The translations under genes and the position numbers were made by a program. Below, piece by piece: positions 1-64,000 of a DNA stretch of 64,000 nucleotides. This DNA comes from an uncultured Bacteroidales bacterium (GTDB lineage: Bacteria > Bacteroidota > Bacteroidia > Bacteroidales > Muribaculaceae). Location of the stretch: the NCBI GenBank assembly GCA_946412245.1, contig CAMKGM010000007.1, positions 1-64,000 on the forward strand. Reading direction: 5' to 3'. Below the pieces are notes generated by a model. That model did no database searches. It was given only the letters and a program-made list of their open reading frames with translations, and was not told the origin of the DNA. Each line of letters starts with the position of its first letter. Within the stretch, counting starts at the first letter, position 1.

Positions 1-68
1 TTGTTTTCAATGTCACCAACATTTACTTTGTATTCGTGACCATTGATTTTATACTTATATTCTTTCAT
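1..68 (-). CDS. Biotin/lipoyl carrier subunit of a decarboxylase (N-terminus only)
   Basis: Only the first 22 or so codons are inside the window; the gene runs off the left edge. The start ATG is at 68 on the minus strand, 34 bases after the oadG-like stop. The visible residues begin MKEYKYKINGHEYKVNVGD, the usual N-terminal strand pattern of Bacteroidota biotin carboxyl carrier proteins. By family knowledge it would carry biotin on a C-terminal lysine and shuttle CO2 between the carboxyltransferase and the membrane pump. The biotin lysine motif itself lies outside the window, so the assignment rests on N-terminus and operon context. Confidence 0.8.
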   Translation of the reverse strand, partial: MKEYKYKINGHEYKVNVGDIEN

Positions 69-102
69 TGATTTAGTAATGCAAATAAAATGTTAGTGAT
101 TA

Positions 103-1131
103 TTATTTAATGTCGCGACGCACGGGCTTGGGCAGCAGCAGATTGCCTTTAGAACCCCATGCGCTTTGCTGACCTTGTGAGCGGTCTATGGTGAGAATGC
201 CGCTTTCCTCGTCATGAGCGTTAAAGTGCTGGTACAGTGCCATGCAGATGGCTGCGATAGCCTCATCATCGCCTTCAGATTGAGTTGCGACTGCGGGCTC
301 GTTTTCCACTGCCTTCTCAATCACTGCGTCCTCTTTCTTCTTGTCCTTGGTGGCAAATGCCTTACCGAAGAGTTTGAACAAAATGTAGAGCAGCAGTAGC
401 GCGCAGAACACTACACCCATTGACATGAGCGTGAGCAGAATGCCCGAGGGATCTTCTTCCTTGAACTTCTGTACGTTCTCATTCTCGGGGCGGGAGTTGA
501 ACTTGCCGGGAGTAATGGCTTTCGCTACGGTTGAGCCGTCACGCACTTCCCAGTCATTTGCATTGAACTTGTGCTCTGCGTGAAGGTCAATCTTGTCCTC
601 ACCGCAACGGGCATATGACTGGTTGGCCTGCAAGTCATTCGGAATGGTCACTTCGTCAACTAAGTCTCCATTCACGTCATATAGGGCTACATACTGCCCG
701 GGAGTCAGAGTGAATGGCAGGTGGAATGTACCGGCGGTTGTGTCAACATCGGCCATGAACACCACATGAGTGCGGGGTTTGACCTTGGTGGCAACATCGC
801 CACGCGGAATCTCATAGATGTCACCGGGACGTGAGTTGCGGAGCTCTTCAAGCAGCTGGTTGCGCTTCTTGTTGCTCTTTTGCTCTTCAGCCTTGAAATA
901 GTTCTGGATGAAATCAGGCTTGAGTGTGGTGATGAACATCTTTTCGATGCCATTGGTGCCATAAGACGCATTGAAAATCTCAATCCATCCCGCTTGGCAG
1001 CCATTCTGGTCAACAGTGTTGCTGTCGTTCTGCACTGCAACCTCGTTGATGCGCAAGTCCATGCGACCTTGTGCGCTCGCGGTGATGGCAGCCACTACAG
1101 CAATCAGTATCAATAATATTTTCTTATTCAT
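103..1131 (-). CDS. OadG-like decarboxylase subunit with N-terminal secreted lamin-tail-like domain
   Basis: 342 residues. Residues 1-20 are a signal peptide ending ASA. Residues about 23-210 resemble a lamin tail domain (opening LRINEVAVQNDSN). One membrane helix spans about 230-255, followed by a charged stretch (TKDKKKED) and a C-terminal segment with EAIAAICMAL, typical of OadG/Fe-S-free gamma subunits of Na+-pumping decarboxylases. OadG proteins are normally about 80-100 residues, so the long extracytoplasmic N-terminus is an extension. It sits 23 bases after mmdA and before the biotin carrier, so its inferred role is to anchor and assemble the methylmalonyl-CoA/oxaloacetate decarboxylase. 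What the exported domain binds is unknown. Confidence 0.8.
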   Translation of the reverse strand: MNKKILLILIAVVAAITASAQGRMDLRINEVAVQNDSNTVDQNGCQAGWIEIFNASYGTNGIEKMFITTLKPDFIQNYFKAEEQKSNKKRNQLLEELRNSRPGDIYEIPRGDVATKVKPRTHVVFMADVDTTAGTFHLPFTLTPGQYVALYDVNGDLVDEVTIPNDLQANQSYARCGEDKIDLHAEHKFNANDWEVRDGSTVAKAITPGKFNSRPENENVQKFKEEDPSGILLTLMSMGVVFCALLLLYILFKLFGKAFATKDKKKEDAVIEKAVENEPAVATQSEGDDEAIAAICMALYQHFNAHDEESGILTIDRSQGQQSAWGSKGNLLLPKPVRRDIK

Positions 1132-1154
1132 TTTGAATAGTCGTTGAACAGGGA

Positions 1155-2768
1155 TTACAAAGGAATATTACCGTGCTTCTTGGCGGGATTGACATACTTC
1201 TTGGTGCGCAATTGCTCAAGGGCGCGAATCACGCGGAAGCGGGTGTTGCGAGGTTCAATCACATCATCAATGTAGCCATACTTGGCTGCATTGAATGGAG
1301 TGCAGAACAGGTCATTGTATTCTTGTTCTTTCTCTTCGATGAACTTCTTGTTCTCTTCCATGATTTCTTTGGCCTTTGCCTCGTCACCGGCTTCTTTAGC
1401 CTCGGCTGCGGCTGCCTTAGCGGCCTTCATTTCCTTGGCATAGAGAATGCCTGCGGCACCTGCGGCACCCATCACGGCAATCTCAGCGCTGGGCCATGCG
1501 TAGTTCATATCACCACGCAGCTGCTTGCAGCTCATCACGATGTGGCTACCACCATAGCTCTTGCGCAGGGTAACGGTAACCTTGGGCACTGTAGCTTCGC
1601 CGTAGGCGTAGAGCAACTTGGCACCGTTCAAAATCACAGCATTGTACTCTTGTCCGGTACCCGGCAAGAATCCGGGAACGTCAACGAGGGTTACCAAAGG
1701 AATGTTGAATGCGTCGCAGAAGCGAACAAAGCGACCGCCTTTCTTCGAGGCGTTCACATCAAGCACGCCTGCCATGTGCTGCGGCTGGTTGGCTACGATG
1801 CCCACCGACTGGCCGTTGAAGCGAGCAAAGCCCACGATGATGTTCTTGGCAAAGTCTTTATGAACTTCAAGGAATTCACCGTTGTCAACGATTGCGCCTA
1901 TCACATCATACATATTATAAGGATCGTTAGGACTCTCGGGAATGATGTTGTTGAGAGCGTCTTCCATGCGGTCAATCGGGTCATTGCATTCAATGCACGG
2001 TGCAGGTTCCATATTGTTGCTGGGCATGTAGCTCAACAATCTCTTGATGGTTTCAATCACCTCTTCTTCAGTGTCGCATGCAAAGTGCGTCACACCACTC
2101 TTCTGAGCGTGAACGGTTGCACCGCCCAGTTGTTCCTGAGTCACGACCTCGCCCAGCACTGTCTTTACCACAGCGGGACCGGTAAGGAACATGAACGATG
2201 TACCCTTTGCCATCAGCGTGAAGTCAGTCAGGGCAGGGGAGTACACTGCACCACCGGCACAGGGACCGAGGATTGCTGAAATCTGAGGAACGACACCACT
2301 GGCATCAATGTTGCGCTGGAATATCTCAGCATAGCCGGCCAGTGCGTTAATACCCTCGGGTATGCGGGCACCGCCTGAGTCGTTAAGACCAATCACGGGT
2401 GCTCCCTGTTTCATGGCAAGATCCATTACCTTACACATCTTCATGGCCATGGCTTCGCCCAGAGATCCGCCTATCACGGTGAAGTCTTGTGCAAACACAT
2501 AGACCAAGCGGCCGTTAACTGTGCCGTAACCGGTTACAACACCATCGCCCGGGTAGGATTTCTTCTCCTGGCCAAAGTTGGTGCAACGATGACGGACAAA
2601 CATGTCCAGTTCTTCAAAGCTTCCTTCGTCAAGGAGCATATTGATGCGTTCACGAGCTGTGTATTTGCCTTTCTCGTGCTGTTTCACGATGGCTTTCTCG
2701 CCACCACCAAGACGTGCTTCGGCGCGTTTCGTAATCAGTTCTTGGATTTTTTCGAGTTGTTTACCCAT
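1155..2768 (-). CDS. mmdA: Acyl-CoA carboxyltransferase subunit (methylmalonyl-CoA decarboxylase alpha / propionyl-CoA carboxylase beta)
   Basis: 537 residues, the usual length of the family. Both crotonase-like halves are present: the N-terminal half has GSLGEAMAMKMCKVMDLA and LNDSGGARIPEG, the C-terminal half has DVPGFLPGTGQEYN and the GGSHIVMSCKQL region, which form the acyl-CoA and biotin pockets. The enzyme transfers CO2 between (S)-methylmalonyl-CoA and carrier biotin in the cytoplasm. Only 9 bases separate it from the epimerase gene upstream, and an OadG-like subunit and biotin carrier follow, which favours the Na+-pumping decarboxylase direction (succinate to propionate) over propionyl-CoA carboxylation. 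An alanine/lysine-rich insert near residues 455-500 is usual in this family. Confidence 0.93.
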   Translation of the reverse strand: MGKQLEKIQELITKRAEARLGGGEKAIVKQHEKGKYTARERINMLLDEGSFEELDMFVRHRCTNFGQEKKSYPGDGVVTGYGTVNGRLVYVFAQDFTVIGGSLGEAMAMKMCKVMDLAMKQGAPVIGLNDSGGARIPEGINALAGYAEIFQRNIDASGVVPQISAILGPCAGGAVYSPALTDFTLMAKGTSFMFLTGPAVVKTVLGEVVTQEQLGGATVHAQKSGVTHFACDTEEEVIETIKRLLSYMPSNNMEPAPCIECNDPIDRMEDALNNIIPESPNDPYNMYDVIGAIVDNGEFLEVHKDFAKNIIVGFARFNGQSVGIVANQPQHMAGVLDVNASKKGGRFVRFCDAFNIPLVTLVDVPGFLPGTGQEYNAVILNGAKLLYAYGEATVPKVTVTLRKSYGGSHIVMSCKQLRGDMNYAWPSAEIAVMGAAGAAGILYAKEMKAAKAAAAEAKEAGDEAKAKEIMEENKKFIEEKEQEYNDLFCTPFNAAKYGYIDDVIEPRNTRFRVIRALEQLRTKKYVNPAKKHGNIPL

Positions 2769-2777
2769 TACTCTATA

Positions 2778-3197
2778 TTATTTGTTAGGATTTTCACAGA
2801 GTTCTACAAGTGCACCACAAGTGGTCTTCGGGTGCAGGAAGGCAATGTTCAAGCCCTCAGCGCCACGGCGAGGCTCTTTGTCTACCACGCGACCACCTTT
2901 TTCTTGAACCTCGGCAAGGGCGTTCGCTACACCATCCTCAACTGCAAAGGCAATGTGCTGAATGCCGCCACGGCCACCATTCTTCTCAATGAATTTGGCG
3001 ATGGCACTCTCGGGACTTGTTGCTTCAAGCAACTCAATCTTTGTTTGACCCACCTGGAAGAAGGCGGTCTTAACGTGCTGATCTTCTACTTCTTCGATTG
3101 CGAAGCATTTGAAACCAAGTAAATTCTCATAAAAAGGGATAGCTTCTTCAAGAGAAGTAACTGCTATTCCAACATGTTCAATGTGTGAAATTTGCAT
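2778..3197 (-). CDS. mce: Methylmalonyl-CoA epimerase
   Basis: 139 residues, a vicinal-oxygen-chelate (glyoxalase) fold protein. Metal ligands expected of the family are visible: His in ISHIEHVGIAV near the N-terminus, His in GGIQHIAFAVED near residue 90, and Glu in LVELCENP at the C-terminus. It interconverts (R)- and (S)-methylmalonyl-CoA, linking methylmalonyl-CoA mutase to the decarboxylase encoded just downstream. It is the first gene of the minus-strand operon mce-mmdA-oadG-biotin carrier. A TAnnTTTG box lies at 3295-3302, giving a leader of about 90 nt that contains an inverted repeat (3258-3280). Confidence 0.93.
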   Translation of the reverse strand: MQISHIEHVGIAVTSLEEAIPFYENLLGFKCFAIEEVEDQHVKTAFFQVGQTKIELLEATSPESAIAKFIEKNGGRGGIQHIAFAVEDGVANALAEVQEKGGRVVDKEPRRGAEGLNIAFLHPKTTCGALVELCENPNK

Positions 3198-3257
3198 AAT
3201 GAGTTTTGTTTAAAATGTTGTTATTTAAATAATTGTAGTGTGTTGATCTTGATTTGC

Positions 3258-3280
3258 ATACGCGCGTCACGTGCGCGTAT
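3258..3280. promoter_or_regulatory. GC-rich inverted repeat in the mce leader
   Basis: ATACGCGC (3258-3265) and GCGCGTAT (3273-3280) form perfect 8-base arms around a 7-base centre that itself contains CACGTG overlap. It stands in AT-rich sequence just downstream of the predicted mce transcription start (box at 3295-3302). It may be an operator for the propionate operon or an RNA hairpin; no T-run follows it, so it is not a simple terminator. Confidence 0.45.
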
Positions 3281-3294
3281 CCTTAATTTTTGTG

Positions 3295-3302
3295 CAAAGT
3301 TA
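3295..3302 (-). promoter_or_regulatory. Bacteroidota -7 box for the mce operon
   Basis: On the minus strand the sequence reads TAACTTTG, an exact TAnnTTTG match, about 98 bases upstream of the mce ATG. No clear TTTG -33 element is seen at the expected distance. Confidence 0.6.
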
Positions 3303-3430
3303 ATAAAAATAATTCACTGTAACCATAGGTTTTATCGCTTCTTGCGCTAATCTTTTCTAAAATTACATTAATAAGTGCAAAATTACCCGCTTCTTTTCCC
3401 GGAATGGCATTTGATAGCTTTTACGAGGAC

Positions 3431-3454
3431 TGACAGAGTGGCAGAGTCGTGTCA
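3431..3454 (+). promoter_or_regulatory. Possible activator site upstream of dnaK
   Basis: TGACA (3431-3435) and TGTCA (3450-3454) are inverted copies of each other, with a near copy TGGCA at 3439-3443 between them. The cluster lies about 25 bases upstream of the sigma-54-like element and so could bind an enhancer-binding protein or a heat-shock regulator. This is inferred from symmetry and position only. Confidence 0.4.
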
Positions 3455-3477
3455 TGTTATCTGACCTTACTTTTTTT

Positions 3478-3493
3478 TGGCACAAGCTTTGCT
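3478..3493 (+). promoter_or_regulatory. Sigma-54 type -24/-12 promoter for dnaK
   Basis: TGGCAC (3478-3483), five bases, then TTGCT (3489-3493) match the RpoN consensus TGGCAC-N5-TTGCW exactly, including the invariant GG and GC doublets ten bases apart. Transcription would begin near 3503-3505, about 48 bases before the dnaK ATG. No TAnnTTTG box is present between 3400 and 3553, so this is the best promoter candidate for dnaK. Confidence 0.65.
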
Positions 3494-3552
3494 ATTACAT
3501 GGGTGACATTATTGTCGAAAAAACAGAAAACAAATCTAAAAACTTTTATATT

Positions 3553-5493
3553 ATGGCTAAAATTATTGGAATTGATCTGGGAACCACTAACTCTTGTGTG
3601 TCGGTTCTTGAAGGTAAAAATCCGGTTGTAATACCGAATAGTGAAGGACGTAACACTACTCCTTCGGTAGTGGCTTTTGTTGATGGCGGTGAGCGCAAAG
3701 TGGGTGACCCTGCTAAACGTCAGGCTATTACTAACCCTACTCGCACCGTCTATTCTATCAAGCGATTCATGGGCGAGACTTTCGACCATGTGGGCAAGGA
3801 AGTGGAACGTATGCCTTATAAGGTAATCAACAACGGCAACAATCAGCCCCGTGTTGAAATTGACGGACGTCAGTACACTCCGCAGGAAATCTCAGCGATG
3901 GTGCTTCAAAAAATGAAGAAAACGGCCGAAGATTATCTGGGACAGACGGTGACCGACGCTGTCATTACAGTTCCTGCTTACTTTAATGACTCGCAACGTA
4001 AGGCCACGAAAGAGGCCGGCGAAATTGCAGGTCTCAACGTGCAACGCATCGTTAACGAGCCTACTGCAGCTGCACTCGCTTATGGCCTCGATAAGAGTGC
4101 CGACGATAAGAATATCGCCGTGTTCGACCTTGGCGGCGGCACTTTTGATATTTCTATCCTTAACCTCGGTGATGGCGTCTTTGAAGTGAAATCGACCAAT
4201 GGTGACACCCACCTGGGTGGCGATGACTTTGACCAGCGCATCATCAACTGGCTTGCTGAGGAATTCCAAAATGAAGAGGGTATTGACCTGCGCAAGGATC
4301 CTATGGCACTCCAGCGACTCAAAGAAGCGGCCGAGAAAGCTAAGATTGAACTTTCAAGCTCCATGAGCACTGAAATCAATCTGCCTTACATCATGCCCGT
4401 TAACGGCATTCCCAAACACTTGGTGAAGACCCTGACCCGTGCCAAATTTGAGCAACTTTGTGATGACCTGATTCAGAGCACCATCGAACCCTGCCGCAAG
4501 GCTTTGAACGATGCTGGTCTGTCAACAAGCGACATTGACGATGTGATTCTCGTGGGCGGTTCTACACGTATTCCTGCAGTTCAGGAAATTGTACAGAAAT
4601 TCTTCGGTAAGGCTCCCTCTAAGGGCGTGAACCCCGACGAGGTTGTGGCTGTGGGTGCCGCTATTCAAGGCGGTGTGCTCAGCGGAGATGTGAAGGATGT
4701 GCTGCTTCTCGACGTAGTGCCCCTGTCAGTCGGTATTGAGACCCTCGGTGGCGTGATGACCAAACTCATTGATGCTAACACCACAATTCCTATCCGCAAG
4801 AGTCAGGTCTTCTCTACGGCTGTTGATAACCAACCTTCAGTTGAAATCCACGTGCTTCAGGGCGAGCGTCCCATGGCTAAGGATTGCAAGACCCTCGGCA
4901 AGTTCCATCTCGATGGCATCACACCGGCACCCCGTGGCGTGCCACAGATTGAGGTCTCTTTCGAAGTTGATGCTAACGGCATCATGAATGTCAAGGCTGT
5001 TGACAAGGCTACCGGCAAGGAGCAAAGCATCCGCATCGAGTCTTCGAGCGGTCTTAGCGATGCTGAGATTCAGCGCATGAAGGACGAGGCTGCTGCCAAT
5101 GCCGCTGCCGACCAAAAGGAGAAGGAACGCATTGATAAGATTAATCAGGCCGATGCCATGATTTTCCAAACCGAGAAGAGCCTTAAGGATCTGGGCGACA
5201 AACTGCCCGCCGACAAGAAGGCTACCATCGAGGAGTCGCTCAATAAGCTGAAAGAAGCTCACAAGAATCAAGACATTGCAGCCATCGATACTGCTATGAA
5301 CGAACTCAATGAACGCTTCCATGCCATCTCGCAGGAGATGTATGGTCAAGCTGGCGGTGCACAACCTGGAGCAGGTGGTCCACAACCCGGTGCCGGCGGT
5401 TTCCAGGGCGGCAACCCCTTCCAGCAAGGTGGCAATAACGGTCAGCAAGGCAACAGTGGCTCAGCCGAAGACGTTCCTTACGAAGAAGTATAA
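3553..5493 (+). CDS. dnaK: Chaperone DnaK (Hsp70)
   Basis: 646 residues from the ATG at 3553; an in-frame upstream extension to 3454 overlaps the promoter and lacks homology-like sequence, so I reject it. The ATPase domain opens [19 protein letters not shown], and contains the phosphate loops [10 protein letters not shown] and [13 protein letters not shown]. The linker [13 protein letters not shown] leads to the peptide-binding domain, then a helical lid and a Gly/Gln-rich tail ending EDVPYEEV, which is the standard DnaK C-terminus. It refolds and protects cytoplasmic proteins with DnaJ and GrpE, neither of which is adjacent. It appears monocistronic, with a strong terminator at 5551-5585. 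Confidence 0.98.
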
Positions 5494-5550
5494 ATCGTAG
5501 AAATTTCCATAGTAAAATTTTTTAAGGGTTAATTTAATTCTTAGTGAACG

Positions 5551-5585
5551 CAGAGAGTGTGTCAAGGCACACTCTCTGTTTTTTT
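5551..5585 (+). terminator. Rho-independent terminator of dnaK
   Basis: An 11-base perfect stem (5551-5561 with 5568-5578) around a 6-base loop is followed by seven T residues (5579-5585). Confidence 0.9.
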
Positions 5586-5833
5586 ACCCAATTCTACCAC
5601 CGCCTGGCACAGGCTCTTCAGCGAGAGCATACCAATGTCCCCTTACGCGAAGACACAGTCTCCGTCACTTCACCGCAACAAAATGTAATCTAATAATTTC
5701 CGTGTGCGAGAGTTGTTAAATGTCGTAGACTCTCATTCTGCATCATGTCAATGTAATGCGAGACGCAGTCTCGTACCCCCGCAACTCAGTTCCGGTCTCC
5801 GCTAAATCGCCGCGCAACGTTCCACTCTGCCGT

Positions 5834-5871
5834 CCCTCGGTCCTCTATGCTACAACACCCGTCGCAGCCCC
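5834..5871 (+). repeat. Dispersed direct repeat, copy 1
   Basis: This 38-base segment matches 6318-6355 at 36 of 38 positions, with differences only in the TATGCTAC/TGTGCTGC part. Flanking sequence is unrelated. Confidence 0.8.
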
Positions 5872-6317
5872 TGCTCCGTCCGTGCCGTTCGTGCAGTCGG
5901 CGACTGTCGCCGAAACAGTGCTAAACCGCACATTACCCGCCATCGCGCGAACAGGCAGGGGCACACCGCATCCAAGCTCCGTTAGGAGCGGTAAGCGAAT
6001 AGGCAGGGGTGAAGCGAGCTTGCGAGCGGAACCCCTGTGAAGAAGAACCTCCCCCTCACTCATTAGCCCCGTCGGGGCGACACCTCGCTTACACACTAAT
6101 ATTTCAATAATTTTAGCGCGCCAGCGCAATAATTATTAATATTGAAATTTTAGCGAAGCTTTAATTTTAAGTGCGTAGCACGTCCAACATAATTTGTTAG
6201 ATTTGTTCTGATTTGCTAGATTTCTGCCGAAGGCACTCCCATAATAAAATGTGTGCTATTGCTCTCGCTCAACTCCCGTCTTTCCCTTATCTTTGCTCCT
6301 CAATCAGTACATACTAT

Positions 6318-6355
6318 CCCTCGGTCCTCTGTGCTGCAACACCCGTCGCAGCCCC
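6318..6355 (+). repeat. Dispersed direct repeat, copy 2
   Basis: Second copy of the 38-base element at 5834-5871 (36/38 identical), 484 bases downstream and in the same orientation. Confidence 0.8.
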
Positions 6356-6371
6356 AGGCAAGCTCATTGAC

Positions 6372-6398
6372 ATCCTTCCCATTTTTCCCACCCTTCCC
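6372..6398 (-). repeat. Degenerate 9-bp repeat array (three units)
   Basis: Plus-strand units ATCCTTCCC, ATTTTTCCC, ACCCTTCCC; on the minus strand these are GGGAA-type 9-mers like those at 6655-6699 and 18050-18112. Confidence 0.6.
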
Positions 6399-6555
6399 AT
6401 CCACCTTTAAAGAAACTATCTTGTGCGTAGAACGGCTAGAGCTGCTAGAACGGCTAAAGCAAGTGTTTCTCGAACCGCGCAGCACTCGAGGTGATTTTGC
6501 AGCACGAGTCACGAAGTGGCGTGCGGTGCCGTTAGGCATCAACACTCGACCCAAT

Positions 6556-6607
6556 GCAGTACAATAAACCACGAACGCAGTACAATAATGCACGAAAGCA
6601 GTACAAT
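6556..6607 (+). repeat. 21-bp tandem repeat, two and a half copies
   Basis: The core GCAGTACAAT recurs at 6556, 6577 and 6598, exactly 21 bases apart, followed each time by a similar ACGAA-containing spacer in the two complete copies. Confidence 0.8.
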
Positions 6608-6654
6608 CTCTAAATACCACAATATTATATATCAGCATTTTACGAAAATTACCA

Positions 6655-6699
6655 CGATTTCCCGGCTTTCCCACCTTTCCCACCTTTCCCGGCTTTCCC
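6655..6699 (-). repeat. 9-bp repeat array GGGAAAnnn (five units)
   Basis: On the plus strand five consecutive 9-mers end TTTCCC (CGA, GGC, ACC, ACC, GGC as the variable triplets). On the minus strand this is GGGAAAnnn, the same unit that is inserted in the phosphopantetheinyl transferase gene at 18050-18112. Confidence 0.85.
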
Positions 6700-6740
6700 A
6701 AAAGTTTCACCCTTCCTAATAATTCAGAGATTTCACAACC

Positions 6741-6783
6741 GATAACTGAAAACCGATAACTGAAAACTGAAAACTGAAAACTG
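6741..6783 (+). repeat. Short tandem repeat GATAACTGAAAACC / CTGAAAA
   Basis: A 14-base unit (6741-6754) is partly repeated at 6755, then CTGAAAA runs three times (6760-6780) plus a final CTG. No coding signal overlaps it. Confidence 0.75.
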
Positions 6784-7033
6784 TCAACTGTCCTCTGTCC
6801 TCTTTCTACTTCCACTCTCATCAAAACTACTGGTTTTTTCATGAAAACGATTGCATTTATCCTAACGAATTGATATTAAGTCAATAAAAAACTTTTGTTA
6901 ATCCTTATTATGCCAAGTATTTTATTTTTATTCCATTTGTCAAATCTTTGATTATCAGTTTATTAAAATTCTAAGCAATCGAAATTAACCATTTCTTTCA
7001 CTTTGAAAGTGGTAGAGTTACAGATTTTTTTTG

Positions 7034-7041
7034 TAATTTTG
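7034..7041 (+). promoter_or_regulatory. -7 box for the glycogen operon
   Basis: TAATTTTG, an exact TAnnTTTG match, 70 bases before the chosen ATG at 7111. Because it lies downstream of the alternative start at 7003, it argues for the later start. No -33 TTTG is seen at the normal spacing. Confidence 0.6.
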
Positions 7042-7110
7042 CACTTTAAAATAACCCTTTTGGGCTTAATCCTGAATAAAATAGGGTTAAGTATAAATTT
7101 AGAACTTATA

Positions 7111-8721
7111 ATGCTTGATTTGTTGTTTGAAACAAGTTGGGAGGTCTGCAACAAAGTTGGCGGCATTTATGCGGTGCTTTCAACGAAGGCCAAGACACTC
7201 CAGAAGCTTTTCAAAGATAAAGTAATATTCATTGGTCCTGATATTTGGTCAGAATCCAATCCTTCACCTTTCTTTAAAGAGATGAAGACCCCGCTTGATG
7301 CCTGGAAAAATAGCAACCGGGTGCCTGCGGACGTGCAGGTACGCACGGGTCGCTGGGATGTACCTGGACGACCTCTGGTGGTGCTTGTGAATTTCAACAA
7401 GCTCTATGCTACCAAAAACGACCTCTATGCAACCATGTGGCAACACTTTGGCGTTGACTCTCTTCACGCCTATGGCGACTATGATGAGTCGTGTGTCTTT
7501 TCTCATGCTGCTGCACTGGTTATTGAGAGCATTGTGCAGTGGAAAGGAGTTGAACCAAAGAATGTGGTGACCCATTTTGACGAGTGGACTACGGGCATGG
7601 GTCTGCTACACGTGAAGCTGAATTTACCTGAGGCCTCAACCGTTTTCACTACACATGCCACTACCACGGGGCGTAGCATTAGCGGTAATGGCAAACAACT
7701 CTACGCCTATTTACCCGGCTACTTTGGTGACCAAATGGCAAGTGAATTGAATGTTCAAGCAAAACATTCGCTTGAAAAAGCCGCTGCTCAGCAAGCGACC
7801 TCATTTACTACGGTGAGCGAAGTAACTGCGCGCGAGTGCGAGCAACTGCTTGAACGCCGACCCTTAGTTACGCCTAATGGCTTTGAGCAAAATTTTGTAC
7901 CTAAGGCCGCTGACTTTGATGCCCGACGTAACGAGGCACGAGCCAAACTACTGAAGGTAGCTAAAATGCTAACCGGCAAGCGATATAACAAGAACACACT
8001 CATCGTTGGCACTTCGGGCCGACAAGAGTTCCGCAACAAGGGACTTGATATGTTCTTTGACACAATGAATGAATTGCGCTCCGACTCATCAACTCAAGTA
8101 CTGGCCTTCGTGCTGGTTCCGGGTTGGACAAAGACTGTGCGCACTGACCTGGCAGAGTCTCTTACCAAGGGCAAATACATCCCTCTGCAAGAGCCCTGCA
8201 TCACACATGAGCTTCACAATCCTAATGAAGACCCCATTTTGGGTACTATGCGTCGCATGGGTTTCAACAACGATGTCGCTGACAATGTGCATGTGATTTA
8301 TGTGCCATGTTACTTGAATGGTGATGACGGCATCTTCAATATGACCTATTACCAGCTGCTCATCGGACTTGACCTCACCGTGTTTGCTTCTTACTATGAA
8401 CCTTGGGGCTACACGCCGCTTGAGAGCATCGCATTCGGTGTCCCTACTGTTACCACAAATCTTTCGGGATTTGGCCAGTGGGTTTTGAGCAATGTCTCGA
8501 CTGAGTTTGAGCATTGTGGCGTGAAGGTCATAGATCGCACCGACCATAATTATCATCACTGTGTGGTTGAGATTCAAGATTTTATTAGCAACTTCGCAAG
8601 TCTCGACTCTAAAACGGTGGCTAAGATAACTCAACAAGCCAAGCGCACTTCACGCATGGCTTCATGGAGCAACTTTATTAAATACTATCTTGATGCCTAT
8701 GGCATTGATTTCAATGAATAA
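7111..8721 (+). CDS. Glycogen synthase, GT3 (eukaryote-like) family
   Basis: 536 residues from ATG 7111; upstream in-frame codons to 7003 span the promoter and are rejected. The N-terminus LLFETSWEVCNKVGGIYAVL is the GT3 sugar-nucleotide-binding start. The family E-x7-E catalytic motif is visible as EPWGYTPLE followed by SIAFGVPTVTT. It adds glucose from UDP-glucose (GT3 preference) to glycogen chains in the cytoplasm. At 536 residues it is shorter than yeast/animal enzymes (about 700), which have regulatory tails missing here. It is 15 bases upstream of the phosphorylase gene, so synthesis and breakdown enzymes are co-transcribed. Confidence 0.93.
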   Translation: MLDLLFETSWEVCNKVGGIYAVLSTKAKTLQKLFKDKVIFIGPDIWSESNPSPFFKEMKTPLDAWKNSNRVPADVQVRTGRWDVPGRPLVVLVNFNKLYATKNDLYATMWQHFGVDSLHAYGDYDESCVFSHAAALVIESIVQWKGVEPKNVVTHFDEWTTGMGLLHVKLNLPEASTVFTTHATTTGRSISGNGKQLYAYLPGYFGDQMASELNVQAKHSLEKAAAQQATSFTTVSEVTARECEQLLERRPLVTPNGFEQNFVPKAADFDARRNEARAKLLKVAKMLTGKRYNKNTLIVGTSGRQEFRNKGLDMFFDTMNELRSDSSTQVLAFVLVPGWTKTVRTDLAESLTKGKYIPLQEPCITHELHNPNEDPILGTMRRMGFNNDVADNVHVIYVPCYLNGDDGIFNMTYYQLLIGLDLTVFASYYEPWGYTPLESIAFGVPTVTTNLSGFGQWVLSNVSTEFEHCGVKVIDRTDHNYHHCVVEIQDFISNFASLDSKTVAKITQQAKRTSRMASWSNFIKYYLDAYGIDFNE

Positions 8722-8736
8722 ACTATTTTTTGATAT

Positions 8737-11292
8737 ATGAAAATTAAAACAAGTAATGCTAATGCCCCGGCTTGGAGGGCTATTACAGTGAAAACGAATC
8801 TTCCGGAACCCCTGAGGAAACTGGAAAAATTGTCGCGCAACCTTTGGTGGGTTTGGAATAGCGAGGGTAAAAACCTCTTCCATGACCTGGATCGCGAACT
8901 TTGGCGTAAAACAGGGCAGAATCCCATAATGCTCCTGCATCGCCTGCCTTCGGCTAAGCTTGAAGATATGGCTAATGACTCTGCACTCATCTCGCGCATT
9001 GATAGAGTTTATGACCTTTATCAAAAATATATGCAAGAGCCATTGCGTGAAGATTTGCCTTCAGTGGCATACTTCAGCATGGAGTACGGCCTGTGTAACG
9101 CGCTGAAGATCTATTCAGGTGGTCTTGGTATTCTTGCCGGCGACTATATTAAGGAAGCAAGTGACCGTCGCATTCGCATGACCGCTGTCGGTTTCCTTTA
9201 CAGGCATGGCTACTTCACGCAGTCGCTCTCAATCGACGGACAGCAGATTGCCAACTACGAGGCGCAAAACTTTGACCAACTGCCCATTGACCCCGTAATT
9301 GATGAAAATGGTCAGCAAATGGTGCTTGAGGTTCCCTATCCCGGTCACATGGTTTACGCTAATGTGTGGCGTGTCAACGTTGGACGAATGAACCTCTATC
9401 TGCTTGATACTGATCTTGACATCAACAGCGAGTATGATCGCCCCATAACTCACCAACTATATGGTGGCGACTGGGAAAACCGCATCAAGCAAGAGTATCT
9501 TCTCGGCATCGGTGGCATTCTCATGCTCAAGAAATTGGGCATCAGAACCGATATCTATCATTGCAACGAAGGCCATGCGGCTCTGCTCAACCTGCAACGC
9601 CTGGTTGAGTATGTGCAGAACGATGGACTCAACTTCAATGAAGCACTTGAGATTGTTAGGGCTTCTTCACTCTACACAGTTCACACGCCTGTGCCTGCCG
9701 GTCATGACTACTTCGATGAAGATCTCTTTGGCAAGTATATGGGTGAATTCCCTGCCAAACTGGGCATCTCATGGCAAGATCTCATGAATATGGGCCGTGA
9801 GAATCCTGACTCGAACGAGAAGTTCAGCATGAGCGTTTTCGCTCTCAATACAACTCAGGAATCTAACGGTGTGAGCTGGCTCCATGGCCAGGTGTCGCGC
9901 AAGATGTTCCAAGGTGTTTGGAAAGGCTATGCCCCCGAGGAGTCGCATGTGGGATATGTAACCAATGGTGTGCATATGCCTACCTGGGCGGCTTCGGAGT
10001 GGAAGGAGTATTATGGCAAAGTGCTCGGCGAAGACTACATGAAACATCAAGAGGAAGAAAGCACATGGGCTCCTATCCTTAGAGTTCCCGATGAGGAAAT
10101 CTGGAATATGCGCATGCGTCTTAAAAACAAGTTCATTGATTTTGTTAAGCGCGATTTCAGTGAGACTTGGCTCAAGAATCAAGGCGACCCCACTCGCATC
10201 ATGTCAATCGTCGACAAGATTAACCCCAATGCGCTACTCATAGGTTTCGCAAGGCGTTTTGCTACCTACAAGCGTGCACACCTGCTCTTTACCGACCTGG
10301 ACCGTCTCTCTAAAATTGTCAATAACGAGAAGTTCCCTGTTCAATTTATCTATGCAGGTAAAGCTCATCCTGCCGATGGTGCCGGTAAAGACCTGATTCG
10401 TCGAATTGTGGAAGTTTCAAAGATGCCTCAGTTCTTAGGCAAGATTATTTTCCTTGAGAACTATGACATGATGGTGTCAAAACGACTCATTACCGGTGTG
10501 GATATTTGGTTAAATACTCCAACTCGTCCACTTGAGGCATCTGGCACATCGGGCGAAAAGGCTGAGATGAACGGTTTGCTCAATTTCTCGGTCCTTGACG
10601 GTTGGTGGTATGAGGGCTATCGTGAAGGTGCCGGTTGGGCTTTGACAAGTGTGCGCAACTATACCGATCAGAATCAGCAGGACAAACTCGATGCTGCAAC
10701 TATCTACTCAATGCTTGAGAATGAGATTATTCCTCTCTATTTTGCCAAAAACTCTAAAGGCTATTCTCCCGAGTGGATTCAGTACATCAAGAACTCTATT
10801 GCTTACATTGCTCCCAATTACACCATGTCAAGAATGCTCCGTGACTACTTCCTGCGTTTCTACAACAAGGAAGCTGAGCGTAGCAAGAAGTTAAAAGCCA
10901 ACAACTTTGCACTCGCTAAGGAAATCGTCACTTGGAAAGAACGCATTGCCGGCAAGTGGGATCAGGTGCAAGCTGAAGATGTGCAGTTGTCTGAATCGTT
11001 ACGGGCTGCGACTAACAATGGTGACTCCGTCGAGGCTGTTATTCGCCTCAATACGGCAGGACTCGGTACCGACTTGGGCGTTGAAATGGTTATCAATAAA
11101 GAAGAAGATGGTGAACTGAAGTTCTTTAAGACCATTCCATTCAGTGTTGAGTCTCAAAATGGTGATGTGGTTACGTATCGCATGAAGACCAAACTTAAGA
11201 ACTCGGGCATCTTCAAATATGCCTTCCGTGTCTTCCCTTGGAACGTCAATCTACCTCATCGCCAAGACTTTGCTTACGTCAAATGGATTTAA
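8737..11292 (+). CDS. glgP: Alpha-glucan (glycogen) phosphorylase, GT35
   Basis: 851 residues. It carries an N-terminal extension of about 110 residues with NLWWVWNSEG, typical of the alpha-glucan phosphorylase branch found in Bacteroidota and Thermotoga. Then follow AYFSMEYGL, the active-site YHCNEGHAAL region, and the pyridoxal-phosphate lysine in EASGTSGEKAEMNG (usually GTSGMK; here Met is Glu). It releases glucose 1-phosphate from alpha-1,4-glucan. A second-half domain continues after the catalytic core with a C-terminal all-beta tail (about residues 745-851). It ends the glycogen operon, with a terminator at 11339-11370. Confidence 0.94.
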   Translation: MKIKTSNANAPAWRAITVKTNLPEPLRKLEKLSRNLWWVWNSEGKNLFHDLDRELWRKTGQNPIMLLHRLPSAKLEDMANDSALISRIDRVYDLYQKYMQEPLREDLPSVAYFSMEYGLCNALKIYSGGLGILAGDYIKEASDRRIRMTAVGFLYRHGYFTQSLSIDGQQIANYEAQNFDQLPIDPVIDENGQQMVLEVPYPGHMVYANVWRVNVGRMNLYLLDTDLDINSEYDRPITHQLYGGDWENRIKQEYLLGIGGILMLKKLGIRTDIYHCNEGHAALLNLQRLVEYVQNDGLNFNEALEIVRASSLYTVHTPVPAGHDYFDEDLFGKYMGEFPAKLGISWQDLMNMGRENPDSNEKFSMSVFALNTTQESNGVSWLHGQVSRKMFQGVWKGYAPEESHVGYVTNGVHMPTWAASEWKEYYGKVLGEDYMKHQEEESTWAPILRVPDEEIWNMRMRLKNKFIDFVKRDFSETWLKNQGDPTRIMSIVDKINPNALLIGFARRFATYKRAHLLFTDLDRLSKIVNNEKFPVQFIYAGKAHPADGAGKDLIRRIVEVSKMPQFLGKIIFLENYDMMVSKRLITGVDIWLNTPTRPLEASGTSGEKAEMNGLLNFSVLDGWWYEGYREGAGWALTSVRNYTDQNQQDKLDAATIYSMLENEIIPLYFAKNSKGYSPEWIQYIKNSIAYIAPNYTMSRMLRDYFLRFYNKEAERSKKLKANNFALAKEIVTWKERIAGKWDQVQAEDVQLSESLRAATNNGDSVEAVIRLNTAGLGTDLGVEMVINKEEDGELKFFKTIPFSVESQNGDVVTYRMKTKLKNSGIFKYAFRVFPWNVNLPHRQDFAYVKWI

Positions 11293-11338
11293 TTCGATGA
11301 CATTCAACAAGGTTGATAACATTACAATATCACATTTT

Positions 11339-11370
11339 AATAAAGCCTGCACTGAAATGCAGGCTTTATT
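11339..11370. terminator. Terminator after the glycogen operon
   Basis: A 13-base perfect stem AATAAAGCCTGCA (11339-11351) with its complement at 11358-11370, loop CTGAAA. The A/T ends of the stem supply U-rich tails in either direction. Confidence 0.85.
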
Positions 11371-11420
11371 GCTGATTATCAGCCTATAAGCCCCTTTTAA
11401 CCAAGATTAAAGAATAAATG

Positions 11421-11452
11421 TTTGTAGGCTTACTACAATTTCGTTATCTTTG
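11421..11452 (+). promoter_or_regulatory. Promoter of dnaG
   Basis: TTTG (11421-11424), a 20-base gap, and TATCTTTG (11445-11452) give a complete Bacteroidota -33/-7 promoter. The start of transcription near 11458 leaves a leader of about 15 bases before ATG 11474. Confidence 0.8.
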
Positions 11453-11473
11453 CATTGAGATATATTGACACCT

Positions 11474-13657
11474 ATGATTGATAGAGCTACGGTTGACAGG
11501 ATTATTGATGCTGCGGACATTGTGGACGTGGTGAGTGATTTTGTGACATTGAAGAAACGGGGACAGAACTATTTGGGACTATGCCCGTTTCACAATGACC
11601 GCAGGCCGTCGTTCAATGTGTCGCGTACCAAGGGCATCTACAAGTGCTTCAGTTGTGGAAAGGGTGGTGGCCCCATCAACTTCATCATGGAGCATGAGCA
11701 GATGTCGTATGTAGAGGCACTGCGTTACTTAGCTAAAAAATATCACATTGAGATTGAGGAACGTGAACTCACCGACGAGGAACGTGCTGCTCAAGATATA
11801 CGTGAGAGTTTGCTCATCATCAACGAATTTGCCATGCAGTTCTTTGAAGATCAATTGGCTAACTCGCAAGAGGGGCAGGAGATAGGCATGGCCTACTTCA
11901 AAGAACGTGGTTTCACTGCTGAATCAATCAAAAAGTTCCATTTGGGATATTCTCCCGAGAATCGCTCAGCACTCTATGATGCTGCTATTAAGAAAGGGTA
12001 TAATCGTCAGCTACTCTTTGATGTTGGCCTATGCATTGACGATGGTCGTGGCGGTGGTTATGACCGTTTCCGTGGCAGAGTGATGTTTCCTGTATTTAAT
12101 ATCGCCGGCAAGGTGATTGCTTTTGGTGGCAGAACATTACATAACGACAAGGCTAAATATGTCAATTCTCCTGAATCGGTGATATACAAAAAGAGCAACG
12201 AACTCTATGGTTTGTTTCAAGCCAAGCGTGCCATTAGTAAAGAGGAGAAATGCTATATTGTTGAGGGATATGCCGATGTTATCTCAATGCATCAATCTGG
12301 CTTTGAGAATGTGATCGCTTCATCAGGTACTGCACTGACCGAAGGGCATGTGCACAAGATTCATCGTTTTACCGAGAATGTAACCGAATTGTTCGATGGT
12401 GACGAGGCAGGCATTCATGCCGCTTTGCGAGGTGTTGACATGTTGCTCAAGGAAGGTTTGAACATCAAGATATTGCTTTTGCCGCAAGGTGAGGATCCCG
12501 ATAGCTTTGCCCGCTCTCATGCCTCGCACGAAGTGAAAAGCTACATTGACGAGCATGAGACTGATTTCATTACTTTCAAAACCGAAATGTTGCTCAAGGA
12601 CACTGCTCGTGATCCCATTGCCAGAGCTAAGGCGATTACTGATATTGTTCACTCTATAGCGTTGATTCCGGAGCAAATAGCTCGCTCAATCTATGCTAAA
12701 GAGTGTAGCAAGCGGTTTGAAATAGAGGAACGAGTGGTGATGGCCGAGATTAATAAGCAGATTGCCAAAAATAAAGAGAAAGCCTACAAAGAACGGCAAT
12801 CCAAGAAGAACTCGGAAAGTGAGGACACTAACCATCAGCCCGATACTGAAACAGATACCGTAATCAATTTACCGCCATCGCAAATTGAAGCACGCCAATC
12901 TGGTGGCAAGAGTAAAGTCGAGAGCATTTCGCTATATCGTTATGAGGAAGACCTGATGCGATATGTGGCTAAATATGGCATGTGCTTTTTATGCGAAACC
13001 ACAATGGCCGATAATTCAAGACAACCCACTACAGTGGTGGAATATATCTATAATGAATTGAGCGCTGATGGCATTGAACTGATTACACCCGTGTTCAAAC
13101 GTATGCTCAACATCGCTATGGAACAAGTCCACCCCTTCTATGAAGCGCTTGAAGATAAAAGAGTTGTGCTGAATCAGGAGATGAATCAGGCACTCAAAGA
13201 AGGCATCGCTGAGATAGACCGGAAAGGTGTTGACAGTGTAGAGATGGCCGAGAAGATGGAAGAGGAGCTCAAGTCGCGAATTGCTTTGAAGATGAATCAG
13301 CGTGAAGTTGAATTCAGAATTAAGTATTTGGAGCAACGTTTGTGCTCTGAAAGAGATGATCAAGTGCGCGAAAAGGCGGTTAATCTTGTGGTGGAATTGC
13401 ATCAGTTGAGTCGCATTCACTCGCAGTTCGGAGCGGTTATTCCAACTGAATATGACAGGCTGATGACCCTCGTGCCTAATGCAATCTTGAATTTGAAAAA
13501 CGCTATTGCCAATAGGCGTGTGATGGAAATTCGTGAACAATTGGCTCATGCTGACACTAATCAAGCCAACGAATTGCTTGAAGAGATGCAGCAACTGAAC
13601 GAAGTGCGTAAGAAATTGGCAAAACTTACCGGCGAACGAGTCATTAACACAATATAG
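11474..13657 (+). CDS. dnaG: DNA primase
   Basis: 727 residues from ATG 11474 (a TTG at 11465 is possible but sits at the transcription start). The CHC2 zinc ribbon has ligands Cys37, His40, Cys58 and Cys61. The Toprim catalytic core follows, with CYIVEGYADVISMHQ and the LFDGDEAG acidic motif and a later GEDPDSFAR acidic site. The C-terminal third (from about residue 440) is a charged helical region, longer and more divergent than in E. coli (581 residues in total there), and would bind the replicative helicase. It makes RNA primers at the replication fork. It is not in the classic rpsU-dnaG-rpoD operon here. Confidence 0.96.
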   Translation: MIDRATVDRIIDAADIVDVVSDFVTLKKRGQNYLGLCPFHNDRRPSFNVSRTKGIYKCFSCGKGGGPINFIMEHEQMSYVEALRYLAKKYHIEIEERELTDEERAAQDIRESLLIINEFAMQFFEDQLANSQEGQEIGMAYFKERGFTAESIKKFHLGYSPENRSALYDAAIKKGYNRQLLFDVGLCIDDGRGGGYDRFRGRVMFPVFNIAGKVIAFGGRTLHNDKAKYVNSPESVIYKKSNELYGLFQAKRAISKEEKCYIVEGYADVISMHQSGFENVIASSGTALTEGHVHKIHRFTENVTELFDGDEAGIHAALRGVDMLLKEGLNIKILLLPQGEDPDSFARSHASHEVKSYIDEHETDFITFKTEMLLKDTARDPIARAKAITDIVHSIALIPEQIARSIYAKECSKRFEIEERVVMAEINKQIAKNKEKAYKERQSKKNSESEDTNHQPDTETDTVINLPPSQIEARQSGGKSKVESISLYRYEEDLMRYVAKYGMCFLCETTMADNSRQPTTVVEYIYNELSADGIELITPVFKRMLNIAMEQVHPFYEALEDKRVVLNQEMNQALKEGIAEIDRKGVDSVEMAEKMEEELKSRIALKMNQREVEFRIKYLEQRLCSERDDQVREKAVNLVVELHQLSRIHSQFGAVIPTEYDRLMTLVPNAILNLKNAIANRRVMEIREQLAHADTNQANELLEEMQQLNEVRKKLAKLTGERVINTI

Positions 13658-13712
13658 AGCAAAATGCTTGATATTAAATGGAAGAATTGATTCATAATTA
13701 ATTTTTTATTTG

Positions 13713-13720
13713 TAAATTTG
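13713..13720 (+). promoter_or_regulatory. -7 box upstream of the LysM gene
   Basis: TAAATTTG matches TAnnTTTG exactly, 46 bases before the ATG at 13767; the -33 element is weak. Confidence 0.55.
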
Positions 13721-13766
13721 CCTCTTAATATAATCCTTTAGATTGACAATAATTAATAATTGAAAT

Positions 13767-15782
13767 ATGAAATCTCTACGAAATCGTGTAATGTTGGCGG
13801 TATTGGCGCTCGTAGTGCCTCTGTTTTGTGCTGCCGATTTGAATTTACCAGTCAAGGTGATAGGCAATGAGTCATTCTACTATTACAAGACAGGCAATAA
13901 TGAGTCAATACAGGGCATTGCGCAGAAATTGGGCGTTACTGTAGAACAGATTGTGACCTACAATCCATCGGCCAAACTCGGCATTGCAAAGAAGCAGTTG
14001 CTGTTTTTCCCTGTCAGTGCGTTTAAAGGCCAGACAACAAGCCAACCCACAGTTAATCACATCGCGAGCGAGACGGTTACTCATGTGGTGAAAAAGGGAG
14101 AGTCGCTTTACGGCTTGGCTCGTAGCTATAATATGAGCATTGACGAGCTGGTGGCGGTCAACCCTCAAGCCAATAATGGCGTGAAAGAAGGTGATGTGCT
14201 GACGATACCGCAGAAAGGCTCAGTACCGGCTCCAGTCAATGTTACCCCTACAATAAGTGTGGCATCTGAACCCGGTGAGACCGTGTTCCACACGATTAAA
14301 AGCGGTGAAACGCTCTATGGAGTGTCAAAGCACTATAATACCACCATTGAGAACCTGATAGCTTTGAATCCGGGCATCTACCCTGACAAATTTGTGGAGG
14401 GTGACGTGATTAAAGTGCAACCAAACACAACCGGTACAATCACTATTGAAAAGGATGTTACCAAGTTTTACACCTATGAGGTGAAAGATGGTGATACCTA
14501 TGAGAGCGTAGCTGCTGCCAATGGTATCAGTGCCACTGCTTTGCGACAAGCTAATCCTGACATGAAGAAACTGAAGAAGGGCAAAACCATCTATGTGCCT
14601 CGCAACGACCAGGAAGCTACTGTGATTAGCTCAAGCGCTGCGACAGAAAAAGAGCTGGAGCAGACCTATGCCAACAAACTTGATGACGTGTATAACACTG
14701 TTCACAAGATTGATAACGATAATGAACTTAATATAGGCATCATCTTGCCGTTCCAGTTGCAGAAGTCTAATCCTCCACGTCAAGCAATGCTCTACACCGA
14801 TTTCTACAAGGGTTTTCTGGTTGCTGTGGATAGCATTGGCAGTCAGGTGAAAAAGAAAGTGAACATTAACGTGTACGACACACAGCATAACCTGAATGTA
14901 ACCGACAGCCTGCTTGCACTTGATGAACTTAAGAAGCTTGATATAGTGTTAGCACCGAGTGAACCTAAACAACTGGAGCGAATCAATCGTTTCGGTCAGG
15001 CTAATGGCATTACCGTAATAAATTGCTTCTCAACTCGTAACGATGACTATGCCGAGAATCCTCGCGTGATACAAATGAACGCTCCCACTCAATACATGAC
15101 TACGGTTGTGAACGATTGGGTTTCCAACAAGTTCAAGGATTATACGGTGGTGTATCTTGACGAGAGCAGTAGTGAAGATAAAGAGATATTCACTGCTATC
15201 AAAGACTATATGGCCAAAACCGGCAAGCGAACTAAGACCCTGTCAGTTAGCGATAAATTAGAGTATACTAAACTATCGCAGGTGATGGATCCCGGCATGA
15301 ACTACTTGTTCATCCCATCGTCGGGTCGCAAGGACCTTTTGAATAACTTCATCGGAGCATTAGCTACTGCCAAGTCGCAACGTTTTGATTGCGAGATGGC
15401 GTTATTGGGTTATCCTGAATATGTGACGTATATGAACGATTTCAAGAGCCAGTTACAGACGGTTGATACTTACATCTTCAGCCGTTTCTATAAAGAGGAG
15501 AGTGCTCGCAGTCGCCGTGTTGAGCAGAAGTTCAGCGCGATGTTCGGTGACAAGATGCTCAGCACGACCCCCTCAATGGGTATGCTTGGTTTTGATATGG
15601 GTATGTACCTGCTCCGGTCGCTCAACGATGCTCCTGAGCTCAAGGAGAGTACTCCTGAATACCATGGTATTCAGACCACTTTTAACCTACTGCGCACAAG
15701 TAACTGGGGCGGCTTGATTAACAAGTGCGTGAAATTGCTTCACCTCAACGGCTCTTCGTTTAAAGAAACACTGCTGCGATGA
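13767..15782 (+). CDS. Exported LysM protein with periplasmic-binding-like domain
   Basis: 671 residues. A signal peptide (about 1-22, ending FCAA) is followed by four LysM-like modules at roughly residues 38-83, 105-150, 173-220 and 232-280, recognisable by GE-LYG, N-P and GDVL/V-IP patterns. Modules 1 and 4 are more divergent. From about residue 320 (LNIGIILPFQLQ) a type-1 periplasmic-binding-protein-like domain extends to the C-terminus. LysM modules bind peptidoglycan, so the protein probably holds a sensory or scaffold domain at the cell wall. Its stop codon overlaps the start of a beta-barrel gene by 4 bases, suggesting the two work together at the envelope. The ligand is unknown. Confidence 0.85.
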   Translation: MKSLRNRVMLAVLALVVPLFCAADLNLPVKVIGNESFYYYKTGNNESIQGIAQKLGVTVEQIVTYNPSAKLGIAKKQLLFFPVSAFKGQTTSQPTVNHIASETVTHVVKKGESLYGLARSYNMSIDELVAVNPQANNGVKEGDVLTIPQKGSVPAPVNVTPTISVASEPGETVFHTIKSGETLYGVSKHYNTTIENLIALNPGIYPDKFVEGDVIKVQPNTTGTITIEKDVTKFYTYEVKDGDTYESVAAANGISATALRQANPDMKKLKKGKTIYVPRNDQEATVISSSAATEKELEQTYANKLDDVYNTVHKIDNDNELNIGIILPFQLQKSNPPRQAMLYTDFYKGFLVAVDSIGSQVKKKVNINVYDTQHNLNVTDSLLALDELKKLDIVLAPSEPKQLERINRFGQANGITVINCFSTRNDDYAENPRVIQMNAPTQYMTTVVNDWVSNKFKDYTVVYLDESSSEDKEIFTAIKDYMAKTGKRTKTLSVSDKLEYTKLSQVMDPGMNYLFIPSSGRKDLLNNFIGALATAKSQRFDCEMALLGYPEYVTYMNDFKSQLQTVDTYIFSRFYKEESARSRRVEQKFSAMFGDKMLSTTPSMGMLGFDMGMYLLRSLNDAPELKESTPEYHGIQTTFNLLRTSNWGGLINKCVKLLHLNGSSFKETLLR

Positions 15783-16471
15783 GAAGATTGACGCAATGTG
15801 TGTTTCTTGTATTGCTCATGCTGGGTTCGCTACCCGGCATGCGCGCTCAAACACATTATGAGGGCCAAATCTACGTGGGCGGCAAGGCAGGTGTAACATT
15901 GTCGCGTGTGAACTTCAACCCCACTGTACCTCAGACTATGTTACCCGGCATGATGGTTGGCGGCACATTTCGTTATGTCGAGGAGCGTCACTTCGGTATC
16001 ATTGCCGAGCTCAATGTGGAGCAACGTGGCTGGAAGGAGAAGTTTGACGGTTACGACTATAGTTATCAGCGCAAACTCACCTATATTCAGTTGCCGGTGA
16101 TGACTCACATCTACTTTGGCAGTCATCGGTTTCATGGCTATTTCAATGCAGGTCCTGAATTGGGCTTCATGCTTGCCAGCGGCACGAAGTCAAATTTTGA
16201 CTATGCCCACTTTGAGTCAATTGAAGGCTTTCCGAGTGTGAACCGCAGTACAGATCAGTTTAACATGAAGATTGACAAGCGTTTTGACTACGGTATCTCG
16301 GCCGGCCTTGGTATGGAGTGGTTCAAGGACAATCATCACTCGTTTACCCTTGAGGGAAGATTCTACTACGGACTGAATGATGTGTTTAATAATCACAAGA
16401 CCGATGTGTTCTCAGGTTCTAACTCCATGTCGATTATGGTGACATTGGGTTACAATTACCGACTCAAGTAA
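15779..16471 (+). CDS. Outer-membrane beta-barrel protein (PorT-like family)
   Basis: 230 residues with a signal peptide ending MRAQ. The mature part alternates aromatic and polar residues in short amphipathic strands (for example VGGKAGVTLSRVNF, FGIIAELNVEQRGW) and ends with MVTLGYNYRLK, a C-terminal strand usual for outer-membrane barrels. This pattern is that of the Bacteroidota outer membrane beta-barrel/PorT-like group. The ATGA overlap with the LysM gene implies translational coupling. It may help place or sense envelope components; no specific substrate can be read. Confidence 0.8.
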   Translation: MRRLTQCVFLVLLMLGSLPGMRAQTHYEGQIYVGGKAGVTLSRVNFNPTVPQTMLPGMMVGGTFRYVEERHFGIIAELNVEQRGWKEKFDGYDYSYQRKLTYIQLPVMTHIYFGSHRFHGYFNAGPELGFMLASGTKSNFDYAHFESIEGFPSVNRSTDQFNMKIDKRFDYGISAGLGMEWFKDNHHSFTLEGRFYYGLNDVFNNHKTDVFSGSNSMSIMVTLGYNYRLK

Positions 16472-16505
16472 ATGTAGGAACCATATCAATTTAGTTATAT
16501 ACAGT

Positions 16506-16530
16506 CAGCCACCTTCATTATGGGTGGCTG
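16506..16530. terminator. Hairpin between convergent genes
   Basis: CAGCCACC (16506-16513) pairs with GGTGGCTG (16523-16530). It lies between the beta-barrel gene and convergent holA. The following sequence is T/G-rich rather than a pure T run, so termination strength is uncertain. Confidence 0.5.
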
Positions 16531-16551
16531 TGTTGTTGTGGCGTGGAGCCA

Positions 16552-17601
16552 TCAGGCATGCAGTATCTTGTAAGCAAGCTCGCGCTGCAAGGCAAATGCA
16601 TCTTGACGAGAACCTTGTCCTTTGGACTTGACATCGCATTCTCGCAAGTATGCAATGATGTTGACGCAAGCCATTGTTGAATAGTTGGCGGCAGCTTTCT
16701 TGAGTTTGCCAAGTCTGAAGAGCGATTGCGAGTTAATTTGTGCGAGTAGTCCCTTGTCGGTCCGGTCTCGAGATGTGCGAATGAGTAACACGTTAGAAAA
16801 GAAGGAGAAGAGCATAGGCACAGTTACTATGACTGGATTATTCTTGGGGTTCTTCTCAAAGTAGTCCAGAATGCGATAGACTTTCTCGGCATTGCGAGCA
16901 CTGAAGGCATCCTCGAGCTCAAAGTTGTTGTAATCCTTGCTGATGCCTATGTTTCGCTCGATGAGCGCCGGGGTGATGCGCTTGTCGGCTCCTACAAGGA
17001 TTTTTAGTTTGTCAATTTCGCCGAATAGGCGTGCCAAATCTGTTCCGACGGCATCGGTAAGCATCGCGGCCGATTTCTCGTCAATATTACATCCAAGTTG
17101 ACGCACATAGTCAACGGCAAGTCTCGGCACCTCGTAGTCTCGCACCTTGTTGCTGGTGAATACGATACCCGTCTGTGCAGCTTTCAGTTCCTTGAGCAAT
17201 TCGGGCGCTTTGATGTTACCCCCTTTAAAGCAGATGACCAGAATGGTGCTTTCCAATGGTTTCTGAGCGTAGAACTTGAACAGATTCAGTTCCTTTTCAA
17301 TGCTAACGCCGGGTTTGGAAATGCCCTGTGCCTCGCGTAGGACGACAACCTGTCGCTGAGCCATGACGGGGTAACGCTTACAGGCATTAATGACTTGCTT
17401 GACATCGGCATCCATGCCGTATACCATGGTGAGATTGAAGTCACGCTCGTCTTCGGTGAGAGCATTATCAACAATAAGGTCGGCCAGCAGATCAATGTAG
17501 TAAGGCTCCTCGCCTTGAAGTATGTAAATGGGCCGAAACTGCTTCGCAATGATTTCATTGCGAAGGGCATGGTAGGTTATGTCATTCTTTTTAGGAGGCA
17601 T
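16552..17601 (-). CDS. holA: DNA polymerase III delta subunit
   Basis: 349 residues, about the family length. The N-terminal domain has RPIYILQGEEPYYIDLLADLI followed by the AAA-like fold without Walker ATPase residues; later DLARLFGEIDKL and the C-terminal collar segment AYKILHA are recognisable. Delta opens the sliding clamp within the clamp-loader complex at the replication fork. It is transcribed alone, on the minus strand, ahead of the phosphopantetheinyl transferase which lies 69 bases upstream of it in the same direction. Confidence 0.9.
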   Translation of the reverse strand: MPPKKNDITYHALRNEIIAKQFRPIYILQGEEPYYIDLLADLIVDNALTEDERDFNLTMVYGMDADVKQVINACKRYPVMAQRQVVVLREAQGISKPGVSIEKELNLFKFYAQKPLESTILVICFKGGNIKAPELLKELKAAQTGIVFTSNKVRDYEVPRLAVDYVRQLGCNIDEKSAAMLTDAVGTDLARLFGEIDKLKILVGADKRITPALIERNIGISKDYNNFELEDAFSARNAEKVYRILDYFEKNPKNNPVIVTVPMLFSFFSNVLLIRTSRDRTDKGLLAQINSQSLFRLGKLKKAAANYSTMACVNIIAYLRECDVKSKGQGSRQDAFALQRELAYKILHA

Positions 17602-17670
17602 GATAGATATTGATGTTTAAATCATGTGCTAATTTAGCAAGAATTGTCGAGGTGTGCAAGAGTATGACCG

Positions 17671-18339
17671 TTAATTGTCGGGTTTAAAAGTGGACACAGT
17701 GCAGACCCATTTGCCGTCAGATGATACTTGTTGCTGCATGATGACGCGGTGAGCGTAGCGTTCAAGGATGGTCTTGATGTCGTCGCTCACGCCTTTGCCG
17801 GTGAGTTTGACTATGCTTTCCTTGCGCGTCCAGTAGCGGATAAATTCGAGAGGCGGGTCTTTAGCTTCAGTCACTTGCTGCAGTTCGCTGTCAGTGAGCA
17901 CATATCGAGCTAATGGCATGTTGAGTGGCCGTCGCACTGACTCGATGTCAATGCCCACCGGTGCATAGTGGATTGCGCAGGCAACAGCATCTCGGCAGTG
18001 ACTTAAGTTGAAGTGAACAGTAGGTCTTTCCGGGATTTTTGAGCCTTTTGGGAAATCCGGGAAAGTTGGGAAATCCGGGAAATCTGGGAAAGTTGGGAAA
18101 TCCGGGAAAAATGGTTTTCCGTGTTCCTCGCATGCGACGCGTGGCATGGGAGCGATACCGAAAGTCTTTTCCAGGGCTGTTTGGAGCAAGTGCCATGCCG
18201 CTGCGGTCTGCACCTGAAGTGTCCGGCTGCGATAGCGAAGAACCTCTTTTTGTCGGAACGCATCCAGTGTGGGCAAGACGGCCTCTAGATTGAATTTGTC
18301 AAGGTCTTGGTTGATGAATATGTATGGGAACCGCTTCAT
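17671..18339 (-). CDS. 4'-phosphopantetheinyl transferase with repeat insert
   Basis: 222 residues from ATG 18339. Family motifs are present: GKP near residue 85, FNLSHC, GIDIE (metal-binding Asp and Glu), and WTRKESIVKLTGKG. It transfers phosphopantetheine from CoA to acyl carrier or peptidyl carrier proteins. Between GKP and HFNLSH lies an in-frame insert of Phe-Pro repeats (FPDFPTFPDFPDFPTFPDFP) encoded by seven 9-base units (18050-18112); this loop is short in typical Sfp/AcpS-like enzymes. The start chosen lies 4 bases after a -7 box, so the message would be leaderless; the earlier in-frame ATG at 18354 would be upstream of the start of transcription. Confidence 0.88.
   Translation of the reverse strand: MKRFPYIFINQDLDKFNLEAVLPTLDAFRQKEVLRYRSRTLQVQTAAAWHLLQTALEKTFGIAPMPRVACEEHGKPFFPDFPTFPDFPDFPTFPDFPKGSKIPERPTVHFNLSHCRDAVACAIHYAPVGIDIESVRRPLNMPLARYVLTDSELQQVTEAKDPPLEFIRYWTRKESIVKLTGKGVSDDIKTILERYAHRVIMQQQVSSDGKWVCTVSTFKPDN
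18050..18112 (-). repeat. 9-bp repeat array (seven units) inside the transferase gene
   Basis: Plus-strand units are GGGAAA followed by TCC, GTT, TCC, TCT, GTT, TCC, AAT, seven perfect 9-mers in phase. Since 9 is a multiple of 3, the array encodes an uninterrupted FP-x repeat. The same GGGAAAnnn unit forms intergenic arrays at 6372-6398 and 6655-6699. Confidence 0.92.
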
Positions 18340-18343
18340 GTTG

Positions 18344-18373
18344 CAAAAATACAATAAATAATTCTGGTTACAA
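18344..18373 (-). promoter_or_regulatory. Promoter of the phosphopantetheinyl transferase gene
   Basis: On the minus strand TTG (18373-18371), 19 bases, then TATTTTTG (18351-18344). Transcription should start within a few bases of the ATG at 18339. Confidence 0.65.
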
Positions 18374-18434
18374 TGTTAAAAGTGCATGATGGCAAAAATT
18401 GTGCTAGAAATGTCTTGAATCGTTGAAAATTGTG

Positions 18435-18442
18435 TAACTTTG
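18435..18442 (+). promoter_or_regulatory. -7 box of the HsdR-N gene
   Basis: TAACTTTG matches TAnnTTTG exactly, 51 bases upstream of the ATG at 18493, and lies inside the longer upstream reading frame, which favours the later start. A TTG at 18415-18417 is a possible -33 element with a short 17-base gap. Confidence 0.6.
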
Positions 18443-18492
18443 CTCAATCCAAATCCATTAAGCCTTTTAGGCTAAACAGAGCGGGATACTTT

Positions 18493-18945
18493 ATGCAACT
18501 CAATTTGCCGACATACGATGATTTCCGTATCAGGACCAACGCATCAGGTCATCGCGAGATATTTGACCGTCTGCGTCGTCGCTATGTGGCTCTCACTCCT
18601 GAAGAGTGGGTGCGTCAGCACTTTGTGAATTATCTTGTGGAGGATTTAGGTTATCCGATGGCCTTGATGGCCAACGAGGTTTCGCTTGAGTACAATGGTG
18701 TGAAACGAAGATGTGATACGCTGGTAGCCGATGCGTCAGGAGATCCGCTGGTCATAGTAGAATACAAAGCACCAGAAGTTGCTATTACTCAACAAACGTT
18801 TGATCAGATTGTTCGTTATAATATGGTGTTGCATGCACGATATTTGATGGTGAGTAATGGCATTGAACACTATTGCTGCCGCATAGACTACTCTCGTGAT
18901 AGCTACACGTTCCTGCAGGAGTTGCCTCCATATGATCAATTATAA
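18493..18945 (+). CDS. Orphan type I restriction HsdR-N domain protein
   Basis: 150 residues from ATG 18493. The sequence EWVRQHFVNYLVEDLGYP, then KRRCDTLVAD and LVIVEYKAPE, matches the HsdR N-terminal nuclease-fold domain: an Asp before a strand and the ExK pair of the PD-(D/E)xK core. There is no helicase, methyltransferase or specificity gene nearby, so it is not a restriction system by itself. Stand-alone copies of this domain are a common Bacteroidota gene of unknown role. It ends 4 bases from the convergent GH84 gene. Confidence 0.82.
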   Translation: MQLNLPTYDDFRIRTNASGHREIFDRLRRRYVALTPEEWVRQHFVNYLVEDLGYPMALMANEVSLEYNGVKRRCDTLVADASGDPLVIVEYKAPEVAITQQTFDQIVRYNMVLHARYLMVSNGIEHYCCRIDYSRDSYTFLQELPPYDQL

Positions 18946-18949
18946 ATCC

Positions 18950-20917
18950 TTATTTCGTCGAATCCCGAAGGTATAGGATTAACGGCATGAGTGCGGAGGC
19001 CGAGGGCTCGGCAATGCGTGTGCTCAGCTTGATGGCGTCGCCCATGCCGCCCAGCACCTGGAACTGGAAGTCGGGATTGTGCTCGTAATCAACCGGCTCA
19101 GGATTCTCTCCACGCAACAGCGCCACGGCCTCGCTGGTCATTGCCTCGAGGCGCAGCAGCCAGGGGCGCAGGTCGTTGTAGAGTAGTTTTTGGCTTATCC
19201 AAGAGTTAGAAGCCGATGTGTCTAACGAATTGAGCCTGGGTTCTATGGTACGCAGTTGATTGCAGGCATCGTTCACAGTGCTCAGCACATTGATGAGCGC
19301 CTCGGGGCTGGGATTGCCGCGTTGCACCGATTGCTTGTAGCGCACCACATAGTAGTCGAGCGCATCGTTGTCGTAGTAGCGCAGATGCGGCGCGATTATC
19401 CTGAAGGCATCAACCATGTCTTGCCCAACCACGGCAGGATCAAGCACGGCGGGAATGGCGGCGTCCCAGGTGCGCTCGTTGTTCCAGGCACCATTGTTCC
19501 AAGTGTAGTCGGCTACGCCAAACAGGGCAATCTTCGATAGCTCGCCCTGCTGCATGGGGTTGATGATGACGGTGTTGGTACCGTTCAGGCTGTGCTCGAG
19601 CCGCTCGGTGTTGATGATGTGCGTCTCGTCGCGGAAGTTGGTGTAGGTGTCGCTCACAAACAGTTTGCTCATGTCCTGGTCGTTGCAGGGGTAGTTCCAC
19701 CACCAGCTCACCTCGCGGCCCAGCCAGCTCTGCACAAGCGCCAGGTCGTGGTTGTTGGGTACCGACCACACATTGCGGCCTGTGATGTAGATGTTCACCT
19801 TGCTTGGGGTGCAGCGCAGCGACTCATAGAATTGGCGGCCTCGGTCCAGATCAACCCAGCCGTAGGCATAGAGTTGTGGCACATAGTGCAGGGGCCTCAC
19901 CGTGTCGGTGGGCGCTGCGCCAGGCTTGTTCCAGCGCTCGTCGATGCGCTGTTGCAGCGTGGTCAGATTATCGGCACACAACTGCATGATGGCGGGATCG
20001 CTCGGCACACCCACATCGTCGACAAACACGCCGAACTGCCGCACGCCAAGCCCGTACATGCTCTCCAGCTTGTGCATGATGCGGTCAATCACACCGGTGT
20101 CGGCAGGGTCGGCAAAGGCCTTGCCCGGGTGGATGGCCCACACAAAGTTCACCTTGCAGGCGTGAGCGGTGGCAGTGATGTCGCGCATCATGTCTTGCGA
20201 TAGATAGCCTATGCGATCCTGTTCGGCGCTGATGTGGGTGGGGTAAGGCTCGCTCCAATAGCGCGAGTGATAGGGGTCGCTCTTGGCCCCATACATATAG
20301 GTGTTGAGTTTGTAGCGTGCCATGAAGCGGAACAGGTCCTTGGTGACTGCGGCAGAGTAGGGCACGCCATAGTATCCCTCAATGATGCCGCGGTTCTGCA
20401 CATCGGCCCAGTCGAGCAGCATCACGCAAGGCAGGGCTGTAGTGCCACGGTCGAGCATCTGCTCCAGCGAGGCAAGCCCACAGAAGGTGGCATCGGTGTT
20501 CTCACCCACAATCACAACCTGGGCATAGCCCGCCTTGTTGCGTGTGAGGCTAAGGATGTGACGGTCGTATTTGTTGTTGAGGCTGAACGGCTGACTATAG
20601 ATGCGCGTGTACCGCTTATCGGCCTCGCCACCGCTGCCATTGATGCCCAGCAACAGGTTGCTGCCTTTTTTTGAGGGACGATTTGCCACGGTGGCAAAGA
20701 GGTCATGCTCGGTCAAGACCTGCTTGGCGCGCTCAACGGTCACCTCGTCGATGCCTTTTTCTGCCACAATCGTCACCTGCTTTGTGAACGAAGCCTGACC
20801 TATTCCAGCCAGCTGCACCTGCGGCACCGGATATATCTCATAAATCTCCTCACCCAGCATTGTTGTGCTGCTTAAAACAGCGACAGCCATTATCAACATC
20901 GTCACAATCTGTCTCAT
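18950..20917 (-). CDS. Secreted GH84 beta-N-acetylglucosaminidase
   Basis: 655 residues with a signal peptide (about 1-22). An N-terminal GH20b-like alpha/beta domain (about 28-165) precedes the TIM barrel, which starts NRGIIEGYYGVPYS. The catalytic aspartate pair is visible as FVDDVGVP (Asp300-Asp301). GH84 enzymes remove terminal beta-linked GlcNAc by substrate-assisted catalysis, with host mucin or glycoprotein glycans as probable substrates. G+C is visibly higher than in flanking genes (two 60-base samples gave 65% and 62%, against 40% in a sample of the CotH gene), and codons are strongly G/C-ending, suggesting transfer from a GC-rich lineage. A TAATTTTG box lies at 20942-20949. Confidence 0.9.
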   Translation of the reverse strand: MRQIVTMLIMAVAVLSSTTMLGEEIYEIYPVPQVQLAGIGQASFTKQVTIVAEKGIDEVTVERAKQVLTEHDLFATVANRPSKKGSNLLLGINGSGGEADKRYTRIYSQPFSLNNKYDRHILSLTRNKAGYAQVVIVGENTDATFCGLASLEQMLDRGTTALPCVMLLDWADVQNRGIIEGYYGVPYSAAVTKDLFRFMARYKLNTYMYGAKSDPYHSRYWSEPYPTHISAEQDRIGYLSQDMMRDITATAHACKVNFVWAIHPGKAFADPADTGVIDRIMHKLESMYGLGVRQFGVFVDDVGVPSDPAIMQLCADNLTTLQQRIDERWNKPGAAPTDTVRPLHYVPQLYAYGWVDLDRGRQFYESLRCTPSKVNIYITGRNVWSVPNNHDLALVQSWLGREVSWWWNYPCNDQDMSKLFVSDTYTNFRDETHIINTERLEHSLNGTNTVIINPMQQGELSKIALFGVADYTWNNGAWNNERTWDAAIPAVLDPAVVGQDMVDAFRIIAPHLRYYDNDALDYYVVRYKQSVQRGNPSPEALINVLSTVNDACNQLRTIEPRLNSLDTSASNSWISQKLLYNDLRPWLLRLEAMTSEAVALLRGENPEPVDYEHNPDFQFQVLGGMGDAIKLSTRIAEPSASALMPLILYLRDSTK

Positions 20918-20941
20918 AGTTTTTTAGCATTTACTTTTTCA

Positions 20942-20949
20942 CAAAATTA
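20942..20949 (-). promoter_or_regulatory. -7 box of the GH84 gene
   Basis: Minus-strand TAATTTTG, exact TAnnTTTG, 25 bases before the ATG; a TTG about 20 bases further upstream (20972-20970) may be the -33 element. The promoter is AT-rich and native-looking although the gene is GC-rich. Confidence 0.6.
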
Positions 20950-21097
20950 ACCTTTTCTTCTCATTCTCACAACTTTCTCTTGCAAATAAATCAAAGTTGT
21001 TCGGAGTTCTCTGAGTTCTCGGGGAAAACAAATCCAGTGAATAAACGTCCAATAAATGCAAAGTAATCTCCTTAAGCACGAAAAGATGTACAGATTT

Positions 21098-22450
21098 TTA
21101 CTGCTTTATAATTATTTTAGAGGTGGTCACACTACCATCGTCATAGGTGGTTACTTTTATATTGATGCCATTCCACGGCTCAGAACTGCGTGTTCCGGTG
21201 AGATTGATGTATTCAACATTGGCTATTTCTTTTACGATATCTCCCACGCAACTATTCACAGGCAAGTGGTTGTTAAACCATTCAATGTTTGCAAGCAGTG
21301 AGGATTTTAGTCTTTCAACCCTTTCTTCAAGGGTTTCTTGGTTAGTGTAATTCCAACGGATTTTGTCTTGCTCGTAGGCTTCACCGCAAAGTAGCAGATG
21401 CTCATCAATATACTCCATCCACGCAAGTATTTCATATGGATAGAATTCATTCCACACTTCTCTTACCGCTCGGCAGAAGTCTTCGTCTTTTATCAGCTCA
21501 CCAATCCAGTGTGGAGTGAATCCGTAGGAAGTCGTCATTTTGAAGGTGTAGTCTGTTTTTTGTCGTTGATTGCACGACAAGTCCCATAACGGGCCGGCCA
21601 CCCAGCGAGCGTCATCGGTCCAATCCTTATGCAGATAGAAACTGCCGTGAAATCCGTCACTGTTATCGAGCACCTCCTGAATGATAAAATATCGTGATAT
21701 GGCATCCACATCAATCATTTGCTCCCAGTGGCTGTTTTCTTTATCAATGTCATAGATGGCATTATTGATATCCTCGAACTCATTTTGCAACCATGCTTTC
21801 TGTGCCGGAGAAAGCGAGTCGGGAGAGTGGTAAGTAATGCGCATGTTCCACTTGTTGTTTTCGCTGATGCTGATAGAATTAGGCTCATAGTAATTATCCA
21901 CCTCTACGAGCCAGCCGTATGGAATGGAACTTTCATCCTCATTCCAGTTAGGCTGTTCATATATGTTGAGACGATTCTTGCCAATCCGGTTTGTCTCTGT
22001 CAACAGATAGAGTCCTATATAGTCACCATTGAGAACCACTTCGACTGGCCTTGTTGAGGGCGTCCAATCCATGCCCATGATTTCTCCAAGCCGCATTCCG
22101 ACTACTGTTGGCTCGTAAAATTTAAGTAATGCCCAGTGCTTATGCTTGTTCATCCCAAGCAAAGGAGCCTTGTCGCCTAATTTGATTTTGTAAGGTTTCT
22201 TTATGCCCTTCCATGATGAATGCCCCCTGCCGCGTATTTCAAGCGCCATTGGGTTCTCGGCCGAGCCAAGATTGTTGTCGGGATTTGACTCATCAACAAT
22301 GAAATATTCTCCGGGTACATATACTGTCTTTGAAGTAATTGGTTGATGATTTTGAGTTTCAATAAATATTACCGGTAACGATCCGGTTTGGGCTTTGATC
22401 GCAGGAAGAATGAGGGAACATGCGATGGTTAGAATGAATTTTTTGAACAT
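21098..22450 (-). CDS. Exported CotH-family kinase-like protein
   Basis: 450 residues with signal peptide ending IKAQ. The CotH signature is readable in order: LEIRGRGHSSWKGIKKPYKIKL, HWALLKFYEPTVVGMRLGEIMG, GDYIGLYLLTET, then a late acidic segment with AGPLWDLSCNQRQKT (Asp of the metal site). CotH proteins are atypical protein kinases first described in spore coats; in Bacteroidota they are exported and their targets are unknown. A fucosyltransferase-like gene ends 71 bases upstream on the same strand, so the two may be co-transcribed. No dockerin, BIG domain or sorting tail is present. Confidence 0.87.
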   Translation of the reverse strand: MFKKFILTIACSLILPAIKAQTGSLPVIFIETQNHQPITSKTVYVPGEYFIVDESNPDNNLGSAENPMALEIRGRGHSSWKGIKKPYKIKLGDKAPLLGMNKHKHWALLKFYEPTVVGMRLGEIMGMDWTPSTRPVEVVLNGDYIGLYLLTETNRIGKNRLNIYEQPNWNEDESSIPYGWLVEVDNYYEPNSISISENNKWNMRITYHSPDSLSPAQKAWLQNEFEDINNAIYDIDKENSHWEQMIDVDAISRYFIIQEVLDNSDGFHGSFYLHKDWTDDARWVAGPLWDLSCNQRQKTDYTFKMTTSYGFTPHWIGELIKDEDFCRAVREVWNEFYPYEILAWMEYIDEHLLLCGEAYEQDKIRWNYTNQETLEERVERLKSSLLANIEWFNNHLPVNSCVGDIVKEIANVEYINLTGTRSSEPWNGINIKVTTYDDGSVTTSKIIIKQ

Positions 22451-22521
22451 ATTTTTAATGTTGATTGAGTTAATTATTATTTGAGCAGATACAGTGAAGT
22501 TTGGGTATGAGGCGGTGAGTT

Positions 22522-23559
22522 TTAGGGATGCTTTGATGAGATGATGGCTCGTAATCTGAGTGGTAGCAGGAGCACAGCAGGAAGCTCATCCTTTGAGCAA
22601 TCGATAGGTAGCACTTTTGGGTCGTTATACCGTAACTTCATGATAAATACGCTTGGTCCCGTTGTGATGCTACCAACAAAAGAACTGCTGGAAAGCAGCA
22701 AATCAACTGAAACAATCAGTCGTGTAATAGCCTCCTTTTTGCTTTGGAAGTCTTTCTGGCAAAACAATTTGTGATAATAACCCTTTTCATCTTCTTGGCA
22801 AAGTGTTGATAGTTTGAGCTTCGGGAAATCTTCTATGGCTTGCAAGAATAGACGATAATCATCTGTTAGTATGAACAAGCTATCATCATCGTGAAGGTTC
22901 AACTTCTCGATGTGGGTTTTTCCATCAATCAATTTTGTTTCAGACGCCTTGTCGCCTCCTCTAATTTGTGCACCCGAGTAAATGGGAGGCAGTGATAGGT
23001 TCATTTTATAAGTCTCCTCTTTGTTCAGTATCTCTGGTTGAAGGCGCCAAACCATGCGTGCAAGCAGATTGAAAGTGCTCAAGTAGTCGCCGTTGATACC
23101 TAATTCGGGTACAGTGCACCACCGTATGGGCTCGAGTGGAACATCTTGTGCAAGCAACACTTTTTCTCCGTAAGTCTTATATGACACGCAACGCCCAATA
23201 AAGGTCATGATGGTTTTCTTGATTTTCCAGGCGACAGGCCCCAATGACTTCTGGCTTCTGCAAATTCTCAGAATGCTTAGCCATGATGGCAATTTGTGAT
23301 AATTATACTTACTGTGGAAGTTTTCATGGACCTCTTCGCAAAACGGCAAAAAATATTCTGACCACCCGATGCCAGTGCCAAAATTAGCATCTTTTGAATA
23401 GAGTTGGAACTTAATATGATGAACCAAACAATAGAGCATGGCATCCACCATATAATTCATTTCGGCACAGAAACCACAGTCCACACCTACGCGATACACC
23501 ATTCTTTTGGTGAAAGATTTATTGACCTGCTGATAGGAGACTAAATTCAGTTTGTCCAT
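22522..23559 (-). CDS. Fucosyltransferase-like glycosyltransferase (GT23/O-FucT superfamily, tentative)
   Basis: 345 residues, no signal peptide or membrane helix. The C-terminal half looks like the GDP-fucose-binding fold of GT23 and O-fucosyltransferases: SGAQIRGGDKASETK resembles the H-x-R-x-GDK loop, DDSLFILTDDYRLF resembles the FIATDD strand, and VDLLLSSSSFVGSITTGPSVFI resembles the last donor-site motif. The usual His of HxR is Gln here. The N-terminal half with DCGFCAEMNYMVDAMLYCL is not recognised. A GDP-fucose substrate is an inference. Its neighbours (CotH kinase, GH84) suggest surface glycan or glycoprotein work. Confidence 0.55.
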   Translation of the reverse strand: MDKLNLVSYQQVNKSFTKRMVYRVGVDCGFCAEMNYMVDAMLYCLVHHIKFQLYSKDANFGTGIGWSEYFLPFCEEVHENFHSKYNYHKLPSWLSILRICRSQKSLGPVAWKIKKTIMTFIGRCVSYKTYGEKVLLAQDVPLEPIRWCTVPELGINGDYLSTFNLLARMVWRLQPEILNKEETYKMNLSLPPIYSGAQIRGGDKASETKLIDGKTHIEKLNLHDDDSLFILTDDYRLFLQAIEDFPKLKLSTLCQEDEKGYYHKLFCQKDFQSKKEAITRLIVSVDLLLSSSSFVGSITTGPSVFIMKLRYNDPKVLPIDCSKDELPAVLLLPLRLRAIISSKHP

Positions 23560-23584
23560 AGTTTGACGTAATTCTTTTTTGCCG

Positions 23585-23592
23585 CAAAATTA
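23585..23592 (-). promoter_or_regulatory. -7 box of the fucosyltransferase-like gene
   Basis: Minus-strand TAATTTTG, exact TAnnTTTG, about 26 bases before the ATG at 23559. Confidence 0.6.
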
Positions 23593-23772
23593 TTTGAGAT
23601 TTTGCGGTTGAAAAAGCTCAAAAATCAAATGTAAATGCAGGTATAGTCGTTAAATATATAATAGTGTTGATGAACAGGGAATAATGTCGAGAAAAGATGT
23701 AAATCAGGAATGTGGCGGTGTTATTAGTTGCTGAGATGAAGATTATGCTCTTTATTTGAGAATCAGATATAC

Positions 23773-23807
23773 AAAAAATCCTGTGTGATTTTGGCTCACA
23801 CAGGATT
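23773..23807 (-). terminator. Terminator of the regulator/secreted-protein pair
   Basis: A 12-base perfect stem (23777-23788 with 23796-23807) with a 7-base loop. On the minus strand it is followed by a run of T (plus-strand A run 23773-23778). Confidence 0.85.
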
Positions 23808-23831
23808 ATTGTTTTGGTGGGTGCGGTAAGT

Positions 23832-25163
23832 TTACGGCTTGCTAATCATGAGTTTATTTCCTAAAATGTATATGCCGTTTTCGGGAATGGAATTCAAGCG
23901 ACGCCCGTGAAGGTCATATATTTCAAGAGGTTTATTGCTTGTGTATATGTCATTAATGCTTACGGTTTCATATCCTGGCGCTTGATAGACAAGATTCCCT
24001 TGTTTCCAACAGCGCATCAAATAAGATAACGTGTTTTCCTTGCCCACAAAATGAAACTTAAGATGCTGGTCCTTGCTCGCACCAATGCTTTCAATAAGGT
24101 AGTAGCTCCAGGGTTCTGTGTCTCCTGCAAAATAAGAATGACAATCAAGCCCCGTGTCAATATAGATAGTCCTGTTGTAGTAACCTTGGTTTTCCTGAGT
24201 TTCAATGAAGCCTACGAACGACTCCTCATTGGGCAAATAATCACCCTCTTGCAGGTTGAAGTCAAACAGAACTCTCGGATTCTCTTCGTTAGAATCCACT
24301 ACATACACTTTACGTCCTTCTTCAAACATGGCCTTTTGGATATTATACTCGGGAGAATAAATCAGTTTGCAGTCCCGTGTACCAATGACAGTGTCTCCTT
24401 TGACTTGAATAGAGTAAGTGCACTTGTCGTTAGGGCTATCGGCTGAAACGGCTAAAAACTCCCAAGTTGTGCCACTTGTCAACATTTCGTCATAAGGAAT
24501 GATAATATCATCATTTTCATCACCATTCATGAGTGTTTTCTTGCGCCCTCCCTTTGAGGAGAAAATGACATGACTGATGTTGGTTGGCTTGGGATGGTTA
24601 GTTCTTCCCGGAGTTGCTTCCAGCAGGAAAAGGTCCATAGGGCCTCCAATGTAACCATATTTATAGATGATGCTTTTCCATCCAGGAAAGCAGTGCGTGT
24701 TTCCATTATTCAGCATGTAATAGTCCAACGAATCTTCCTGCCAATTAATGAAAAGTTCCTTAACTTCACCGCCCATCACTCCATATCTTATCTTGTTGCC
24801 ATATTCAAATGGAGATCTGAAATCGTAGAGCAGGCATTCCTCGCCGATATTTCCGTCTTCTTTCACCGGCCGCACATAGATTAAAGTATCTCCGTCACAA
24901 CGAATGAAGCCTTGGATTTGTGTGCTTGCTATCACATCATTAATGGTAACCGACTTTTCAAGAGCCATACAACTATCGTTGGCATGTAACAGACGATAGG
25001 TCACCTTAATGTCATTTTGAAGAGCTGAAGAACTGTCGCCTTCAATGGTATAGTAAACATCCCATTGCGAGCCTTCTCCCCAAATACTGTTTGTGTTCGC
25101 TTGATTTTGAGCTTGTGCCCAAAAAGATAGCAGACACAAGAGAGCAGATAAAAATTGTTTCAT
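23832..25163 (-). CDS. Exported protein with sorting-like C-terminal tail, function unknown
   Basis: 443 residues with a signal peptide ending AQAQ. I do not recognise the main body, which is rich in beta-strand-like stretches and appears to have two similar halves, each with a C-D-L/K-IYxP type segment (for example CDGDTLIYVRP and RDCKLIYSPEY). The last 35 residues (PLEIYDLHGRRLN, then NGIYILGNKLMISK) resemble the short beta C-terminal tail found on many exported Bacteroidales proteins, related to type 9 sorting tails. It overlaps the upstream TPR regulator gene by 4 bases (ATGA), so it is probably made with it. Confidence 0.75.
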   Translation of the reverse strand: MKQFLSALLCLLSFWAQAQNQANTNSIWGEGSQWDVYYTIEGDSSSALQNDIKVTYRLLHANDSCMALEKSVTINDVIASTQIQGFIRCDGDTLIYVRPVKEDGNIGEECLLYDFRSPFEYGNKIRYGVMGGEVKELFINWQEDSLDYYMLNNGNTHCFPGWKSIIYKYGYIGGPMDLFLLEATPGRTNHPKPTNISHVIFSSKGGRKKTLMNGDENDDIIIPYDEMLTSGTTWEFLAVSADSPNDKCTYSIQVKGDTVIGTRDCKLIYSPEYNIQKAMFEEGRKVYVVDSNEENPRVLFDFNLQEGDYLPNEESFVGFIETQENQGYYNRTIYIDTGLDCHSYFAGDTEPWSYYLIESIGASKDQHLKFHFVGKENTLSYLMRCWKQGNLVYQAPGYETVSINDIYTSNKPLEIYDLHGRRLNSIPENGIYILGNKLMISKP

Positions 25164-26515
25164 ATGATATATTGATTTAAATAATCTTCAATTGTTTGAT
25201 TCTGAATATCTTTGTCCAACTTCTTTTTCATCCGTTGTTTCCTTACTGCGACCGACGAGGATGCAATGCTATACACATCAGCCAGAAGTGCATTAGGTAC
25301 CCGCATCATCAGCAAGCAGCAGAAACGCACATCTTCGGTTGTAAGAGTAGGATGCTGTTTACGCAGACGGGAAGTAAATCCTGGAAGAACCATGTCGGTG
25401 TTTTTCTCAATGAGTTCCCAAGATGATTCCTCAAGATTGATGTGGCCACTCTTGCCACGATGGGCATTGAGGATTGGCAGAATAATGGCAAAAAGATGCT
25501 CGTAGTACAGGCGTTGCAACTTGACGTTCTCTTCTCGCACCAAGTTTTCGTTGATTTGAGCGGCTTCAGAGAGTCGCAAGGCCTCCATTTCTTTGGCGTG
25601 AGCGATTCGTGCTTTTCGGCGATAGAGAAGTCCGGCTATGCATGCCGCTAACAACAGTAACAGAGCCATAATGATGATGACAAAGAATTGTGCTTGTTCA
25701 GCTTTGCGTTCAGCGCGTTGAAACTCCATTTGTCGCTCATGCTGTAGGGCATGGATTCGCGCCATATTCTCGGAGGTTTCATCTTTCGCAATGCTGTCGG
25801 TGATGTTCATGAGGCTAATGGCATCATCATAGGCTTTCTGCCATTGTTTTGATGCTTCGTGATGGTACATTAGCAGGCGAGTGAGTTCAGCTTGCCCATG
25901 AATGCCGCATTCTGATATATAGGAAGGAAGCACGGCCATCAATTCCTCATTTCGGTTTTGCAAATCGAGTCCATAAGCATGGGTGATTCGAAAGAGGTCG
26001 GTATTAACAACCTTTGGAAAGATGTGTTTGGCTTCTGAGATGTAATGCAGGACGCTGTCGGCATTTTCAGTCATAAGGTGGATTTGAGCCAGCAGCAGAA
26101 GCGTTTGGGCACGGAAATCCAAAGTGTCCTTTGGCGCTAATTGAGCGGCATTATGTGCTTCGATGCAAGCGCTGTCCAAATCACCTTGCACCATGTGCGT
26201 TGTTGCCATTTGCTGGTGTGCCTCAGTCAGGAGTGTTTGGCCACGTCTTTTGTTATCTTTATTGATTGCTTCAGCTTCGATTATCATCTTGTGCTGATAG
26301 TGTTTCTGTAACTCCGATAAGTTTTTCTTTTCATATTCAGCAGCTATCTGTGAATACAATTTGTAGCGCTTTTCTTTATCTCCGGTCTCTTGGCATTTAT
26401 CTAATTCGTTGAGTAAAGAAAACAATGCGGCATCTTCTTCGGTGGGCGGCTTATTGTTAGTTTTGGTGCAGTTGACCAGCAGACCGATTAGTATGATGAG
26501 AAGCAGTTTTTTCAT
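25160..26515 (-). CDS. TPR lipoprotein with transmembrane helix and cytoplasmic regulator-like domain
   Basis: 451 residues. A lipobox-like LLVNC at residues 12-16 ends the signal. Residues about 25-270 are helical repeats of TPR character; a transmembrane helix lies at about 276-297 (FVIIIMALLLLLAACIAGLLY); then a coiled coil and a C-terminal helical domain with LTTEDVRFCCLLMMRVPNALLADVYSIASSSVAVRKQRMKK split over helices, which looks like a helix-turn-helix. This is the layout of Bacteroidota TPR-TM-HTH regulators. A lipobox plus a later TM helix is topologically odd, and the Cys may not be lipidated. The next gene, a secreted protein, overlaps by 4 bases and is the likely partner or ligand. 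Confidence 0.78.
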   Translation of the reverse strand: MKKLLLIILIGLLVNCTKTNNKPPTEEDAALFSLLNELDKCQETGDKEKRYKLYSQIAAEYEKKNLSELQKHYQHKMIIEAEAINKDNKRRGQTLLTEAHQQMATTHMVQGDLDSACIEAHNAAQLAPKDTLDFRAQTLLLLAQIHLMTENADSVLHYISEAKHIFPKVVNTDLFRITHAYGLDLQNRNEELMAVLPSYISECGIHGQAELTRLLMYHHEASKQWQKAYDDAISLMNITDSIAKDETSENMARIHALQHERQMEFQRAERKAEQAQFFVIIIMALLLLLAACIAGLLYRRKARIAHAKEMEALRLSEAAQINENLVREENVKLQRLYYEHLFAIILPILNAHRGKSGHINLEESSWELIEKNTDMVLPGFTSRLRKQHPTLTTEDVRFCCLLMMRVPNALLADVYSIASSSVAVRKQRMKKKLDKDIQNQTIEDYLNQYII

Positions 26516-26531
26516 GTTGATTTGTTTTCGG

Positions 26532-26561
26532 CAAAATTACTCATAATAATGCTAAAAACAA
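26532..26561 (-). promoter_or_regulatory. Promoter of the TPR regulator gene
   Basis: Minus-strand TTG (26561-26559), 19 bases, TAATTTTG (26539-26532), about 17 bases before the ATG at 26515. Confidence 0.65.
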
Positions 26562-26705
26562 TGTGGTATGTTTTAAAGTATATGTGTGTATATTATAAAA
26601 AGCTTGCTATGGCATTGATTTGTATGCTGATAATGAAGATGCGTGTGTATATGGAGTGTTTCCCAAATTAGTCGGTGAATACGGCAAGCTATGATAGGCA
26701 GAGGG

Positions 26706-26746
26706 CGAAAAATAGAGTTGCCCGACACAAGGAGTGCCGGGCAACT
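26706..26746 (-). terminator. Terminator of nifJ
   Basis: A 13-base stem with one mismatch (26716-26728 with 26734-26746), loop of five; on the minus strand it is followed by CTATTTTTC. Confidence 0.85.
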
Positions 26747-26772
26747 GATAGATGGGTTATAATCGGTTGGGA

Positions 26773-29700
26773 TTATTTGTTTTCGGGTTCAACGCCCCAT
26801 TGCTGCTGAGCAAGGCGGCGATAGTTGTTATAGCGCCACTGAGCGTTCTCCTTGGCGGCAGCGAAGAGTTGGGCTGCCTCTTCGGGATACTGCTTAACAA
26901 CTGAAGCGTAGCGCACCTCGCCCTTGAGGAAGTCTTCGAACTTGTCCCAATCAGGCTCTTTGCTGTCGAGGGTGAATGGGTTCTTGCCTTCTTTCTCGAG
27001 TTCGGGATTGTAACGCCACAGGTGCCAATAACCGCAAGCCACAGCCTTGGCTTCCTCGGCCTGGCTCTTGCCCATACCGGCCTTGAGACCATGGTTGATA
27101 CAGGGAGCGTAGGCGATGATGAGTGACGGTCCGTCGTAAGCCTCAGCTTCGCGGATGGCCTTGAGGCACTGTGCATCGTTAGCACCCATAGCCACCTGAG
27201 CAACATACACATATCCATAGGTCGAAGCAATCAGACCCAGGTCTTTCTTGCGGATGCGCTTGCCGGCAGCAGCAAACTTGGCGATAGCACCGATAGGAGT
27301 AGCCTTCGAAGCCTGACCACCGGTGTTAGAGTAAACCTCGGTGTCGATAACCAGGATGTTCACATTCTTGCCGCTGGCAATCACGTGGTCGAGACCGCCG
27401 AAGCCAATGTCGTAGCTGGCACCGTCGCCACCCACGATCCACTGCGAGCGTTTCACCAAGTATTGAGCCAAGCTCTTCACCTTCACATCGGCAGGAGCGT
27501 TGCTGTTTTCGATAGCCTCAATGATCTTGTCGCTGAGTTCGCGGCTCATAGCGCCATCGTTCTTGTTCTCAAGCCACTCGCGGTAGAGAGCCTTGGTGTT
27601 CTCGTCAACACTCTCACTCTCGATAGCCTCGCGCACGAAGCCCTCAACGCGGTTGCGCATCTTCTCGTCAGCAATTGCCATACCAAGACCGAACTCGCAG
27701 AAGTCCTCAAACAGTGAGTTGGCCCAAGCGGGACCGTGACCCTTGGCGTTGGTAGTATAAGGAGTAGAAGGCACTGAAGCCGAGTAGATTGAGCTACAGC
27801 CAGTAGCGTTGGCCACCATTTCGCGGTCGCCGAACAGCTGAGAGATGAGCTTGAGGTAAGGAGTCTCACCGCAGCCCGAGCATGCACCTGAGAATTCGAA
27901 GAGAGGCTTAGCAAACTGCGAGTTCTTCACATTGCTCTTGATGTCGACGAGTTCCTGTTTCGAAGTCACATTGTTCACGGCATAGTCCCAGAGTTTCTGG
28001 TCCTCTTCGTGACCCATGAGGGGCACCATTTCGAGTGCCTTGTTGCCCATCTTGCCCGGGCAGATGTCGGCGCAGTTGCCGCAGCCGAGGCAGTCCATCA
28101 CATCAACAACCTGAACAAACTTCAGGCCGGCGAGGGTCTTACCGATAGCGGGCAGCTTGTCTTCTTCCTTGAACGGAGACTTGGCAGCCTCTTCCTCGTT
28201 CATCAGGAACGGACGGATAGCAGCGTGCGGACAAACGAGTGCACACTTGTTACACTGGATACAGTTCTGAGCATTCCAGACGGGAACGAAGGTAGCAACG
28301 CCACGTTTCTCGTAGGCAGCAGTACCGGCATCCCAAGTACCGTCTTCACGACCCTTGAATGCCGAAACGGGCAGCAAGTCGCCGTTCTGGGCGTTGATGG
28401 GACGGACCACGTTGTTGATGAAAGCGGGAGCGTTGTTGTCGTCCTCGTTCTCAACGGGCAGGTTAGCCCAAGCGGGATCGATTTCGAGGGTCTTGTATTC
28501 ACCACCGCGGTCAACGGCCTGATAGTTCTTGTTGACAACGTCCTCGCCCTTTTTGCCGTAAGACTTCTCAATGAATTTCTTCATTTGTTCCACAGCGAGA
28601 TCAACGGGAATCACCTCAGTGATGCGGAAGAATGCCGATTGCAGGATGGTGTTGGTGCGGTTGCCCAAACCAATTTCTTGTGCAATCTTAGTAGCGTTGA
28701 TGTAGTAAACGCTGATATTGTTGTCGGCAAAGTATTTCTTTACCTTGTTAGGCAGGTTCTTGGCAAGCTGATCGCCTTCCCAAACGGTATTGAGCAGGAA
28801 GGTACCGTTCTTCTGCAGGCCGCGAGTCACATCATACATGTGCAGGTAGGCCTGAACATGGCAAGCCACGAAGTTGGGCGTGGTCACCAGGTAAGTGGAA
28901 CGGATGGGAGTGTCACCAAAGCGCAGGTGTGAGCAGGTGAAGCCGCCCGACTTCTTAGAGTCGTAAGAGAAGTAGGCTTGGCAGTGCTTGTCGGTGTTGT
29001 CGCCAATAATCTTAACCGAGTTCTTGTTAGCACCTACAGTACCATCGGCACCGAGGCCGTAGAACTTAGCTTGGAAGATGCCGGCACCGCCCATAGCGAT
29101 TTCCTCTTTTTGAGGCAGTGAGCTGTAAGTAACATCGTCCTCAATGCCCAGTGTAAACTGGTTCTTGGGCATGGGCAGTGAGAGGTTTTCATAAACGGCG
29201 AGAATTTGAGCCGGGGTAGTATCTTTAGAGCCCAGACCATAGCGTCCACCCACGATGAGGGGAGCATTCTCGGCACCGTAGAAGCAGTCTTTCACATCAA
29301 GATAGAGAGGTTCGCCGGTTGCGCCGGGTTCCTTAGTGCGGTCGAGTACGGCAATGCGCTTGGCGGTGCTGGGAACGGCAGCGAGGAAGTGCTTAGCGCT
29401 GAAAGGACGATATAGGTGAACAGCAACGAGGCCCACCTTTTCGCCGGCTTCGGTCAGATAATCAATGGTCTCGCGAATGGCTTCGGTCACTGAACCCATG
29501 GCAATGATGACACGGTCAGCATCCTTGGCACCGTAGTAGTCGAACAGACCATATTTGCGTCCGGTGATGGCGCTGATTTTGTTCATGTAGTCCTCAACAA
29601 TAGCGGGAACTGCGGTATAGTAATCGTTGCAAGACTCGCGGTGCTGGAAGAACACGTCGGGGTTTTCAGCGGTACCACGAGTGACAGGAGCGTCGGGGTT

Positions 29701-30330
29701 CATGGCGCGCTTGCGGAAGTTGTTGAGAGCCTCCATGTCGACGAGCGGCTTGAGGTCTTCTTGATCCATGGCTTCAACCTTCTGAATCTCATGCGAGGTG
29801 CGGAAACCATCGAAGAAGTTAACAAAAGGAACGCGGCCCTTGATGGCGCTCAGGTGAGCGACGGCAGCGAGGTCCATAACTTCCTGAACAGAGCCTTCGC
29901 AAAGCATGGCGAAGCCGGTTTGGCGAGTAGCCATGACGTCTTGATGGTCGCCAAAGATACACAGTGTGTGCGAAGCCAGCGTACGAGCCGAAACATGGAA
30001 GACACCGGGCAGCAGTTCGCCGGCAATCTTGTACATGTTAGGAATCATCAGCAAGAGACCCTGTGAAGCGGTGTAAGTGGTGGTGAGAGCGCCAGCCTGA
30101 AGCGAACCGTGAACGGCACCTGCAGCACCGCCTTCGCTTTGCATTTCCTGCACCATAACGGTCTCGCCAAAGATGTTTTTCCTGCCGGCAGCAGCCCATT
30201 CGTCAACGTGCTCTGCCATGGTTGATGACGGTGTGATGGGATAGATGGCAGCTACTTCAGTAAACATGTAACTGATGTGAGCGGCCGCCTGGTTACCGTC
30301 ACAAGTCATAAATTTCTTTACATTACTCAT
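26773..30330 (-). CDS. nifJ: Pyruvate:ferredoxin (flavodoxin) oxidoreductase
   Basis: 1185 residues, the full single-chain form. Domains in order: pyrimidine-binding TPP domain with AAAHISYMFTEVAAIYPITPSS split at the start; gamma domain; two 4Fe-4S clusters in CIQCNKCALVCP and CLGCGNCADICPG; then the TPP domain with GCSGCGETPYLKL and the diphosphate/Mg motif GGDGASYDIGFGGLDH and DTEVYSNTGGQASK. It converts pyruvate and CoA to acetyl-CoA, CO2 and reduced ferredoxin in the cytoplasm, the main pyruvate route of a fermentative anaerobe. Codon use is biased to C/G third bases, as expected for a highly expressed gene. Confidence 0.97.
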   Translation of the reverse strand: MSNVKKFMTCDGNQAAAHISYMFTEVAAIYPITPSSTMAEHVDEWAAAGRKNIFGETVMVQEMQSEGGAAGAVHGSLQAGALTTTYTASQGLLLMIPNMYKIAGELLPGVFHVSARTLASHTLCIFGDHQDVMATRQTGFAMLCEGSVQEVMDLAAVAHLSAIKGRVPFVNFFDGFRTSHEIQKVEAMDQEDLKPLVDMEALNNFRKRAMNPDAPVTRGTAENPDVFFQHRESCNDYYTAVPAIVEDYMNKISAITGRKYGLFDYYGAKDADRVIIAMGSVTEAIRETIDYLTEAGEKVGLVAVHLYRPFSAKHFLAAVPSTAKRIAVLDRTKEPGATGEPLYLDVKDCFYGAENAPLIVGGRYGLGSKDTTPAQILAVYENLSLPMPKNQFTLGIEDDVTYSSLPQKEEIAMGGAGIFQAKFYGLGADGTVGANKNSVKIIGDNTDKHCQAYFSYDSKKSGGFTCSHLRFGDTPIRSTYLVTTPNFVACHVQAYLHMYDVTRGLQKNGTFLLNTVWEGDQLAKNLPNKVKKYFADNNISVYYINATKIAQEIGLGNRTNTILQSAFFRITEVIPVDLAVEQMKKFIEKSYGKKGEDVVNKNYQAVDRGGEYKTLEIDPAWANLPVENEDDNNAPAFINNVVRPINAQNGDLLPVSAFKGREDGTWDAGTAAYEKRGVATFVPVWNAQNCIQCNKCALVCPHAAIRPFLMNEEEAAKSPFKEEDKLPAIGKTLAGLKFVQVVDVMDCLGCGNCADICPGKMGNKALEMVPLMGHEEDQKLWDYAVNNVTSKQELVDIKSNVKNSQFAKPLFEFSGACSGCGETPYLKLISQLFGDREMVANATGCSSIYSASVPSTPYTTNAKGHGPAWANSLFEDFCEFGLGMAIADEKMRNRVEGFVREAIESESVDENTKALYREWLENKNDGAMSRELSDKIIEAIENSNAPADVKVKSLAQYLVKRSQWIVGGDGASYDIGFGGLDHVIASGKNVNILVIDTEVYSNTGGQASKATPIGAIAKFAAAGKRIRKKDLGLIASTYGYVYVAQVAMGANDAQCLKAIREAEAYDGPSLIIAYAPCINHGLKAGMGKSQAEEAKAVACGYWHLWRYNPELEKEGKNPFTLDSKEPDWDKFEDFLKGEVRYASVVKQYPEEAAQLFAAAKENAQWRYNNYRRLAQQQWGVEPENK

Positions 30331-30532
30331 GAGTTGAAAATGAATTAATTAATAGATAAAATGTTGGGTTTTCAATAAGTAGTTAAGGGTAATCCCTGAA
30401 ATATTGTGCGAAATTACACAAAATCTTTCAGCCTTCAAAGTTTTTTTATGTTTTTCGGCCATTGCAAACGATTGTTTTTGCTGAAAAGAAAACAAATTTG
30501 GTAGAAGAGTGCCAAAAGTCAAGGTTTTTTTG

Positions 30533-30540
30533 TAGTTTTG
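30533..30540 (+). promoter_or_regulatory. -7 box of the PP2C-like gene
   Basis: TAGTTTTG, exact TAnnTTTG, 36 bases before the ATG at 30577. Confidence 0.6.
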
Positions 30541-30576
30541 TAGGCTCAAATCGTTAAACAAAACGTAACAGAAAAT

Positions 30577-31650
30577 ATGAGAGTCAAATTAGATACACCA
30601 TTATACATTGAAAATGGCACAGATGTGTTGCTTCCGTCGCGCGATCAACTGGGTTATGACAGCCAGGTTTTTATTGCATGTGACGATGCTATCGTAGCGC
30701 AAGCACTGTTGTCGTACATTCAAGATGAGTTCAATCTGATGAAATCGGTGACCGACGATGCGTTTAACGCCGCACTTGATGCCGCACTGAATACTGAGGG
30801 CCACCGCGTGAAGCGTTGTAACTTGGCACTTGCCATCTATAACGCCGGAGGTTGCTATGTGGCACAGATGGGCAGCAGTCGTGTACTGCAAGTGAGACCC
30901 GACGAGCAGGAAATCGTGTATGACTCGCGTTCGCAAGTGCTTGATATTTATAGTTCAAAAGCGAAGGTTGAGCAGATAGACGACTTGAAACCGGGCGACT
31001 ACTTGCTACTGACCACTGCCGAGATGATTGACTATCGCGCCATGAAGCGAATTCTGTCAAAACCGGATAAGACCGACGAGCAGAAACTCTCAGAGATAGC
31101 AGAATCGCTTAAAACAGCCAAGACTACTGCCAATGTGACACCTGCCGCAGTGCTGAATCGCATAGATGAAGTGTCAGGTCGCCGAAAGAGTGTCAACATT
31201 TCGGGCGCTAAGGTGATGAAGACGTTGCTATATTTGGTGGGAGCTGCTGTGGTGGCAGGTGGAGTATATTATTTAGTTACGAATAATCCCTTTGCGGGTG
31301 GAGGTGACAATGACGGTGAAGCTCCGATTGACACTGCAAGTATGATTACAGACAAGGCTCCGAACGATGTGGACTTGATTGTAACGAAGGAACAAGCTAC
31401 AGAGCCAACCGACACTGCCAATTCAGAACTAACACCGGAGGAGATAGAGGCCAAAAAACAGAAAGAGGCTGCTGAAAAAGCCAAGGCCGAGAAGGAAAAA
31501 GCAGAGCGTAACAAGCGAGCTGAAAGCAATATCTACGATGAGATTAAAGTGGAACCATCGCGTGATGCAAAACCTGTGCAGGAGCCAAAACCCACAGAAA
31601 CTCCCAAGCACGAGGAGCCTGTGATTACGACGGCACCGGCAGGTAATTGA
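30577..31650 (+). CDS. Degenerate PP2C-like membrane protein
   Basis: 357 residues. Residues about 1-190 have the order of strands of a PP2C phosphatase: QVFIACDD where the DGMGG motif is expected, then CNLALAIYNAGGCYVAQMGSSR for the TL-x-GDSR strand pair, then LKPGDYLLLTTAEMID for the GD-LLLCSDG strand. The catalytic aspartates are mostly lost: GDSR is GSSR (Ser100) and SDG is TAE. A transmembrane helix (about 214-235) and a long Lys/Glu/Pro-rich tail follow. I infer a non-catalytic relative that may bind a partner through the PP2C fold at the membrane. The tail lies on the opposite side of the membrane. No kinase gene is adjacent. Confidence 0.65.
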   Translation: MRVKLDTPLYIENGTDVLLPSRDQLGYDSQVFIACDDAIVAQALLSYIQDEFNLMKSVTDDAFNAALDAALNTEGHRVKRCNLALAIYNAGGCYVAQMGSSRVLQVRPDEQEIVYDSRSQVLDIYSSKAKVEQIDDLKPGDYLLLTTAEMIDYRAMKRILSKPDKTDEQKLSEIAESLKTAKTTANVTPAAVLNRIDEVSGRRKSVNISGAKVMKTLLYLVGAAVVAGGVYYLVTNNPFAGGGDNDGEAPIDTASMITDKAPNDVDLIVTKEQATEPTDTANSELTPEEIEAKKQKEAAEKAKAEKEKAERNKRAESNIYDEIKVEPSRDAKPVQEPKPTETPKHEEPVITTAPAGN

Positions 31651-31753
31651 TGGCTGGTGTATTCACACAAGTATAGTATTTAATTGAATGAATGATTGAG
31701 TGTTATACTTAAAGAGCTAAACTAATACTTTTACTTATAATCTCTAAAAAAAT

Positions 31754-31797
31754 AAGCAGCTTGAGCCGGGGAAAATCCGATGTTCAAGCTGCTTTTT
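31754..31797. terminator. Bidirectional terminator
   Basis: AAGCAGCTTGA (31754-31764) pairs perfectly with 31784-31794, with a small inner CGG/CCG stem. T runs flank it on both strands, so it can end both the PP2C-like gene and the convergent beta-helix gene. Confidence 0.85.
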
Positions 31798-31821
31798 CAG
31801 GTAATAGCAGGATTGATTCTT

Positions 31822-32742
31822 TTACTTCTTAGGTCCGATTTTGCGTGGCTGCAGTGGCTGGAGATCTTCAAGCCATTTGTTCTCGGATTGTTCATCGACC
31901 AAGCCTTCCAGTTTATGTTTATTTACCTGCCAGTGGGGGTGGTGGATTTCGCATCCGTCGAGTTTAATGGAAGTTCCAAGTTCAAAGAGAGGTCCGTTGT
32001 TTTGAGCCCAGCGGCAATCGTCAAAGCGAATCCATTGGCAATTGGCATCGATGCACACCAATCCATACTCACGATTGCGCACGAAGTCGCACTTTTCAAA
32101 GTTGACAAACTTGCAGCCGCGCAGTTCCATGATGCCATAGGAGCAGTCGCGGATAATGCTTCGAGTCATGGTGATGCCGCGTGAGTTGATAGCCTCAATG
32201 CCATAAGTTCCACACCCGAAAAGGTCACAATCTTCAATGGTGATATCCTCGCAGTCTTTGGCAAAAATCACACCACCGGTGCAATAACCTTCTTCAGTAT
32301 GTCCGAGTGTGACATTCTGGATTTTGATGTTGTTGCACTGTACCATGTTAAAGACATTGGCATAACGAGGGTTGACGACGATTGTTACGTTTTTCTCGCC
32401 AATGATGGTGAGGTGGTGGATTTTCATGAGCGTGAGCTGTCGTCCGTCAAAATCACCTTCGCTGGCAGCGGTGCTGAATTGCGACAGTTGGCTATAGTCG
32501 TAGTCATCTTCGCTCCAAACGAGGTTGGCTTCCAGAGTTTTTTCGTAGTCTTCCAAAATGGTTGAAAGATTGAGCCTAGTGCCTTTAGCGATAGTAATAA
32601 CTCGATTGTTGCCGAGCGCTTTTAGGAATTCGGTTTCATTCTTGACTTTCACCTTTGTTACCGGTTCAACAACTCGAGCCTGCGTAGAGAACAAGAGTGT
32701 GGCGATGAAGATGCAAATGAAGGTAAAATTGAATTTTTTCAT
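31822..32742 (-). CDS. Exported right-handed beta-helix protein
   Basis: 306 residues with a signal peptide (about 1-22). The centre consists of regular short repeats with NI-I-NVT, DITIEDCDLFGCGTYGIEA, GITMTRSIIRDCSYGIM and FEKCDFVRNREYGL, one beta-helix rung each, as in pectate-lyase/NosD-like parallel beta-helices. Such folds bind or cleave polysaccharides, but no catalytic residues can be assigned. At about 300 residues it is a minimal one-domain helix. Transcribed alone from a TAATTTTG box at 32787-32794. Confidence 0.8.
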   Translation of the reverse strand: MKKFNFTFICIFIATLLFSTQARVVEPVTKVKVKNETEFLKALGNNRVITIAKGTRLNLSTILEDYEKTLEANLVWSEDDYDYSQLSQFSTAASEGDFDGRQLTLMKIHHLTIIGEKNVTIVVNPRYANVFNMVQCNNIKIQNVTLGHTEEGYCTGGVIFAKDCEDITIEDCDLFGCGTYGIEAINSRGITMTRSIIRDCSYGIMELRGCKFVNFEKCDFVRNREYGLVCIDANCQWIRFDDCRWAQNNGPLFELGTSIKLDGCEIHHPHWQVNKHKLEGLVDEQSENKWLEDLQPLQPRKIGPKK

Positions 32743-32786
32743 GACGCATTATTTTTAGTTTGTTTGTATTCGTGTGTCATTTTTTA

Positions 32787-32794
32787 CAAAATTA
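32787..32794 (-). promoter_or_regulatory. -7 box of the beta-helix gene
   Basis: Minus-strand TAATTTTG, exact TAnnTTTG, 45 bases before the ATG. Confidence 0.6.
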
Positions 32795-32868
32795 CATTTA
32801 TTTAGTCGTTTTTACCATGAAAATAATGTTAAAAATATTAAAATCGCAATTAGCGAAAATACACAAAA

Positions 32869-32897
32869 TCCCCGCAGACATGAAGTCAGCGGGGATG
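32869..32897 (-). terminator. Probable terminator of pfp
   Basis: ATCCCCGC (32869-32876) pairs with GCGGGGAT (32890-32897), with an inner GAC/GTC stem. On the minus strand ATTTTGTG follows, a short T run. It is about 80 bases past the pfp stop. Confidence 0.6.
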
Positions 32898-32979
32898 CAA
32901 GCTGTGAGTAAGGGTTTGTAAATCACTCAATCATAGATTGAGCCAAGTGGTGGATGCTTTTGTTCAGCACACACACCTT

Positions 32980-34647
32980 TTAGTCTTCTTCATGCTCGTA
33001 ATAGAGCGTGAGTGTTGTTTGGTCGGTCATTTCAGAGGGACCGAAGAACTGGATGGGGCCAGGATAGTTGAAGCAGGTTTCCTTTGCCCAAATTTCGCGC
33101 ATCTGTGCAAATGCCTTGAAGGGCTTGCCGTTCAGGTCAACCAGTGCTTTCTTAATGACAGGTTTCTGCTTGCCTTTGCGCTGCTCCATGTTCATCATCA
33201 TGGTGATGGGAATACCACCGGCAATCCACTCGTTGGCGGGCTTGGTGAGATTGCGAATAGATGACATATAGCCGGTTGCACCGCATTTGATCAGTTGTGC
33301 TGCATTGAAGCCCAGAGAGTAGCAGTAGTTGGCATCGAAGTTTGAAGGGATGCCACAACGGCCTTCGTATCCAAAGAAGTGATGCATGCGACGGAACTTG
33401 CCGTTGAAATTACCTTCTTCCTTCATTTGGTCGAGTCTTCTCTTGACCATTTCGCTCAAGAGCTTCTCGGTTTCGATGAGCGAAACCTGAACGTTGCCGT
33501 GGGGGTCACGGTCAAGTGTGAGCTGGCGTGCAACGCTCTCAGGGAGCATTTCAAAAGTGGTAGCGTTTTTCTCACTCAAGTGGTTGATGACAAAAGCACG
33601 CTGGTCGTCAAGATGCATCTTAGCAAAGTCGGGAGTCTCGGCCAGGAGGTCGTTGAGTTCCTCGATGAGTGCTTTGATAGAGGGGAAGAATTCAATGAGA
33701 CCTTCAGGAACGAGCACGGTTCCAAAGTCCATGCCGCGCGACGAACGGTCGGCTACCACGCGAGCTATATCATTAGCCACATCTCTCAAGGTGAGGTTTT
33801 TAGCTTCAACCTCTTCACTGATAATGCAGTAGCTGGGCTGTGTTTCAAGAGCGCACTCCAGTGTGATGTGCGAAGCCGAGCGGCCCATGAGTTTGATAAA
33901 GTGCCAGTATTTCTTCGCAGAGTTACAGTCGCGTTCAATGTTGCCAATCACTTCGCTGTAGATTTTGGTGCAGGTGTCAAAACCGAACGAAGCTTCAATC
34001 CACTTGTTCTTCAAGTCACCATCGATGGTTTTGGGACAACCGAGCACCTGGACGGGAACATTCTTAGCTTTGTAATACTCGGCAAGAACTGCAGCGTTGG
34101 TGTTAGAGTCATCGCCGCCAATGATAACGATAGCGCGGAGGTTCAGTTCCTTGATGATTTCAAGTCCTTTCTCAAACTGTTCGGGGGTTTCCAGCTTGGT
34201 TCGTCCTGAACCAATCATGTCAAAACCGCCGGTATTGCGATAATCGTCGATGATGTCGGCTGTGAGTTCTTTATAATTATGGTCAACCAGACCGCCGGGG
34301 CCCATAAGGAAGCCATAGAGTCGGTTCTCCTTGTTGATAGCCTTGAGACCATCGAACAGGCCGCTGATGACATTGTGTCCGCCGGGAGCTTGTCCGCCGG
34401 AAAGTATGACACCTACATTGAATGGCTCGCCACTGTTCTCACAACAGCAAGCATCGTCGGCTTTCTCGAAACGAAGCTCGGGCATGCCGTAGGTGTTAGG
34501 GAAAAGCTTTTTGATTGCATCTTGGTCTTCGACTGATTCAGTCGCTTGTCCTTTAACGACTTTCACAGCTCCTTTAAGTGAATCAGGAAGCTGTGGTTGG
34601 TAGTCGGCACGCATCTTTTGCAGTGCACTTTTTTGAATGAGTATCAT
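32980..34647 (-). CDS. pfp: PPi-dependent 6-phosphofructokinase (long beta type)
   Basis: 555 residues, the length of the plant/Borrelia-type PPi enzyme. Motifs: VILSGGQAPGGHNVI (phosphoryl-donor loop), IIGGDDSNTNA where GGDD marks PPi rather than ATP use, and GCPKTIDGDLKN with the catalytic TIDGD. It phosphorylates fructose 6-phosphate with pyrophosphate reversibly in the cytoplasm, saving ATP in glycolysis. Expressed alone. The upstream sequence near 34710 has GAAATTTG, one base from a -7 box. Confidence 0.96.
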   Translation of the reverse strand: MILIQKSALQKMRADYQPQLPDSLKGAVKVVKGQATESVEDQDAIKKLFPNTYGMPELRFEKADDACCCENSGEPFNVGVILSGGQAPGGHNVISGLFDGLKAINKENRLYGFLMGPGGLVDHNYKELTADIIDDYRNTGGFDMIGSGRTKLETPEQFEKGLEIIKELNLRAIVIIGGDDSNTNAAVLAEYYKAKNVPVQVLGCPKTIDGDLKNKWIEASFGFDTCTKIYSEVIGNIERDCNSAKKYWHFIKLMGRSASHITLECALETQPSYCIISEEVEAKNLTLRDVANDIARVVADRSSRGMDFGTVLVPEGLIEFFPSIKALIEELNDLLAETPDFAKMHLDDQRAFVINHLSEKNATTFEMLPESVARQLTLDRDPHGNVQVSLIETEKLLSEMVKRRLDQMKEEGNFNGKFRRMHHFFGYEGRCGIPSNFDANYCYSLGFNAAQLIKCGATGYMSSIRNLTKPANEWIAGGIPITMMMNMEQRKGKQKPVIKKALVDLNGKPFKAFAQMREIWAKETCFNYPGPIQFFGPSEMTDQTTLTLYYEHEED

Positions 34648-34835
34648 TGTCCTAACAATTAATTTTTAGTTTGTTAATAGTTCATTTAGCCTAATTCTGT
34701 GCAAATTTCGGAATATTATTTATTTTCGTCAACCCTTATTTGCAATTTTTAAGAAATGGCAGGAGCTCTGCGTAGTTATTATAAAATGAAAATATAATTT
34801 TAAATATTAAAAAAATCTAAATGAAGAATAAAAAT

Positions 34836-34867
34836 TTTGTGTGAGTGGGCAAAAAGTGTTACTTTTG
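34836..34867 (+). promoter_or_regulatory. Promoter of the zapB-like/zapA cluster
   Basis: TTTG (34836-34839), 20-base gap, TACTTTTG (34860-34867): a complete Bacteroidota promoter. The start of transcription near 34873 sits 12 bases before ATG 34885, which excludes the longer reading frame beginning at 34837. Confidence 0.8.
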
Positions 34868-34884
34868 TAAAATTTTGGAAAGAA

Positions 34885-35178
34885 ATGGCTTCGGAACTAC
34901 AAGAAACGCTGGCCCGAATTGTCAACAAGAGCAATATCTTGATTGAGAAATATCATGCTTTAGAAGATGAGAATAAGCATCTTGTTGAGCAAGTTGCCCA
35001 ATTGCAGTCAGAGGTAGAGCGTTTGCGTAAAGAAGGCGAGCATTTAGAGATAGACAACCGCTACTTGAAGGTTGCTCATAACATAGCTCCCGATGCTGAA
35101 AGCGCAAAATCGGCCAAAGCCATCATTTCCAGTTTGGTGCGGGACATTGACCGATGTATCTCACAACTGAACGAATGA
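34885..35178 (+). CDS. Small coiled-coil protein (ZapB-like)
   Basis: 97 residues from ATG 34885. Residues about 5-65 form a continuous coiled coil with heptads of Leu and Ile (ENKHLVEQVAQLQSEVERLR), ending in a short helix with VRDIDRCISQLN. Size, acidic coiled-coil character and position directly before zapA suggest a division-ring protein comparable to ZapB, though sequence similarity to E. coli ZapB is not evident. The spacing to zapA is 10 bases. Confidence 0.7.
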   Translation: MASELQETLARIVNKSNILIEKYHALEDENKHLVEQVAQLQSEVERLRKEGEHLEIDNRYLKVAHNIAPDAESAKSAKAIISSLVRDIDRCISQLNE

Positions 35179-35188
35179 CGATGCTACT

Positions 35189-35485
35189 ATGGCAGCTGAC
35201 GATAAGATAAATATCATGATAAGGCTGGCTGATGTGAAACCTATAGCGTTGAGTATCAGCCGTGAAGACGAGCCTCAGTATAGAGAAACCGAGAAACTTG
35301 TTAACACGTTGTGGAACAAGTGGATGGAACGGTTTCGTAATTCAAGCACTTCAGAGGAGGTGATGGCTCGCGTTGCGTTTCAGTTTGCACGCCTGTATGC
35401 TCAGGCATATCGAGACAATGTCGCCACAAACGAGTTTATCAACGATTTTGAGCAAAAGCTCGATGAAATCGTTGTTAAGATATAA
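35189..35485 (+). CDS. zapA: Cell division protein ZapA
   Basis: 98 residues. The N-terminal strand pair KINIMIRLADVKPIALSIS and the region DEPQYRETEKLVNTLW followed by a long helix with VAFQFARLYAQ match the ZapA fold of about 100 residues. ZapA tetramers bundle FtsZ filaments at midcell. It is co-transcribed with the coiled-coil gene upstream and is followed by a long hairpin (35517-35581) before rny. Confidence 0.9.
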   Translation: MAADDKINIMIRLADVKPIALSISREDEPQYRETEKLVNTLWNKWMERFRNSSTSEEVMARVAFQFARLYAQAYRDNVATNEFINDFEQKLDEIVVKI

Positions 35486-35516
35486 GAAACTAACGTTTGT
35501 AAAATAATAAGGTTCC

Positions 35517-35581
35517 TGCACCACTCATGACTCATGATGTGTCACTCGTGACAGTTCATGATGTTTGAGGGTGCATTTTTT
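35517..35581 (+). terminator. Long hairpin and T run between zapA and rny
   Basis: The segment 35517-35575 can fold into one long interrupted hairpin: outer arms TGCACC.CTCA / TGAGGGTGCA, middle TCATGA pairing with TCATGA, inner TGTCA-CTCG-TGACA. A run of T follows (35576-35581). It is far longer than an ordinary terminator and could be a small structured RNA or a processing site. The gap is too short for a full 6S RNA. Confidence 0.7.
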
Positions 35582-35607
35582 ATATATTTTTATCTAAATT
35601 ATTTATA

Positions 35608-37149
35608 ATGAACACTATAATAGTTATAGTAATTGCGATAGCAGCGCTGGCCATAGGAGCTTGCGGTGCGGTATACGCAACGAGAAAAAATTCAAAATCA
35701 CAGGCCAACACAATTATTGAAAAGGCCAAACTTGAGGCTGAAGTTCTCAAGAACAATGAAGTGATAAAGGGAAAGGAAGAAGGACTGTCAATTAAGAGCG
35801 AGGCCGAGAAAACGGCCAATGCGCGTCTTGCCAAGGTCCAGGCCAGCGAAGCCAAACTCAAGCAAAGAGAGATTCAAATGAATCAGCAACAACAGGAGTT
35901 GCAGCGCAAGAAGAGCGAGACCGACGCCTTGAAAGTAAATCTTGATAATCAAATCAACGTGCTTGAGCTTCGCAAGAAGGAAGTTGACAAGATGGAGAAG
36001 AGCGTGCGTGACACCCTTGAGCATGTTAGCGGTTTGAGCGCTGAAGAAGCCAAGGAAAAGCTGGTTGAGAGTCTGAAAGATGAAGCGAAGACAGCCGCGG
36101 CATCTTATATCAACGATATCATGGACGATGCCAAGATGACCGCCAACAAAGAGGCCAAGCGCATTATTGTCGAGACGATACAACGAGTCGCCACTGAGAC
36201 GGCGATTGAGAATGCGGTGACGGTGTTCCACATTGACAATGACGATATCAAGGGCCGCATTATAGGTCGAGAGGGACGTAATATTCGCGCCCTTGAGGCA
36301 GCTACAGGCATAGAGATTATCGTTGACGATACTCCCGAGGCGATAGTGCTGTCAGGCTTTGACCCTGTTCGCCGTGAAATTGCCCGTTTGGCCCTGCATC
36401 AGTTGGTGGCAGATGGTCGCATTCACCCTGCCCGTATCGAGGAAGTTGTGGCGAAAGTTCGCAAACAAGTAGAAGAAGAAATTATAGAAACCGGCAAGCG
36501 CACTGCCATTGACTTGGGTATTCATGGCTTGCATCCTGAACTGATTAGACTTATTGGCAAGATGAAGTATCGTTCGAGCTATGGTCAAAACTTGCTACAA
36601 CATTCACGCGAGACCGCAAATTTGTGTGCCATCATGGCAAGTGAGCTGGGCTTGAATCCTAAGAAAGCTCGCCGTGCCGGTCTGTTGCATGATATAGGCA
36701 AGGTGCCTGATGATGAGCCCGAGCTGCCACACGCAGTGCTTGGCATGAAGTTGGCCGAGAAATATAAAGAGAAAGCAGACATTTGTAATGCCATAGGAGC
36801 GCATCACGATGAGGAAGAGGCTACGAGTATGTATGCTCCCATTGTTCAAGTGTGTGATGCTATCTCAGGTGCACGTCCCGGTGCTCGCCGTGAAGTGGTG
36901 GAAGCTTACATCAAACGATTGAATGACCTTGAGCATCTTGCCATGTCTTATCCCGGCGTTGTGAAGACGTATGCCATTCAGGCCGGCCGCGAACTGCGCG
37001 TGATTGTTGGCGCCGACAAGATTAGCGATGCTGAGACTGAAAAGCTGTCAACCGAAATCGCTCAGAAGATACAAGACGAGATGACCTATCCGGGCCAGGT
37101 GCGCATCACCGTGATTCGTGAGACCCGTTCGGTGAGTTATGCCAAGTAA
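35608..37149 (+). CDS. rny: Ribonuclease Y
   Basis: 513 residues, close to the 520 usual for the family. A membrane anchor at residues about 3-21, a long charged coiled coil (about 28-190), a KH domain ([19 protein letters not shown] split near 213-232) and an HD domain with [13 protein letters not shown]. It is a membrane-bound endonuclease starting mRNA decay. ricT, encoding a homologue of a B. subtilis RNase Y cofactor, begins 12 bases downstream, so cofactor and enzyme are probably co-transcribed. Confidence 0.97.
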
Positions 37150-37161
37150 AAGCGTTACGAG

Positions 37162-38526
37162 ATGAACGTTGAGAATTCAAGTAACGAAAGTAACCCCATG
37201 GTCACGCCAGATAAATGCGTGACGTGCGACAAGTGTTCATGTGATTGCGACACGAGGTGTAATTTGCATGCCTATAATTGGCTTGCTGATATACCCGGCA
37301 ATGCTACTGAAACAGAATATGTGGAAGTGCATTTCAAGAACACTCGTAAGGGATTCTACCGCAACTCGTCACACCTGCCATTGAAGGAAGGTGACATGGT
37401 TGCAGTTGAGGCCAACCCCGGTCACGACATTGGCCGGGTGTCAATGACCGGAAGCCTTGTGAAACTGCAGATGAAGAAGGCAAATCTGAAACCCGATGTA
37501 GAGATTCTGCGTGTCTTTCGCAAAGCAAAGCCGGCCGACCTGGAAAGATTTGAGCAAGCAAAAGCCCGCGAGGTCGACACTATGATACGTTCACGTAAGA
37601 TTGCTGCCGATTTGAATCTGAAGATGAAGATAGGCGATGTGGAGTATCAGGGCGACGGCAATAAGGCTATTTTCTATTATATTGCCGACGAGCGAGTCGA
37701 TTTCAGGCAACTGATTAAGGTGCTTGCCGATGTGTTCAAGATTCGGGTTGAGATGAAGCAGATAGGCGCGCGTCAAGAGGCGGGTAGGATAGGGGGCATA
37801 GGTCCTTGCGGTCGTCCGTTGTGCTGTGCCAGCTGGATGACCAATTTTGTGTCGGTCGCTACCAGTGCTGCGCGTTATCAAGATATTTCTCTTAATCCAC
37901 AGAAACTTGCCGGTCAATGTGCAAAACTCAAGTGTTGCATTAATTTTGAAGTTGATTCATATGTTGAGATTTCAAAACAGATGCCACCGCGAGATATTCG
38001 TCTTGAAACCAAGGATAAAGTGTACTTCCATTTCAAGACCGATATGTTCAAGCGCGAGATAACCTACTCGACCGAGAAGAATGCTCCTGACAATTTAGTG
38101 ACCATCAGTGCCGATCGTGCCTATGAGGTGATTGCGCTGAACAAGAATGGAGAGAAGCCTGACAAGTTGGAAGGCGACGGCACTTCACGCCCGGTTGAAA
38201 TCAAGGCATTTGGCGACATCATAGGTCAAGACAGCATCAGCCGCTTTGACAAGAAGAAAAAGAAATCAAGCCGAGGAGGAAAGAATAAGAACAAGAATAA
38301 GCCTCAGGCTGAGAATCATGATGCAAAAGCACCGAATGCAGACCGAAAGGTAGATGAGGCAAAACCACGTCCTGAGAACGGAGGTCAGCGCCAAGTCGGC
38401 AATGCCCATAAGCAACGGCCGCAGATTGGAAACGGAGAACAACATAACCGTCAATCACAACGCCGAAATGGTCAGAACGGTCGGCCTAAGTCTGAGCAAA
38501 AGCCCAAGCAAACACCTAATTCATAA
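37162..38526 (+). CDS. ricT: RicT/YaaT-like PSP1-domain protein
   Basis: 454 residues. A Cys-rich N-terminus (CVTCDKCSCDC near residues 18-28) precedes the PSP1 domain with YVEVHFKNTRKGFY, then GGIGPCGRPLCCASW and GQCAKLKCCINFE, the cysteines that in B. subtilis RicT help bind 4Fe-4S clusters. The C-terminal 90 residues are low-complexity Lys/Asn/Gln (KKKKSSRGGKNKNKNKP), a likely RNA-binding tail not found in the 275-residue Bacillus protein. In Bacillus, RicT works with RicA and RicF to direct RNase Y; those partners are not encoded here. gldH follows 5 bases later. Confidence 0.9.
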   Translation: MNVENSSNESNPMVTPDKCVTCDKCSCDCDTRCNLHAYNWLADIPGNATETEYVEVHFKNTRKGFYRNSSHLPLKEGDMVAVEANPGHDIGRVSMTGSLVKLQMKKANLKPDVEILRVFRKAKPADLERFEQAKAREVDTMIRSRKIAADLNLKMKIGDVEYQGDGNKAIFYYIADERVDFRQLIKVLADVFKIRVEMKQIGARQEAGRIGGIGPCGRPLCCASWMTNFVSVATSAARYQDISLNPQKLAGQCAKLKCCINFEVDSYVEISKQMPPRDIRLETKDKVYFHFKTDMFKREITYSTEKNAPDNLVTISADRAYEVIALNKNGEKPDKLEGDGTSRPVEIKAFGDIIGQDSISRFDKKKKKSSRGGKNKNKNKPQAENHDAKAPNADRKVDEAKPRPENGGQRQVGNAHKQRPQIGNGEQHNRQSQRRNGQNGRPKSEQKPKQTPNS

Positions 38527-38531
38527 AAGCT

Positions 38532-39050
38532 ATGAATCATTTGGGTTTATATTACGGACACAAGATTATCACGATGCAGCGCAAAGCTCTTGGGCTTTGC
38601 GTTGCCGTGTTAATGGCGATAGCGTCGGTAGGGTGCACCGGTGTGAATGACAGTTATTCGCGTTTTTACACAATGCCTCAACAAGGTTGGGCAGTGAAAA
38701 CGCCATTGCATTTCTCGCCGGATAGCTTGAACGACCAAGACTTGTATGATATCAAGGTTGCGGTTCGATACACACCGCAATATCCTTATCGAAACCTGTC
38801 ATTGGCAGTCGATTTGATATCAGAAGAGGGAAAGGCTAAACGATATCTTTTAGATTTTGCTGTTGCCGATGCTCATGGCAATTGGCTGGGCAAGGGTTTC
38901 GGCTCATTTTACCAGTGTGAACGGTTACTGGCTCAAGGATTGTCGCATAAACTGTTTAAAAGAGTAGTCGTGTGGAATGGGATGCAGACAGATGATATAT
39001 TGCCTGGAGTGAATGATGTGGGCATTATCATCACTCGTTCAAGCAAATGA
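38532..39050 (+). CDS. gldH: Gliding motility lipoprotein GldH
   Basis: 172 residues from 38532; a second ATG at 38574 (MQRKALGLCVAVLMAIASVGC) gives a more classical lipoprotein signal and may be the true start. The lipobox is ASVGC. The mature part has a single beta-sandwich-like domain with YDIKVAVRYTPQYPYRNLSL, the GldH pattern. In Flavobacterium it is needed for gliding; in non-gliding Bacteroidales its role is unknown. The order ricT-gldH is common in this phylum. Confidence 0.87.
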   Translation: MNHLGLYYGHKIITMQRKALGLCVAVLMAIASVGCTGVNDSYSRFYTMPQQGWAVKTPLHFSPDSLNDQDLYDIKVAVRYTPQYPYRNLSLAVDLISEEGKAKRYLLDFAVADAHGNWLGKGFGSFYQCERLLAQGLSHKLFKRVVVWNGMQTDDILPGVNDVGIIITRSSK

Positions 39051-39098
39051 TGCTCGGCGGCTGATGCCCCACGATGAACCGACATCAAAAGTGAGAAG

Positions 39099-39548
39099 TT
39101 ATTGACGTTCTTTGAAAGTGAACGTGCGGTTGAAGGCATAGTTGGCCAGCGTGTAGACAACCATAGCGAGTACCATGACAATGTTTTGGCCGGCCTTCTT
39201 CATGGGTAGCCAGCTGATGGTGAGATTCTTCATGTCGCACATTTCAAGCAGAACCCAACTGAACAGAATTTGCAGTCCCCAACAAATGAGGAAGCCGATA
39301 ATAAAGAGCACAGCCTGACGTTTCCAGTCGTTTTTGTTCTTAAATACCCAAGTTCGATTCCAGAAGAAACTATTAGCAACCCCCAACACATAGCCGGTGA
39401 CATTGGCAGGCACATAAGGTACATTCAAGAGCGTGTTGAGCACATAGAAGGTGACTAAAGTAATCACCGTGTTGCTCACGCCAATGATGCCATATTTGAC
39501 CAGTTGTACGAGCGTTTTTTTTATTTCGGCTACTCTATCGTTTTTCAC
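39099..39548 (-). CDS. GtrA-family membrane protein
   Basis: 149 residues from a GTG at 39548; the longer frame starting TTG 39581 lies inside the promoter (-7 box 39579-39586) and is rejected. Four membrane helices are visible (about residues 10-30, 37-56, 74-93 and 117-137) with the family motif NSFFWNRTWVFK and the repeat NYAFNRTFTFK. GtrA proteins are thought to flip or help transfer polyprenyl-linked sugars across the inner membrane. No glycosyltransferase is adjacent. Confidence 0.88.
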   Translation of the reverse strand: MKNDRVAEIKKTLVQLVKYGIIGVSNTVITLVTFYVLNTLLNVPYVPANVTGYVLGVANSFFWNRTWVFKNKNDWKRQAVLFIIGFLICWGLQILFSWVLLEMCDMKNLTISWLPMKKAGQNIVMVLAMVVYTLANYAFNRTFTFKERQ

Positions 39549-39578
39549 TTGACTGATAGTTAATGGTGGTTGATGATG

Positions 39579-39586
39579 CAAAATTA
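39579..39586 (-). promoter_or_regulatory. -7 box of gtrA
   Basis: Minus-strand TAATTTTG, exact TAnnTTTG. It overlaps the alternative TTG start, placing the true start downstream. Confidence 0.6.
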
Positions 39587-39619
39587 AGTAAAATTTTTCT
39601 ATTTCTTGTCATGTTTCAT

Positions 39620-39627
39620 TATATTTG
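39620..39627 (+). promoter_or_regulatory. -7 box of the repeat-protein gene
   Basis: TATATTTG, exact TAnnTTTG, 23 bases before ATG 39650; divergent from the gtrA promoter about 40 bases away. Confidence 0.6.
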
Positions 39628-39649
39628 CGTCACTAAAATTCGTTGGACT

Positions 39650-40126
39650 ATGAAGAATCACCTCTTGACATTAATTAGCAAAAGCGTCCTAACCCTTGCT
39701 CTATTGTGCATTTCAGTGTCATCAATGGCCGTAACAAGAGTGTATAGCGGTCGTAGCACATATATGAGTGACATTCTTTATACTTGGGACGGGAAACATC
39801 TGTATCGAGGCAATAGCACCTATATGAGCGATATTCTGTACACCTGGGACGGGAAATACCTGTATCGTGGCAACAGTACATACATGAGCGACATTCTGTG
39901 CACGTGGGACGGCAAGTATTTGTATCGCGGCAGGAGTTCTTATATGAGCGATATTCTGTGCACGTGGGACGGGAAATACCTGTATCGTGGCAGGAGCACA
40001 TACATGAGCGACATCTTGTTTACCTTTGATGGGAAATATATGTATAGCGGTCGCAGCACATACTTAAGCGATATCATGTATACAGTGTCAGGCCGTGTGC
40101 CAATACCTGTTCTTGTGATGTTGTGA
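39650..40126 (+). CDS. Secreted protein of six 20-residue repeats
   Basis: 158 residues from ATG 39650 (the earlier in-frame start at 39563 lies upstream of the promoter). A signal peptide ends SSMA at residue 27. The rest is six near-identical 20-residue repeats with the pattern Y-x-G-x-S-x-Y-x-S-D-I-x-Y-T-x-D-G-K-x-x, ending abruptly in RVPIPVLVML. The last repeat is the most divergent (VSG instead of WDG). The regular Tyr/Gly/Asp spacing suggests stacked beta-hairpins or a beta-solenoid. I do not recognise the family. Cysteine replaces Tyr in repeats 3 and 4 (ILCTWDG). Confidence 0.8.
   Translation: MKNHLLTLISKSVLTLALLCISVSSMAVTRVYSGRSTYMSDILYTWDGKHLYRGNSTYMSDILYTWDGKYLYRGNSTYMSDILCTWDGKYLYRGRSSYMSDILCTWDGKYLYRGRSTYMSDILFTFDGKYMYSGRSTYLSDIMYTVSGRVPIPVLVML
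39742..40101 (+). repeat. 60-bp tandem repeat, six copies
   Basis: Six consecutive 60-base units coding for the 20-residue repeats. The central copies differ at only a few bases (for example CTGTGCACGTGGGACGG recurs), indicating recent expansion or gene conversion; the outer copies are more diverged. Confidence 0.92.
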
Positions 40127-40160
40127 GGAATTGAGCGAGTTGTGTAGAAAACAGCCACTT

Positions 40161-41609
40161 TTACTTTGAATCCCTATTGACAGGAGATAGTCCTATCTCT
40201 TGGGCTTTGTTGAGCATGAAAGCGTAGGCTTGTTCCCTATCGTTCTGAATGGTGCCGTCAAGTATTGCATCTTTGATGGCATCCTTGATGATTCCTACAG
40301 GCCGTGACGGTTGCAGCCCGAAAATCTCCATAATCTCTTGTCCGTCAATGGGTGGTTGGAAATTACGAACACGGTCCTTTTCTTCAATATCAATCAGTTT
40401 TTGCTTGACGAGCAGGAAGTTGTCGCGGAATCGCTTTACTTTCTCTTCATTCTTTGAAGTGATATCGGCGTTACACAGAAGCATGAGATCGTCAATGTCG
40501 TCGCCGGCATCAAATAACAGTCGTCGCACCGCCGAGTCAGTTACCTCGTCTTCAACAAGCGCAATGGGGCGCATATGAAGTCCGACGAGTTTCTTGACAT
40601 ATTTCATGTGCTCGTTGAGCGGCAATCGCATACGACTGAAAATTTTAGGAATCATCTTTTCACCCACAAAATTGTGGTTATGGAAGGTCCATCCTTGCTG
40701 TTCATCCCATCGCTTAGTGGCGGGTTTCCCGATGTCGTGCATGATAGCCGCCCATCTGAGCCACTCGTTGTCGGTTTGCTGCGCTACATTGTCAAGCACT
40801 TGCATAGTGTGCAAGAAGTTGTCTTTATGGCTTCGTCCATGCGAGTAGTCAACACCCGAAAGTGCTTCAAGTTCAGGGAAGATGAGTTTTAGAAGACCGC
40901 AGTCATGCAGCATAATCAGTCCACGCGAGGGGTGTGGAGCCCGCACAATTTTCATCAGTTCGTCGGCAATGCGTTCACGGGTGATGATATTAATGCGTTG
41001 CGCATTGCGCTTAATGGCTTGAAACGTGTCAGGGAAAATGTCGAAGTTGAGTTGTGTGGCAAATCGCACGGCTCGCATCATGCGCAAAGGGTCGTCACTG
41101 AAAGTGATGTCGGGGTTTAGCGGTGTGCGAATGATGCGCTGTTTCATATCTCCAATCCCATCGAAGGGGTCGAGCAATTCGCCGAAGTAGTCGGCGTTGA
41201 GCGATATCGCCATAGCATTGACCGTGAAGTCGCGTCGTTGCTGGTCATCCTGAAGGGTTCCGTTTTCAACAATGGGGTTTCGGCTATCGTGCCGATAAGA
41301 TTCACGCCGTGCGCCGACAAATTCAAGCTCCAATCCAAAAGCCTTGACTTGAGCAGTGCCGTAAGTCTTGAAAACTGCAAGCGATGAGTTCTTGCGACCA
41401 ATCTTGTCAGCGACAGCCTTAGCAACTTCGATGCCACTACCTACAGTTACAAAATCAATGTCGTTGCTCGTGCGATTTAGGAAAATATCACGAACATAGC
41501 CACCGACCACATAGCAAGGGCGTTGCATAGAATCGGCCACTTGACCCACGAGGTGAAAAATGGGTTTGTCGATGTGTCGCAATATTTTTTCTTGATGAGT
41601 TGAGCACAT
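40161..41609 (-). CDS. CCA tRNA nucleotidyltransferase with HD domain
   Basis: 482 residues from ATG 41609; the reading frame extends 50 codons further into the MFS gene but those codons have no family resemblance. The class II nucleotidyltransferase head has CYVVGGYVRDIFLNRTSNDIDF, with GG and DxD metal residues; the neck follows, and an HD domain with WAAIMHDIGKP. It adds or repairs the CCA end of tRNA; the HD part may remove 2',3'-cyclic or phosphate ends. It is last in the minus-strand run and 13 bases after the MFS gene. Confidence 0.93.
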   Translation of the reverse strand: MCSTHQEKILRHIDKPIFHLVGQVADSMQRPCYVVGGYVRDIFLNRTSNDIDFVTVGSGIEVAKAVADKIGRKNSSLAVFKTYGTAQVKAFGLELEFVGARRESYRHDSRNPIVENGTLQDDQQRRDFTVNAMAISLNADYFGELLDPFDGIGDMKQRIIRTPLNPDITFSDDPLRMMRAVRFATQLNFDIFPDTFQAIKRNAQRINIITRERIADELMKIVRAPHPSRGLIMLHDCGLLKLIFPELEALSGVDYSHGRSHKDNFLHTMQVLDNVAQQTDNEWLRWAAIMHDIGKPATKRWDEQQGWTFHNHNFVGEKMIPKIFSRMRLPLNEHMKYVKKLVGLHMRPIALVEDEVTDSAVRRLLFDAGDDIDDLMLLCNADITSKNEEKVKRFRDNFLLVKQKLIDIEEKDRVRNFQPPIDGQEIMEIFGLQPSRPVGIIKDAIKDAILDGTIQNDREQAYAFMLNKAQEIGLSPVNRDSK

Positions 41610-41622
41610 GGGTGTAATATCC

Positions 41623-42996
41623 TTATTTGTTGATGTTAGGTAACTGTAGACCATAGTGGTGCTTGCGATCGGCACGTAACAGTAGCACTGAAGTGATAAT
41701 GGCAAGAAGACCGATAAAGGTGAAAATCCACATGGATGCCGTGTAATCGGTGATGCCATGGATGGTGTTGTGCTCGTTAATCTTACCGATGAGAATAGGA
41801 ATTAGGATGAGTCCGATGTTCTGGATGTAGTAGATGATGGAGTAAGAGGTTCCGAGTTGCTTCATGGGCACAATCTTGGGAACAGCAGGCCACAAAGCAG
41901 CGGGGAGGAGCGAGAATGCGATGCCCAAAATACACATGAGGGTAACAGCCAGCACACTATAGTTGCTGGGCAAGGCGAAGACAACGAGCACTAAAGTGAG
42001 CATGACGCTACCAATGAGCATCATGGTGGCACTGCGCCCTTTGTTGTCGCACCAGGCGCCAAAAAGAGGGGTGAGTACAATTGATGTGAATGGAAGGATG
42101 GCGGGAATAAGGCCTGCCAAATGATCATCAACGCCATACTTTGAAATCATGAGTTTGGTGGCAAAGTCAAGGAAGGGGTATAGGGCCGAGTAGTAGAACA
42201 AGCACAAGAGCGTTATGAGCCAAAAGCCCGGATTCTTGATGGTGATTTTCATGTCGGCAAAATGGAATCGCTCGTCTTCGGCATTTTCGTCTTGTGCGGC
42301 AAGATTGCCGGTGACTTTGTCAAGACGGCGGTCCATTGTGCAGTAGTAAAGATAGGCGATGAGTCCAACGCCCACACTGAATACACCAATCATAATGGGA
42401 ACAGAAAGCCCCCACTTGAGAGCGATGATGGGGCTGCACCCTAATGCCAATGCCGTTCCGAGTCGTGCCATTGACACTTGCAGTCCCATGGCCAGTGCCA
42501 TTTCCTTGCCTGAAAACCAACGAACAACCACTTTAGAGACCGTAATGCCACACATCTCATAGCCGATGCCGAAAAATGCGAATCCTAAAGAAGCAAGGGC
42601 CACTTGCTGCTTGACAGTGCCGAGTAGTGGAACATTCCACAAGGGATTGGGCGAAGTGAAGGCAATAACCCCATACACAACAGCTGCGCCGGCCAGCATG
42701 AGTATGCAAGAGAGTATGCCGGTGAATCGCACTCCTTTCTTGTCGAGAATGATGCCGCCAACAAAGAGCATGAGTAGAAAAACATTAAAGAAACCACGTG
42801 ACCCGGCAAAGATGCCAAACTCACCGCTTGTCCAGTTCATACCGCCATCGGCAGTTGACTTTTCGAGCATGAATTGTAAAGGTGACATTTCCTTGGCAAC
42901 GATATAGCCGGCCATCATAGTGAACGAGACGATGGCAAGCACGGTCCAGCGTGCCCAGGCTTTGGTGGCAATGGTTTCTTTAATCTTTTCTCTCAT
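41623..42996 (-). CDS. MFS transporter
   Basis: 457 residues with about 12 membrane helices. The loop-2/3 motif is seen as GGIILDKKGVRFTG, and its second-half equivalent as PLFGAWCDNKGRSATM. The protein is related to the next upstream MFS protein (shared patterns WARWTVLA/MRWTALLL, GIILDKxGVRFT, EMCGITVSKVVVRWFSGKEMALAMG), so the pair arose by duplication. The substrate cannot be read; neighbours (phosphosugar mutase, peptidase) do not settle it. Confidence 0.88.
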   Translation of the reverse strand: MREKIKETIATKAWARWTVLAIVSFTMMAGYIVAKEMSPLQFMLEKSTADGGMNWTSGEFGIFAGSRGFFNVFLLMLFVGGIILDKKGVRFTGILSCILMLAGAAVVYGVIAFTSPNPLWNVPLLGTVKQQVALASLGFAFFGIGYEMCGITVSKVVVRWFSGKEMALAMGLQVSMARLGTALALGCSPIIALKWGLSVPIMIGVFSVGVGLIAYLYYCTMDRRLDKVTGNLAAQDENAEDERFHFADMKITIKNPGFWLITLLCLFYYSALYPFLDFATKLMISKYGVDDHLAGLIPAILPFTSIVLTPLFGAWCDNKGRSATMMLIGSVMLTLVLVVFALPSNYSVLAVTLMCILGIAFSLLPAALWPAVPKIVPMKQLGTSYSIIYYIQNIGLILIPILIGKINEHNTIHGITDYTASMWIFTFIGLLAIITSVLLLRADRKHHYGLQLPNINK

Positions 42997-43032
42997 GTGA
43001 TTTTTAAATTTATATTACACTATTATTTTATA

Positions 43033-43063
43033 AAGGGCATGCACCACGAAGGCACATGCCCTT
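43033..43063 (-). terminator. Hairpin between the two MFS genes
   Basis: AAGGGCATG (43033-43041) pairs with CATGCCCTT (43055-43063). It may attenuate transcription between the genes; only a short T run follows on the minus strand. Confidence 0.55.
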
Positions 43064-43083
43064 AGATGTGTTAGACTGAAAGA

Positions 43084-44739
43084 TTAAGCTTCAGCTTTAG
43101 CAGTAGGAGCTTCTTCGGGTTTGATGTTGGGTTCTTCAAGACCAATGCCTTTCTTCTTGTCGATGACCTTGAGGAGCAAGCCGAGAAGCAGGGCTGCAAT
43201 GCCCAGGCAAGCCAGCATAACGAGCGGCCAGGTGTAGTCGAACTTGGTGGGGTCGGTCACACCTTCGTTGGTGTTGTCGAGCACGATGCCAATGACCAGA
43301 GGGAAGAGCCACAGACCAATGTTCTGAATCCAGAAGATGAGCGCATAGGCCGAACCGATAACCTTAGAGTCAACCAACTTGGGAACGCTGGGCCACAATG
43401 CAGCGGGCACGAGCGAGAACGAGGCGCCGAGCACCAGAATGGTGATGTAAGCAACAGCAATACCACCAACGGGGCTACTCTCGAACCTGGGCAGCACAAA
43501 TGCGAATGTGAGGTGGCAGGCGATGAGCAGCAGCGAGCCCAGCACGAGCATCGAGGCTGCCTTACCCTTGTGGTCAACATAACTGCCCAGGATGGGAGTG
43601 ATGAGCACTGCAAGCAGCGGGAATACGGCGAAGATGGCCTCGGCCGACTGGCGCATATAGCCCATGTAGCAATAAGTGATAAGGGCAATGATCGATATGG
43701 CAAGAAGACCATATTTGGGGCCTTTCTGCTTCATGAAGTTGCTGGCGAAACCTGCAGCTGCCACAACGAGCATGATGATATACTGCACGATTGTCACCGA
43801 ACTGCTGGCCCAGAACGAGTCGGCACCTGGTTCAGTAAGCGTCAAGTTGCATTGGAGCATGTTCACAGCATATTTCTGGAAGGGGAAAATAGCGCTATAA
43901 TAAAGCACACAAAGCAGGGCAACAATCCAGAAGCCACTGTCGGTGAGGATTTTGCCAATATCTTTGACTTTGAAGGGTTCGTCTTTTTCCTCGGCTTCAC
44001 CTGTTTGCTTGTCGAGTTTCTTGTCCATGAAGAAGTAAACAACAAACATGATGAGGGCAATACAGAGAAGTACCACACCAAAGGCCACTGAACGGCTCAC
44101 ACTCACCGAGCCGCCCAGCTTAGCGAAGAAGGGCGAGAAAATCATACAGGTGGCAACACCCAGGCGTGCGAGAGCCATCTCAGAACCCATAGCCAGTGCC
44201 ATTTCGCGGCCCTTGAACCACTTGACAATACCGCGGCTCACAGTGATACCGGCCATTTCACAACCACAGCCGAAAATCATGAAGCCGCAAGAAGCCAGTT
44301 TAGCCGATGCCGGCATGCCGTCGGCAAAGGGCAGAATGTCGAGCCATTCCTGGCCAAATAGTGGACCCCAGTTAAGGTGTGTATTGAACCACTGCTCAAG
44401 GCCAGAGCCGATGAAACTGTCGCTCACAGCATACCACTTGATGATGGCTCCAACTAACATTACAGCTCCAGAGAGCACGGCAGTGAAGCGTACACCCATC
44501 TTGTCGAGGATAATACCTGCGAAGATGAGGAAGAAAATCCACACATTCAAGAACACCTCAGAGCCTTGCATACGGCCGAACGAGGTCGAATCCCAACCTC
44601 GTGTTTCTTGCATGAGGTCTTTGATGGGCGAGAGGATGTCCATGAAAATGTAGGAACAGAACATGGCCAATGCCAGGAGCAGCAGAGCCGTCCAGCGCAT
44701 GGCCGCAGAATCACGTAAAGTTTTAATGTTATTTGTCAT
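43084..44739 (-). CDS. MFS transporter, paralogue of the neighbouring gene
   Basis: 551 residues, about 12 membrane helices plus a cytoplasmic C-terminal tail (KKKGIGLEEPNIKPEEAP). Motifs GIILDKMGVRFTAVLSGA and GCEMAGITVSRGIVKWFKGRE parallel those of the 41623-42996 protein; it is longer mainly through an insert between helices 3 and 4 (SDSFIGSGLEQWFNTHLNW region). The tail ending LEEPNIKP is like the other's LQLPNINK. Gene order mutase-MFS-MFS suggests shared transcription with the mutase 34 bases upstream. Confidence 0.88.
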   Translation of the reverse strand: MTNNIKTLRDSAAMRWTALLLLALAMFCSYIFMDILSPIKDLMQETRGWDSTSFGRMQGSEVFLNVWIFFLIFAGIILDKMGVRFTAVLSGAVMLVGAIIKWYAVSDSFIGSGLEQWFNTHLNWGPLFGQEWLDILPFADGMPASAKLASCGFMIFGCGCEMAGITVSRGIVKWFKGREMALAMGSEMALARLGVATCMIFSPFFAKLGGSVSVSRSVAFGVVLLCIALIMFVVYFFMDKKLDKQTGEAEEKDEPFKVKDIGKILTDSGFWIVALLCVLYYSAIFPFQKYAVNMLQCNLTLTEPGADSFWASSSVTIVQYIIMLVVAAAGFASNFMKQKGPKYGLLAISIIALITYCYMGYMRQSAEAIFAVFPLLAVLITPILGSYVDHKGKAASMLVLGSLLLIACHLTFAFVLPRFESSPVGGIAVAYITILVLGASFSLVPAALWPSVPKLVDSKVIGSAYALIFWIQNIGLWLFPLVIGIVLDNTNEGVTDPTKFDYTWPLVMLACLGIAALLLGLLLKVIDKKKGIGLEEPNIKPEEAPTAKAEA

Positions 44740-44773
44740 GATTAATAAAATTGGTATTAAAGTTAATCTCTAA

Positions 44774-46531
44774 TTAAGCAATGCCCAAATCGTGTGCAAT
44801 GCGGTCAAGTTTAGCATCGCCCCAATCATTCTTGGCATCGTAGTCGTTGCCGTCCCAATTTACATCGTGAACTTCGATGTAGAACTTGATCTTGGGCTCG
44901 GTGCCTGAGGGGCGAATCGATACCTTGGTACCATCTTCGGTGTAGTATTGCAGCACATTGGAGGTGGTGGGCATGTCGATTTTCTCCACTTTGCCGGTCT
45001 TCAGGTCTTTCTGCTCAAGCAGCTGGAAGTCCTTGATGAGGACCACGGGAGAACCGTCAATTTCTTTCATCGGGTTCTCGCGGAAGTTCTTCATCATGGC
45101 CACAATTTCCTCGGCACCGCTCTTGCCGGTGCGAACCACGCTGATGCCACGTTCCTTGCTATAGCCGTAGGTCTTGTAGAGTTCGATGAGCATCTCGTTC
45201 ATGGTCTGGCCACGATCCTTGGCCCAAGCGGCAATCTCGCACATGAGGGGTATTGACGAAACTGAGTCCTTGTCGCGGCAGAAGTCTTCGGGTAGGAAAC
45301 CGTAGCTTTCTTCACCGCCGCCCAGATAGCGTGCGCTGGTGCCTTCCAAGTCTCTCATCACGGTTGCAATCCACTTGAAGCCGGTGTAGCAGTCATACAA
45401 TTTAATGCCCTGCTTCTTGGCGATGCGGCTAATGGTCTCGCTGGTAACAATGGTCTTGACAATGTAGTCGCGGTCACGGTTGAGACGACCGAGCTCGGCA
45501 TTGCGAGTGATGAGGTAGTAGTGGAAAATGAGCTGAATCTGGTTACCGTTCACCAGGTCATATTCACCCTTATTGTTCTTGAACACCACGCTAATGCGGT
45601 CAGCATCGGGGTCGCTTGCAAGTGCGATGTCGGCCTGGACCTCCTCGGCTTTTGCGATGGCCATTTCCATGGCACTGCGCATTTCAGGGTTAGGCTGCAC
45701 CACAGTGGGGAAGTCTCCGCTCATCACATCCTGTTCGGGAATGTGAATGATGTTGTCAAATCCCCAGCGCATGATTGAGCGAGGCACGATGTCACGTCCC
45801 ACACCATGGATGGGTGTGTAGACGATTTTGAGGTCGTGCTGACGCTTATCGATATCAGGACTGAGTGAGAGCGTGTGGATTTGCTCAATGTATTGAGCGT
45901 CGATGTTTTCACCTACTATTTCAATGAGGTCTGGATTACCCTCAAATTTGATTTCGCTCACATCCTGAATGCGATTCACATTGTCAATAATGTTCACATC
46001 GTGAGGTGACACCACTTGAGCACCGTCGTCCCAGTATGCTTTGTAGCCGTTGTACTCCTTGGGGTTGTGCGAGGCGGTGATGTTGACACCACTTTGACAA
46101 CCGAGCAGACGAATGGCATAAGAGACTTCAGGCGTGGGGCGTGGGCCTTCGAAAAGATAGACCTTGATGCCGTTGGCTGAGAAAATGTTTGCAACCGTTT
46201 CAGCAAACAGGCGGCTGTTGTTGCGCACATCGTGTCCAACGATTACCTTGATTTGCTCCAAGTCCTTGAAAGCTTCCTTCAAGTAGTTGGCCAGGCCTTG
46301 AGTGGCCATGCCCACAGTGTAGATGTTCATGCGATTGGAACCGGCTCCCATGATGCCACGTAAACCACCTGTTCCGAACTCAAGATTCTTGTAGAAAGAC
46401 TCAATAAGGTCGGTCTTGTCGTCGTTGTTGAGCATACGTTCAACTTCAGCTTTCGTAGCGTCATCATAACCCTCACCGAGCCATTGCTTGGCCTTGAGGG
46501 TGACTTCTGATAAAAGTTGTTCGTCGTACAT
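44774..46531 (-). CDS. Phosphoglucomutase/phosphomannomutase (alpha-D-phosphohexomutase)
   Basis: 585 residues. All four family signatures: TASHNPKEYNGYKAYW with the phosphoserine (active-site Ser), the metal loop SDPDADRISVVF, the sugar-binding GGGEESYGF and the phosphate-binding PSGTEPKIKFYIE. It interconverts glucose 1- and 6-phosphate (or mannose phosphates) in the cytoplasm; the long form (about 580) usually acts on glucose. It would feed glycogen and nucleotide-sugar synthesis elsewhere in the window (7.1 kb and 58.9 kb). Confidence 0.93.
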   Translation of the reverse strand: MYDEQLLSEVTLKAKQWLGEGYDDATKAEVERMLNNDDKTDLIESFYKNLEFGTGGLRGIMGAGSNRMNIYTVGMATQGLANYLKEAFKDLEQIKVIVGHDVRNNSRLFAETVANIFSANGIKVYLFEGPRPTPEVSYAIRLLGCQSGVNITASHNPKEYNGYKAYWDDGAQVVSPHDVNIIDNVNRIQDVSEIKFEGNPDLIEIVGENIDAQYIEQIHTLSLSPDIDKRQHDLKIVYTPIHGVGRDIVPRSIMRWGFDNIIHIPEQDVMSGDFPTVVQPNPEMRSAMEMAIAKAEEVQADIALASDPDADRISVVFKNNKGEYDLVNGNQIQLIFHYYLITRNAELGRLNRDRDYIVKTIVTSETISRIAKKQGIKLYDCYTGFKWIATVMRDLEGTSARYLGGGEESYGFLPEDFCRDKDSVSSIPLMCEIAAWAKDRGQTMNEMLIELYKTYGYSKERGISVVRTGKSGAEEIVAMMKNFRENPMKEIDGSPVVLIKDFQLLEQKDLKTGKVEKIDMPTTSNVLQYYTEDGTKVSIRPSGTEPKIKFYIEVHDVNWDGNDYDAKNDWGDAKLDRIAHDLGIA

Positions 46532-46606
46532 GATTATATGTTTTTAATGAGTTGTTATCAAAACAAACAGACAAAGTTAGTCATAAAAATTGAGAAAAGG
46601 GCGAAT

Positions 46607-47920
46607 TTAAGCGAAGAATTGCTTGAAGACCTTAATCATGTTCAGATGGTCGGCTACAGATGCGGTCTCGCGAGCAGAGTGCATGGCAAGCAGGGGACTG
46701 CCCACATCCACGCCCTCAATGTCGACTTGTCCGGTGAAAATGTTGCCCAAAGTGGAGCCACCGGCCACATCGCTGTGATTAACGAAATACTGGAAAGGAA
46801 CACCGGCATCTTCGCAAAGCGAGCGGAAGATGGCAGCCGAGTGAGCATCGCTCATGTACTTGCAATTGGCATTGATCTTAATGCAAGGGCCTCCACCCAG
46901 AACGGGATGGTTAGTTGGATCATACTTCTCGGGGTAGTTGGGATGGAATGCATGAGCGTTGTCGGCCGAGATCATGAACGACTTGGCGATGGCTTGACAG
47001 AAGGTGTCGTAGTTGCCGCCTTGTGCCTCATTGAGGCGCATGAGTACGTTGGCCAGCACCGGTGAAGCTGCGCCTTGTTTGGTTCCGCTGCCGGTTTCCT
47101 CGTTGTCAAAGATGGCAGCGACGCAAGTGCTTTCAGTGTCGGTCACATTAGTGACGGCTTCAATGGCTGCCTGTGCCATGCTCAGATCGTCCAGACGTCC
47201 TGAAGAAACGAACTCGTTGTTCAGTCCGAATGTGCAAGCAGGCTGTACATCGTAGAGGAATAAATCAAAATCCAAGATATCTTCCATCTTCACTTCCAGT
47301 TCTTGTGCGACCACATTCAAGAGGAGGTTGTCGGCCTCAAGTGCATTGTTCACCTTAGCGATGATGGGAAGCATGTCTTTTTGTTTCGATAACTTGTTGC
47401 CCTCGTTCACGGCACGGTTGAAGTGGATGGCCAGATGAGGAATTGTGAGCAAAGGTCGGTCGATTTTTACCAGTTTAGTGATGGGGTGCAGCGCATCATT
47501 GCCACGCAGAATCACACGGCCGGCAAGCGATAATGGGCGGTCGAACCAAGTGTAGAGGATGGGACCACCATAGACCTCGGTATTGAGCTTGATGATACCG
47601 CCTTCAGTCTTGATCTCGGCATGAGGTTTCACTCTGAAACCCGGGGAGTCACTGTGTGCTGAGATGATTTTAACGCCGGTCTCATTGAGTTTCTTCTTAC
47701 CTACCGTTATGGCAAAAATGGCAGAGTCGTTTTTGGTTACAAAGAATTTGTCGCCATTTTTCACTTTGAGAGGTTCGTCAAGTTTTTTCTCTTGAAATCC
47801 CGCTTCATTGAGCAATTGCTTAATGTGGTTGATTGCAAGGAAATTGCAGGGACTCACATTCATGAAATCGAGGAGCGGTTGAATTTGCTTGTTGTTTTTT
47901 GATGCTTGATTGAGATCCAT
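46607..47920 (-). CDS. M18 family aminopeptidase
   Basis: 437 residues. Dinuclear metal site residues of M18 are present: His in IISAHSDSPGFRVKP, Asp in SGRLDDLSMA, the catalytic Glu pair in AAIFDNEETGSG, and the last His in NHSDVAGGSTLGNI. M18 enzymes form dodecameric cytoplasmic particles releasing N-terminal acidic or neutral residues. It is 21 bases downstream of the DUF5063 gene. Confidence 0.93.
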   Translation of the reverse strand: MDLNQASKNNKQIQPLLDFMNVSPCNFLAINHIKQLLNEAGFQEKKLDEPLKVKNGDKFFVTKNDSAIFAITVGKKKLNETGVKIISAHSDSPGFRVKPHAEIKTEGGIIKLNTEVYGGPILYTWFDRPLSLAGRVILRGNDALHPITKLVKIDRPLLTIPHLAIHFNRAVNEGNKLSKQKDMLPIIAKVNNALEADNLLLNVVAQELEVKMEDILDFDLFLYDVQPACTFGLNNEFVSSGRLDDLSMAQAAIEAVTNVTDTESTCVAAIFDNEETGSGTKQGAASPVLANVLMRLNEAQGGNYDTFCQAIAKSFMISADNAHAFHPNYPEKYDPTNHPVLGGGPCIKINANCKYMSDAHSAAIFRSLCEDAGVPFQYFVNHSDVAGGSTLGNIFTGQVDIEGVDVGSPLLAMHSARETASVADHLNMIKVFKQFFA

Positions 47921-47941
47921 AATTATGTGGTTGTTTTAAAA

Positions 47942-48466
47942 TTAGTTGTCATTATTGTGGCTTTCACAAGAAATGGCATGCAATGCACGCATCACGTTGC
48001 AGAGTGTTTGCCCCCAGTATTCTTTGAAGTTTTCTTTGCACAGGGTCAGGAGTTGAATCTGGGTTTCAGTGTCGGCGTCCTTCACCGAGTAGATGAGGTT
48101 GAAAAATTCTTGGTATAGGTCAGCCAAATTTTCACTCACTGTTGCGGCAATGGGTGTATCGCTATATTTCATGTCTTCTTCAAAAACTTCAAGATAGACA
48201 TCGTCTTGAGCCATCACTGCACTTATCAGCTCACGAGCATGCTCATAGGTCTGCTCGTCGAGGGCGAATTGAATGTCTACATCAATAGCCGATAGCGGGT
48301 TGTTGATGTCAGTGGCAACAATATAAAGCCGCGGTAGCAGTTTAAGCATGGCAGAGACCAATGTATTGCGGTCAAAGTCGTGTATGTTTTCAACGGTTTG
48401 GCAATATTCGTTGGCCAGTGCTATGAAGGTGAGGCTATTTGGGGGCAATTGTGACTGATTGTTCAT
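47942..48466 (-). CDS. DUF5063 family protein
   Basis: 174 residues, mostly helical and acidic, no signal or membrane segment. The pattern FIALANEYCQTVENI at the start and LKENFKEYWGQTLCNVMRALH split at the end matches the DUF5063 family, whose function is not known. The start codon at 48466 lies within the last 32 bases of nadD, so the two genes are translationally coupled; WGQTL and the conserved HA near the end are family features. Confidence 0.82.
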   Translation of the reverse strand: MNNQSQLPPNSLTFIALANEYCQTVENIHDFDRNTLVSAMLKLLPRLYIVATDINNPLSAIDVDIQFALDEQTYEHARELISAVMAQDDVYLEVFEEDMKYSDTPIAATVSENLADLYQEFFNLIYSVKDADTETQIQLLTLCKENFKEYWGQTLCNVMRALHAISCESHNNDN

Positions 48467-49043
48467 GTTGATACAAATGATTTACTTGAATATAATTATA
48501 CACATCATCGGGCACATAGAAACGCATTGACTCACCACAAGCCAAACCGTCTCTGATGCGTGTTGATGAGACTTCAATGATGGGAGCGTCGGTGAGTTTC
48601 ACGCGTTGCGAATATTCTTCGGGAATATTCACATCGAAACCAAGCCTGGGATAAATGAGGATGTCATAATTGGCAAGAATTGTTTGCCAATCTTTCCATT
48701 TGTTGAAGACGGCCCAGTTGTCGGCACCAATCACGAGCGTGAACTCGTGGTTAGGGAATTTTTCTTGCAGGGCTTGAAGGGTGTTTACTGTGTAAGAAGG
48801 TCGGGGTAGTGAAAATTCAAAGGCACTGGTTTCAATTCCGTTGATGTGGCGGGAGACGAGTTCGGCCATTCTCAGCCGATGAATATCGTAGGAGTTGTCA
48901 TTCAAGGGCTGTTTCAAGGGATTTAGCGGTGCGACCATGAGCCATAACTGATCAAGGTCGGAGTGCTGAATCACGTGGCTGGCGATAATGGCATGTCCTA
49001 TGTGAATGGGGTTGAAAGACCCACCGAAGATGCCCACTTTCAT
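48435..49043 (-). CDS. nadD: Nicotinate-nucleotide adenylyltransferase
   Basis: 202 residues. The nucleotidyltransferase motif GIFGGSFNPIHIGHA is at the N-terminus and the SSTRIR motif (VSSTRIRDGLACG) near residue 160. It makes deamido-NAD from nicotinate mononucleotide and ATP. The 3' end overlaps the DUF5063 gene by 32 bases; gmk ends 21 bases upstream. Confidence 0.94.
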   Translation of the reverse strand: MKVGIFGGSFNPIHIGHAIIASHVIQHSDLDQLWLMVAPLNPLKQPLNDNSYDIHRLRMAELVSRHINGIETSAFEFSLPRPSYTVNTLQALQEKFPNHEFTLVIGADNWAVFNKWKDWQTILANYDILIYPRLGFDVNIPEEYSQRVKLTDAPIIEVSSTRIRDGLACGESMRFYVPDDVYNYIQVNHLYQHEQSVTIAPK

Positions 49044-49064
49044 AACTTGCGTCTCCTTTTAAAG

Positions 49065-49637
49065 TTACTTGATAAACTCGGTGATTAATTGATGTGCTTG
49101 ATTTACGGCATCGTCGAGGATGTCGTTAACCACAATATGATCGAACTGAGTGGCGAATTTGAGCTCAAATTCAGCCTTGTTGATTCGGTTTTCAATATCT
49201 TCAGGAGAATCGGTGCCGCGTTTCACCAGTCGCTCACGCAGGACCTCAATGCTTGGGGCCTTGATGAAGATGGCCAGTGCATGGTCGCCATAAAGTTTCT
49301 TGACATTCAACGCACCAAGCACATCAATGTCGAGCATTGCGTTATTTCCCAACTTGTTAATGCGCTTGATTTCACTCTTCAATGTGCCGTAGAAACGTCC
49401 TGGGTAGACTTCTTGATACTCAACCAACTCGTCGTTTTCAATGGCCTTGTTGAACTCGTCAAGCGTGAGGAAATAGTATTCCTTGCCATGCTGTTCGTCG
49501 CCACGGCGGGGTCGGGTAGTGGCCGATACTGAGAATTGCAGCCTTAAATTGTCGTCTTGAATCAAGCGGTTGATGATGGTTGATTTACCACTGCCTGAAG
49601 GAGCGGTAATGATGATGAGTTTGCCTTGTTTTTTCAT
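49065..49637 (-). CDS. gmk: Guanylate kinase
   Basis: 190 residues. P-loop APSGSGKSTI, then SATTRPRRGDEQHGKEYYF (GMP-binding region) and the lid with LVKRGTDSPEDIENR. It phosphorylates GMP to GDP. Its start overlaps the yicC stop by 4 bases (49634-49637), and nadD follows. Confidence 0.96.
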   Translation of the reverse strand: MKKQGKLIIITAPSGSGKSTIINRLIQDDNLRLQFSVSATTRPRRGDEQHGKEYYFLTLDEFNKAIENDELVEYQEVYPGRFYGTLKSEIKRINKLGNNAMLDIDVLGALNVKKLYGDHALAIFIKAPSIEVLRERLVKRGTDSPEDIENRINKAEFELKFATQFDHIVVNDILDDAVNQAHQLITEFIK

Positions 49638-50512
49638 AGGACGTTCAAAACTTGTTCTTTGATTTGTTCGAGATTGTCTTTCATTGCCACAACGAGTTTC
49701 TGTAACTCGGCTTGATTGGCTTTTGAGCCCATCGTGTTGATTTCACGTCCAAGCTCTTGTGCAATGAATCCCAGTTTCTTGCCTTGCTCATGAGCGTTAT
49801 GAAGGGTCTCAAGGAAGTAGTTGAGGTGATTCTGCAATCTTATCTTCTCCTCAGTGATGTCAAGTTTCTCGATATAGTAAATCAATTCTTGCTCAAACCG
49901 ATTGTTGTCGATATTAACGCCCTCAAGTTTCTGTAGTGAGTCAAGGATGTGTGCTTTGATTTTCGCAATTCGTGCTTCTTCATATTCAGGAACGCGATTG
50001 TAAAGACCCTGAATGCACTCTATCTTTTCCTCAAAGAAACGCTCAAGCCGCTCACCCTCTTGCGTGCGGAAAGCAATGAGGTTGTCGAGAGCCTTGTTAA
50101 TCAGCTGATGGAGTTCCTGTTTCTCCTCATCGCTAATTTCGTTAGCGTTAACATCAGAGTGAAGTGCATCGGGCAGTCGCAACAGTGTCGCATACCAATC
50201 GGTGGGAGTGGGAATGTTCAGTTCTTGCGACAGGGACTCAATTTGAGCTTTATAGTGTTTAATTGTTTCAACGCTGATTGAAGCAGAAGTTCCACCTTCA
50301 ATGGGTTCGCATGAAATAAATAGGTCTACTTTACCACGTTTAATTGTCTCGGCAATTGAGTTGCGAATGTCCAGTTCCATTTCACGATAGACTTGTGGAA
50401 TCTTTGCAATCAAGTCGAGCTGTTTGCTATTAAGAGATTTGATTTCAACAGTGATACGCTTATTGTTAAAGATGGACACTGCCTTACCAAATCCGGTCAT
50501 TGATAATATCAT
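49634..50512 (-). CDS. yicC: YicC/YloC family endoribonuclease
   Basis: 292 residues. The N-terminus MILSMTGFGKA and the C-terminal IKEQVLNVL (usual RE(Q)VQN(I/V)) are diagnostic; the middle has RLEGRxF-like ... GSKANQAELQKLVVAMK in the last third. YicC-type proteins cleave RNA, including small regulatory RNAs in E. coli. Gene order yicC-gmk is the widely conserved one. A TAAATTTG box at 50529-50536 drives the operon. Confidence 0.93.
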   Translation of the reverse strand: MILSMTGFGKAVSIFNNKRITVEIKSLNSKQLDLIAKIPQVYREMELDIRNSIAETIKRGKVDLFISCEPIEGGTSASISVETIKHYKAQIESLSQELNIPTPTDWYATLLRLPDALHSDVNANEISDEEKQELHQLINKALDNLIAFRTQEGERLERFFEEKIECIQGLYNRVPEYEEARIAKIKAHILDSLQKLEGVNIDNNRFEQELIYYIEKLDITEEKIRLQNHLNYFLETLHNAHEQGKKLGFIAQELGREINTMGSKANQAELQKLVVAMKDNLEQIKEQVLNVL

Positions 50513-50528
50513 AGTATCGTTTTTTTCG

Positions 50529-50536
50529 CAAATTTA
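50529..50536 (-). promoter_or_regulatory. -7 box of the yicC operon
   Basis: Minus-strand TAAATTTG, exact TAnnTTTG, 16 bases before the ATG at 50512; back to back with the tsaB promoter. Confidence 0.65.
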
Positions 50537-50580
50537 CTGCTAATATTCCTAAACTGGGTAAAAAAAGCGAGTTTTTTTCG

Positions 50581-50588
50581 TAATTTTG
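50581..50588 (+). promoter_or_regulatory. -7 box of tsaB
   Basis: TAATTTTG, exact TAnnTTTG, 18 bases before ATG 50607. The alternative upstream start at 50586 falls within it. Confidence 0.65.
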
Positions 50589-50606
50589 CACAGAATTTTT
50601 CAAAGC

Positions 50607-51299
50607 ATGGCTACAATATTAAATATTGAGACCTCAACCGAAGTCTGTTCAGTGGCTCTCACACAAGATGGTGGAGTGCTTGAACACCACGAAAACTACG
50701 ACGGACCGTCGCACGCCACGTTGTTGAATGTTTATATCAATGACGTGTTGCAATATGCTCGCACCCGCGAACTGACGATTGACGCTATCGCAGTGAGCAT
50801 GGGCCCCGGTTCCTATACAGGTTTGCGCATAGGCTTATCTGAAGCTAAGGGCCTGGCATTTGGGTTGGGAGTTCCGTTGATAGGCATCAATACATTGCGC
50901 CTGATGACCACGAGTGTGATGTTCAGCGAGTTTCTTGACGACGACGTACTCTATGCGCCCATGATTGATGCACGTCGCATGGAGGTTTACACGGCTGTCT
51001 ATGACCAAAGCCTTGACGAAGTGCTTGAACCGCAGTCTATGATTATTGATGCTCAAAGTTTTGCCGATTTACTCCAGCGTCGAAAAATCTTGTTTTTCGG
51101 AAACGGTAGCGATAAAGTTGCTGAAGTTTTGCATCATGAAAATGCCATGTTTAAGCAAGGTGTAAAACCTGTGGCTTGTGACATGCTGGCTCTTGCTGAA
51201 AAAGCTTATCGTGAAAGAGATTTCATAGATGTTGCTTACTCTACACCACTTTATTTAAAGGAATTTCAAGCGACAAAGTCAAGGAAAAAAGTGTTATAA
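50607..51299 (+). CDS. tsaB: tRNA t6A synthesis protein TsaB
   Basis: 230 residues from ATG 50607. The N-terminus ILNIETSTEVCSVAL and the motif VSMGPGSYTGLRIGLSEAKG are the ASKHA-type signatures of TsaB. It has no catalytic role of its own but scaffolds TsaD and TsaE in making threonylcarbamoyl-adenosine at position 37 of ANN-decoding tRNAs. First of the plus-strand cluster leading to rimM and proS, all translation-related. Confidence 0.95.
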   Translation: MATILNIETSTEVCSVALTQDGGVLEHHENYDGPSHATLLNVYINDVLQYARTRELTIDAIAVSMGPGSYTGLRIGLSEAKGLAFGLGVPLIGINTLRLMTTSVMFSEFLDDDVLYAPMIDARRMEVYTAVYDQSLDEVLEPQSMIIDAQSFADLLQRRKILFFGNGSDKVAEVLHHENAMFKQGVKPVACDMLALAEKAYRERDFIDVAYSTPLYLKEFQATKSRKKVL

Positions 51300-51314
51300 G
51301 TGAAATATAATGAC

Positions 51315-51322
51315 TAACTTTG
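51315..51322 (+). promoter_or_regulatory. -7 box before the DUF4290 gene
   Basis: TAACTTTG, exact TAnnTTTG, 31 bases before ATG 51353, an internal promoter behind tsaB. Confidence 0.6.
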
Positions 51323-51352
51323 CGTTTTTAACGAATTAAATAACATAAAATA

Positions 51353-51955
51353 ATGTTTCAATACAATTCACAACTCAAGAAACTTGCCTTGCCGGAGTAT
51401 GGCCGCAATATCCAGCAAATGGTGGATTACTGCTGTACCATAGAGGATCGAGAAGAGCGCACAAAATGCGCTTATTCCATCATAGCCACAATGGGCAACC
51501 TGTTTCCGCAGTTGCGCGATGAGCCCGACTATGCTCACAAGTTGTGGGATCACCTGGCAATTATGAGCGATTTCAAGCTCGATATTGATTTCCCCTTTGA
51601 AGTGGTGAAGGCCGAGACTTTAGACACCAAGCCAGATCCCATGCCTTACAAACTGGAACGGATTAAAATGCGTCATTATGGAAAACTGATTGAACGCATG
51701 ATTGAACGTGCTGTAGAGTATCCGGATGGCGAGGAGAAAGATGCCTTGATTATGCTCATTGCCAATCACATGAAGAAGCAAATTTTCCAAATCAATAAAG
51801 AAGATGTTGATGATGAGAAGATATTCAATGACCTTGCCTATTATTCCAAGGGCAAGATTGCATTGAGCACGGCAACGCACTCACTTCATCAGTTTAAGGA
51901 AGCACCAACGGCCACTTCATCTAAGCAACAAGGCAAGAAAAAGAAGAAGAAATAA
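51353..51955 (+). CDS. DUF4290 family protein
   Basis: 200 residues, cytoplasmic, helical. The pattern LPEYGRNIQQMVDYC, then LWDHLAIMSDF and DIDFPF are family features of DUF4290, a Bacteroidota protein of unknown function almost always next to rimM. The tail is very basic (KKKKKK at the end) and may touch RNA or ribosomes, which would fit the neighbour. The gap to rimM is 12 bases. Confidence 0.88.
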   Translation: MFQYNSQLKKLALPEYGRNIQQMVDYCCTIEDREERTKCAYSIIATMGNLFPQLRDEPDYAHKLWDHLAIMSDFKLDIDFPFEVVKAETLDTKPDPMPYKLERIKMRHYGKLIERMIERAVEYPDGEEKDALIMLIANHMKKQIFQINKEDVDDEKIFNDLAYYSKGKIALSTATHSLHQFKEAPTATSSKQQGKKKKKK

Positions 51956-51967
51956 AAAACAAAGTCG

Positions 51968-52501
51968 ATGATAGTTCGTGACCAACTCATAGAAATAGGT
52001 CAGTTTAACAAGTCTCATGGTATCAATGGAGAAATCTCAGCAACGCTGGACTTTGACATTGACGGCATGAAGGCATTTTCATGCCTGATAGTTCAGGTTG
52101 AGGGAATCTTTGTACCATTCTTTGTAGCAGGCATTCGCGAAAAATCGGCACAAACCATGCTTCTGCAGATTGACGGCATCAGCAACGAACAAGAAGCGAC
52201 TTTACTTGTCAATAAAAAGATATATGTTCTTAAAAGCGAGTATAGTGCTGTAATGCCTGACGATGACAGCGAAATTGGAATCGAGTTGCTCGTTGGATAT
52301 GACGTGATGACAGGCGACAATCTTTTGGGCAAGATTATTGATATTGAAGACTCGACTGCTAATGTCCTCTTTGTTGTTCAGGGCAATGACGGCAACGAGG
52401 TGTTGATACCGGTTGTTGACGATTTTATTGAAGGCATTGATACCGATGAGCAGGTTATTCACATGAATCTACCTGAAGAACTGATTACAATACAACAATG
52501 A
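51968..52501 (+). CDS. rimM: Ribosome maturation factor RimM
   Basis: 177 residues. N-terminal domain with IGQFNKSHGINGEISATLD, then the PRC-barrel domain with GYDVMTGDNLLGKIIDIED and the closing EVLIPVVDDFIEGID. It binds S19 and helps mature the 30S head. It is followed closely by an OmpA-like gene. Confidence 0.93.
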   Translation: MIVRDQLIEIGQFNKSHGINGEISATLDFDIDGMKAFSCLIVQVEGIFVPFFVAGIREKSAQTMLLQIDGISNEQEATLLVNKKIYVLKSEYSAVMPDDDSEIGIELLVGYDVMTGDNLLGKIIDIEDSTANVLFVVQGNDGNEVLIPVVDDFIEGIDTDEQVIHMNLPEELITIQQ

Positions 52502-52511
52502 CAAATTGAGC

Positions 52512-53135
52512 ATGAAACATTTAATAAATATAGCAATAGTATTATTTGTGACACTTTCAGCGGCTATTAACGGGCAAGCTAAAGTGGTTGACATCTATGA
52601 TTTGTCGCTTGACGAGAATCTCGAAACACCTGAAATCAAGAACGACAAGCATGCGATGCGCATCTGTGATTTTCAGCACAAATTAGCTTTGAGCTTGATA
52701 GAATCGAACTATGATGTGGAGTCGATGCGTGATGGTGAAATTTTGGTCATTACCATCACCGCTGACCAGTTGTTTGAGCCAAACGATTCGGTGCTCACAA
52801 GTCACGGAAAGGAATTGCTTAAACCCATGCTGAAATTCCTGAAGAATCCGGGTTTCTACAAGATGCTCCTTGTGATGCATAGTGACAACACCGGTTCAGA
52901 AGTATATACGATGCGCATGTCGTACAATCGCGTGAATGCCGTCTTTGACTGGTTTGACCGCAATGGCGATGTGGATTATGTAGTGCCCTATGCACTGGGC
53001 GGTAGTGATCCTTATGTGAAAAACGACTCTATGGAGAATCGTCGCAAAAACCGCCGGCTGGAAATCTATTTGGTCCCCAACACGGTGATGTTAGAGCAGG
53101 CTAAGAAAGGCAGAATTAATATCAACGCAAAATAA
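52512..53135 (+). CDS. Exported OmpA-like protein
   Basis: 207 residues from ATG 52512 (an upstream TTG at 52506 is less likely). Signal peptide ends GQAK region (about 1-24). The C-terminal 100 residues form an OmpA/MotB-like domain: the strand [20 protein letters not shown], the helix around [10 protein letters not shown], and the peptidoglycan-binding segment [11 protein letters not shown], with Arg before RRL retained ([13 protein letters not shown]). A short unknown N-terminal part precedes it. It probably links the envelope to peptidoglycan; why it sits between rimM and proS is unclear. Confidence 0.85.
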
Positions 53136-53170
53136 TTATCAATAAGACAACATATAAAAACACATTTGCA

Positions 53171-54652
53171 ATGGCAAAAGAACTGAAAGACTTAACGAAA
53201 CGAGCCGACAACTACTCTCAATGGTACAATGACCTGGTTATTAAGGCCGATCTTGCCGAGCAATCGGCAGTGCGCGGTTGCATGGTTATCAAGCCTTATG
53301 GTTATGCAATTTGGGAAAAAATGCAACATCATCTCGACATGATGTTCAAGGAAACAGGTGTCCAGAATGCTTATTTCCCCTTGTTAATCCCCAAATCTTT
53401 TTTAAGCCGTGAGGCCGACCATGTTAAAGGCTTTGCAAAAGAATGCGCCGTGGTCACCCACTATCGTCTGAAGACCGACCCGAATGGCACCGGCGTGATT
53501 GTAGACCCTGAAGCTCGACTTGAAGAAGAACTTATCATTCGCCCCACGAGCGAAACAATAATTTGGAATACCTATCGAAACTGGATTAACTCTTATCGCG
53601 ACCTCCCGTTGCTGGTGAACCAGTGGGCCAATGTGTTCCGTTGGGAAATGCGCACTCGCATGTTCCTGCGCACCGCTGAGTTCCTGTGGCAAGAAGGTCA
53701 CACCGCCCACGCTACAAGCGAGGAGGCGCAGGCTAAAGCCATCGAGATGCTTAACGTCTATGCCGACTTTGCCGAGAAATATATGGCACTCCCTGTTGTG
53801 AAAGGTGTGAAGACTGCCAACGAGCGTTTCGCCGGTGCTCTTGAAACCTACACCATCGAGGCAATGATGCAAGACGGTAAGGCCTTGCAGAGCGGCACCT
53901 CACACTTCCTGGGCCAGAACTTTGCCAAGGCATTTGACGTGAAATTCATCAACAAGGAGAATCAGCTTGACTATGTGTGGGCTACCTCATGGGGTGTATC
54001 GACCCGATTGATGGGTGCGCTTATCATGACTCACAGCGATGACAATGGTCTTGTTCTGCCTCCCAAATTGGCTCCCATTCAGGTTGTTATTATTCCTATT
54101 TATAAGAATGAAGAGCAGTTGAAAGTGGTTGATGCCAAGGTGCAGCCCATTGTTGACAACCTCAAGAAACTGGGTATCTCAGTGAAATATGATAATGCCG
54201 ACAACAAGCGTCCGGGCTTCAAGTTTGCCGACTATGAACTTAAAGGTGTTCCCGTGCGTTTGGTAATGGGCGCCCGTGACATTGAGAATAATACAGTCGA
54301 GGTGATGCGTCGCGATACACTTGAGAAGGAGACTGTGTCGCTCGATGGCATTGAAGATACCGTAGTCAACCTGCTTAACGACATTCAGCAAGGCATCTAC
54401 AACAAAGCGCTGAAACACCGCGAAGAATGCACCTACACTGTAGATACTTGGGAAGATTTCAAAGCTCAGATTGAAAAGGGTGGTTTTGTTCTGGCACACT
54501 GGGACGGCACCACTGAGACCGAGGAGAAAATCAAGGAAGAGACTAAGGCTACCATTCGATGCATCCCCATGGATTCAAAACCTGAAGAGGGTAAATGCAT
54601 CTACACCGGCAAACCCAGTCACCGTCGTGTGATTTTTGCTCGCAACTACTAA
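53171..54652 (+). CDS. proS: Prolyl-tRNA synthetase (short, eukaryote/archaea-like type)
   Basis: 493 residues, without the editing insert of the bacterial (about 570) type. Class II motifs: [10 protein letters not shown] region (motif 1), [27 protein letters not shown] split (motif 2), and [12 protein letters not shown] (motif 3), then an anticodon-binding domain (IQVVIIPIY) and a C-terminal domain with VIFARNY, the usual terminal Tyr. Charges tRNA-Pro. A hairpin overlaps the end of the convergent yraN gene at 54713-54738. Confidence 0.95.
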
Positions 54653-54712
54653 GATTTTGTAGATTAGGAATATGTGCTGAAATTTTAAATAATTACAGAT
54701 TTATAAAAATGT

Positions 54713-54738
54713 AATGGGCGGATTTAAATCCGTCCATT
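54713..54738. terminator. Hairpin between proS and yraN
   Basis: AATGG (54713-54717) and GATTT (54721-54725) pair with AAATC (54726-54730) and CCATT (54734-54738), an almost perfect palindrome of 26 bases. It contains the yraN stop codon and probably serves both convergent genes. Confidence 0.7.
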
Positions 54739-55107
54739 ATATGTTTTGAGAGGTGGCATGATGGCATCAGGGAAGAACTCAATTTTTGGGTTGTCGGGCG
54801 AGCCTATGATAAAAAGCACATCAAACTGTACTTCAAGGTTCGTCTTGACATAGTTTATATAGGCATTACCGGCAGCGACCAGATTCCGAATCTTCTTGTC
54901 GTTAATGGCTGTGGCCGGATCAAAAGTTTCTTCAGAAGATCGTGATTTAACCTCCACGATGTGAAGCCGGCCGGGAGTTTCGGCAATGATATCAATCTCA
55001 AGATGACCTATTCTCCAGTTAGATTCACGGACAATCATTCCTTGCTTCATGAGAAATTCACGAGCGATTCTTTCGCCTTCGATTCCGAAAAGATTGTGTA
55101 GAGCCAT
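54724..55107 (-). CDS. YraN/UPF0102 family protein
   Basis: 127 residues. GIEGERIAREFLMKQG and the nuclease-like core DIIAETPGRLHIVEVKSRSS contain the D-ExK arrangement of PD-(D/E)xK enzymes. Family members bind or may cut branched DNA; function not settled. Position directly after dprA is common in Bacteroidota and fits a recombination-related role. Confidence 0.88.
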   Translation of the reverse strand: MALHNLFGIEGERIAREFLMKQGMIVRESNWRIGHLEIDIIAETPGRLHIVEVKSRSSEETFDPATAINDKKIRNLVAAGNAYINYVKTNLEVQFDVLFIIGSPDNPKIEFFPDAIMPPLKTYNGRI

Positions 55108-55138
55108 AATGTTGAAAATCTGGTAAATAAATTACAAA

Positions 55139-56248
55139 CTATAAAGCGATGGTATAACGACATCCGGGCAGGGTGTCAATGATGCCACGGCATTCAAGAT
55201 CAACGAGCATACTCATCACACGATACACAGGCCAGCCCAGTTGTTGGGTCAGTTCATTGACATGGATGTCACCCTTGTTTTTAATAGCGTCGACAATGGC
55301 CTGTTCGTCGTCATTGAGTTGTGGGAACAGTTCTAACTCCACATTCTTGCGGTCGCGCACTTGCCAATTCATGGCTTTGAGCAGATCGTCGGCACAAGTG
55401 ATTAGTGCCGCTTGATTGTTTGCTATCAGGCGATTGCATCCTTTAGAATATTCGTCGTTGATGCGTCCCGGCAATGCAAAGACATCGCGATTGTAACTTG
55501 TGGCAATATTGGCTGTGATGAGCGAGCCGCCCTTATTGGCCGACTCAACGATGACGGTGCAGTCGCTCAATGCAGCTATGATGCGATTGCGAGCCACAAA
55601 GTTGCCCTTATGAATCTCGTCTTGCGAAGTGTAGTCAGTAACGATGGCACCCCCTTGCTTGACAATTGCCGCCGCGTCGTTGCGGTGATTGCTCGGATAA
55701 ATCTTGTTGAGTCCGCGTGCTTGCACGCCCACAGTTGCCACGCCATGACGTAGCGAAGCGCGGTGCGCCGCAATATCAATGCCATAGGCTAGTCCGCTGA
55801 CAATCACCACATCAGGCATCGATGCAGCCAGATCGGCAATGAGAGAGTCACAAAAACGACGACCATATTCAGTGGCATGGCGGGTGCCTACAATGCTCAC
55901 CATGTGTTGCGCACTGAGGTTGCATTTTCCTGTGGAATAGAGCATGATGGGTGCGTCAGTGGCCTGAGTGAGTCTGGTGGGGTAGTTGTCGTCAAGAAAA
56001 TAGGTCGTGTTAATGTGGTTTTCATTGACAAAATCAAGTTCACGCCGTGCTTTTTCAAGGCAAGCCTTGCGATAGGAAGACTCGTGAATTTTAGACCGAG
56101 AGCCAATGATGCGCATCAGTTGCGACTCACTCATGTCAAAAAACTCTTGCTCTGACGGAATTACATCAAGAATCTTTCGTGCAAGGTCGTAGCCCATGCC
56201 GCGAATTGAGGCAAAAGCGATACGGTAGGTGAGCTGATCGTAGTTCAT
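55139..56248 (-). CDS. dprA: DNA-processing protein DprA
   Basis: 369 residues. An N-terminal SAM-like domain (about 1-70), the extended Rossmann core with VSIVGTRHATEYGRRF, VVSGLAYGIDIAAHRASL, NRIIAALSDCTVIVESA, and a C-terminal DML1-like winged helix (about 305-365). DprA loads RecA on incoming single-stranded DNA during transformation. Its start overlaps the thioesterase gene by 4 bases. Confidence 0.95.
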   Translation of the reverse strand: MNYDQLTYRIAFASIRGMGYDLARKILDVIPSEQEFFDMSESQLMRIIGSRSKIHESSYRKACLEKARRELDFVNENHINTTYFLDDNYPTRLTQATDAPIMLYSTGKCNLSAQHMVSIVGTRHATEYGRRFCDSLIADLAASMPDVVIVSGLAYGIDIAAHRASLRHGVATVGVQARGLNKIYPSNHRNDAAAIVKQGGAIVTDYTSQDEIHKGNFVARNRIIAALSDCTVIVESANKGGSLITANIATSYNRDVFALPGRINDEYSKGCNRLIANNQAALITCADDLLKAMNWQVRDRKNVELELFPQLNDDEQAIVDAIKNKGDIHVNELTQQLGWPVYRVMSMLVDLECRGIIDTLPGCRYTIAL

Positions 56249-56649
56249 TTCAGATAGTTTTTAAAGACTTCCTTAAAACGCTCGCCGCGGCTCAATTTTC
56301 CGTTTTCGAGCGCAATGATTGTAACGATAGCGTGAACCGAAAGTTCGCCGGAATCCTTATCAAACAAGTCTTGGTGGAAAATGAATCGCACGCCTTGGGA
56401 TTCAACCCATAATCGGCTGATGATTGTTTCGCCACTACGCATGGGTCTACGATAGTCGGCCTCAATGCGGCTCAACATGGGCACGATGCCCTCGTCACGC
56501 ATTTGTTGGAATGAAAAACCGGCCATCTCGCAAAAACAGTGGCGAGTGTACTCCAAGTAGTGTAGATAGTTGGCGTTGTTTACAACTCCTTCAGCATCAA
56601 GTTCATAGTCGCGAACTTTTATTTCTTTTGAATAGATATACTCGTCCAT
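56245..56649 (-). CDS. YbgC-like acyl-CoA thioesterase (hotdog fold)
   Basis: 134 residues from ATG 56649; the longer frame to a TTG at 56670 overlaps the -7 box and is rejected. The catalytic-type motif VRDYELDAEGVVNNANYL (Asp of YELDAxGVVNN) and YLEYTRHCFCEMAG identify the 4-hydroxybenzoyl-CoA thioesterase group. Substrate unknown. First gene of the thioesterase-dprA-yraN run. Confidence 0.9.
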   Translation of the reverse strand: MDEYIYSKEIKVRDYELDAEGVVNNANYLHYLEYTRHCFCEMAGFSFQQMRDEGIVPMLSRIEADYRRPMRSGETIISRLWVESQGVRFIFHQDLFDKDSGELSVHAIVTIIALENGKLSRGERFKEVFKNYLK

Positions 56650-56667
56650 TTTACAATTTTTAGAATT

Positions 56668-56675
56668 CAAAGTTA
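56668..56675 (-). promoter_or_regulatory. -7 box of the thioesterase operon
   Basis: Minus-strand TAACTTTG, exact TAnnTTTG, 19 bases before ATG 56649. Confidence 0.65.
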
Positions 56676-56683
56676 CAACAAAT

Positions 56684-56714
56684 TTTGATATTAATAAGGT
56701 GTTTTGTAATTTTG
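56684..56714 (+). promoter_or_regulatory. Promoter of the DUF5675 gene (copy 1 of a duplicated promoter)
   Basis: TTTG (56684-56687), 19 bases, TAATTTTG (56707-56714). The 26 bases at 56700-56725 recur exactly at 57294-57319. Confidence 0.75.
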
Positions 56715-56764
56715 AAGTCTAAAAAAAACAATATTAATGATTATAAAGCGTTTTTATCTTGCTT

Positions 56765-57262
56765 ATGAGACACATTCTGAATTATATTCCATTTCATTTG
56801 CCGGCACCCAAAATTATCATGCGTCGCACGCATAGCAGAGAAAAATATTGTATTTCACATTTGTTTGACGCTAAAAACAATGAGTATATCTGTGATGCGA
56901 TAGAAGATACTATTCGCGATACAAATCACAACGGAAAGATTGATCAGCATGAAACTAAAGTGTATGGCGAAACGGCGATTCCGTGCGGTAAGTATTATGT
57001 GACCTTTGCGAAGACCAAACTTAAGATTGGTAAGAAGGCACGTCATGGCTGCATACCGCTGCTTCATGGGGTGGATTCCTTCACGTTCATTCGTATTCAT
57101 CCTGGCCTAACAGAGAAAAATTCAGAAGGTTGCATTCTGTTAGGTTACAATCGTGAACCTGGCAGGATTGAAGATTCAGAGAATACTTGTCTTAAATTCT
57201 ATGAAAGGATGAGGTATCGTCCATTTTGGTTAATTATCAATGATGATTTATCAGATGAATAA
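56765..57262 (+). CDS. DUF5675 family protein
   Basis: 165 residues from ATG 56765 (TTG 56759 is also possible). No clear signal peptide. RRTHSREKYCISHLF, then a conserved ETAIPCGKYYVTF and IRIHPGLTEKNSEGCILLG, where HPG...EGCILLG is the family core with a His-Cys arrangement recalling L,D-transpeptidase-like folds. Related proteins are found in phage and bacteria with unknown function. An insert with DTIRDTNHNGKIDQHETKV looks like an EF-hand (DTNHNGKIDQHE), an unusual calcium-binding-like loop in this family. Confidence 0.8.
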   Translation: MRHILNYIPFHLPAPKIIMRRTHSREKYCISHLFDAKNNEYICDAIEDTIRDTNHNGKIDQHETKVYGETAIPCGKYYVTFAKTKLKIGKKARHGCIPLLHGVDSFTFIRIHPGLTEKNSEGCILLGYNREPGRIEDSENTCLKFYERMRYRPFWLIINDDLSDE

Positions 57263-57293
57263 TAATTCAAGTTTTTTGATGATGTTTGTAAAT

Positions 57294-57319
57294 TGTTTTG
57301 TAATTTTGAAGTCTAAAAA
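57294..57319 (+). promoter_or_regulatory. Promoter of the Ntn-hydrolase gene (copy 2 of a duplicated promoter)
   Basis: Contains TAATTTTG (57301-57308), with TTTG at 57275-57278 about 22 bases upstream. Its 26 bases are identical to 56700-56725. Confidence 0.75.
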
Positions 57320-57335
57320 CTAAATATTTTGATTA

Positions 57336-58457
57336 ATGAAAAAGCAATTTTTGACCCTGCTACTACTGATGTCAGTGATGAGTGCGTGGGCATGCACATC
57401 AGCAATCGTGTCAGGTCGATTGACCGCCAACGGCCGTCCGATGCTGTGGAAGAACCGTGATACAGGTGACCAGAACAATCGCGTTGAACGCAAGATTGCA
57501 ACAAAAGGCAAATTTGAGTTCATTGCCGTGTTTGATTCTCGTGATTATAAAGATAGTGCGGCATGGATGGGCTTCAATGAGAAAGGCTTTGCCATTATGA
57601 ACACCGCCTCCTATAACCTGAACAAAGACAATGTGAAGGAAAAGGATATGGACAAGGAGGGTGTTGTGATGAAAAAAGCGCTTGAGGAGTGCGTTACTGT
57701 CGATGATTTTGAGGCATTGCTCAACAAATTGAAAAAGCCGCTTGGCGTGGAGGCCAACTTCGGCGTAATCGATGCTCAAGGTAATGGTGCCTATTTTGAA
57801 ACCGGCAATTATTCTTACAGGAAATATGATTTGAAAGATGCTCCTAATGGCATCTTGACTCGCACAAACTATTCTTATAGCGGCCGCCCTGACGAAGGCT
57901 ATGGTTACATTCGCGAGCAAAATGAGCTGCATCTGCTCGCCCGTCACATTACTGCTCGTGACTTGACACCGGCAGTATTTACTGAAGAGTTGTCGCGCAC
58001 ATTTTATCATAGCAAGCTTAATAAGGACTTCACTTATAGTGGCGTGCGCTGGATTGTCGATCAGGATTTCATACCGCGCCGCATATCTACTGCCACTATG
58101 GTCATTGAAGGTGTGCTGCCGGGTGAAGATGCCTCGTTGACAACCATGTGGATTGGACTGGGATATGTGCCATGCAGTGAAATTCGCGCGGTGTGGACCG
58201 GTGAAGGCGGTCTCCCCGTTGAGTTGACCGGAAGTGGCAAAAACCGACACTCGCAATTGAGCGATGAGGCTCAAAAACGCAAGAATGAAGTTTTCTCGAC
58301 TCGCCGCGGAAATGGCGAGCATTACATCGATTTGTCAAAACTCTATAATGTAGAGGGGACCGGATATTGCCAACAATTGATACCTAAAAATATGGAAACT
58401 TATCGCTTGGGTTACGAAGAATTGGAACGTCGTCGCCAAGCACTAAAACAACATTAA
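57336..58457 (+). CDS. Secreted Ntn hydrolase (C45/carcinine hydrolase-like)
   Basis: 373 residues. The signal peptide ends WA, placing Cys20 (ACTSAIVSG) as the first residue of the mature enzyme; an N-terminal Cys is the catalytic nucleophile of this class, so signal removal would also activate the enzyme. Following motifs: RPMLWKNRDTGD (the Asn-Arg-Asp of the active site), GFNEKGFAIMNTAS, and NFGVIDAQGNGAYFETGNY. Relatives hydrolyse amide bonds of small acylated amines or act as acyltransferases; the substrate here is unknown. The periplasm or cell surface is the likely site. Confidence 0.82.
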   Translation: MKKQFLTLLLLMSVMSAWACTSAIVSGRLTANGRPMLWKNRDTGDQNNRVERKIATKGKFEFIAVFDSRDYKDSAAWMGFNEKGFAIMNTASYNLNKDNVKEKDMDKEGVVMKKALEECVTVDDFEALLNKLKKPLGVEANFGVIDAQGNGAYFETGNYSYRKYDLKDAPNGILTRTNYSYSGRPDEGYGYIREQNELHLLARHITARDLTPAVFTEELSRTFYHSKLNKDFTYSGVRWIVDQDFIPRRISTATMVIEGVLPGEDASLTTMWIGLGYVPCSEIRAVWTGEGGLPVELTGSGKNRHSQLSDEAQKRKNEVFSTRRGNGEHYIDLSKLYNVEGTGYCQQLIPKNMETYRLGYEELERRRQALKQH

Positions 58458-58475
58458 AACACACAAAAAACGATT

Positions 58476-58862
58476 ATGAGCTTATTATCTTCCGGTGTCA
58501 TTACCATACTCTTGCTGATTGTGTCGAATGTGTTGATGACCTTCGCTTGGTATGGACACTTGAAATTACAAAGTATGGGAGTCACCACAAATTGGCCGCT
58601 GATAACGGTCATCTTGTTTTCGTGGGGAATTGCTTTTTTTGAGTATTTATGTATGGTTCCGGCCAATCGCATTGGCTATATAGAGAACGGAGGCACCTTC
58701 TCACTCATGCAACTGAAGGTGGTGCAAGAGGTTATCTCACTCTCGGTTTTCACCATCTTTGTAGTGCTGTTTTTCAAAGGCGAAGCATTGCACTGGAATC
58801 ATTTTGTGGCATTCCTGCTCCTGGTTGGCGCAGTTTTCTTTGCCTTCCTTGACTCAAAATAG
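58476..58862 (+). CDS. DMT-superfamily small membrane protein (DUF486)
   Basis: 128 residues, four membrane helices (about 5-27, 38-58, 73-98 and 104-124). LLIVSNVLMTFAWYGHLK, AFFEYLCMVPANRIGY and TFSLMQLKVVQEVISLSVF are the DUF486 pattern. It resembles half of a drug/metabolite exporter and would pair as a dimer; substrate unknown. 18 bases after the hydrolase gene. Confidence 0.87.
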   Translation: MSLLSSGVITILLLIVSNVLMTFAWYGHLKLQSMGVTTNWPLITVILFSWGIAFFEYLCMVPANRIGYIENGGTFSLMQLKVVQEVISLSVFTIFVVLFFKGEALHWNHFVAFLLLVGAVFFAFLDSK

Positions 58863-58896
58863 TCCTAAAGCCACTCCATAAATCAGAAAAATTCAT

Positions 58897-58904
58897 TATT
58901 TTTG
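58897..58904 (+). promoter_or_regulatory. -7 box of the wecB operon
   Basis: TATTTTTG, exact TAnnTTTG, 22 bases before ATG 58927. Confidence 0.65.
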
Positions 58905-58926
58905 CAGAAAAGAAAAAATAACCAAC

Positions 58927-60084
58927 ATGAAAAAGATAATGCTAGTTTTTGGCACTCGTCCTGAGGCCATCAAGATGGCTCCGCTGGTGAAGGAGCTGGA
59001 AAAACATAATAACCAGATTGAGACCATCGTGTGCGTTACCGGACAACATCGTGAGATGCTTGACCAGGTGCTTGAAATTTTCGAGATTAAGCCCGACTAT
59101 GACTTGAACATTATGAAAGCTGGCCAAAACTTGTACGATGTGACCACGCGTGTTCTGTTGGGAATGCGTGAAGTACTTGAAAAAGAGCGTCCTGACGTGG
59201 TGTTGGTGCATGGCGACACTACTACAAGCACAGCGGCTGCCCTTGCCACATTCTATCAGCAAATACCGGTTGGTCATGTGGAGGCAGGCTTGCGCACACA
59301 CAACATCTACAGCCCATGGCCTGAGGAAATGAACCGCCAGTTGACCGGACGGCTCACCACTTATCATTTCGCCCCCACACCCTTGAGCCGACAGAATCTG
59401 CTCAACGAAGGAGTGCCCGATGACCATATAACCGTGACCGGTAACACTGTGATTGATGCCCTGCATATGGTCATCAACAAGATTAAGAATAACTCATCGC
59501 TTGAGGCCGATTTGAAACAGCACCTTGCCGCTGAGGGTTATAACATTGACCGCTTGAGTGACGGCAAGCGTCGCATGGTGCTCATCACAGGCCACAGGCG
59601 TGAGAACTTTGGTGAGGGCTTCCTGAACATTTGCAATGCTATCAAGACGCTTAAGGAGAAGTATCAAGATGTGGACTTCGTCTATCCTATGCATCTCAAT
59701 CCCAACGTGCGCCGTCCCATTCACGAGATATTCGGTGACGATTTGAGTGACCTGGGAAACATGTTCTTCATTGAACCGCTGGAATATCTGAGTTTTGTCT
59801 TTTTGATGGAAAAATCGCACATTGTGCTTACTGACAGTGGTGGCATACAAGAAGAAGCCCCGGGTATTGGCAAGCCTGTGCTGGTGATGCGTGACACTAC
59901 CGAGCGTCCTGAAGCCCTTGACGCCGGTACAGTGGTGCTTGTTGGTACTGACTATGACAAAATTGTTAATAATGTGTCACTGCTACTTGACGACACTGCT
60001 GCCTATGAACGCATGAGCCGTGCCAATAATCCCTATGGCGACGGACTGGCAAGCGGACGCATTGTAAACGAATTAATGAAATAA
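58927..60084 (+). CDS. wecB: UDP-N-acetylglucosamine 2-epimerase (non-hydrolysing)
   Basis: 385 residues. [47 protein letters not shown] and the late [13 protein letters not shown] are the family signatures with catalytic Asp/Glu/His. It makes UDP-ManNAc for surface polysaccharide. First gene of wecB-galE-flippase-glycosyltransferase. Confidence 0.96.
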
Positions 60085-60110
60085 ATAACAGACAAAATAC
60101 CTACTTTTTT

Positions 60111-61145
60111 ATGGCAAAGAAAATTTTGGTAACAGGTGGAACCGGTTTTATCGGTTCGCACACCACCGTAGAACTGCAACTGGCCGGTTATGAAGTGGTG
60201 ATTATTGATAACTTATCAAACAGCAATCGCGAAGTGCTTGACGGCATTGAGAAGATTACCGGCATTAGGCCTGTTTTTGTTGAGGGCGACTGCACCGACA
60301 TCAACACATTACACAAACTGTTCACTGAGAATCCCGGCATTGATGGCATCATCAATTTCGCGGCAAGCAAAGCAGTGGGTGAATCGGTTCAAAAACCCAT
60401 TATGTATTATCGCAACAACTTGAACATTCTGCTCAATTTGCTTGAACTGATGCCCGTATACGGTGTGAAAGGCTTTGTGTTCTCGTCGTCGTGTACAGTC
60501 TATGGCGAGCCTGACCAGAACCCAATAACCGAGAGCGCTCCGACCAAGAAGGCGACCTCGCCTTATGGTGCCACCAAGCAGATATGTGAGGATATAATTG
60601 CCGACTTCATCAAATCCGGTGCCCCCATCAAGGCCATTCTGCTGCGCTACTTCAACCCGATTGGTGCTCACCCAAGCGCTGAAATAGGGGAGTTGCCTAA
60701 CGGAGTGCCGCAGAACCTTGTGCCGTATTTGACCCAAACGGCCATAGGTATTCGTCCCATGCTCAACGTGTTTGGAAACGACTATAATACACCTGACGGA
60801 TTCTGCATTCGCGACTTCATCAATGTGGTTGATTTGGCCAAGGCTCATGTCAAAGCACTGGAGCGTATGCTCGAAGACAAGAGCGATGAGGCCCTTGAGG
60901 TGTTCAACATCGGAACCGGCAACGGACTTTCGGTCATGCAACTCATCACTGCCTTTGAGAAAGCGACAGGAGTGAAAGTGCCTTACAAGATTGTTGGCCG
61001 TCGTGAGGGTGATATTGAACAAATCTGGGCCGACCCCAAACGCGCCAATGAGGTGCTGGGATGGAAGGCAGAGGAAACGATTGAAGACACGATGCTCAGT
61101 GCCTGGAAGTGGCAGCAACGACTGCGCGAACGCGGCATCATGTAA
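60111..61145 (+). CDS. galE: UDP-glucose 4-epimerase
   Basis: 344 residues. The NAD-binding loop GGTGFIGSHT, the catalytic SSSCTVYGEP (Ser) and SPYGATKQICE (YxxxK), and the substrate region LRYFNPIGAHPSA. It interconverts UDP-glucose and UDP-galactose (or the GlcNAc pair). 26 bases after wecB; 10 before the flippase. Confidence 0.96.
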   Translation: MAKKILVTGGTGFIGSHTTVELQLAGYEVVIIDNLSNSNREVLDGIEKITGIRPVFVEGDCTDINTLHKLFTENPGIDGIINFAASKAVGESVQKPIMYYRNNLNILLNLLELMPVYGVKGFVFSSSCTVYGEPDQNPITESAPTKKATSPYGATKQICEDIIADFIKSGAPIKAILLRYFNPIGAHPSAEIGELPNGVPQNLVPYLTQTAIGIRPMLNVFGNDYNTPDGFCIRDFINVVDLAKAHVKALERMLEDKSDEALEVFNIGTGNGLSVMQLITAFEKATGVKVPYKIVGRREGDIEQIWADPKRANEVLGWKAEETIEDTMLSAWKWQQRLRERGIM

Positions 61146-61155
61146 TTGACTTACA

Positions 61156-62619
61156 ATGGAACCGAATCTGAAAACGAGGACGGCAAGAGGCTTGCTGTGG
61201 GGTGGTGTGGGCAATGGGCTCATTCAACTGCTCAATCTCGTTTTCGGTATCTTTTTAGCCCGTATACTGACGCCTGAAGACTATGGTATGGTGGGATATC
61301 TCACCATCTTCACAGTATTGGGAAGTTCCATTCAAGAATGCGGTTTCGCCAATGCGCTGGTCAATCAGAAGGTGGACCGTCACGACAACTATAATGCGGC
61401 ATTCTGGTTCTCGATTATGCTGGGTGCCGCATGCTATATGATATTGTTCTTCAGCGCGCCCCTCATTGCCGATTTTTATGGCGAACCGCGTTTGGTGCCC
61501 TTGTCGCGATTCTTGTTCTTGAGTTTTGTGATTTCAAGCACGGTTACCGCGCATAACGGCTATTTGATGAAGCACCTCATGGTCAGGCAAAAGACCATCT
61601 CGCAAGTGATAAGTCTTATCGTGTCGGGTTCATTGGGCGTGTATCTCGCTTATCACGGTTTTGCTTATTGGGGCATCGCAACGCAGACGGTGTCGTATGT
61701 TGCAGTTTATAGCATTGCCATTTGGTGTTTCTCGCCATGGCGACCCTCATTGAAGGTGAATTTCAGTCCCCTTCGCAGTATGCTCGCATTCAGTATAAAG
61801 GTATTAATAACCAATGTCTTTATACACATCAACAATAACATCTTCTCAGTGTTACTCGGACGACTATTCACATCAAGAGAAGTGGGCACCTACACCCAAG
61901 CGGCCAAGTGGAACCAGATGGGTTCTTCAACGATAGGCAACATGATTCAAAGTGTAGCGCAACCCGTGCTCAAAGAGGTGGAAGATGATAGAGACCGACA
62001 ACGCAAGGTGCTGCGTAAAATGCTGCGTTTTACATCATTTGTCAGTTTCCCGGCCATGCTTGGCCTGGCACTTGTGTCACAAGAATTCATTTCAGTCACG
62101 ATTACTGTTAAATGGGCTGAAAGTGCGTTGATTTTACAGATGCTATGTATCATGGGCGCATTTTTCCCGATAAGCACACTTTATACCAACTTGATACTGA
62201 GCAAAGGAAAATCGTCAGTGTACATGTATGGTACCATCGCCTTGGGTTTGCTTCAGTTGTTGGTACTGATTATCATGTCGCAATTGGGTATTAAGGCGAT
62301 GATAATTGCATTTGTTTCACTGAATGTACTCTGGTTGGGTGTGTGGCAATTCTTTGTGCATCGCTACACAGAACTCACGTTGCGCGAGGCATTGCTCGAT
62401 GTGGCACCCTTTGCAGCCGTTGCGCTGGCAGTCGTTGTGGGTGTGCATTTTGCCACGTTGTGGATCAGTAACATCTATGCGTTACTTGTGGTGCGCATAA
62501 TACTGGTGGCAGTTTTCTATTTGGGTATTATGAAATTGCTCAATGCTCAGATTCTGAATGAAACTATCAACTACCTTTTCAAGAGAAATAAAAAAAATAA
62601 CGAAACTGCTCAATCTTAA
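61156..62619 (+). CDS. Polysaccharide flippase (Wzx-like, MOP superfamily)
   Basis: 487 residues, 12-14 membrane helices. TARGLLWGGVGNGLIQLLN, ARILTPEDYGMVGYL and RQKTISQVISL are typical of the lipopolysaccharide biosynthesis/polysaccharide transport family in Bacteroidota. It moves lipid-linked sugar repeat units across the inner membrane. It lies directly before a glycosyltransferase gene (2-base gap). Confidence 0.92.
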   Translation: MEPNLKTRTARGLLWGGVGNGLIQLLNLVFGIFLARILTPEDYGMVGYLTIFTVLGSSIQECGFANALVNQKVDRHDNYNAAFWFSIMLGAACYMILFFSAPLIADFYGEPRLVPLSRFLFLSFVISSTVTAHNGYLMKHLMVRQKTISQVISLIVSGSLGVYLAYHGFAYWGIATQTVSYVAVYSIAIWCFSPWRPSLKVNFSPLRSMLAFSIKVLITNVFIHINNNIFSVLLGRLFTSREVGTYTQAAKWNQMGSSTIGNMIQSVAQPVLKEVEDDRDRQRKVLRKMLRFTSFVSFPAMLGLALVSQEFISVTITVKWAESALILQMLCIMGAFFPISTLYTNLILSKGKSSVYMYGTIALGLLQLLVLIIMSQLGIKAMIIAFVSLNVLWLGVWQFFVHRYTELTLREALLDVAPFAAVALAVVVGVHFATLWISNIYALLVVRIILVAVFYLGIMKLLNAQILNETINYLFKRNKKNNETAQS

Positions 62620-62621
62620 TC

Positions 62622-63533
62622 ATGGAACCGGCTCCGATATTGCTGTTTGTTTACAATAGAGTAGGTCACACACGCGACCTGATTGAATCACTGCGTCGCA
62701 ATGATGAAGCTGCTGATAGTCGACTCATCATCTATTGCGATGGACCAAAAGACGAAAAAGACCAAGCGGCTGTGAATGAGGTGCGTGAGTTTGTTCATAC
62801 TATTCAAGGATTTTTGAGCGTAGAAATCATTGAGAGCGAGTATAATCAAGGGCTTGCAAATTCGGTCATTGCCGGAGTTACTCAGGTGGTTAACAATTAC
62901 GGTCGTGTGATTGTGCTTGAAGATGACTTGATTGTGGCTCCCTATTTTTTGCGTTTCATGAACGAGGCATTGACGATATATGAAAACGAGCCAAGAGTGG
63001 GGCACATTCAAGCGTGTGACTTCACCAAGGACCCATCGCTCCCGTCAACATTCCTGATTAAGTGGACCGGCAGTTGGGGATGGGCAACTTGGAAGCGCGC
63101 TTGGCAACTATTCAATCCTGATGGCGCACAACTGCTGCATGAACTGGAACAACGAAAACTGACACGACAGTTTGATTTCAATGGCAACTATCCGTTTACC
63201 CGCATGCTGCGCCGACAAATTGCCGGGCAAAACAATTCATGGGCAATCAGGTGGAATGCCTCTCTGTTTTTGAAAGATGTTCTGTCGCTCAATGTGGGGC
63301 GTTCGCTGGTTAATAATAACGGATTTGACGGTAGTGGAACCAATTGCGGTAGCGGAGACCTGTATCAGAGCAATCTGTGGCTTGAACCATTACCGGTTGA
63401 GAAAATTCAGCCCATTGAAGAGAATAAGGAGGCTCGTGAGGCTTTCGCTCGCTATTACCACAAGACCAATGGCTTTTGGGCAAAAGTGCGTCGCCGACTG
63501 AAACGCACTATTCGTGGCGACTTTGGCCGCTGA
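62622..63533 (+). CDS. Family 2-like glycosyltransferase
   Basis: 303 residues. PAPILLFVYNRVGHTRDLI at the N-terminus, the metal DxD-like VIVLEDDLIVAPYFL at about residues 95-108, and TGSWGWATWKRAW near residue 150 match a GT-A fold group resembling GNT-I/GT2 enzymes in polysaccharide clusters. Donor sugar unknown. Last gene of the surface polysaccharide run. Confidence 0.88.
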   Translation: MEPAPILLFVYNRVGHTRDLIESLRRNDEAADSRLIIYCDGPKDEKDQAAVNEVREFVHTIQGFLSVEIIESEYNQGLANSVIAGVTQVVNNYGRVIVLEDDLIVAPYFLRFMNEALTIYENEPRVGHIQACDFTKDPSLPSTFLIKWTGSWGWATWKRAWQLFNPDGAQLLHELEQRKLTRQFDFNGNYPFTRMLRRQIAGQNNSWAIRWNASLFLKDVLSLNVGRSLVNNNGFDGSGTNCGSGDLYQSNLWLEPLPVEKIQPIEENKEAREAFARYYHKTNGFWAKVRRRLKRTIRGDFGR

Positions 63534-63546
63534 AAAGCAGAATGGC

Positions 63547-63578
63547 ATTGCACAAGTGCCGTAGTTTTGCTAACTTTG
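63547..63578 (+). promoter_or_regulatory. Promoter of lepA
   Basis: ATTG (63547-63550), 20 bases, TAACTTTG (63571-63578), 32 bases before ATG 63611. Confidence 0.7.
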
Positions 63579-63610
63579 CACATTAAACAATATGCAACAA
63601 ATTCAGATTA

Positions 63611-64000
63611 ATGAAAAATATAAGAAACTTTAGCATCATTGCGCACATTGATCATGGTAAGAGCACTCTTGCCGACCGTCTGCTTGAATATACTAAGACC
63701 GTTGAGAGCAAGGAAATGCAAAATCAGGTGCTTGATGACATGGACCTTGAGCGTGAGCGTGGCATCACCATCAAGAGCCACGCCATACAAATGGACTATG
63801 TGCGTAACGGAGAGAAATATACACTCAACCTCATTGACACTCCGGGACACGTGGACTTCTCCTATGAGGTGTCGCGCTCAATTGCGGCCTGCGAAGGCTG
63901 TTTACTCGTGGTTGACGCAACTCAAGGCGTTCAGGCGCAAACCATCTCTAACCTCTACATGGCGCTTGACAATGACCTTGAAATCATTCCCGTCATCAAC
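63611..64000 (+). CDS. lepA: Elongation factor 4 (LepA), N-terminus only
   Basis: The first 130 codons; the gene runs off the right edge. [19 protein letters not shown] is the usual start with the G1 P-loop; [12 protein letters not shown] is the switch I region and [12 protein letters not shown] is G3. It back-translocates or remodels ribosomes under stress. Confidence 0.97.

Follow-up and report, generated by a model that had tools for sequence, protein, structure and literature searches.

The dnaK gene in the 64-kb stretch of DNA analysed here (the window) is very probably controlled by σ54 instead of the usual heat-shock regulators, as its upstream sequence and that of its relatives suggest. 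Taken as a whole, a reading in which σ54 transcribes dnaK, a single enhancer-binding protein (EBP) acts on TGNCA sites and other chaperone genes share the same regulon appears highly probable. An earlier note on this DNA had proposed that dnaK is under σ54, and the proposal is supported by the motif, its conservation, the presence of rpoN and of an EBP, and the same element at other chaperone genes. The note had also suggested a different stress circuit. This goes too far: such control does not depart from what is normal in the bacterium's own class, and it has already been mapped in Flavobacterium.

The putative promoter, TGGCACAAGCTTTGCT, lies on the + strand at 3478-3493. Both direct reading and a script resolve it into a −24 element TGGCAC (3478-3483), a spacer AAGCT (3484-3488) and a −12 element TTGCT (3489-3493), with the −24 GG and the −12 GC at canonical spacing, so that the match to the RpoN −24/−12 pattern claimed in the earlier note is borne out; conservation of TGGCA-N6-TTG among relatives also supports it. 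The σ54 consensus is quoted as TGGCACN5-7TTGCT in the accessible text of PMC12316311. The promoter ends (3493) 59 bases before the dnaK ATG, a distance which had rightly been called suitable. When the C of 3492 is taken as −12, transcription is predicted to start 12 nt further on, near 3504 on the + strand, leaving a leader of about 49 nt. The gene itself (3553-5493, + strand) encodes a DnaK (Hsp70) of 646 aa (PF00012, E 4.8e-266), whose Hsp70 domain spans residues 4-597 by Pfam. Its start was set at 3553 because alignments with most relatives begin at residue 1 of the protein, and a longer mechanical ORF from 3454 was set aside in favour of this start. Divergent from dnaK, on the − strand at 1155-3197, are two genes identified by Pfam: one of 139 aa for a glyoxalase-superfamily protein and one of 537 aa for a carboxyl transferase, as in propionyl-CoA metabolism.

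To follow the element among relatives, 130 dnaK loci were collected: the best 80 of 583 public loci, the best 30 of 197 Bacteroidia genomes (the window's own genome included) and 20 chosen genomes in which dnaK is divergent, or rpoN is missing, or HrcA is present. The dnaK start could be located in 127 distinct upstream regions; L072, L102 and L217 were dropped, the last of which has TGGCA-N6-TTG 48 bp before the start with one TGNCA. Within 220 bp upstream of dnaK, TGGCA-N6-TTG was present in 107/127 of this sample with its best 80 of 583 public loci, while 100 dinucleotide shuffles of the same regions averaged 0.68 and never exceeded 3. Control searches returned 2/127 on the opposite strand and 0 with the pattern reversed. 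By source, the pattern was found in 69/78 named loci (from the best 80 of 583), 25/30 best of the class and 13/19 chosen. TGNCA sites accompany it: at least one lay within 120 bp upstream in 103 of the 107 and at least two in 99, and the motif together with two TGNCA sites occurred in 0.06 of 127 in shuffles. Four of the 107 exact matches had no TGNCA within 120 bp, among them L214, whose match may be due to chance. The base following TTG was A in 53, T in 31, C in 21 and G in 2 of the 107; A or T thus stands there in 84/107 dnaK upstream regions (L052-L161, L214-L233). To judge by these sequences, Bacteroidota have before dnaK a −12 element that seems relaxed from the canonical GC, a point that weighs against the σ54 reading.

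Twenty upstream regions had no exact promoter. In five of them (L219, L226, L227, L231 and L233) dnaK lies downstream of hsp20, with one more gene between the two in L226 and L227, and all five hsp20 genes have an exact TGGCA-N6-TTG upstream and at least one TGNCA nearby. The remaining 15 have a one-mismatch site, for example TGGCACAATCTTCG or TGGCATGGTCTGTG, which in L091, L134 and L139 ties with another. One mismatch as the best score was observed in 16/127 against 11.8 in shuffles, which is weak by itself. Two to five TGNCA sites were found upstream of most one-mismatch sites, with one in L080 and none in L082. Because of their likeness among relatives and these upstream TGNCA sites, most of the one-mismatch sites look persuasive as putative promoters.

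The note had pointed to TGACA and TGTCA arms and a near copy upstream of the promoter. They were located at 3431-3435 (TGACA), 3450-3454 (TGTCA) and 3439-3443 (TGGCA), that is 42, 23 and 34 bp before the −24 TGGCA, and are proposed here, without a strand being assigned, as candidate EBP sites. The sites at 3431-3435 and 3439-3443 make up one TGNCA-N3-TGNCA pair, which also came up among the matches in the genome, and since TGNCA is its own reverse complement such a pair is a palindrome. One more TGGCA, at 3405-3409 and thus 68 bp ahead of the −24 TGGCA, may be there by chance; the script also returned a TGACA at 3504-3508. In the dnaK upstream regions of relatives, TGNCA was found at 4.4 per region (the −24 box included) versus 1.0 in shuffles. 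The gap between two TGNCA sites was most often 3 bases (58 pairs), followed by 6, 7 and 8 bases (17, 25 and 13 pairs), while each such gap gave 0.2-0.4 pairs in shuffles. Within 110 bp upstream, an N3 pair was present in 52/107 and an N6-8 pair in 48/107. Measured from the −24 TGGCA, the sites peak at about 12, 20, 30-32, 42-44, 62-65, 73-76 and 83-86 bp. This phasing was strongest at a period of 10.55 bp (R 0.52; 320 sites in 102 sequences). At a period of 10.7 the observed R was 0.51, versus at most 0.21 in 2000 random per-sequence shifts, and a reduced set of 88 sequences gave R 0.48 versus a null maximum of 0.24. By this phasing, most TGNCA sites of relatives share one DNA face and keep step with the promoter. 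In the window, the site at 42 bp coincides with a peak, and the other two (34 and 23 bp) fall at peak edges. Enhancers of σ54-dependent promoters usually lie at −80 to −150, and the TGNCA array sits closer. In a full-text search, outside which lie most subscription journals and all supplements, no published description of the array was found.

The genome that contains the window was scanned for rpoN and for σ54 activators. One copy of rpoN is present (contig C71, 483 aa), with AID, CBD and DBD domains, and there is one recognisable EBP. PF00158 gave one strong match (229 bits) and four at 20-39 bits; the four weak ones were rejected as EBPs because the matched stretches fit AAA_2 (three) or AAA_3 (one) better. 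A search with the EBP itself at E ≤ 1e-30 likewise returned a single match in this genome, as in G101 and G176. σ54 cannot open promoters without an AAA+ enhancer-binding protein, so that this sole EBP would serve every σ54-dependent promoter here, if the draft holds all of them. The assembly is a draft of 138 contigs with an estimated 98.3% completeness and 3.8% contamination; being incomplete, it could be missing a second EBP. In the class, rpoN was detected in 193/197 Bacteroidia genomes. The four in which it was undetected (G016, G027, G034 and G110) all retain a relative of the EBP, which suggests that these may be assembly gaps. Of these, G027 keeps the full dnaK element, G034 keeps the element before hsp20, in G016 TGGCA-N6-TTG is accompanied by a single TGNCA, and G110 has a TGGCA-N6-TTG match without TGNCA that is possibly due to chance. 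Four of 197 genomes, all keeping the EBP relative, offered no clean natural contrast, and their use as such was abandoned.

The EBP is a protein of 424 aa with a Sigma54_activat domain at residues 17-183, a lid at 189-264, a variable stretch and a Fis-type helix-turn-helix (HTH) at 379-420. Pfam gave no receiver or other N-terminal sensor domain, and the sequence contains the GAFTGA loop. A relative at E ≤ 1e-30 was present in 197/197 Bacteroidia genomes, 195 of them with E below 1e-90; G052 and G087 gave a much weaker best match (E about 1e-65 and 1e-67), and the true counterpart may be missing there. Identity was about 47-59% over nearly the whole length among the matches listed, with one partial match at 64%. 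When 30 EBPs were aligned, the AAA+ domain and the HTH were conserved while residues 261-375 (about 115) were variable, the mean share identical to the own residue being 0.69, 0.57 and 0.18 respectively. The gene lies between an acyltransferase gene and lptE (LptE by Pfam in the own genome), and in 26/30 EBP loci an ORF of 144-182 aa follows within about 300 bases downstream, many of these ORFs having lipoprotein-like starts as judged by eye. In the own genome (contig C46), a TGACA-N3-TGACA palindrome at L002:451-463 stands before the acyltransferase-EBP-lptE genes. No TGGCA-N6-TTG was found upstream in this locus, and from its sequence autoregulation of the EBP without σ54 may be possible. 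This idea is weakened, since a TGNCA pair was found within 1.5 kb upstream in just 5/30 EBP loci, the own one included; the sole TGGCA-N6-TTG upstream among the 30 belongs to a sixth locus, L182. An lptE-linked EBP as activator of chaperone genes is unpublished so far as the full-text search, which left most subscription journals and all supplements outside, could show.

The promoter may be σ54-dependent while a different regulator, for example an OmpR-type response regulator like RprY, uses the TGNCA sites and the EBP acts from elsewhere or without specific DNA contact. Regulators of the OmpR type bind to repeats spaced by 10-11 bp, and TGNCA gaps of 6-8 are common (55 pairs), which would suit repeats of that type. 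According to the accessible text of PMC3646045, EMSA in P. gingivalis showed RprY bound to the promoters of groES, clpB and dnaK, which it seems to repress; the htpG promoter was not bound. Many Bacteroidetes σ54 activators are described in the accessible part of PMC3372290 as having no DNA-binding domain, which would suit a rival regulator at these sites; the own EBP, unlike them, has such a domain. Against RprY, a gap of 3 is the commonest (58 pairs), and such a palindrome would suit a dimer with a Fis-type HTH; moreover, the single EBP has an HTH that is well preserved across the 30 relatives. An OmpR-type owner of the sites seems unlikely, and binding of the EBP to them is preferred.

HrcA/CIRCE governs dnaK and groE in many bacteria. 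Here, hrcA was not found in the own genome, CIRCE gave 0 matches in the 64-kb window at up to 3 mismatches, and HrcA was found in 2/197 Bacteroidia genomes, both of one genus; HrcA/CIRCE control of dnaK was rejected because both hrcA and CIRCE are absent, in which the present system differs from that type. By the same pattern, CIRCE is absent from six further loci inspected. In the sole HrcA bearers, G034 and G069 (genus g39), a single gene separates dnaK from an hsp20 upstream of it. Their hsp20 retains the σ54 element, G034 is also without detected rpoN, and the genus was discarded as a contrast. For σ32, 0/197 Bacteroidia genomes exceeded the curated RpoH cut-off, a model that is proteobacterial only, while 2/14 control genomes did. 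Weaker RpoH matches occurred in 196/197 and are expected from the σ70 family; all being below the cut-off, σ32 control was rejected.

A housekeeping-sigma promoter could give most dnaK transcription, with a contribution from the σ54 site only in certain conditions. DnaK is constantly required, whereas σ54-dependent promoters are silent without an active EBP, and this favours a housekeeping promoter. In B. thetaiotaomicron, moreover, most start motifs have the −7 box TAnnTTTG (81% of primary starts, in the accessible text of PMC7366714). As the earlier note had stated, however, no TAnnTTTG was present on the + strand at 3200-3553, where three matches lie on the − strand, and a housekeeping promoter before dnaK was rejected on this ground. 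Among relatives, TAnnTTTG was found within 220 bp in 10/127, versus 26 on the opposite strand, and after the −12 box in 0/107. It is thus quite improbable that a housekeeping promoter carries the main dnaK transcription, and σ54 is retained as its likely source.

The bare motif TTGGCA-N6-TTGC is not specific, occurring exactly 52 times in the 3.17-Mb genome, and 30 of the 50 distinct sites examined (two overlapping on contig C32 were left out) lie inside a stop-free stretch of at least 250 codons. The dnaK site is itself one of them, since the reading frame of the gene is still open ahead of its start. The case therefore rests on conservation and on TGNCA context. A chance match before dnaK, which the 52 exact occurrences might suggest, is hardly credible in view of the 107/127 relatives against 0.68 in shuffles and the mapped dnaK start of F. 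psychrophilum (accessible text of PMC9723704). The 50 sites were then ranked by the number of TGNCA within 110 bp, disregarding the genes. The top-ranked sites were those of dnaK (4), grpE (4), an ORF at a contig end (4), clpB (3) and one lying within an open frame (3), and the hsp20 site had 2. At least two TGNCA were found at 10/50 sites, which cover dnaK, grpE, clpB and hsp20; none of the other 40 sites was recognised, by eye from downstream ORFs, as standing before genes of these kinds (4/10 versus 0/40, p about 0.0009, computed by hand).

The note had proposed to look for the same element before groES and clpB, and it was found before both, in a variant form at groES, and also before hsp20, lon and grpE, the last of which is followed by dnaJ. 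At groES, TTGGCACGAATTATGC (ATGC in place of TTGC) stands about 55 bases before the ATG with TGNCA sites upstream. Divergent from groES, lon is preceded on the opposite strand by TGGCATTTTATTTG, whose TGGCA has its T 43 bases from the lon ATG, with five TGNCA matches upstream in the region shared with groES. This intergenic region (L212:1283-1498, contig C14 of the own genome) contains TGNCA sites and a σ54-like site each way, and from its sequence might possibly be a two-way σ54 control region. Elsewhere in the own genome, a secA-like gene has the σ54-like site TTGGCACTAAGTTTGC, together with one TGNCA, 64 bases ahead of it (L201, contig C57), and four TGNCA with TTGGCACGCAAATTGC lie before a secreted-looking ORF cut off at the end of contig C60 (L203). 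The 51 aa present of this ORF (at least 51 aa) had no Pfam match, and it is a candidate for an unknown member of the regulon. With elements at each of them, dnaK, grpE-dnaJ, groES, lon, clpB and hsp20 would constitute one protein-quality-control regulon, their co-regulation being deduced from the shared elements.

σ54 control of dnaK as such is not new, since Flavobacterium starts have been mapped (accessible text of PMC9723704). In that study of F. psychrophilum, mapping of transcription starts and de novo motif search gave SM4, a −24/−12 motif; its starts at groES-groEL, lon, dnaK, grpE-dnaJ and htpG fell in one co-expression cluster and that at clpB in another. The likeness to the own genome lies in −24/−12 promoters before dnaK, groES, grpE-dnaJ, lon and clpB; there, though, the starts are mapped whereas those of the own genome are predicted, and in the accessible text of PMC9723704 a TGNCA array is undescribed for SM4 and hsp20 is absent from the table. 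The same source names three PF00158 proteins as possible activators and leaves the choice open, assigns a different promoter type (SM5) to a σ54-dependent regulator gene that has lptE next after it, and reports mutagenesis on a gliding-motility operon. A PSSM survey (accessible text of PMC12316311) found GroEL, IbpA, GroES, GrpE, DnaJ and DnaK to be enriched in σ54-dependent promoters in Bacteroidota and Planctomycetota, and proteases too in Bacteroidota. These are the same chaperone groups as the element-bearing genes of the own genome, but the survey gives orthologous-group statistics, with no enhancer site or activator assigned in the accessible text. It states that grpE and groES of B. thetaiotaomicron are σ54-dependent, the source given (reference 80) being the Blattabacterium genome paper. 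As far as their accessible texts go, papers on B. thetaiotaomicron starts and expression leave a σ54 motif unnamed (PMC7366714, PMC10994844), and PMC12596196 and PMC3162934 have nothing on σ54 and Bacteroides chaperones. A 2013 study of P. gingivalis mentions that no CIRCE turned up when its heat-shock promoters were analysed and that other mechanisms of control are assumed (PMC3646045, accessible text). What would be new here, judging from the sequences, is a TGNCA array in phase with the −24 box (period about 10.5 bp) and its proposed assignment to the sensor-less, lptE-linked EBP.

In the preferred reading, RNA polymerase with σ54 would transcribe dnaK from 3478-3493, starting near 3504; the sensor-less EBP encoded beside lptE would most likely bind the TGNCA sites at 3431-3454; and dnaK, grpE-dnaJ, groES, lon, clpB and hsp20 would be co-regulated through their common elements, as is in part published for Flavobacterium. 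The σ32 (RpoH) regulon has a similar gene list (dnaK, groESL, grpE, clpB, lon and hsp20), but the own system, unlike it, has another promoter type and an ATP-driven activator. PspF is an EBP without a sensor domain, consisting of AAA+ plus HTH only. The own EBP is PspF-like in being AAA+ plus HTH, and differs in being encoded beside lptE and in its stretch of about 115 variable residues between lid and HTH. Because it has no sensor domain, the likeliest routes by which heat or misfolding might act on it would be control of its own amount or inhibition by free chaperone.

Tentatively, and with more doubt than confidence, this may be extended to the whole class: the lptE-linked sensor-less EBP would be the master heat-shock activator, replacing σ32 and HrcA/CIRCE. 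It would dock on a promoter-proximal, one-face TGNCA array running in 10-11 bp steps to the −24 box, itself a TGNCA, instead of on a distant looping enhancer; it would be governed by free chaperone or by how much of it is present, and would tie the LPS-export operon to cytoplasmic quality control. In the literature found, as far as the accessible texts of PMC3646045 and PMC9723704 go, heat-shock control in Bacteroidota has so far been without a named activator. A genome with a single EBP and a conserved, phased candidate operator narrows the question to one protein and one DNA site. If σ54 control holds, chaperone induction in these bacteria would be ATP-dependent and gated by an activator, as opposed to resting on sigma-factor competition or derepression.
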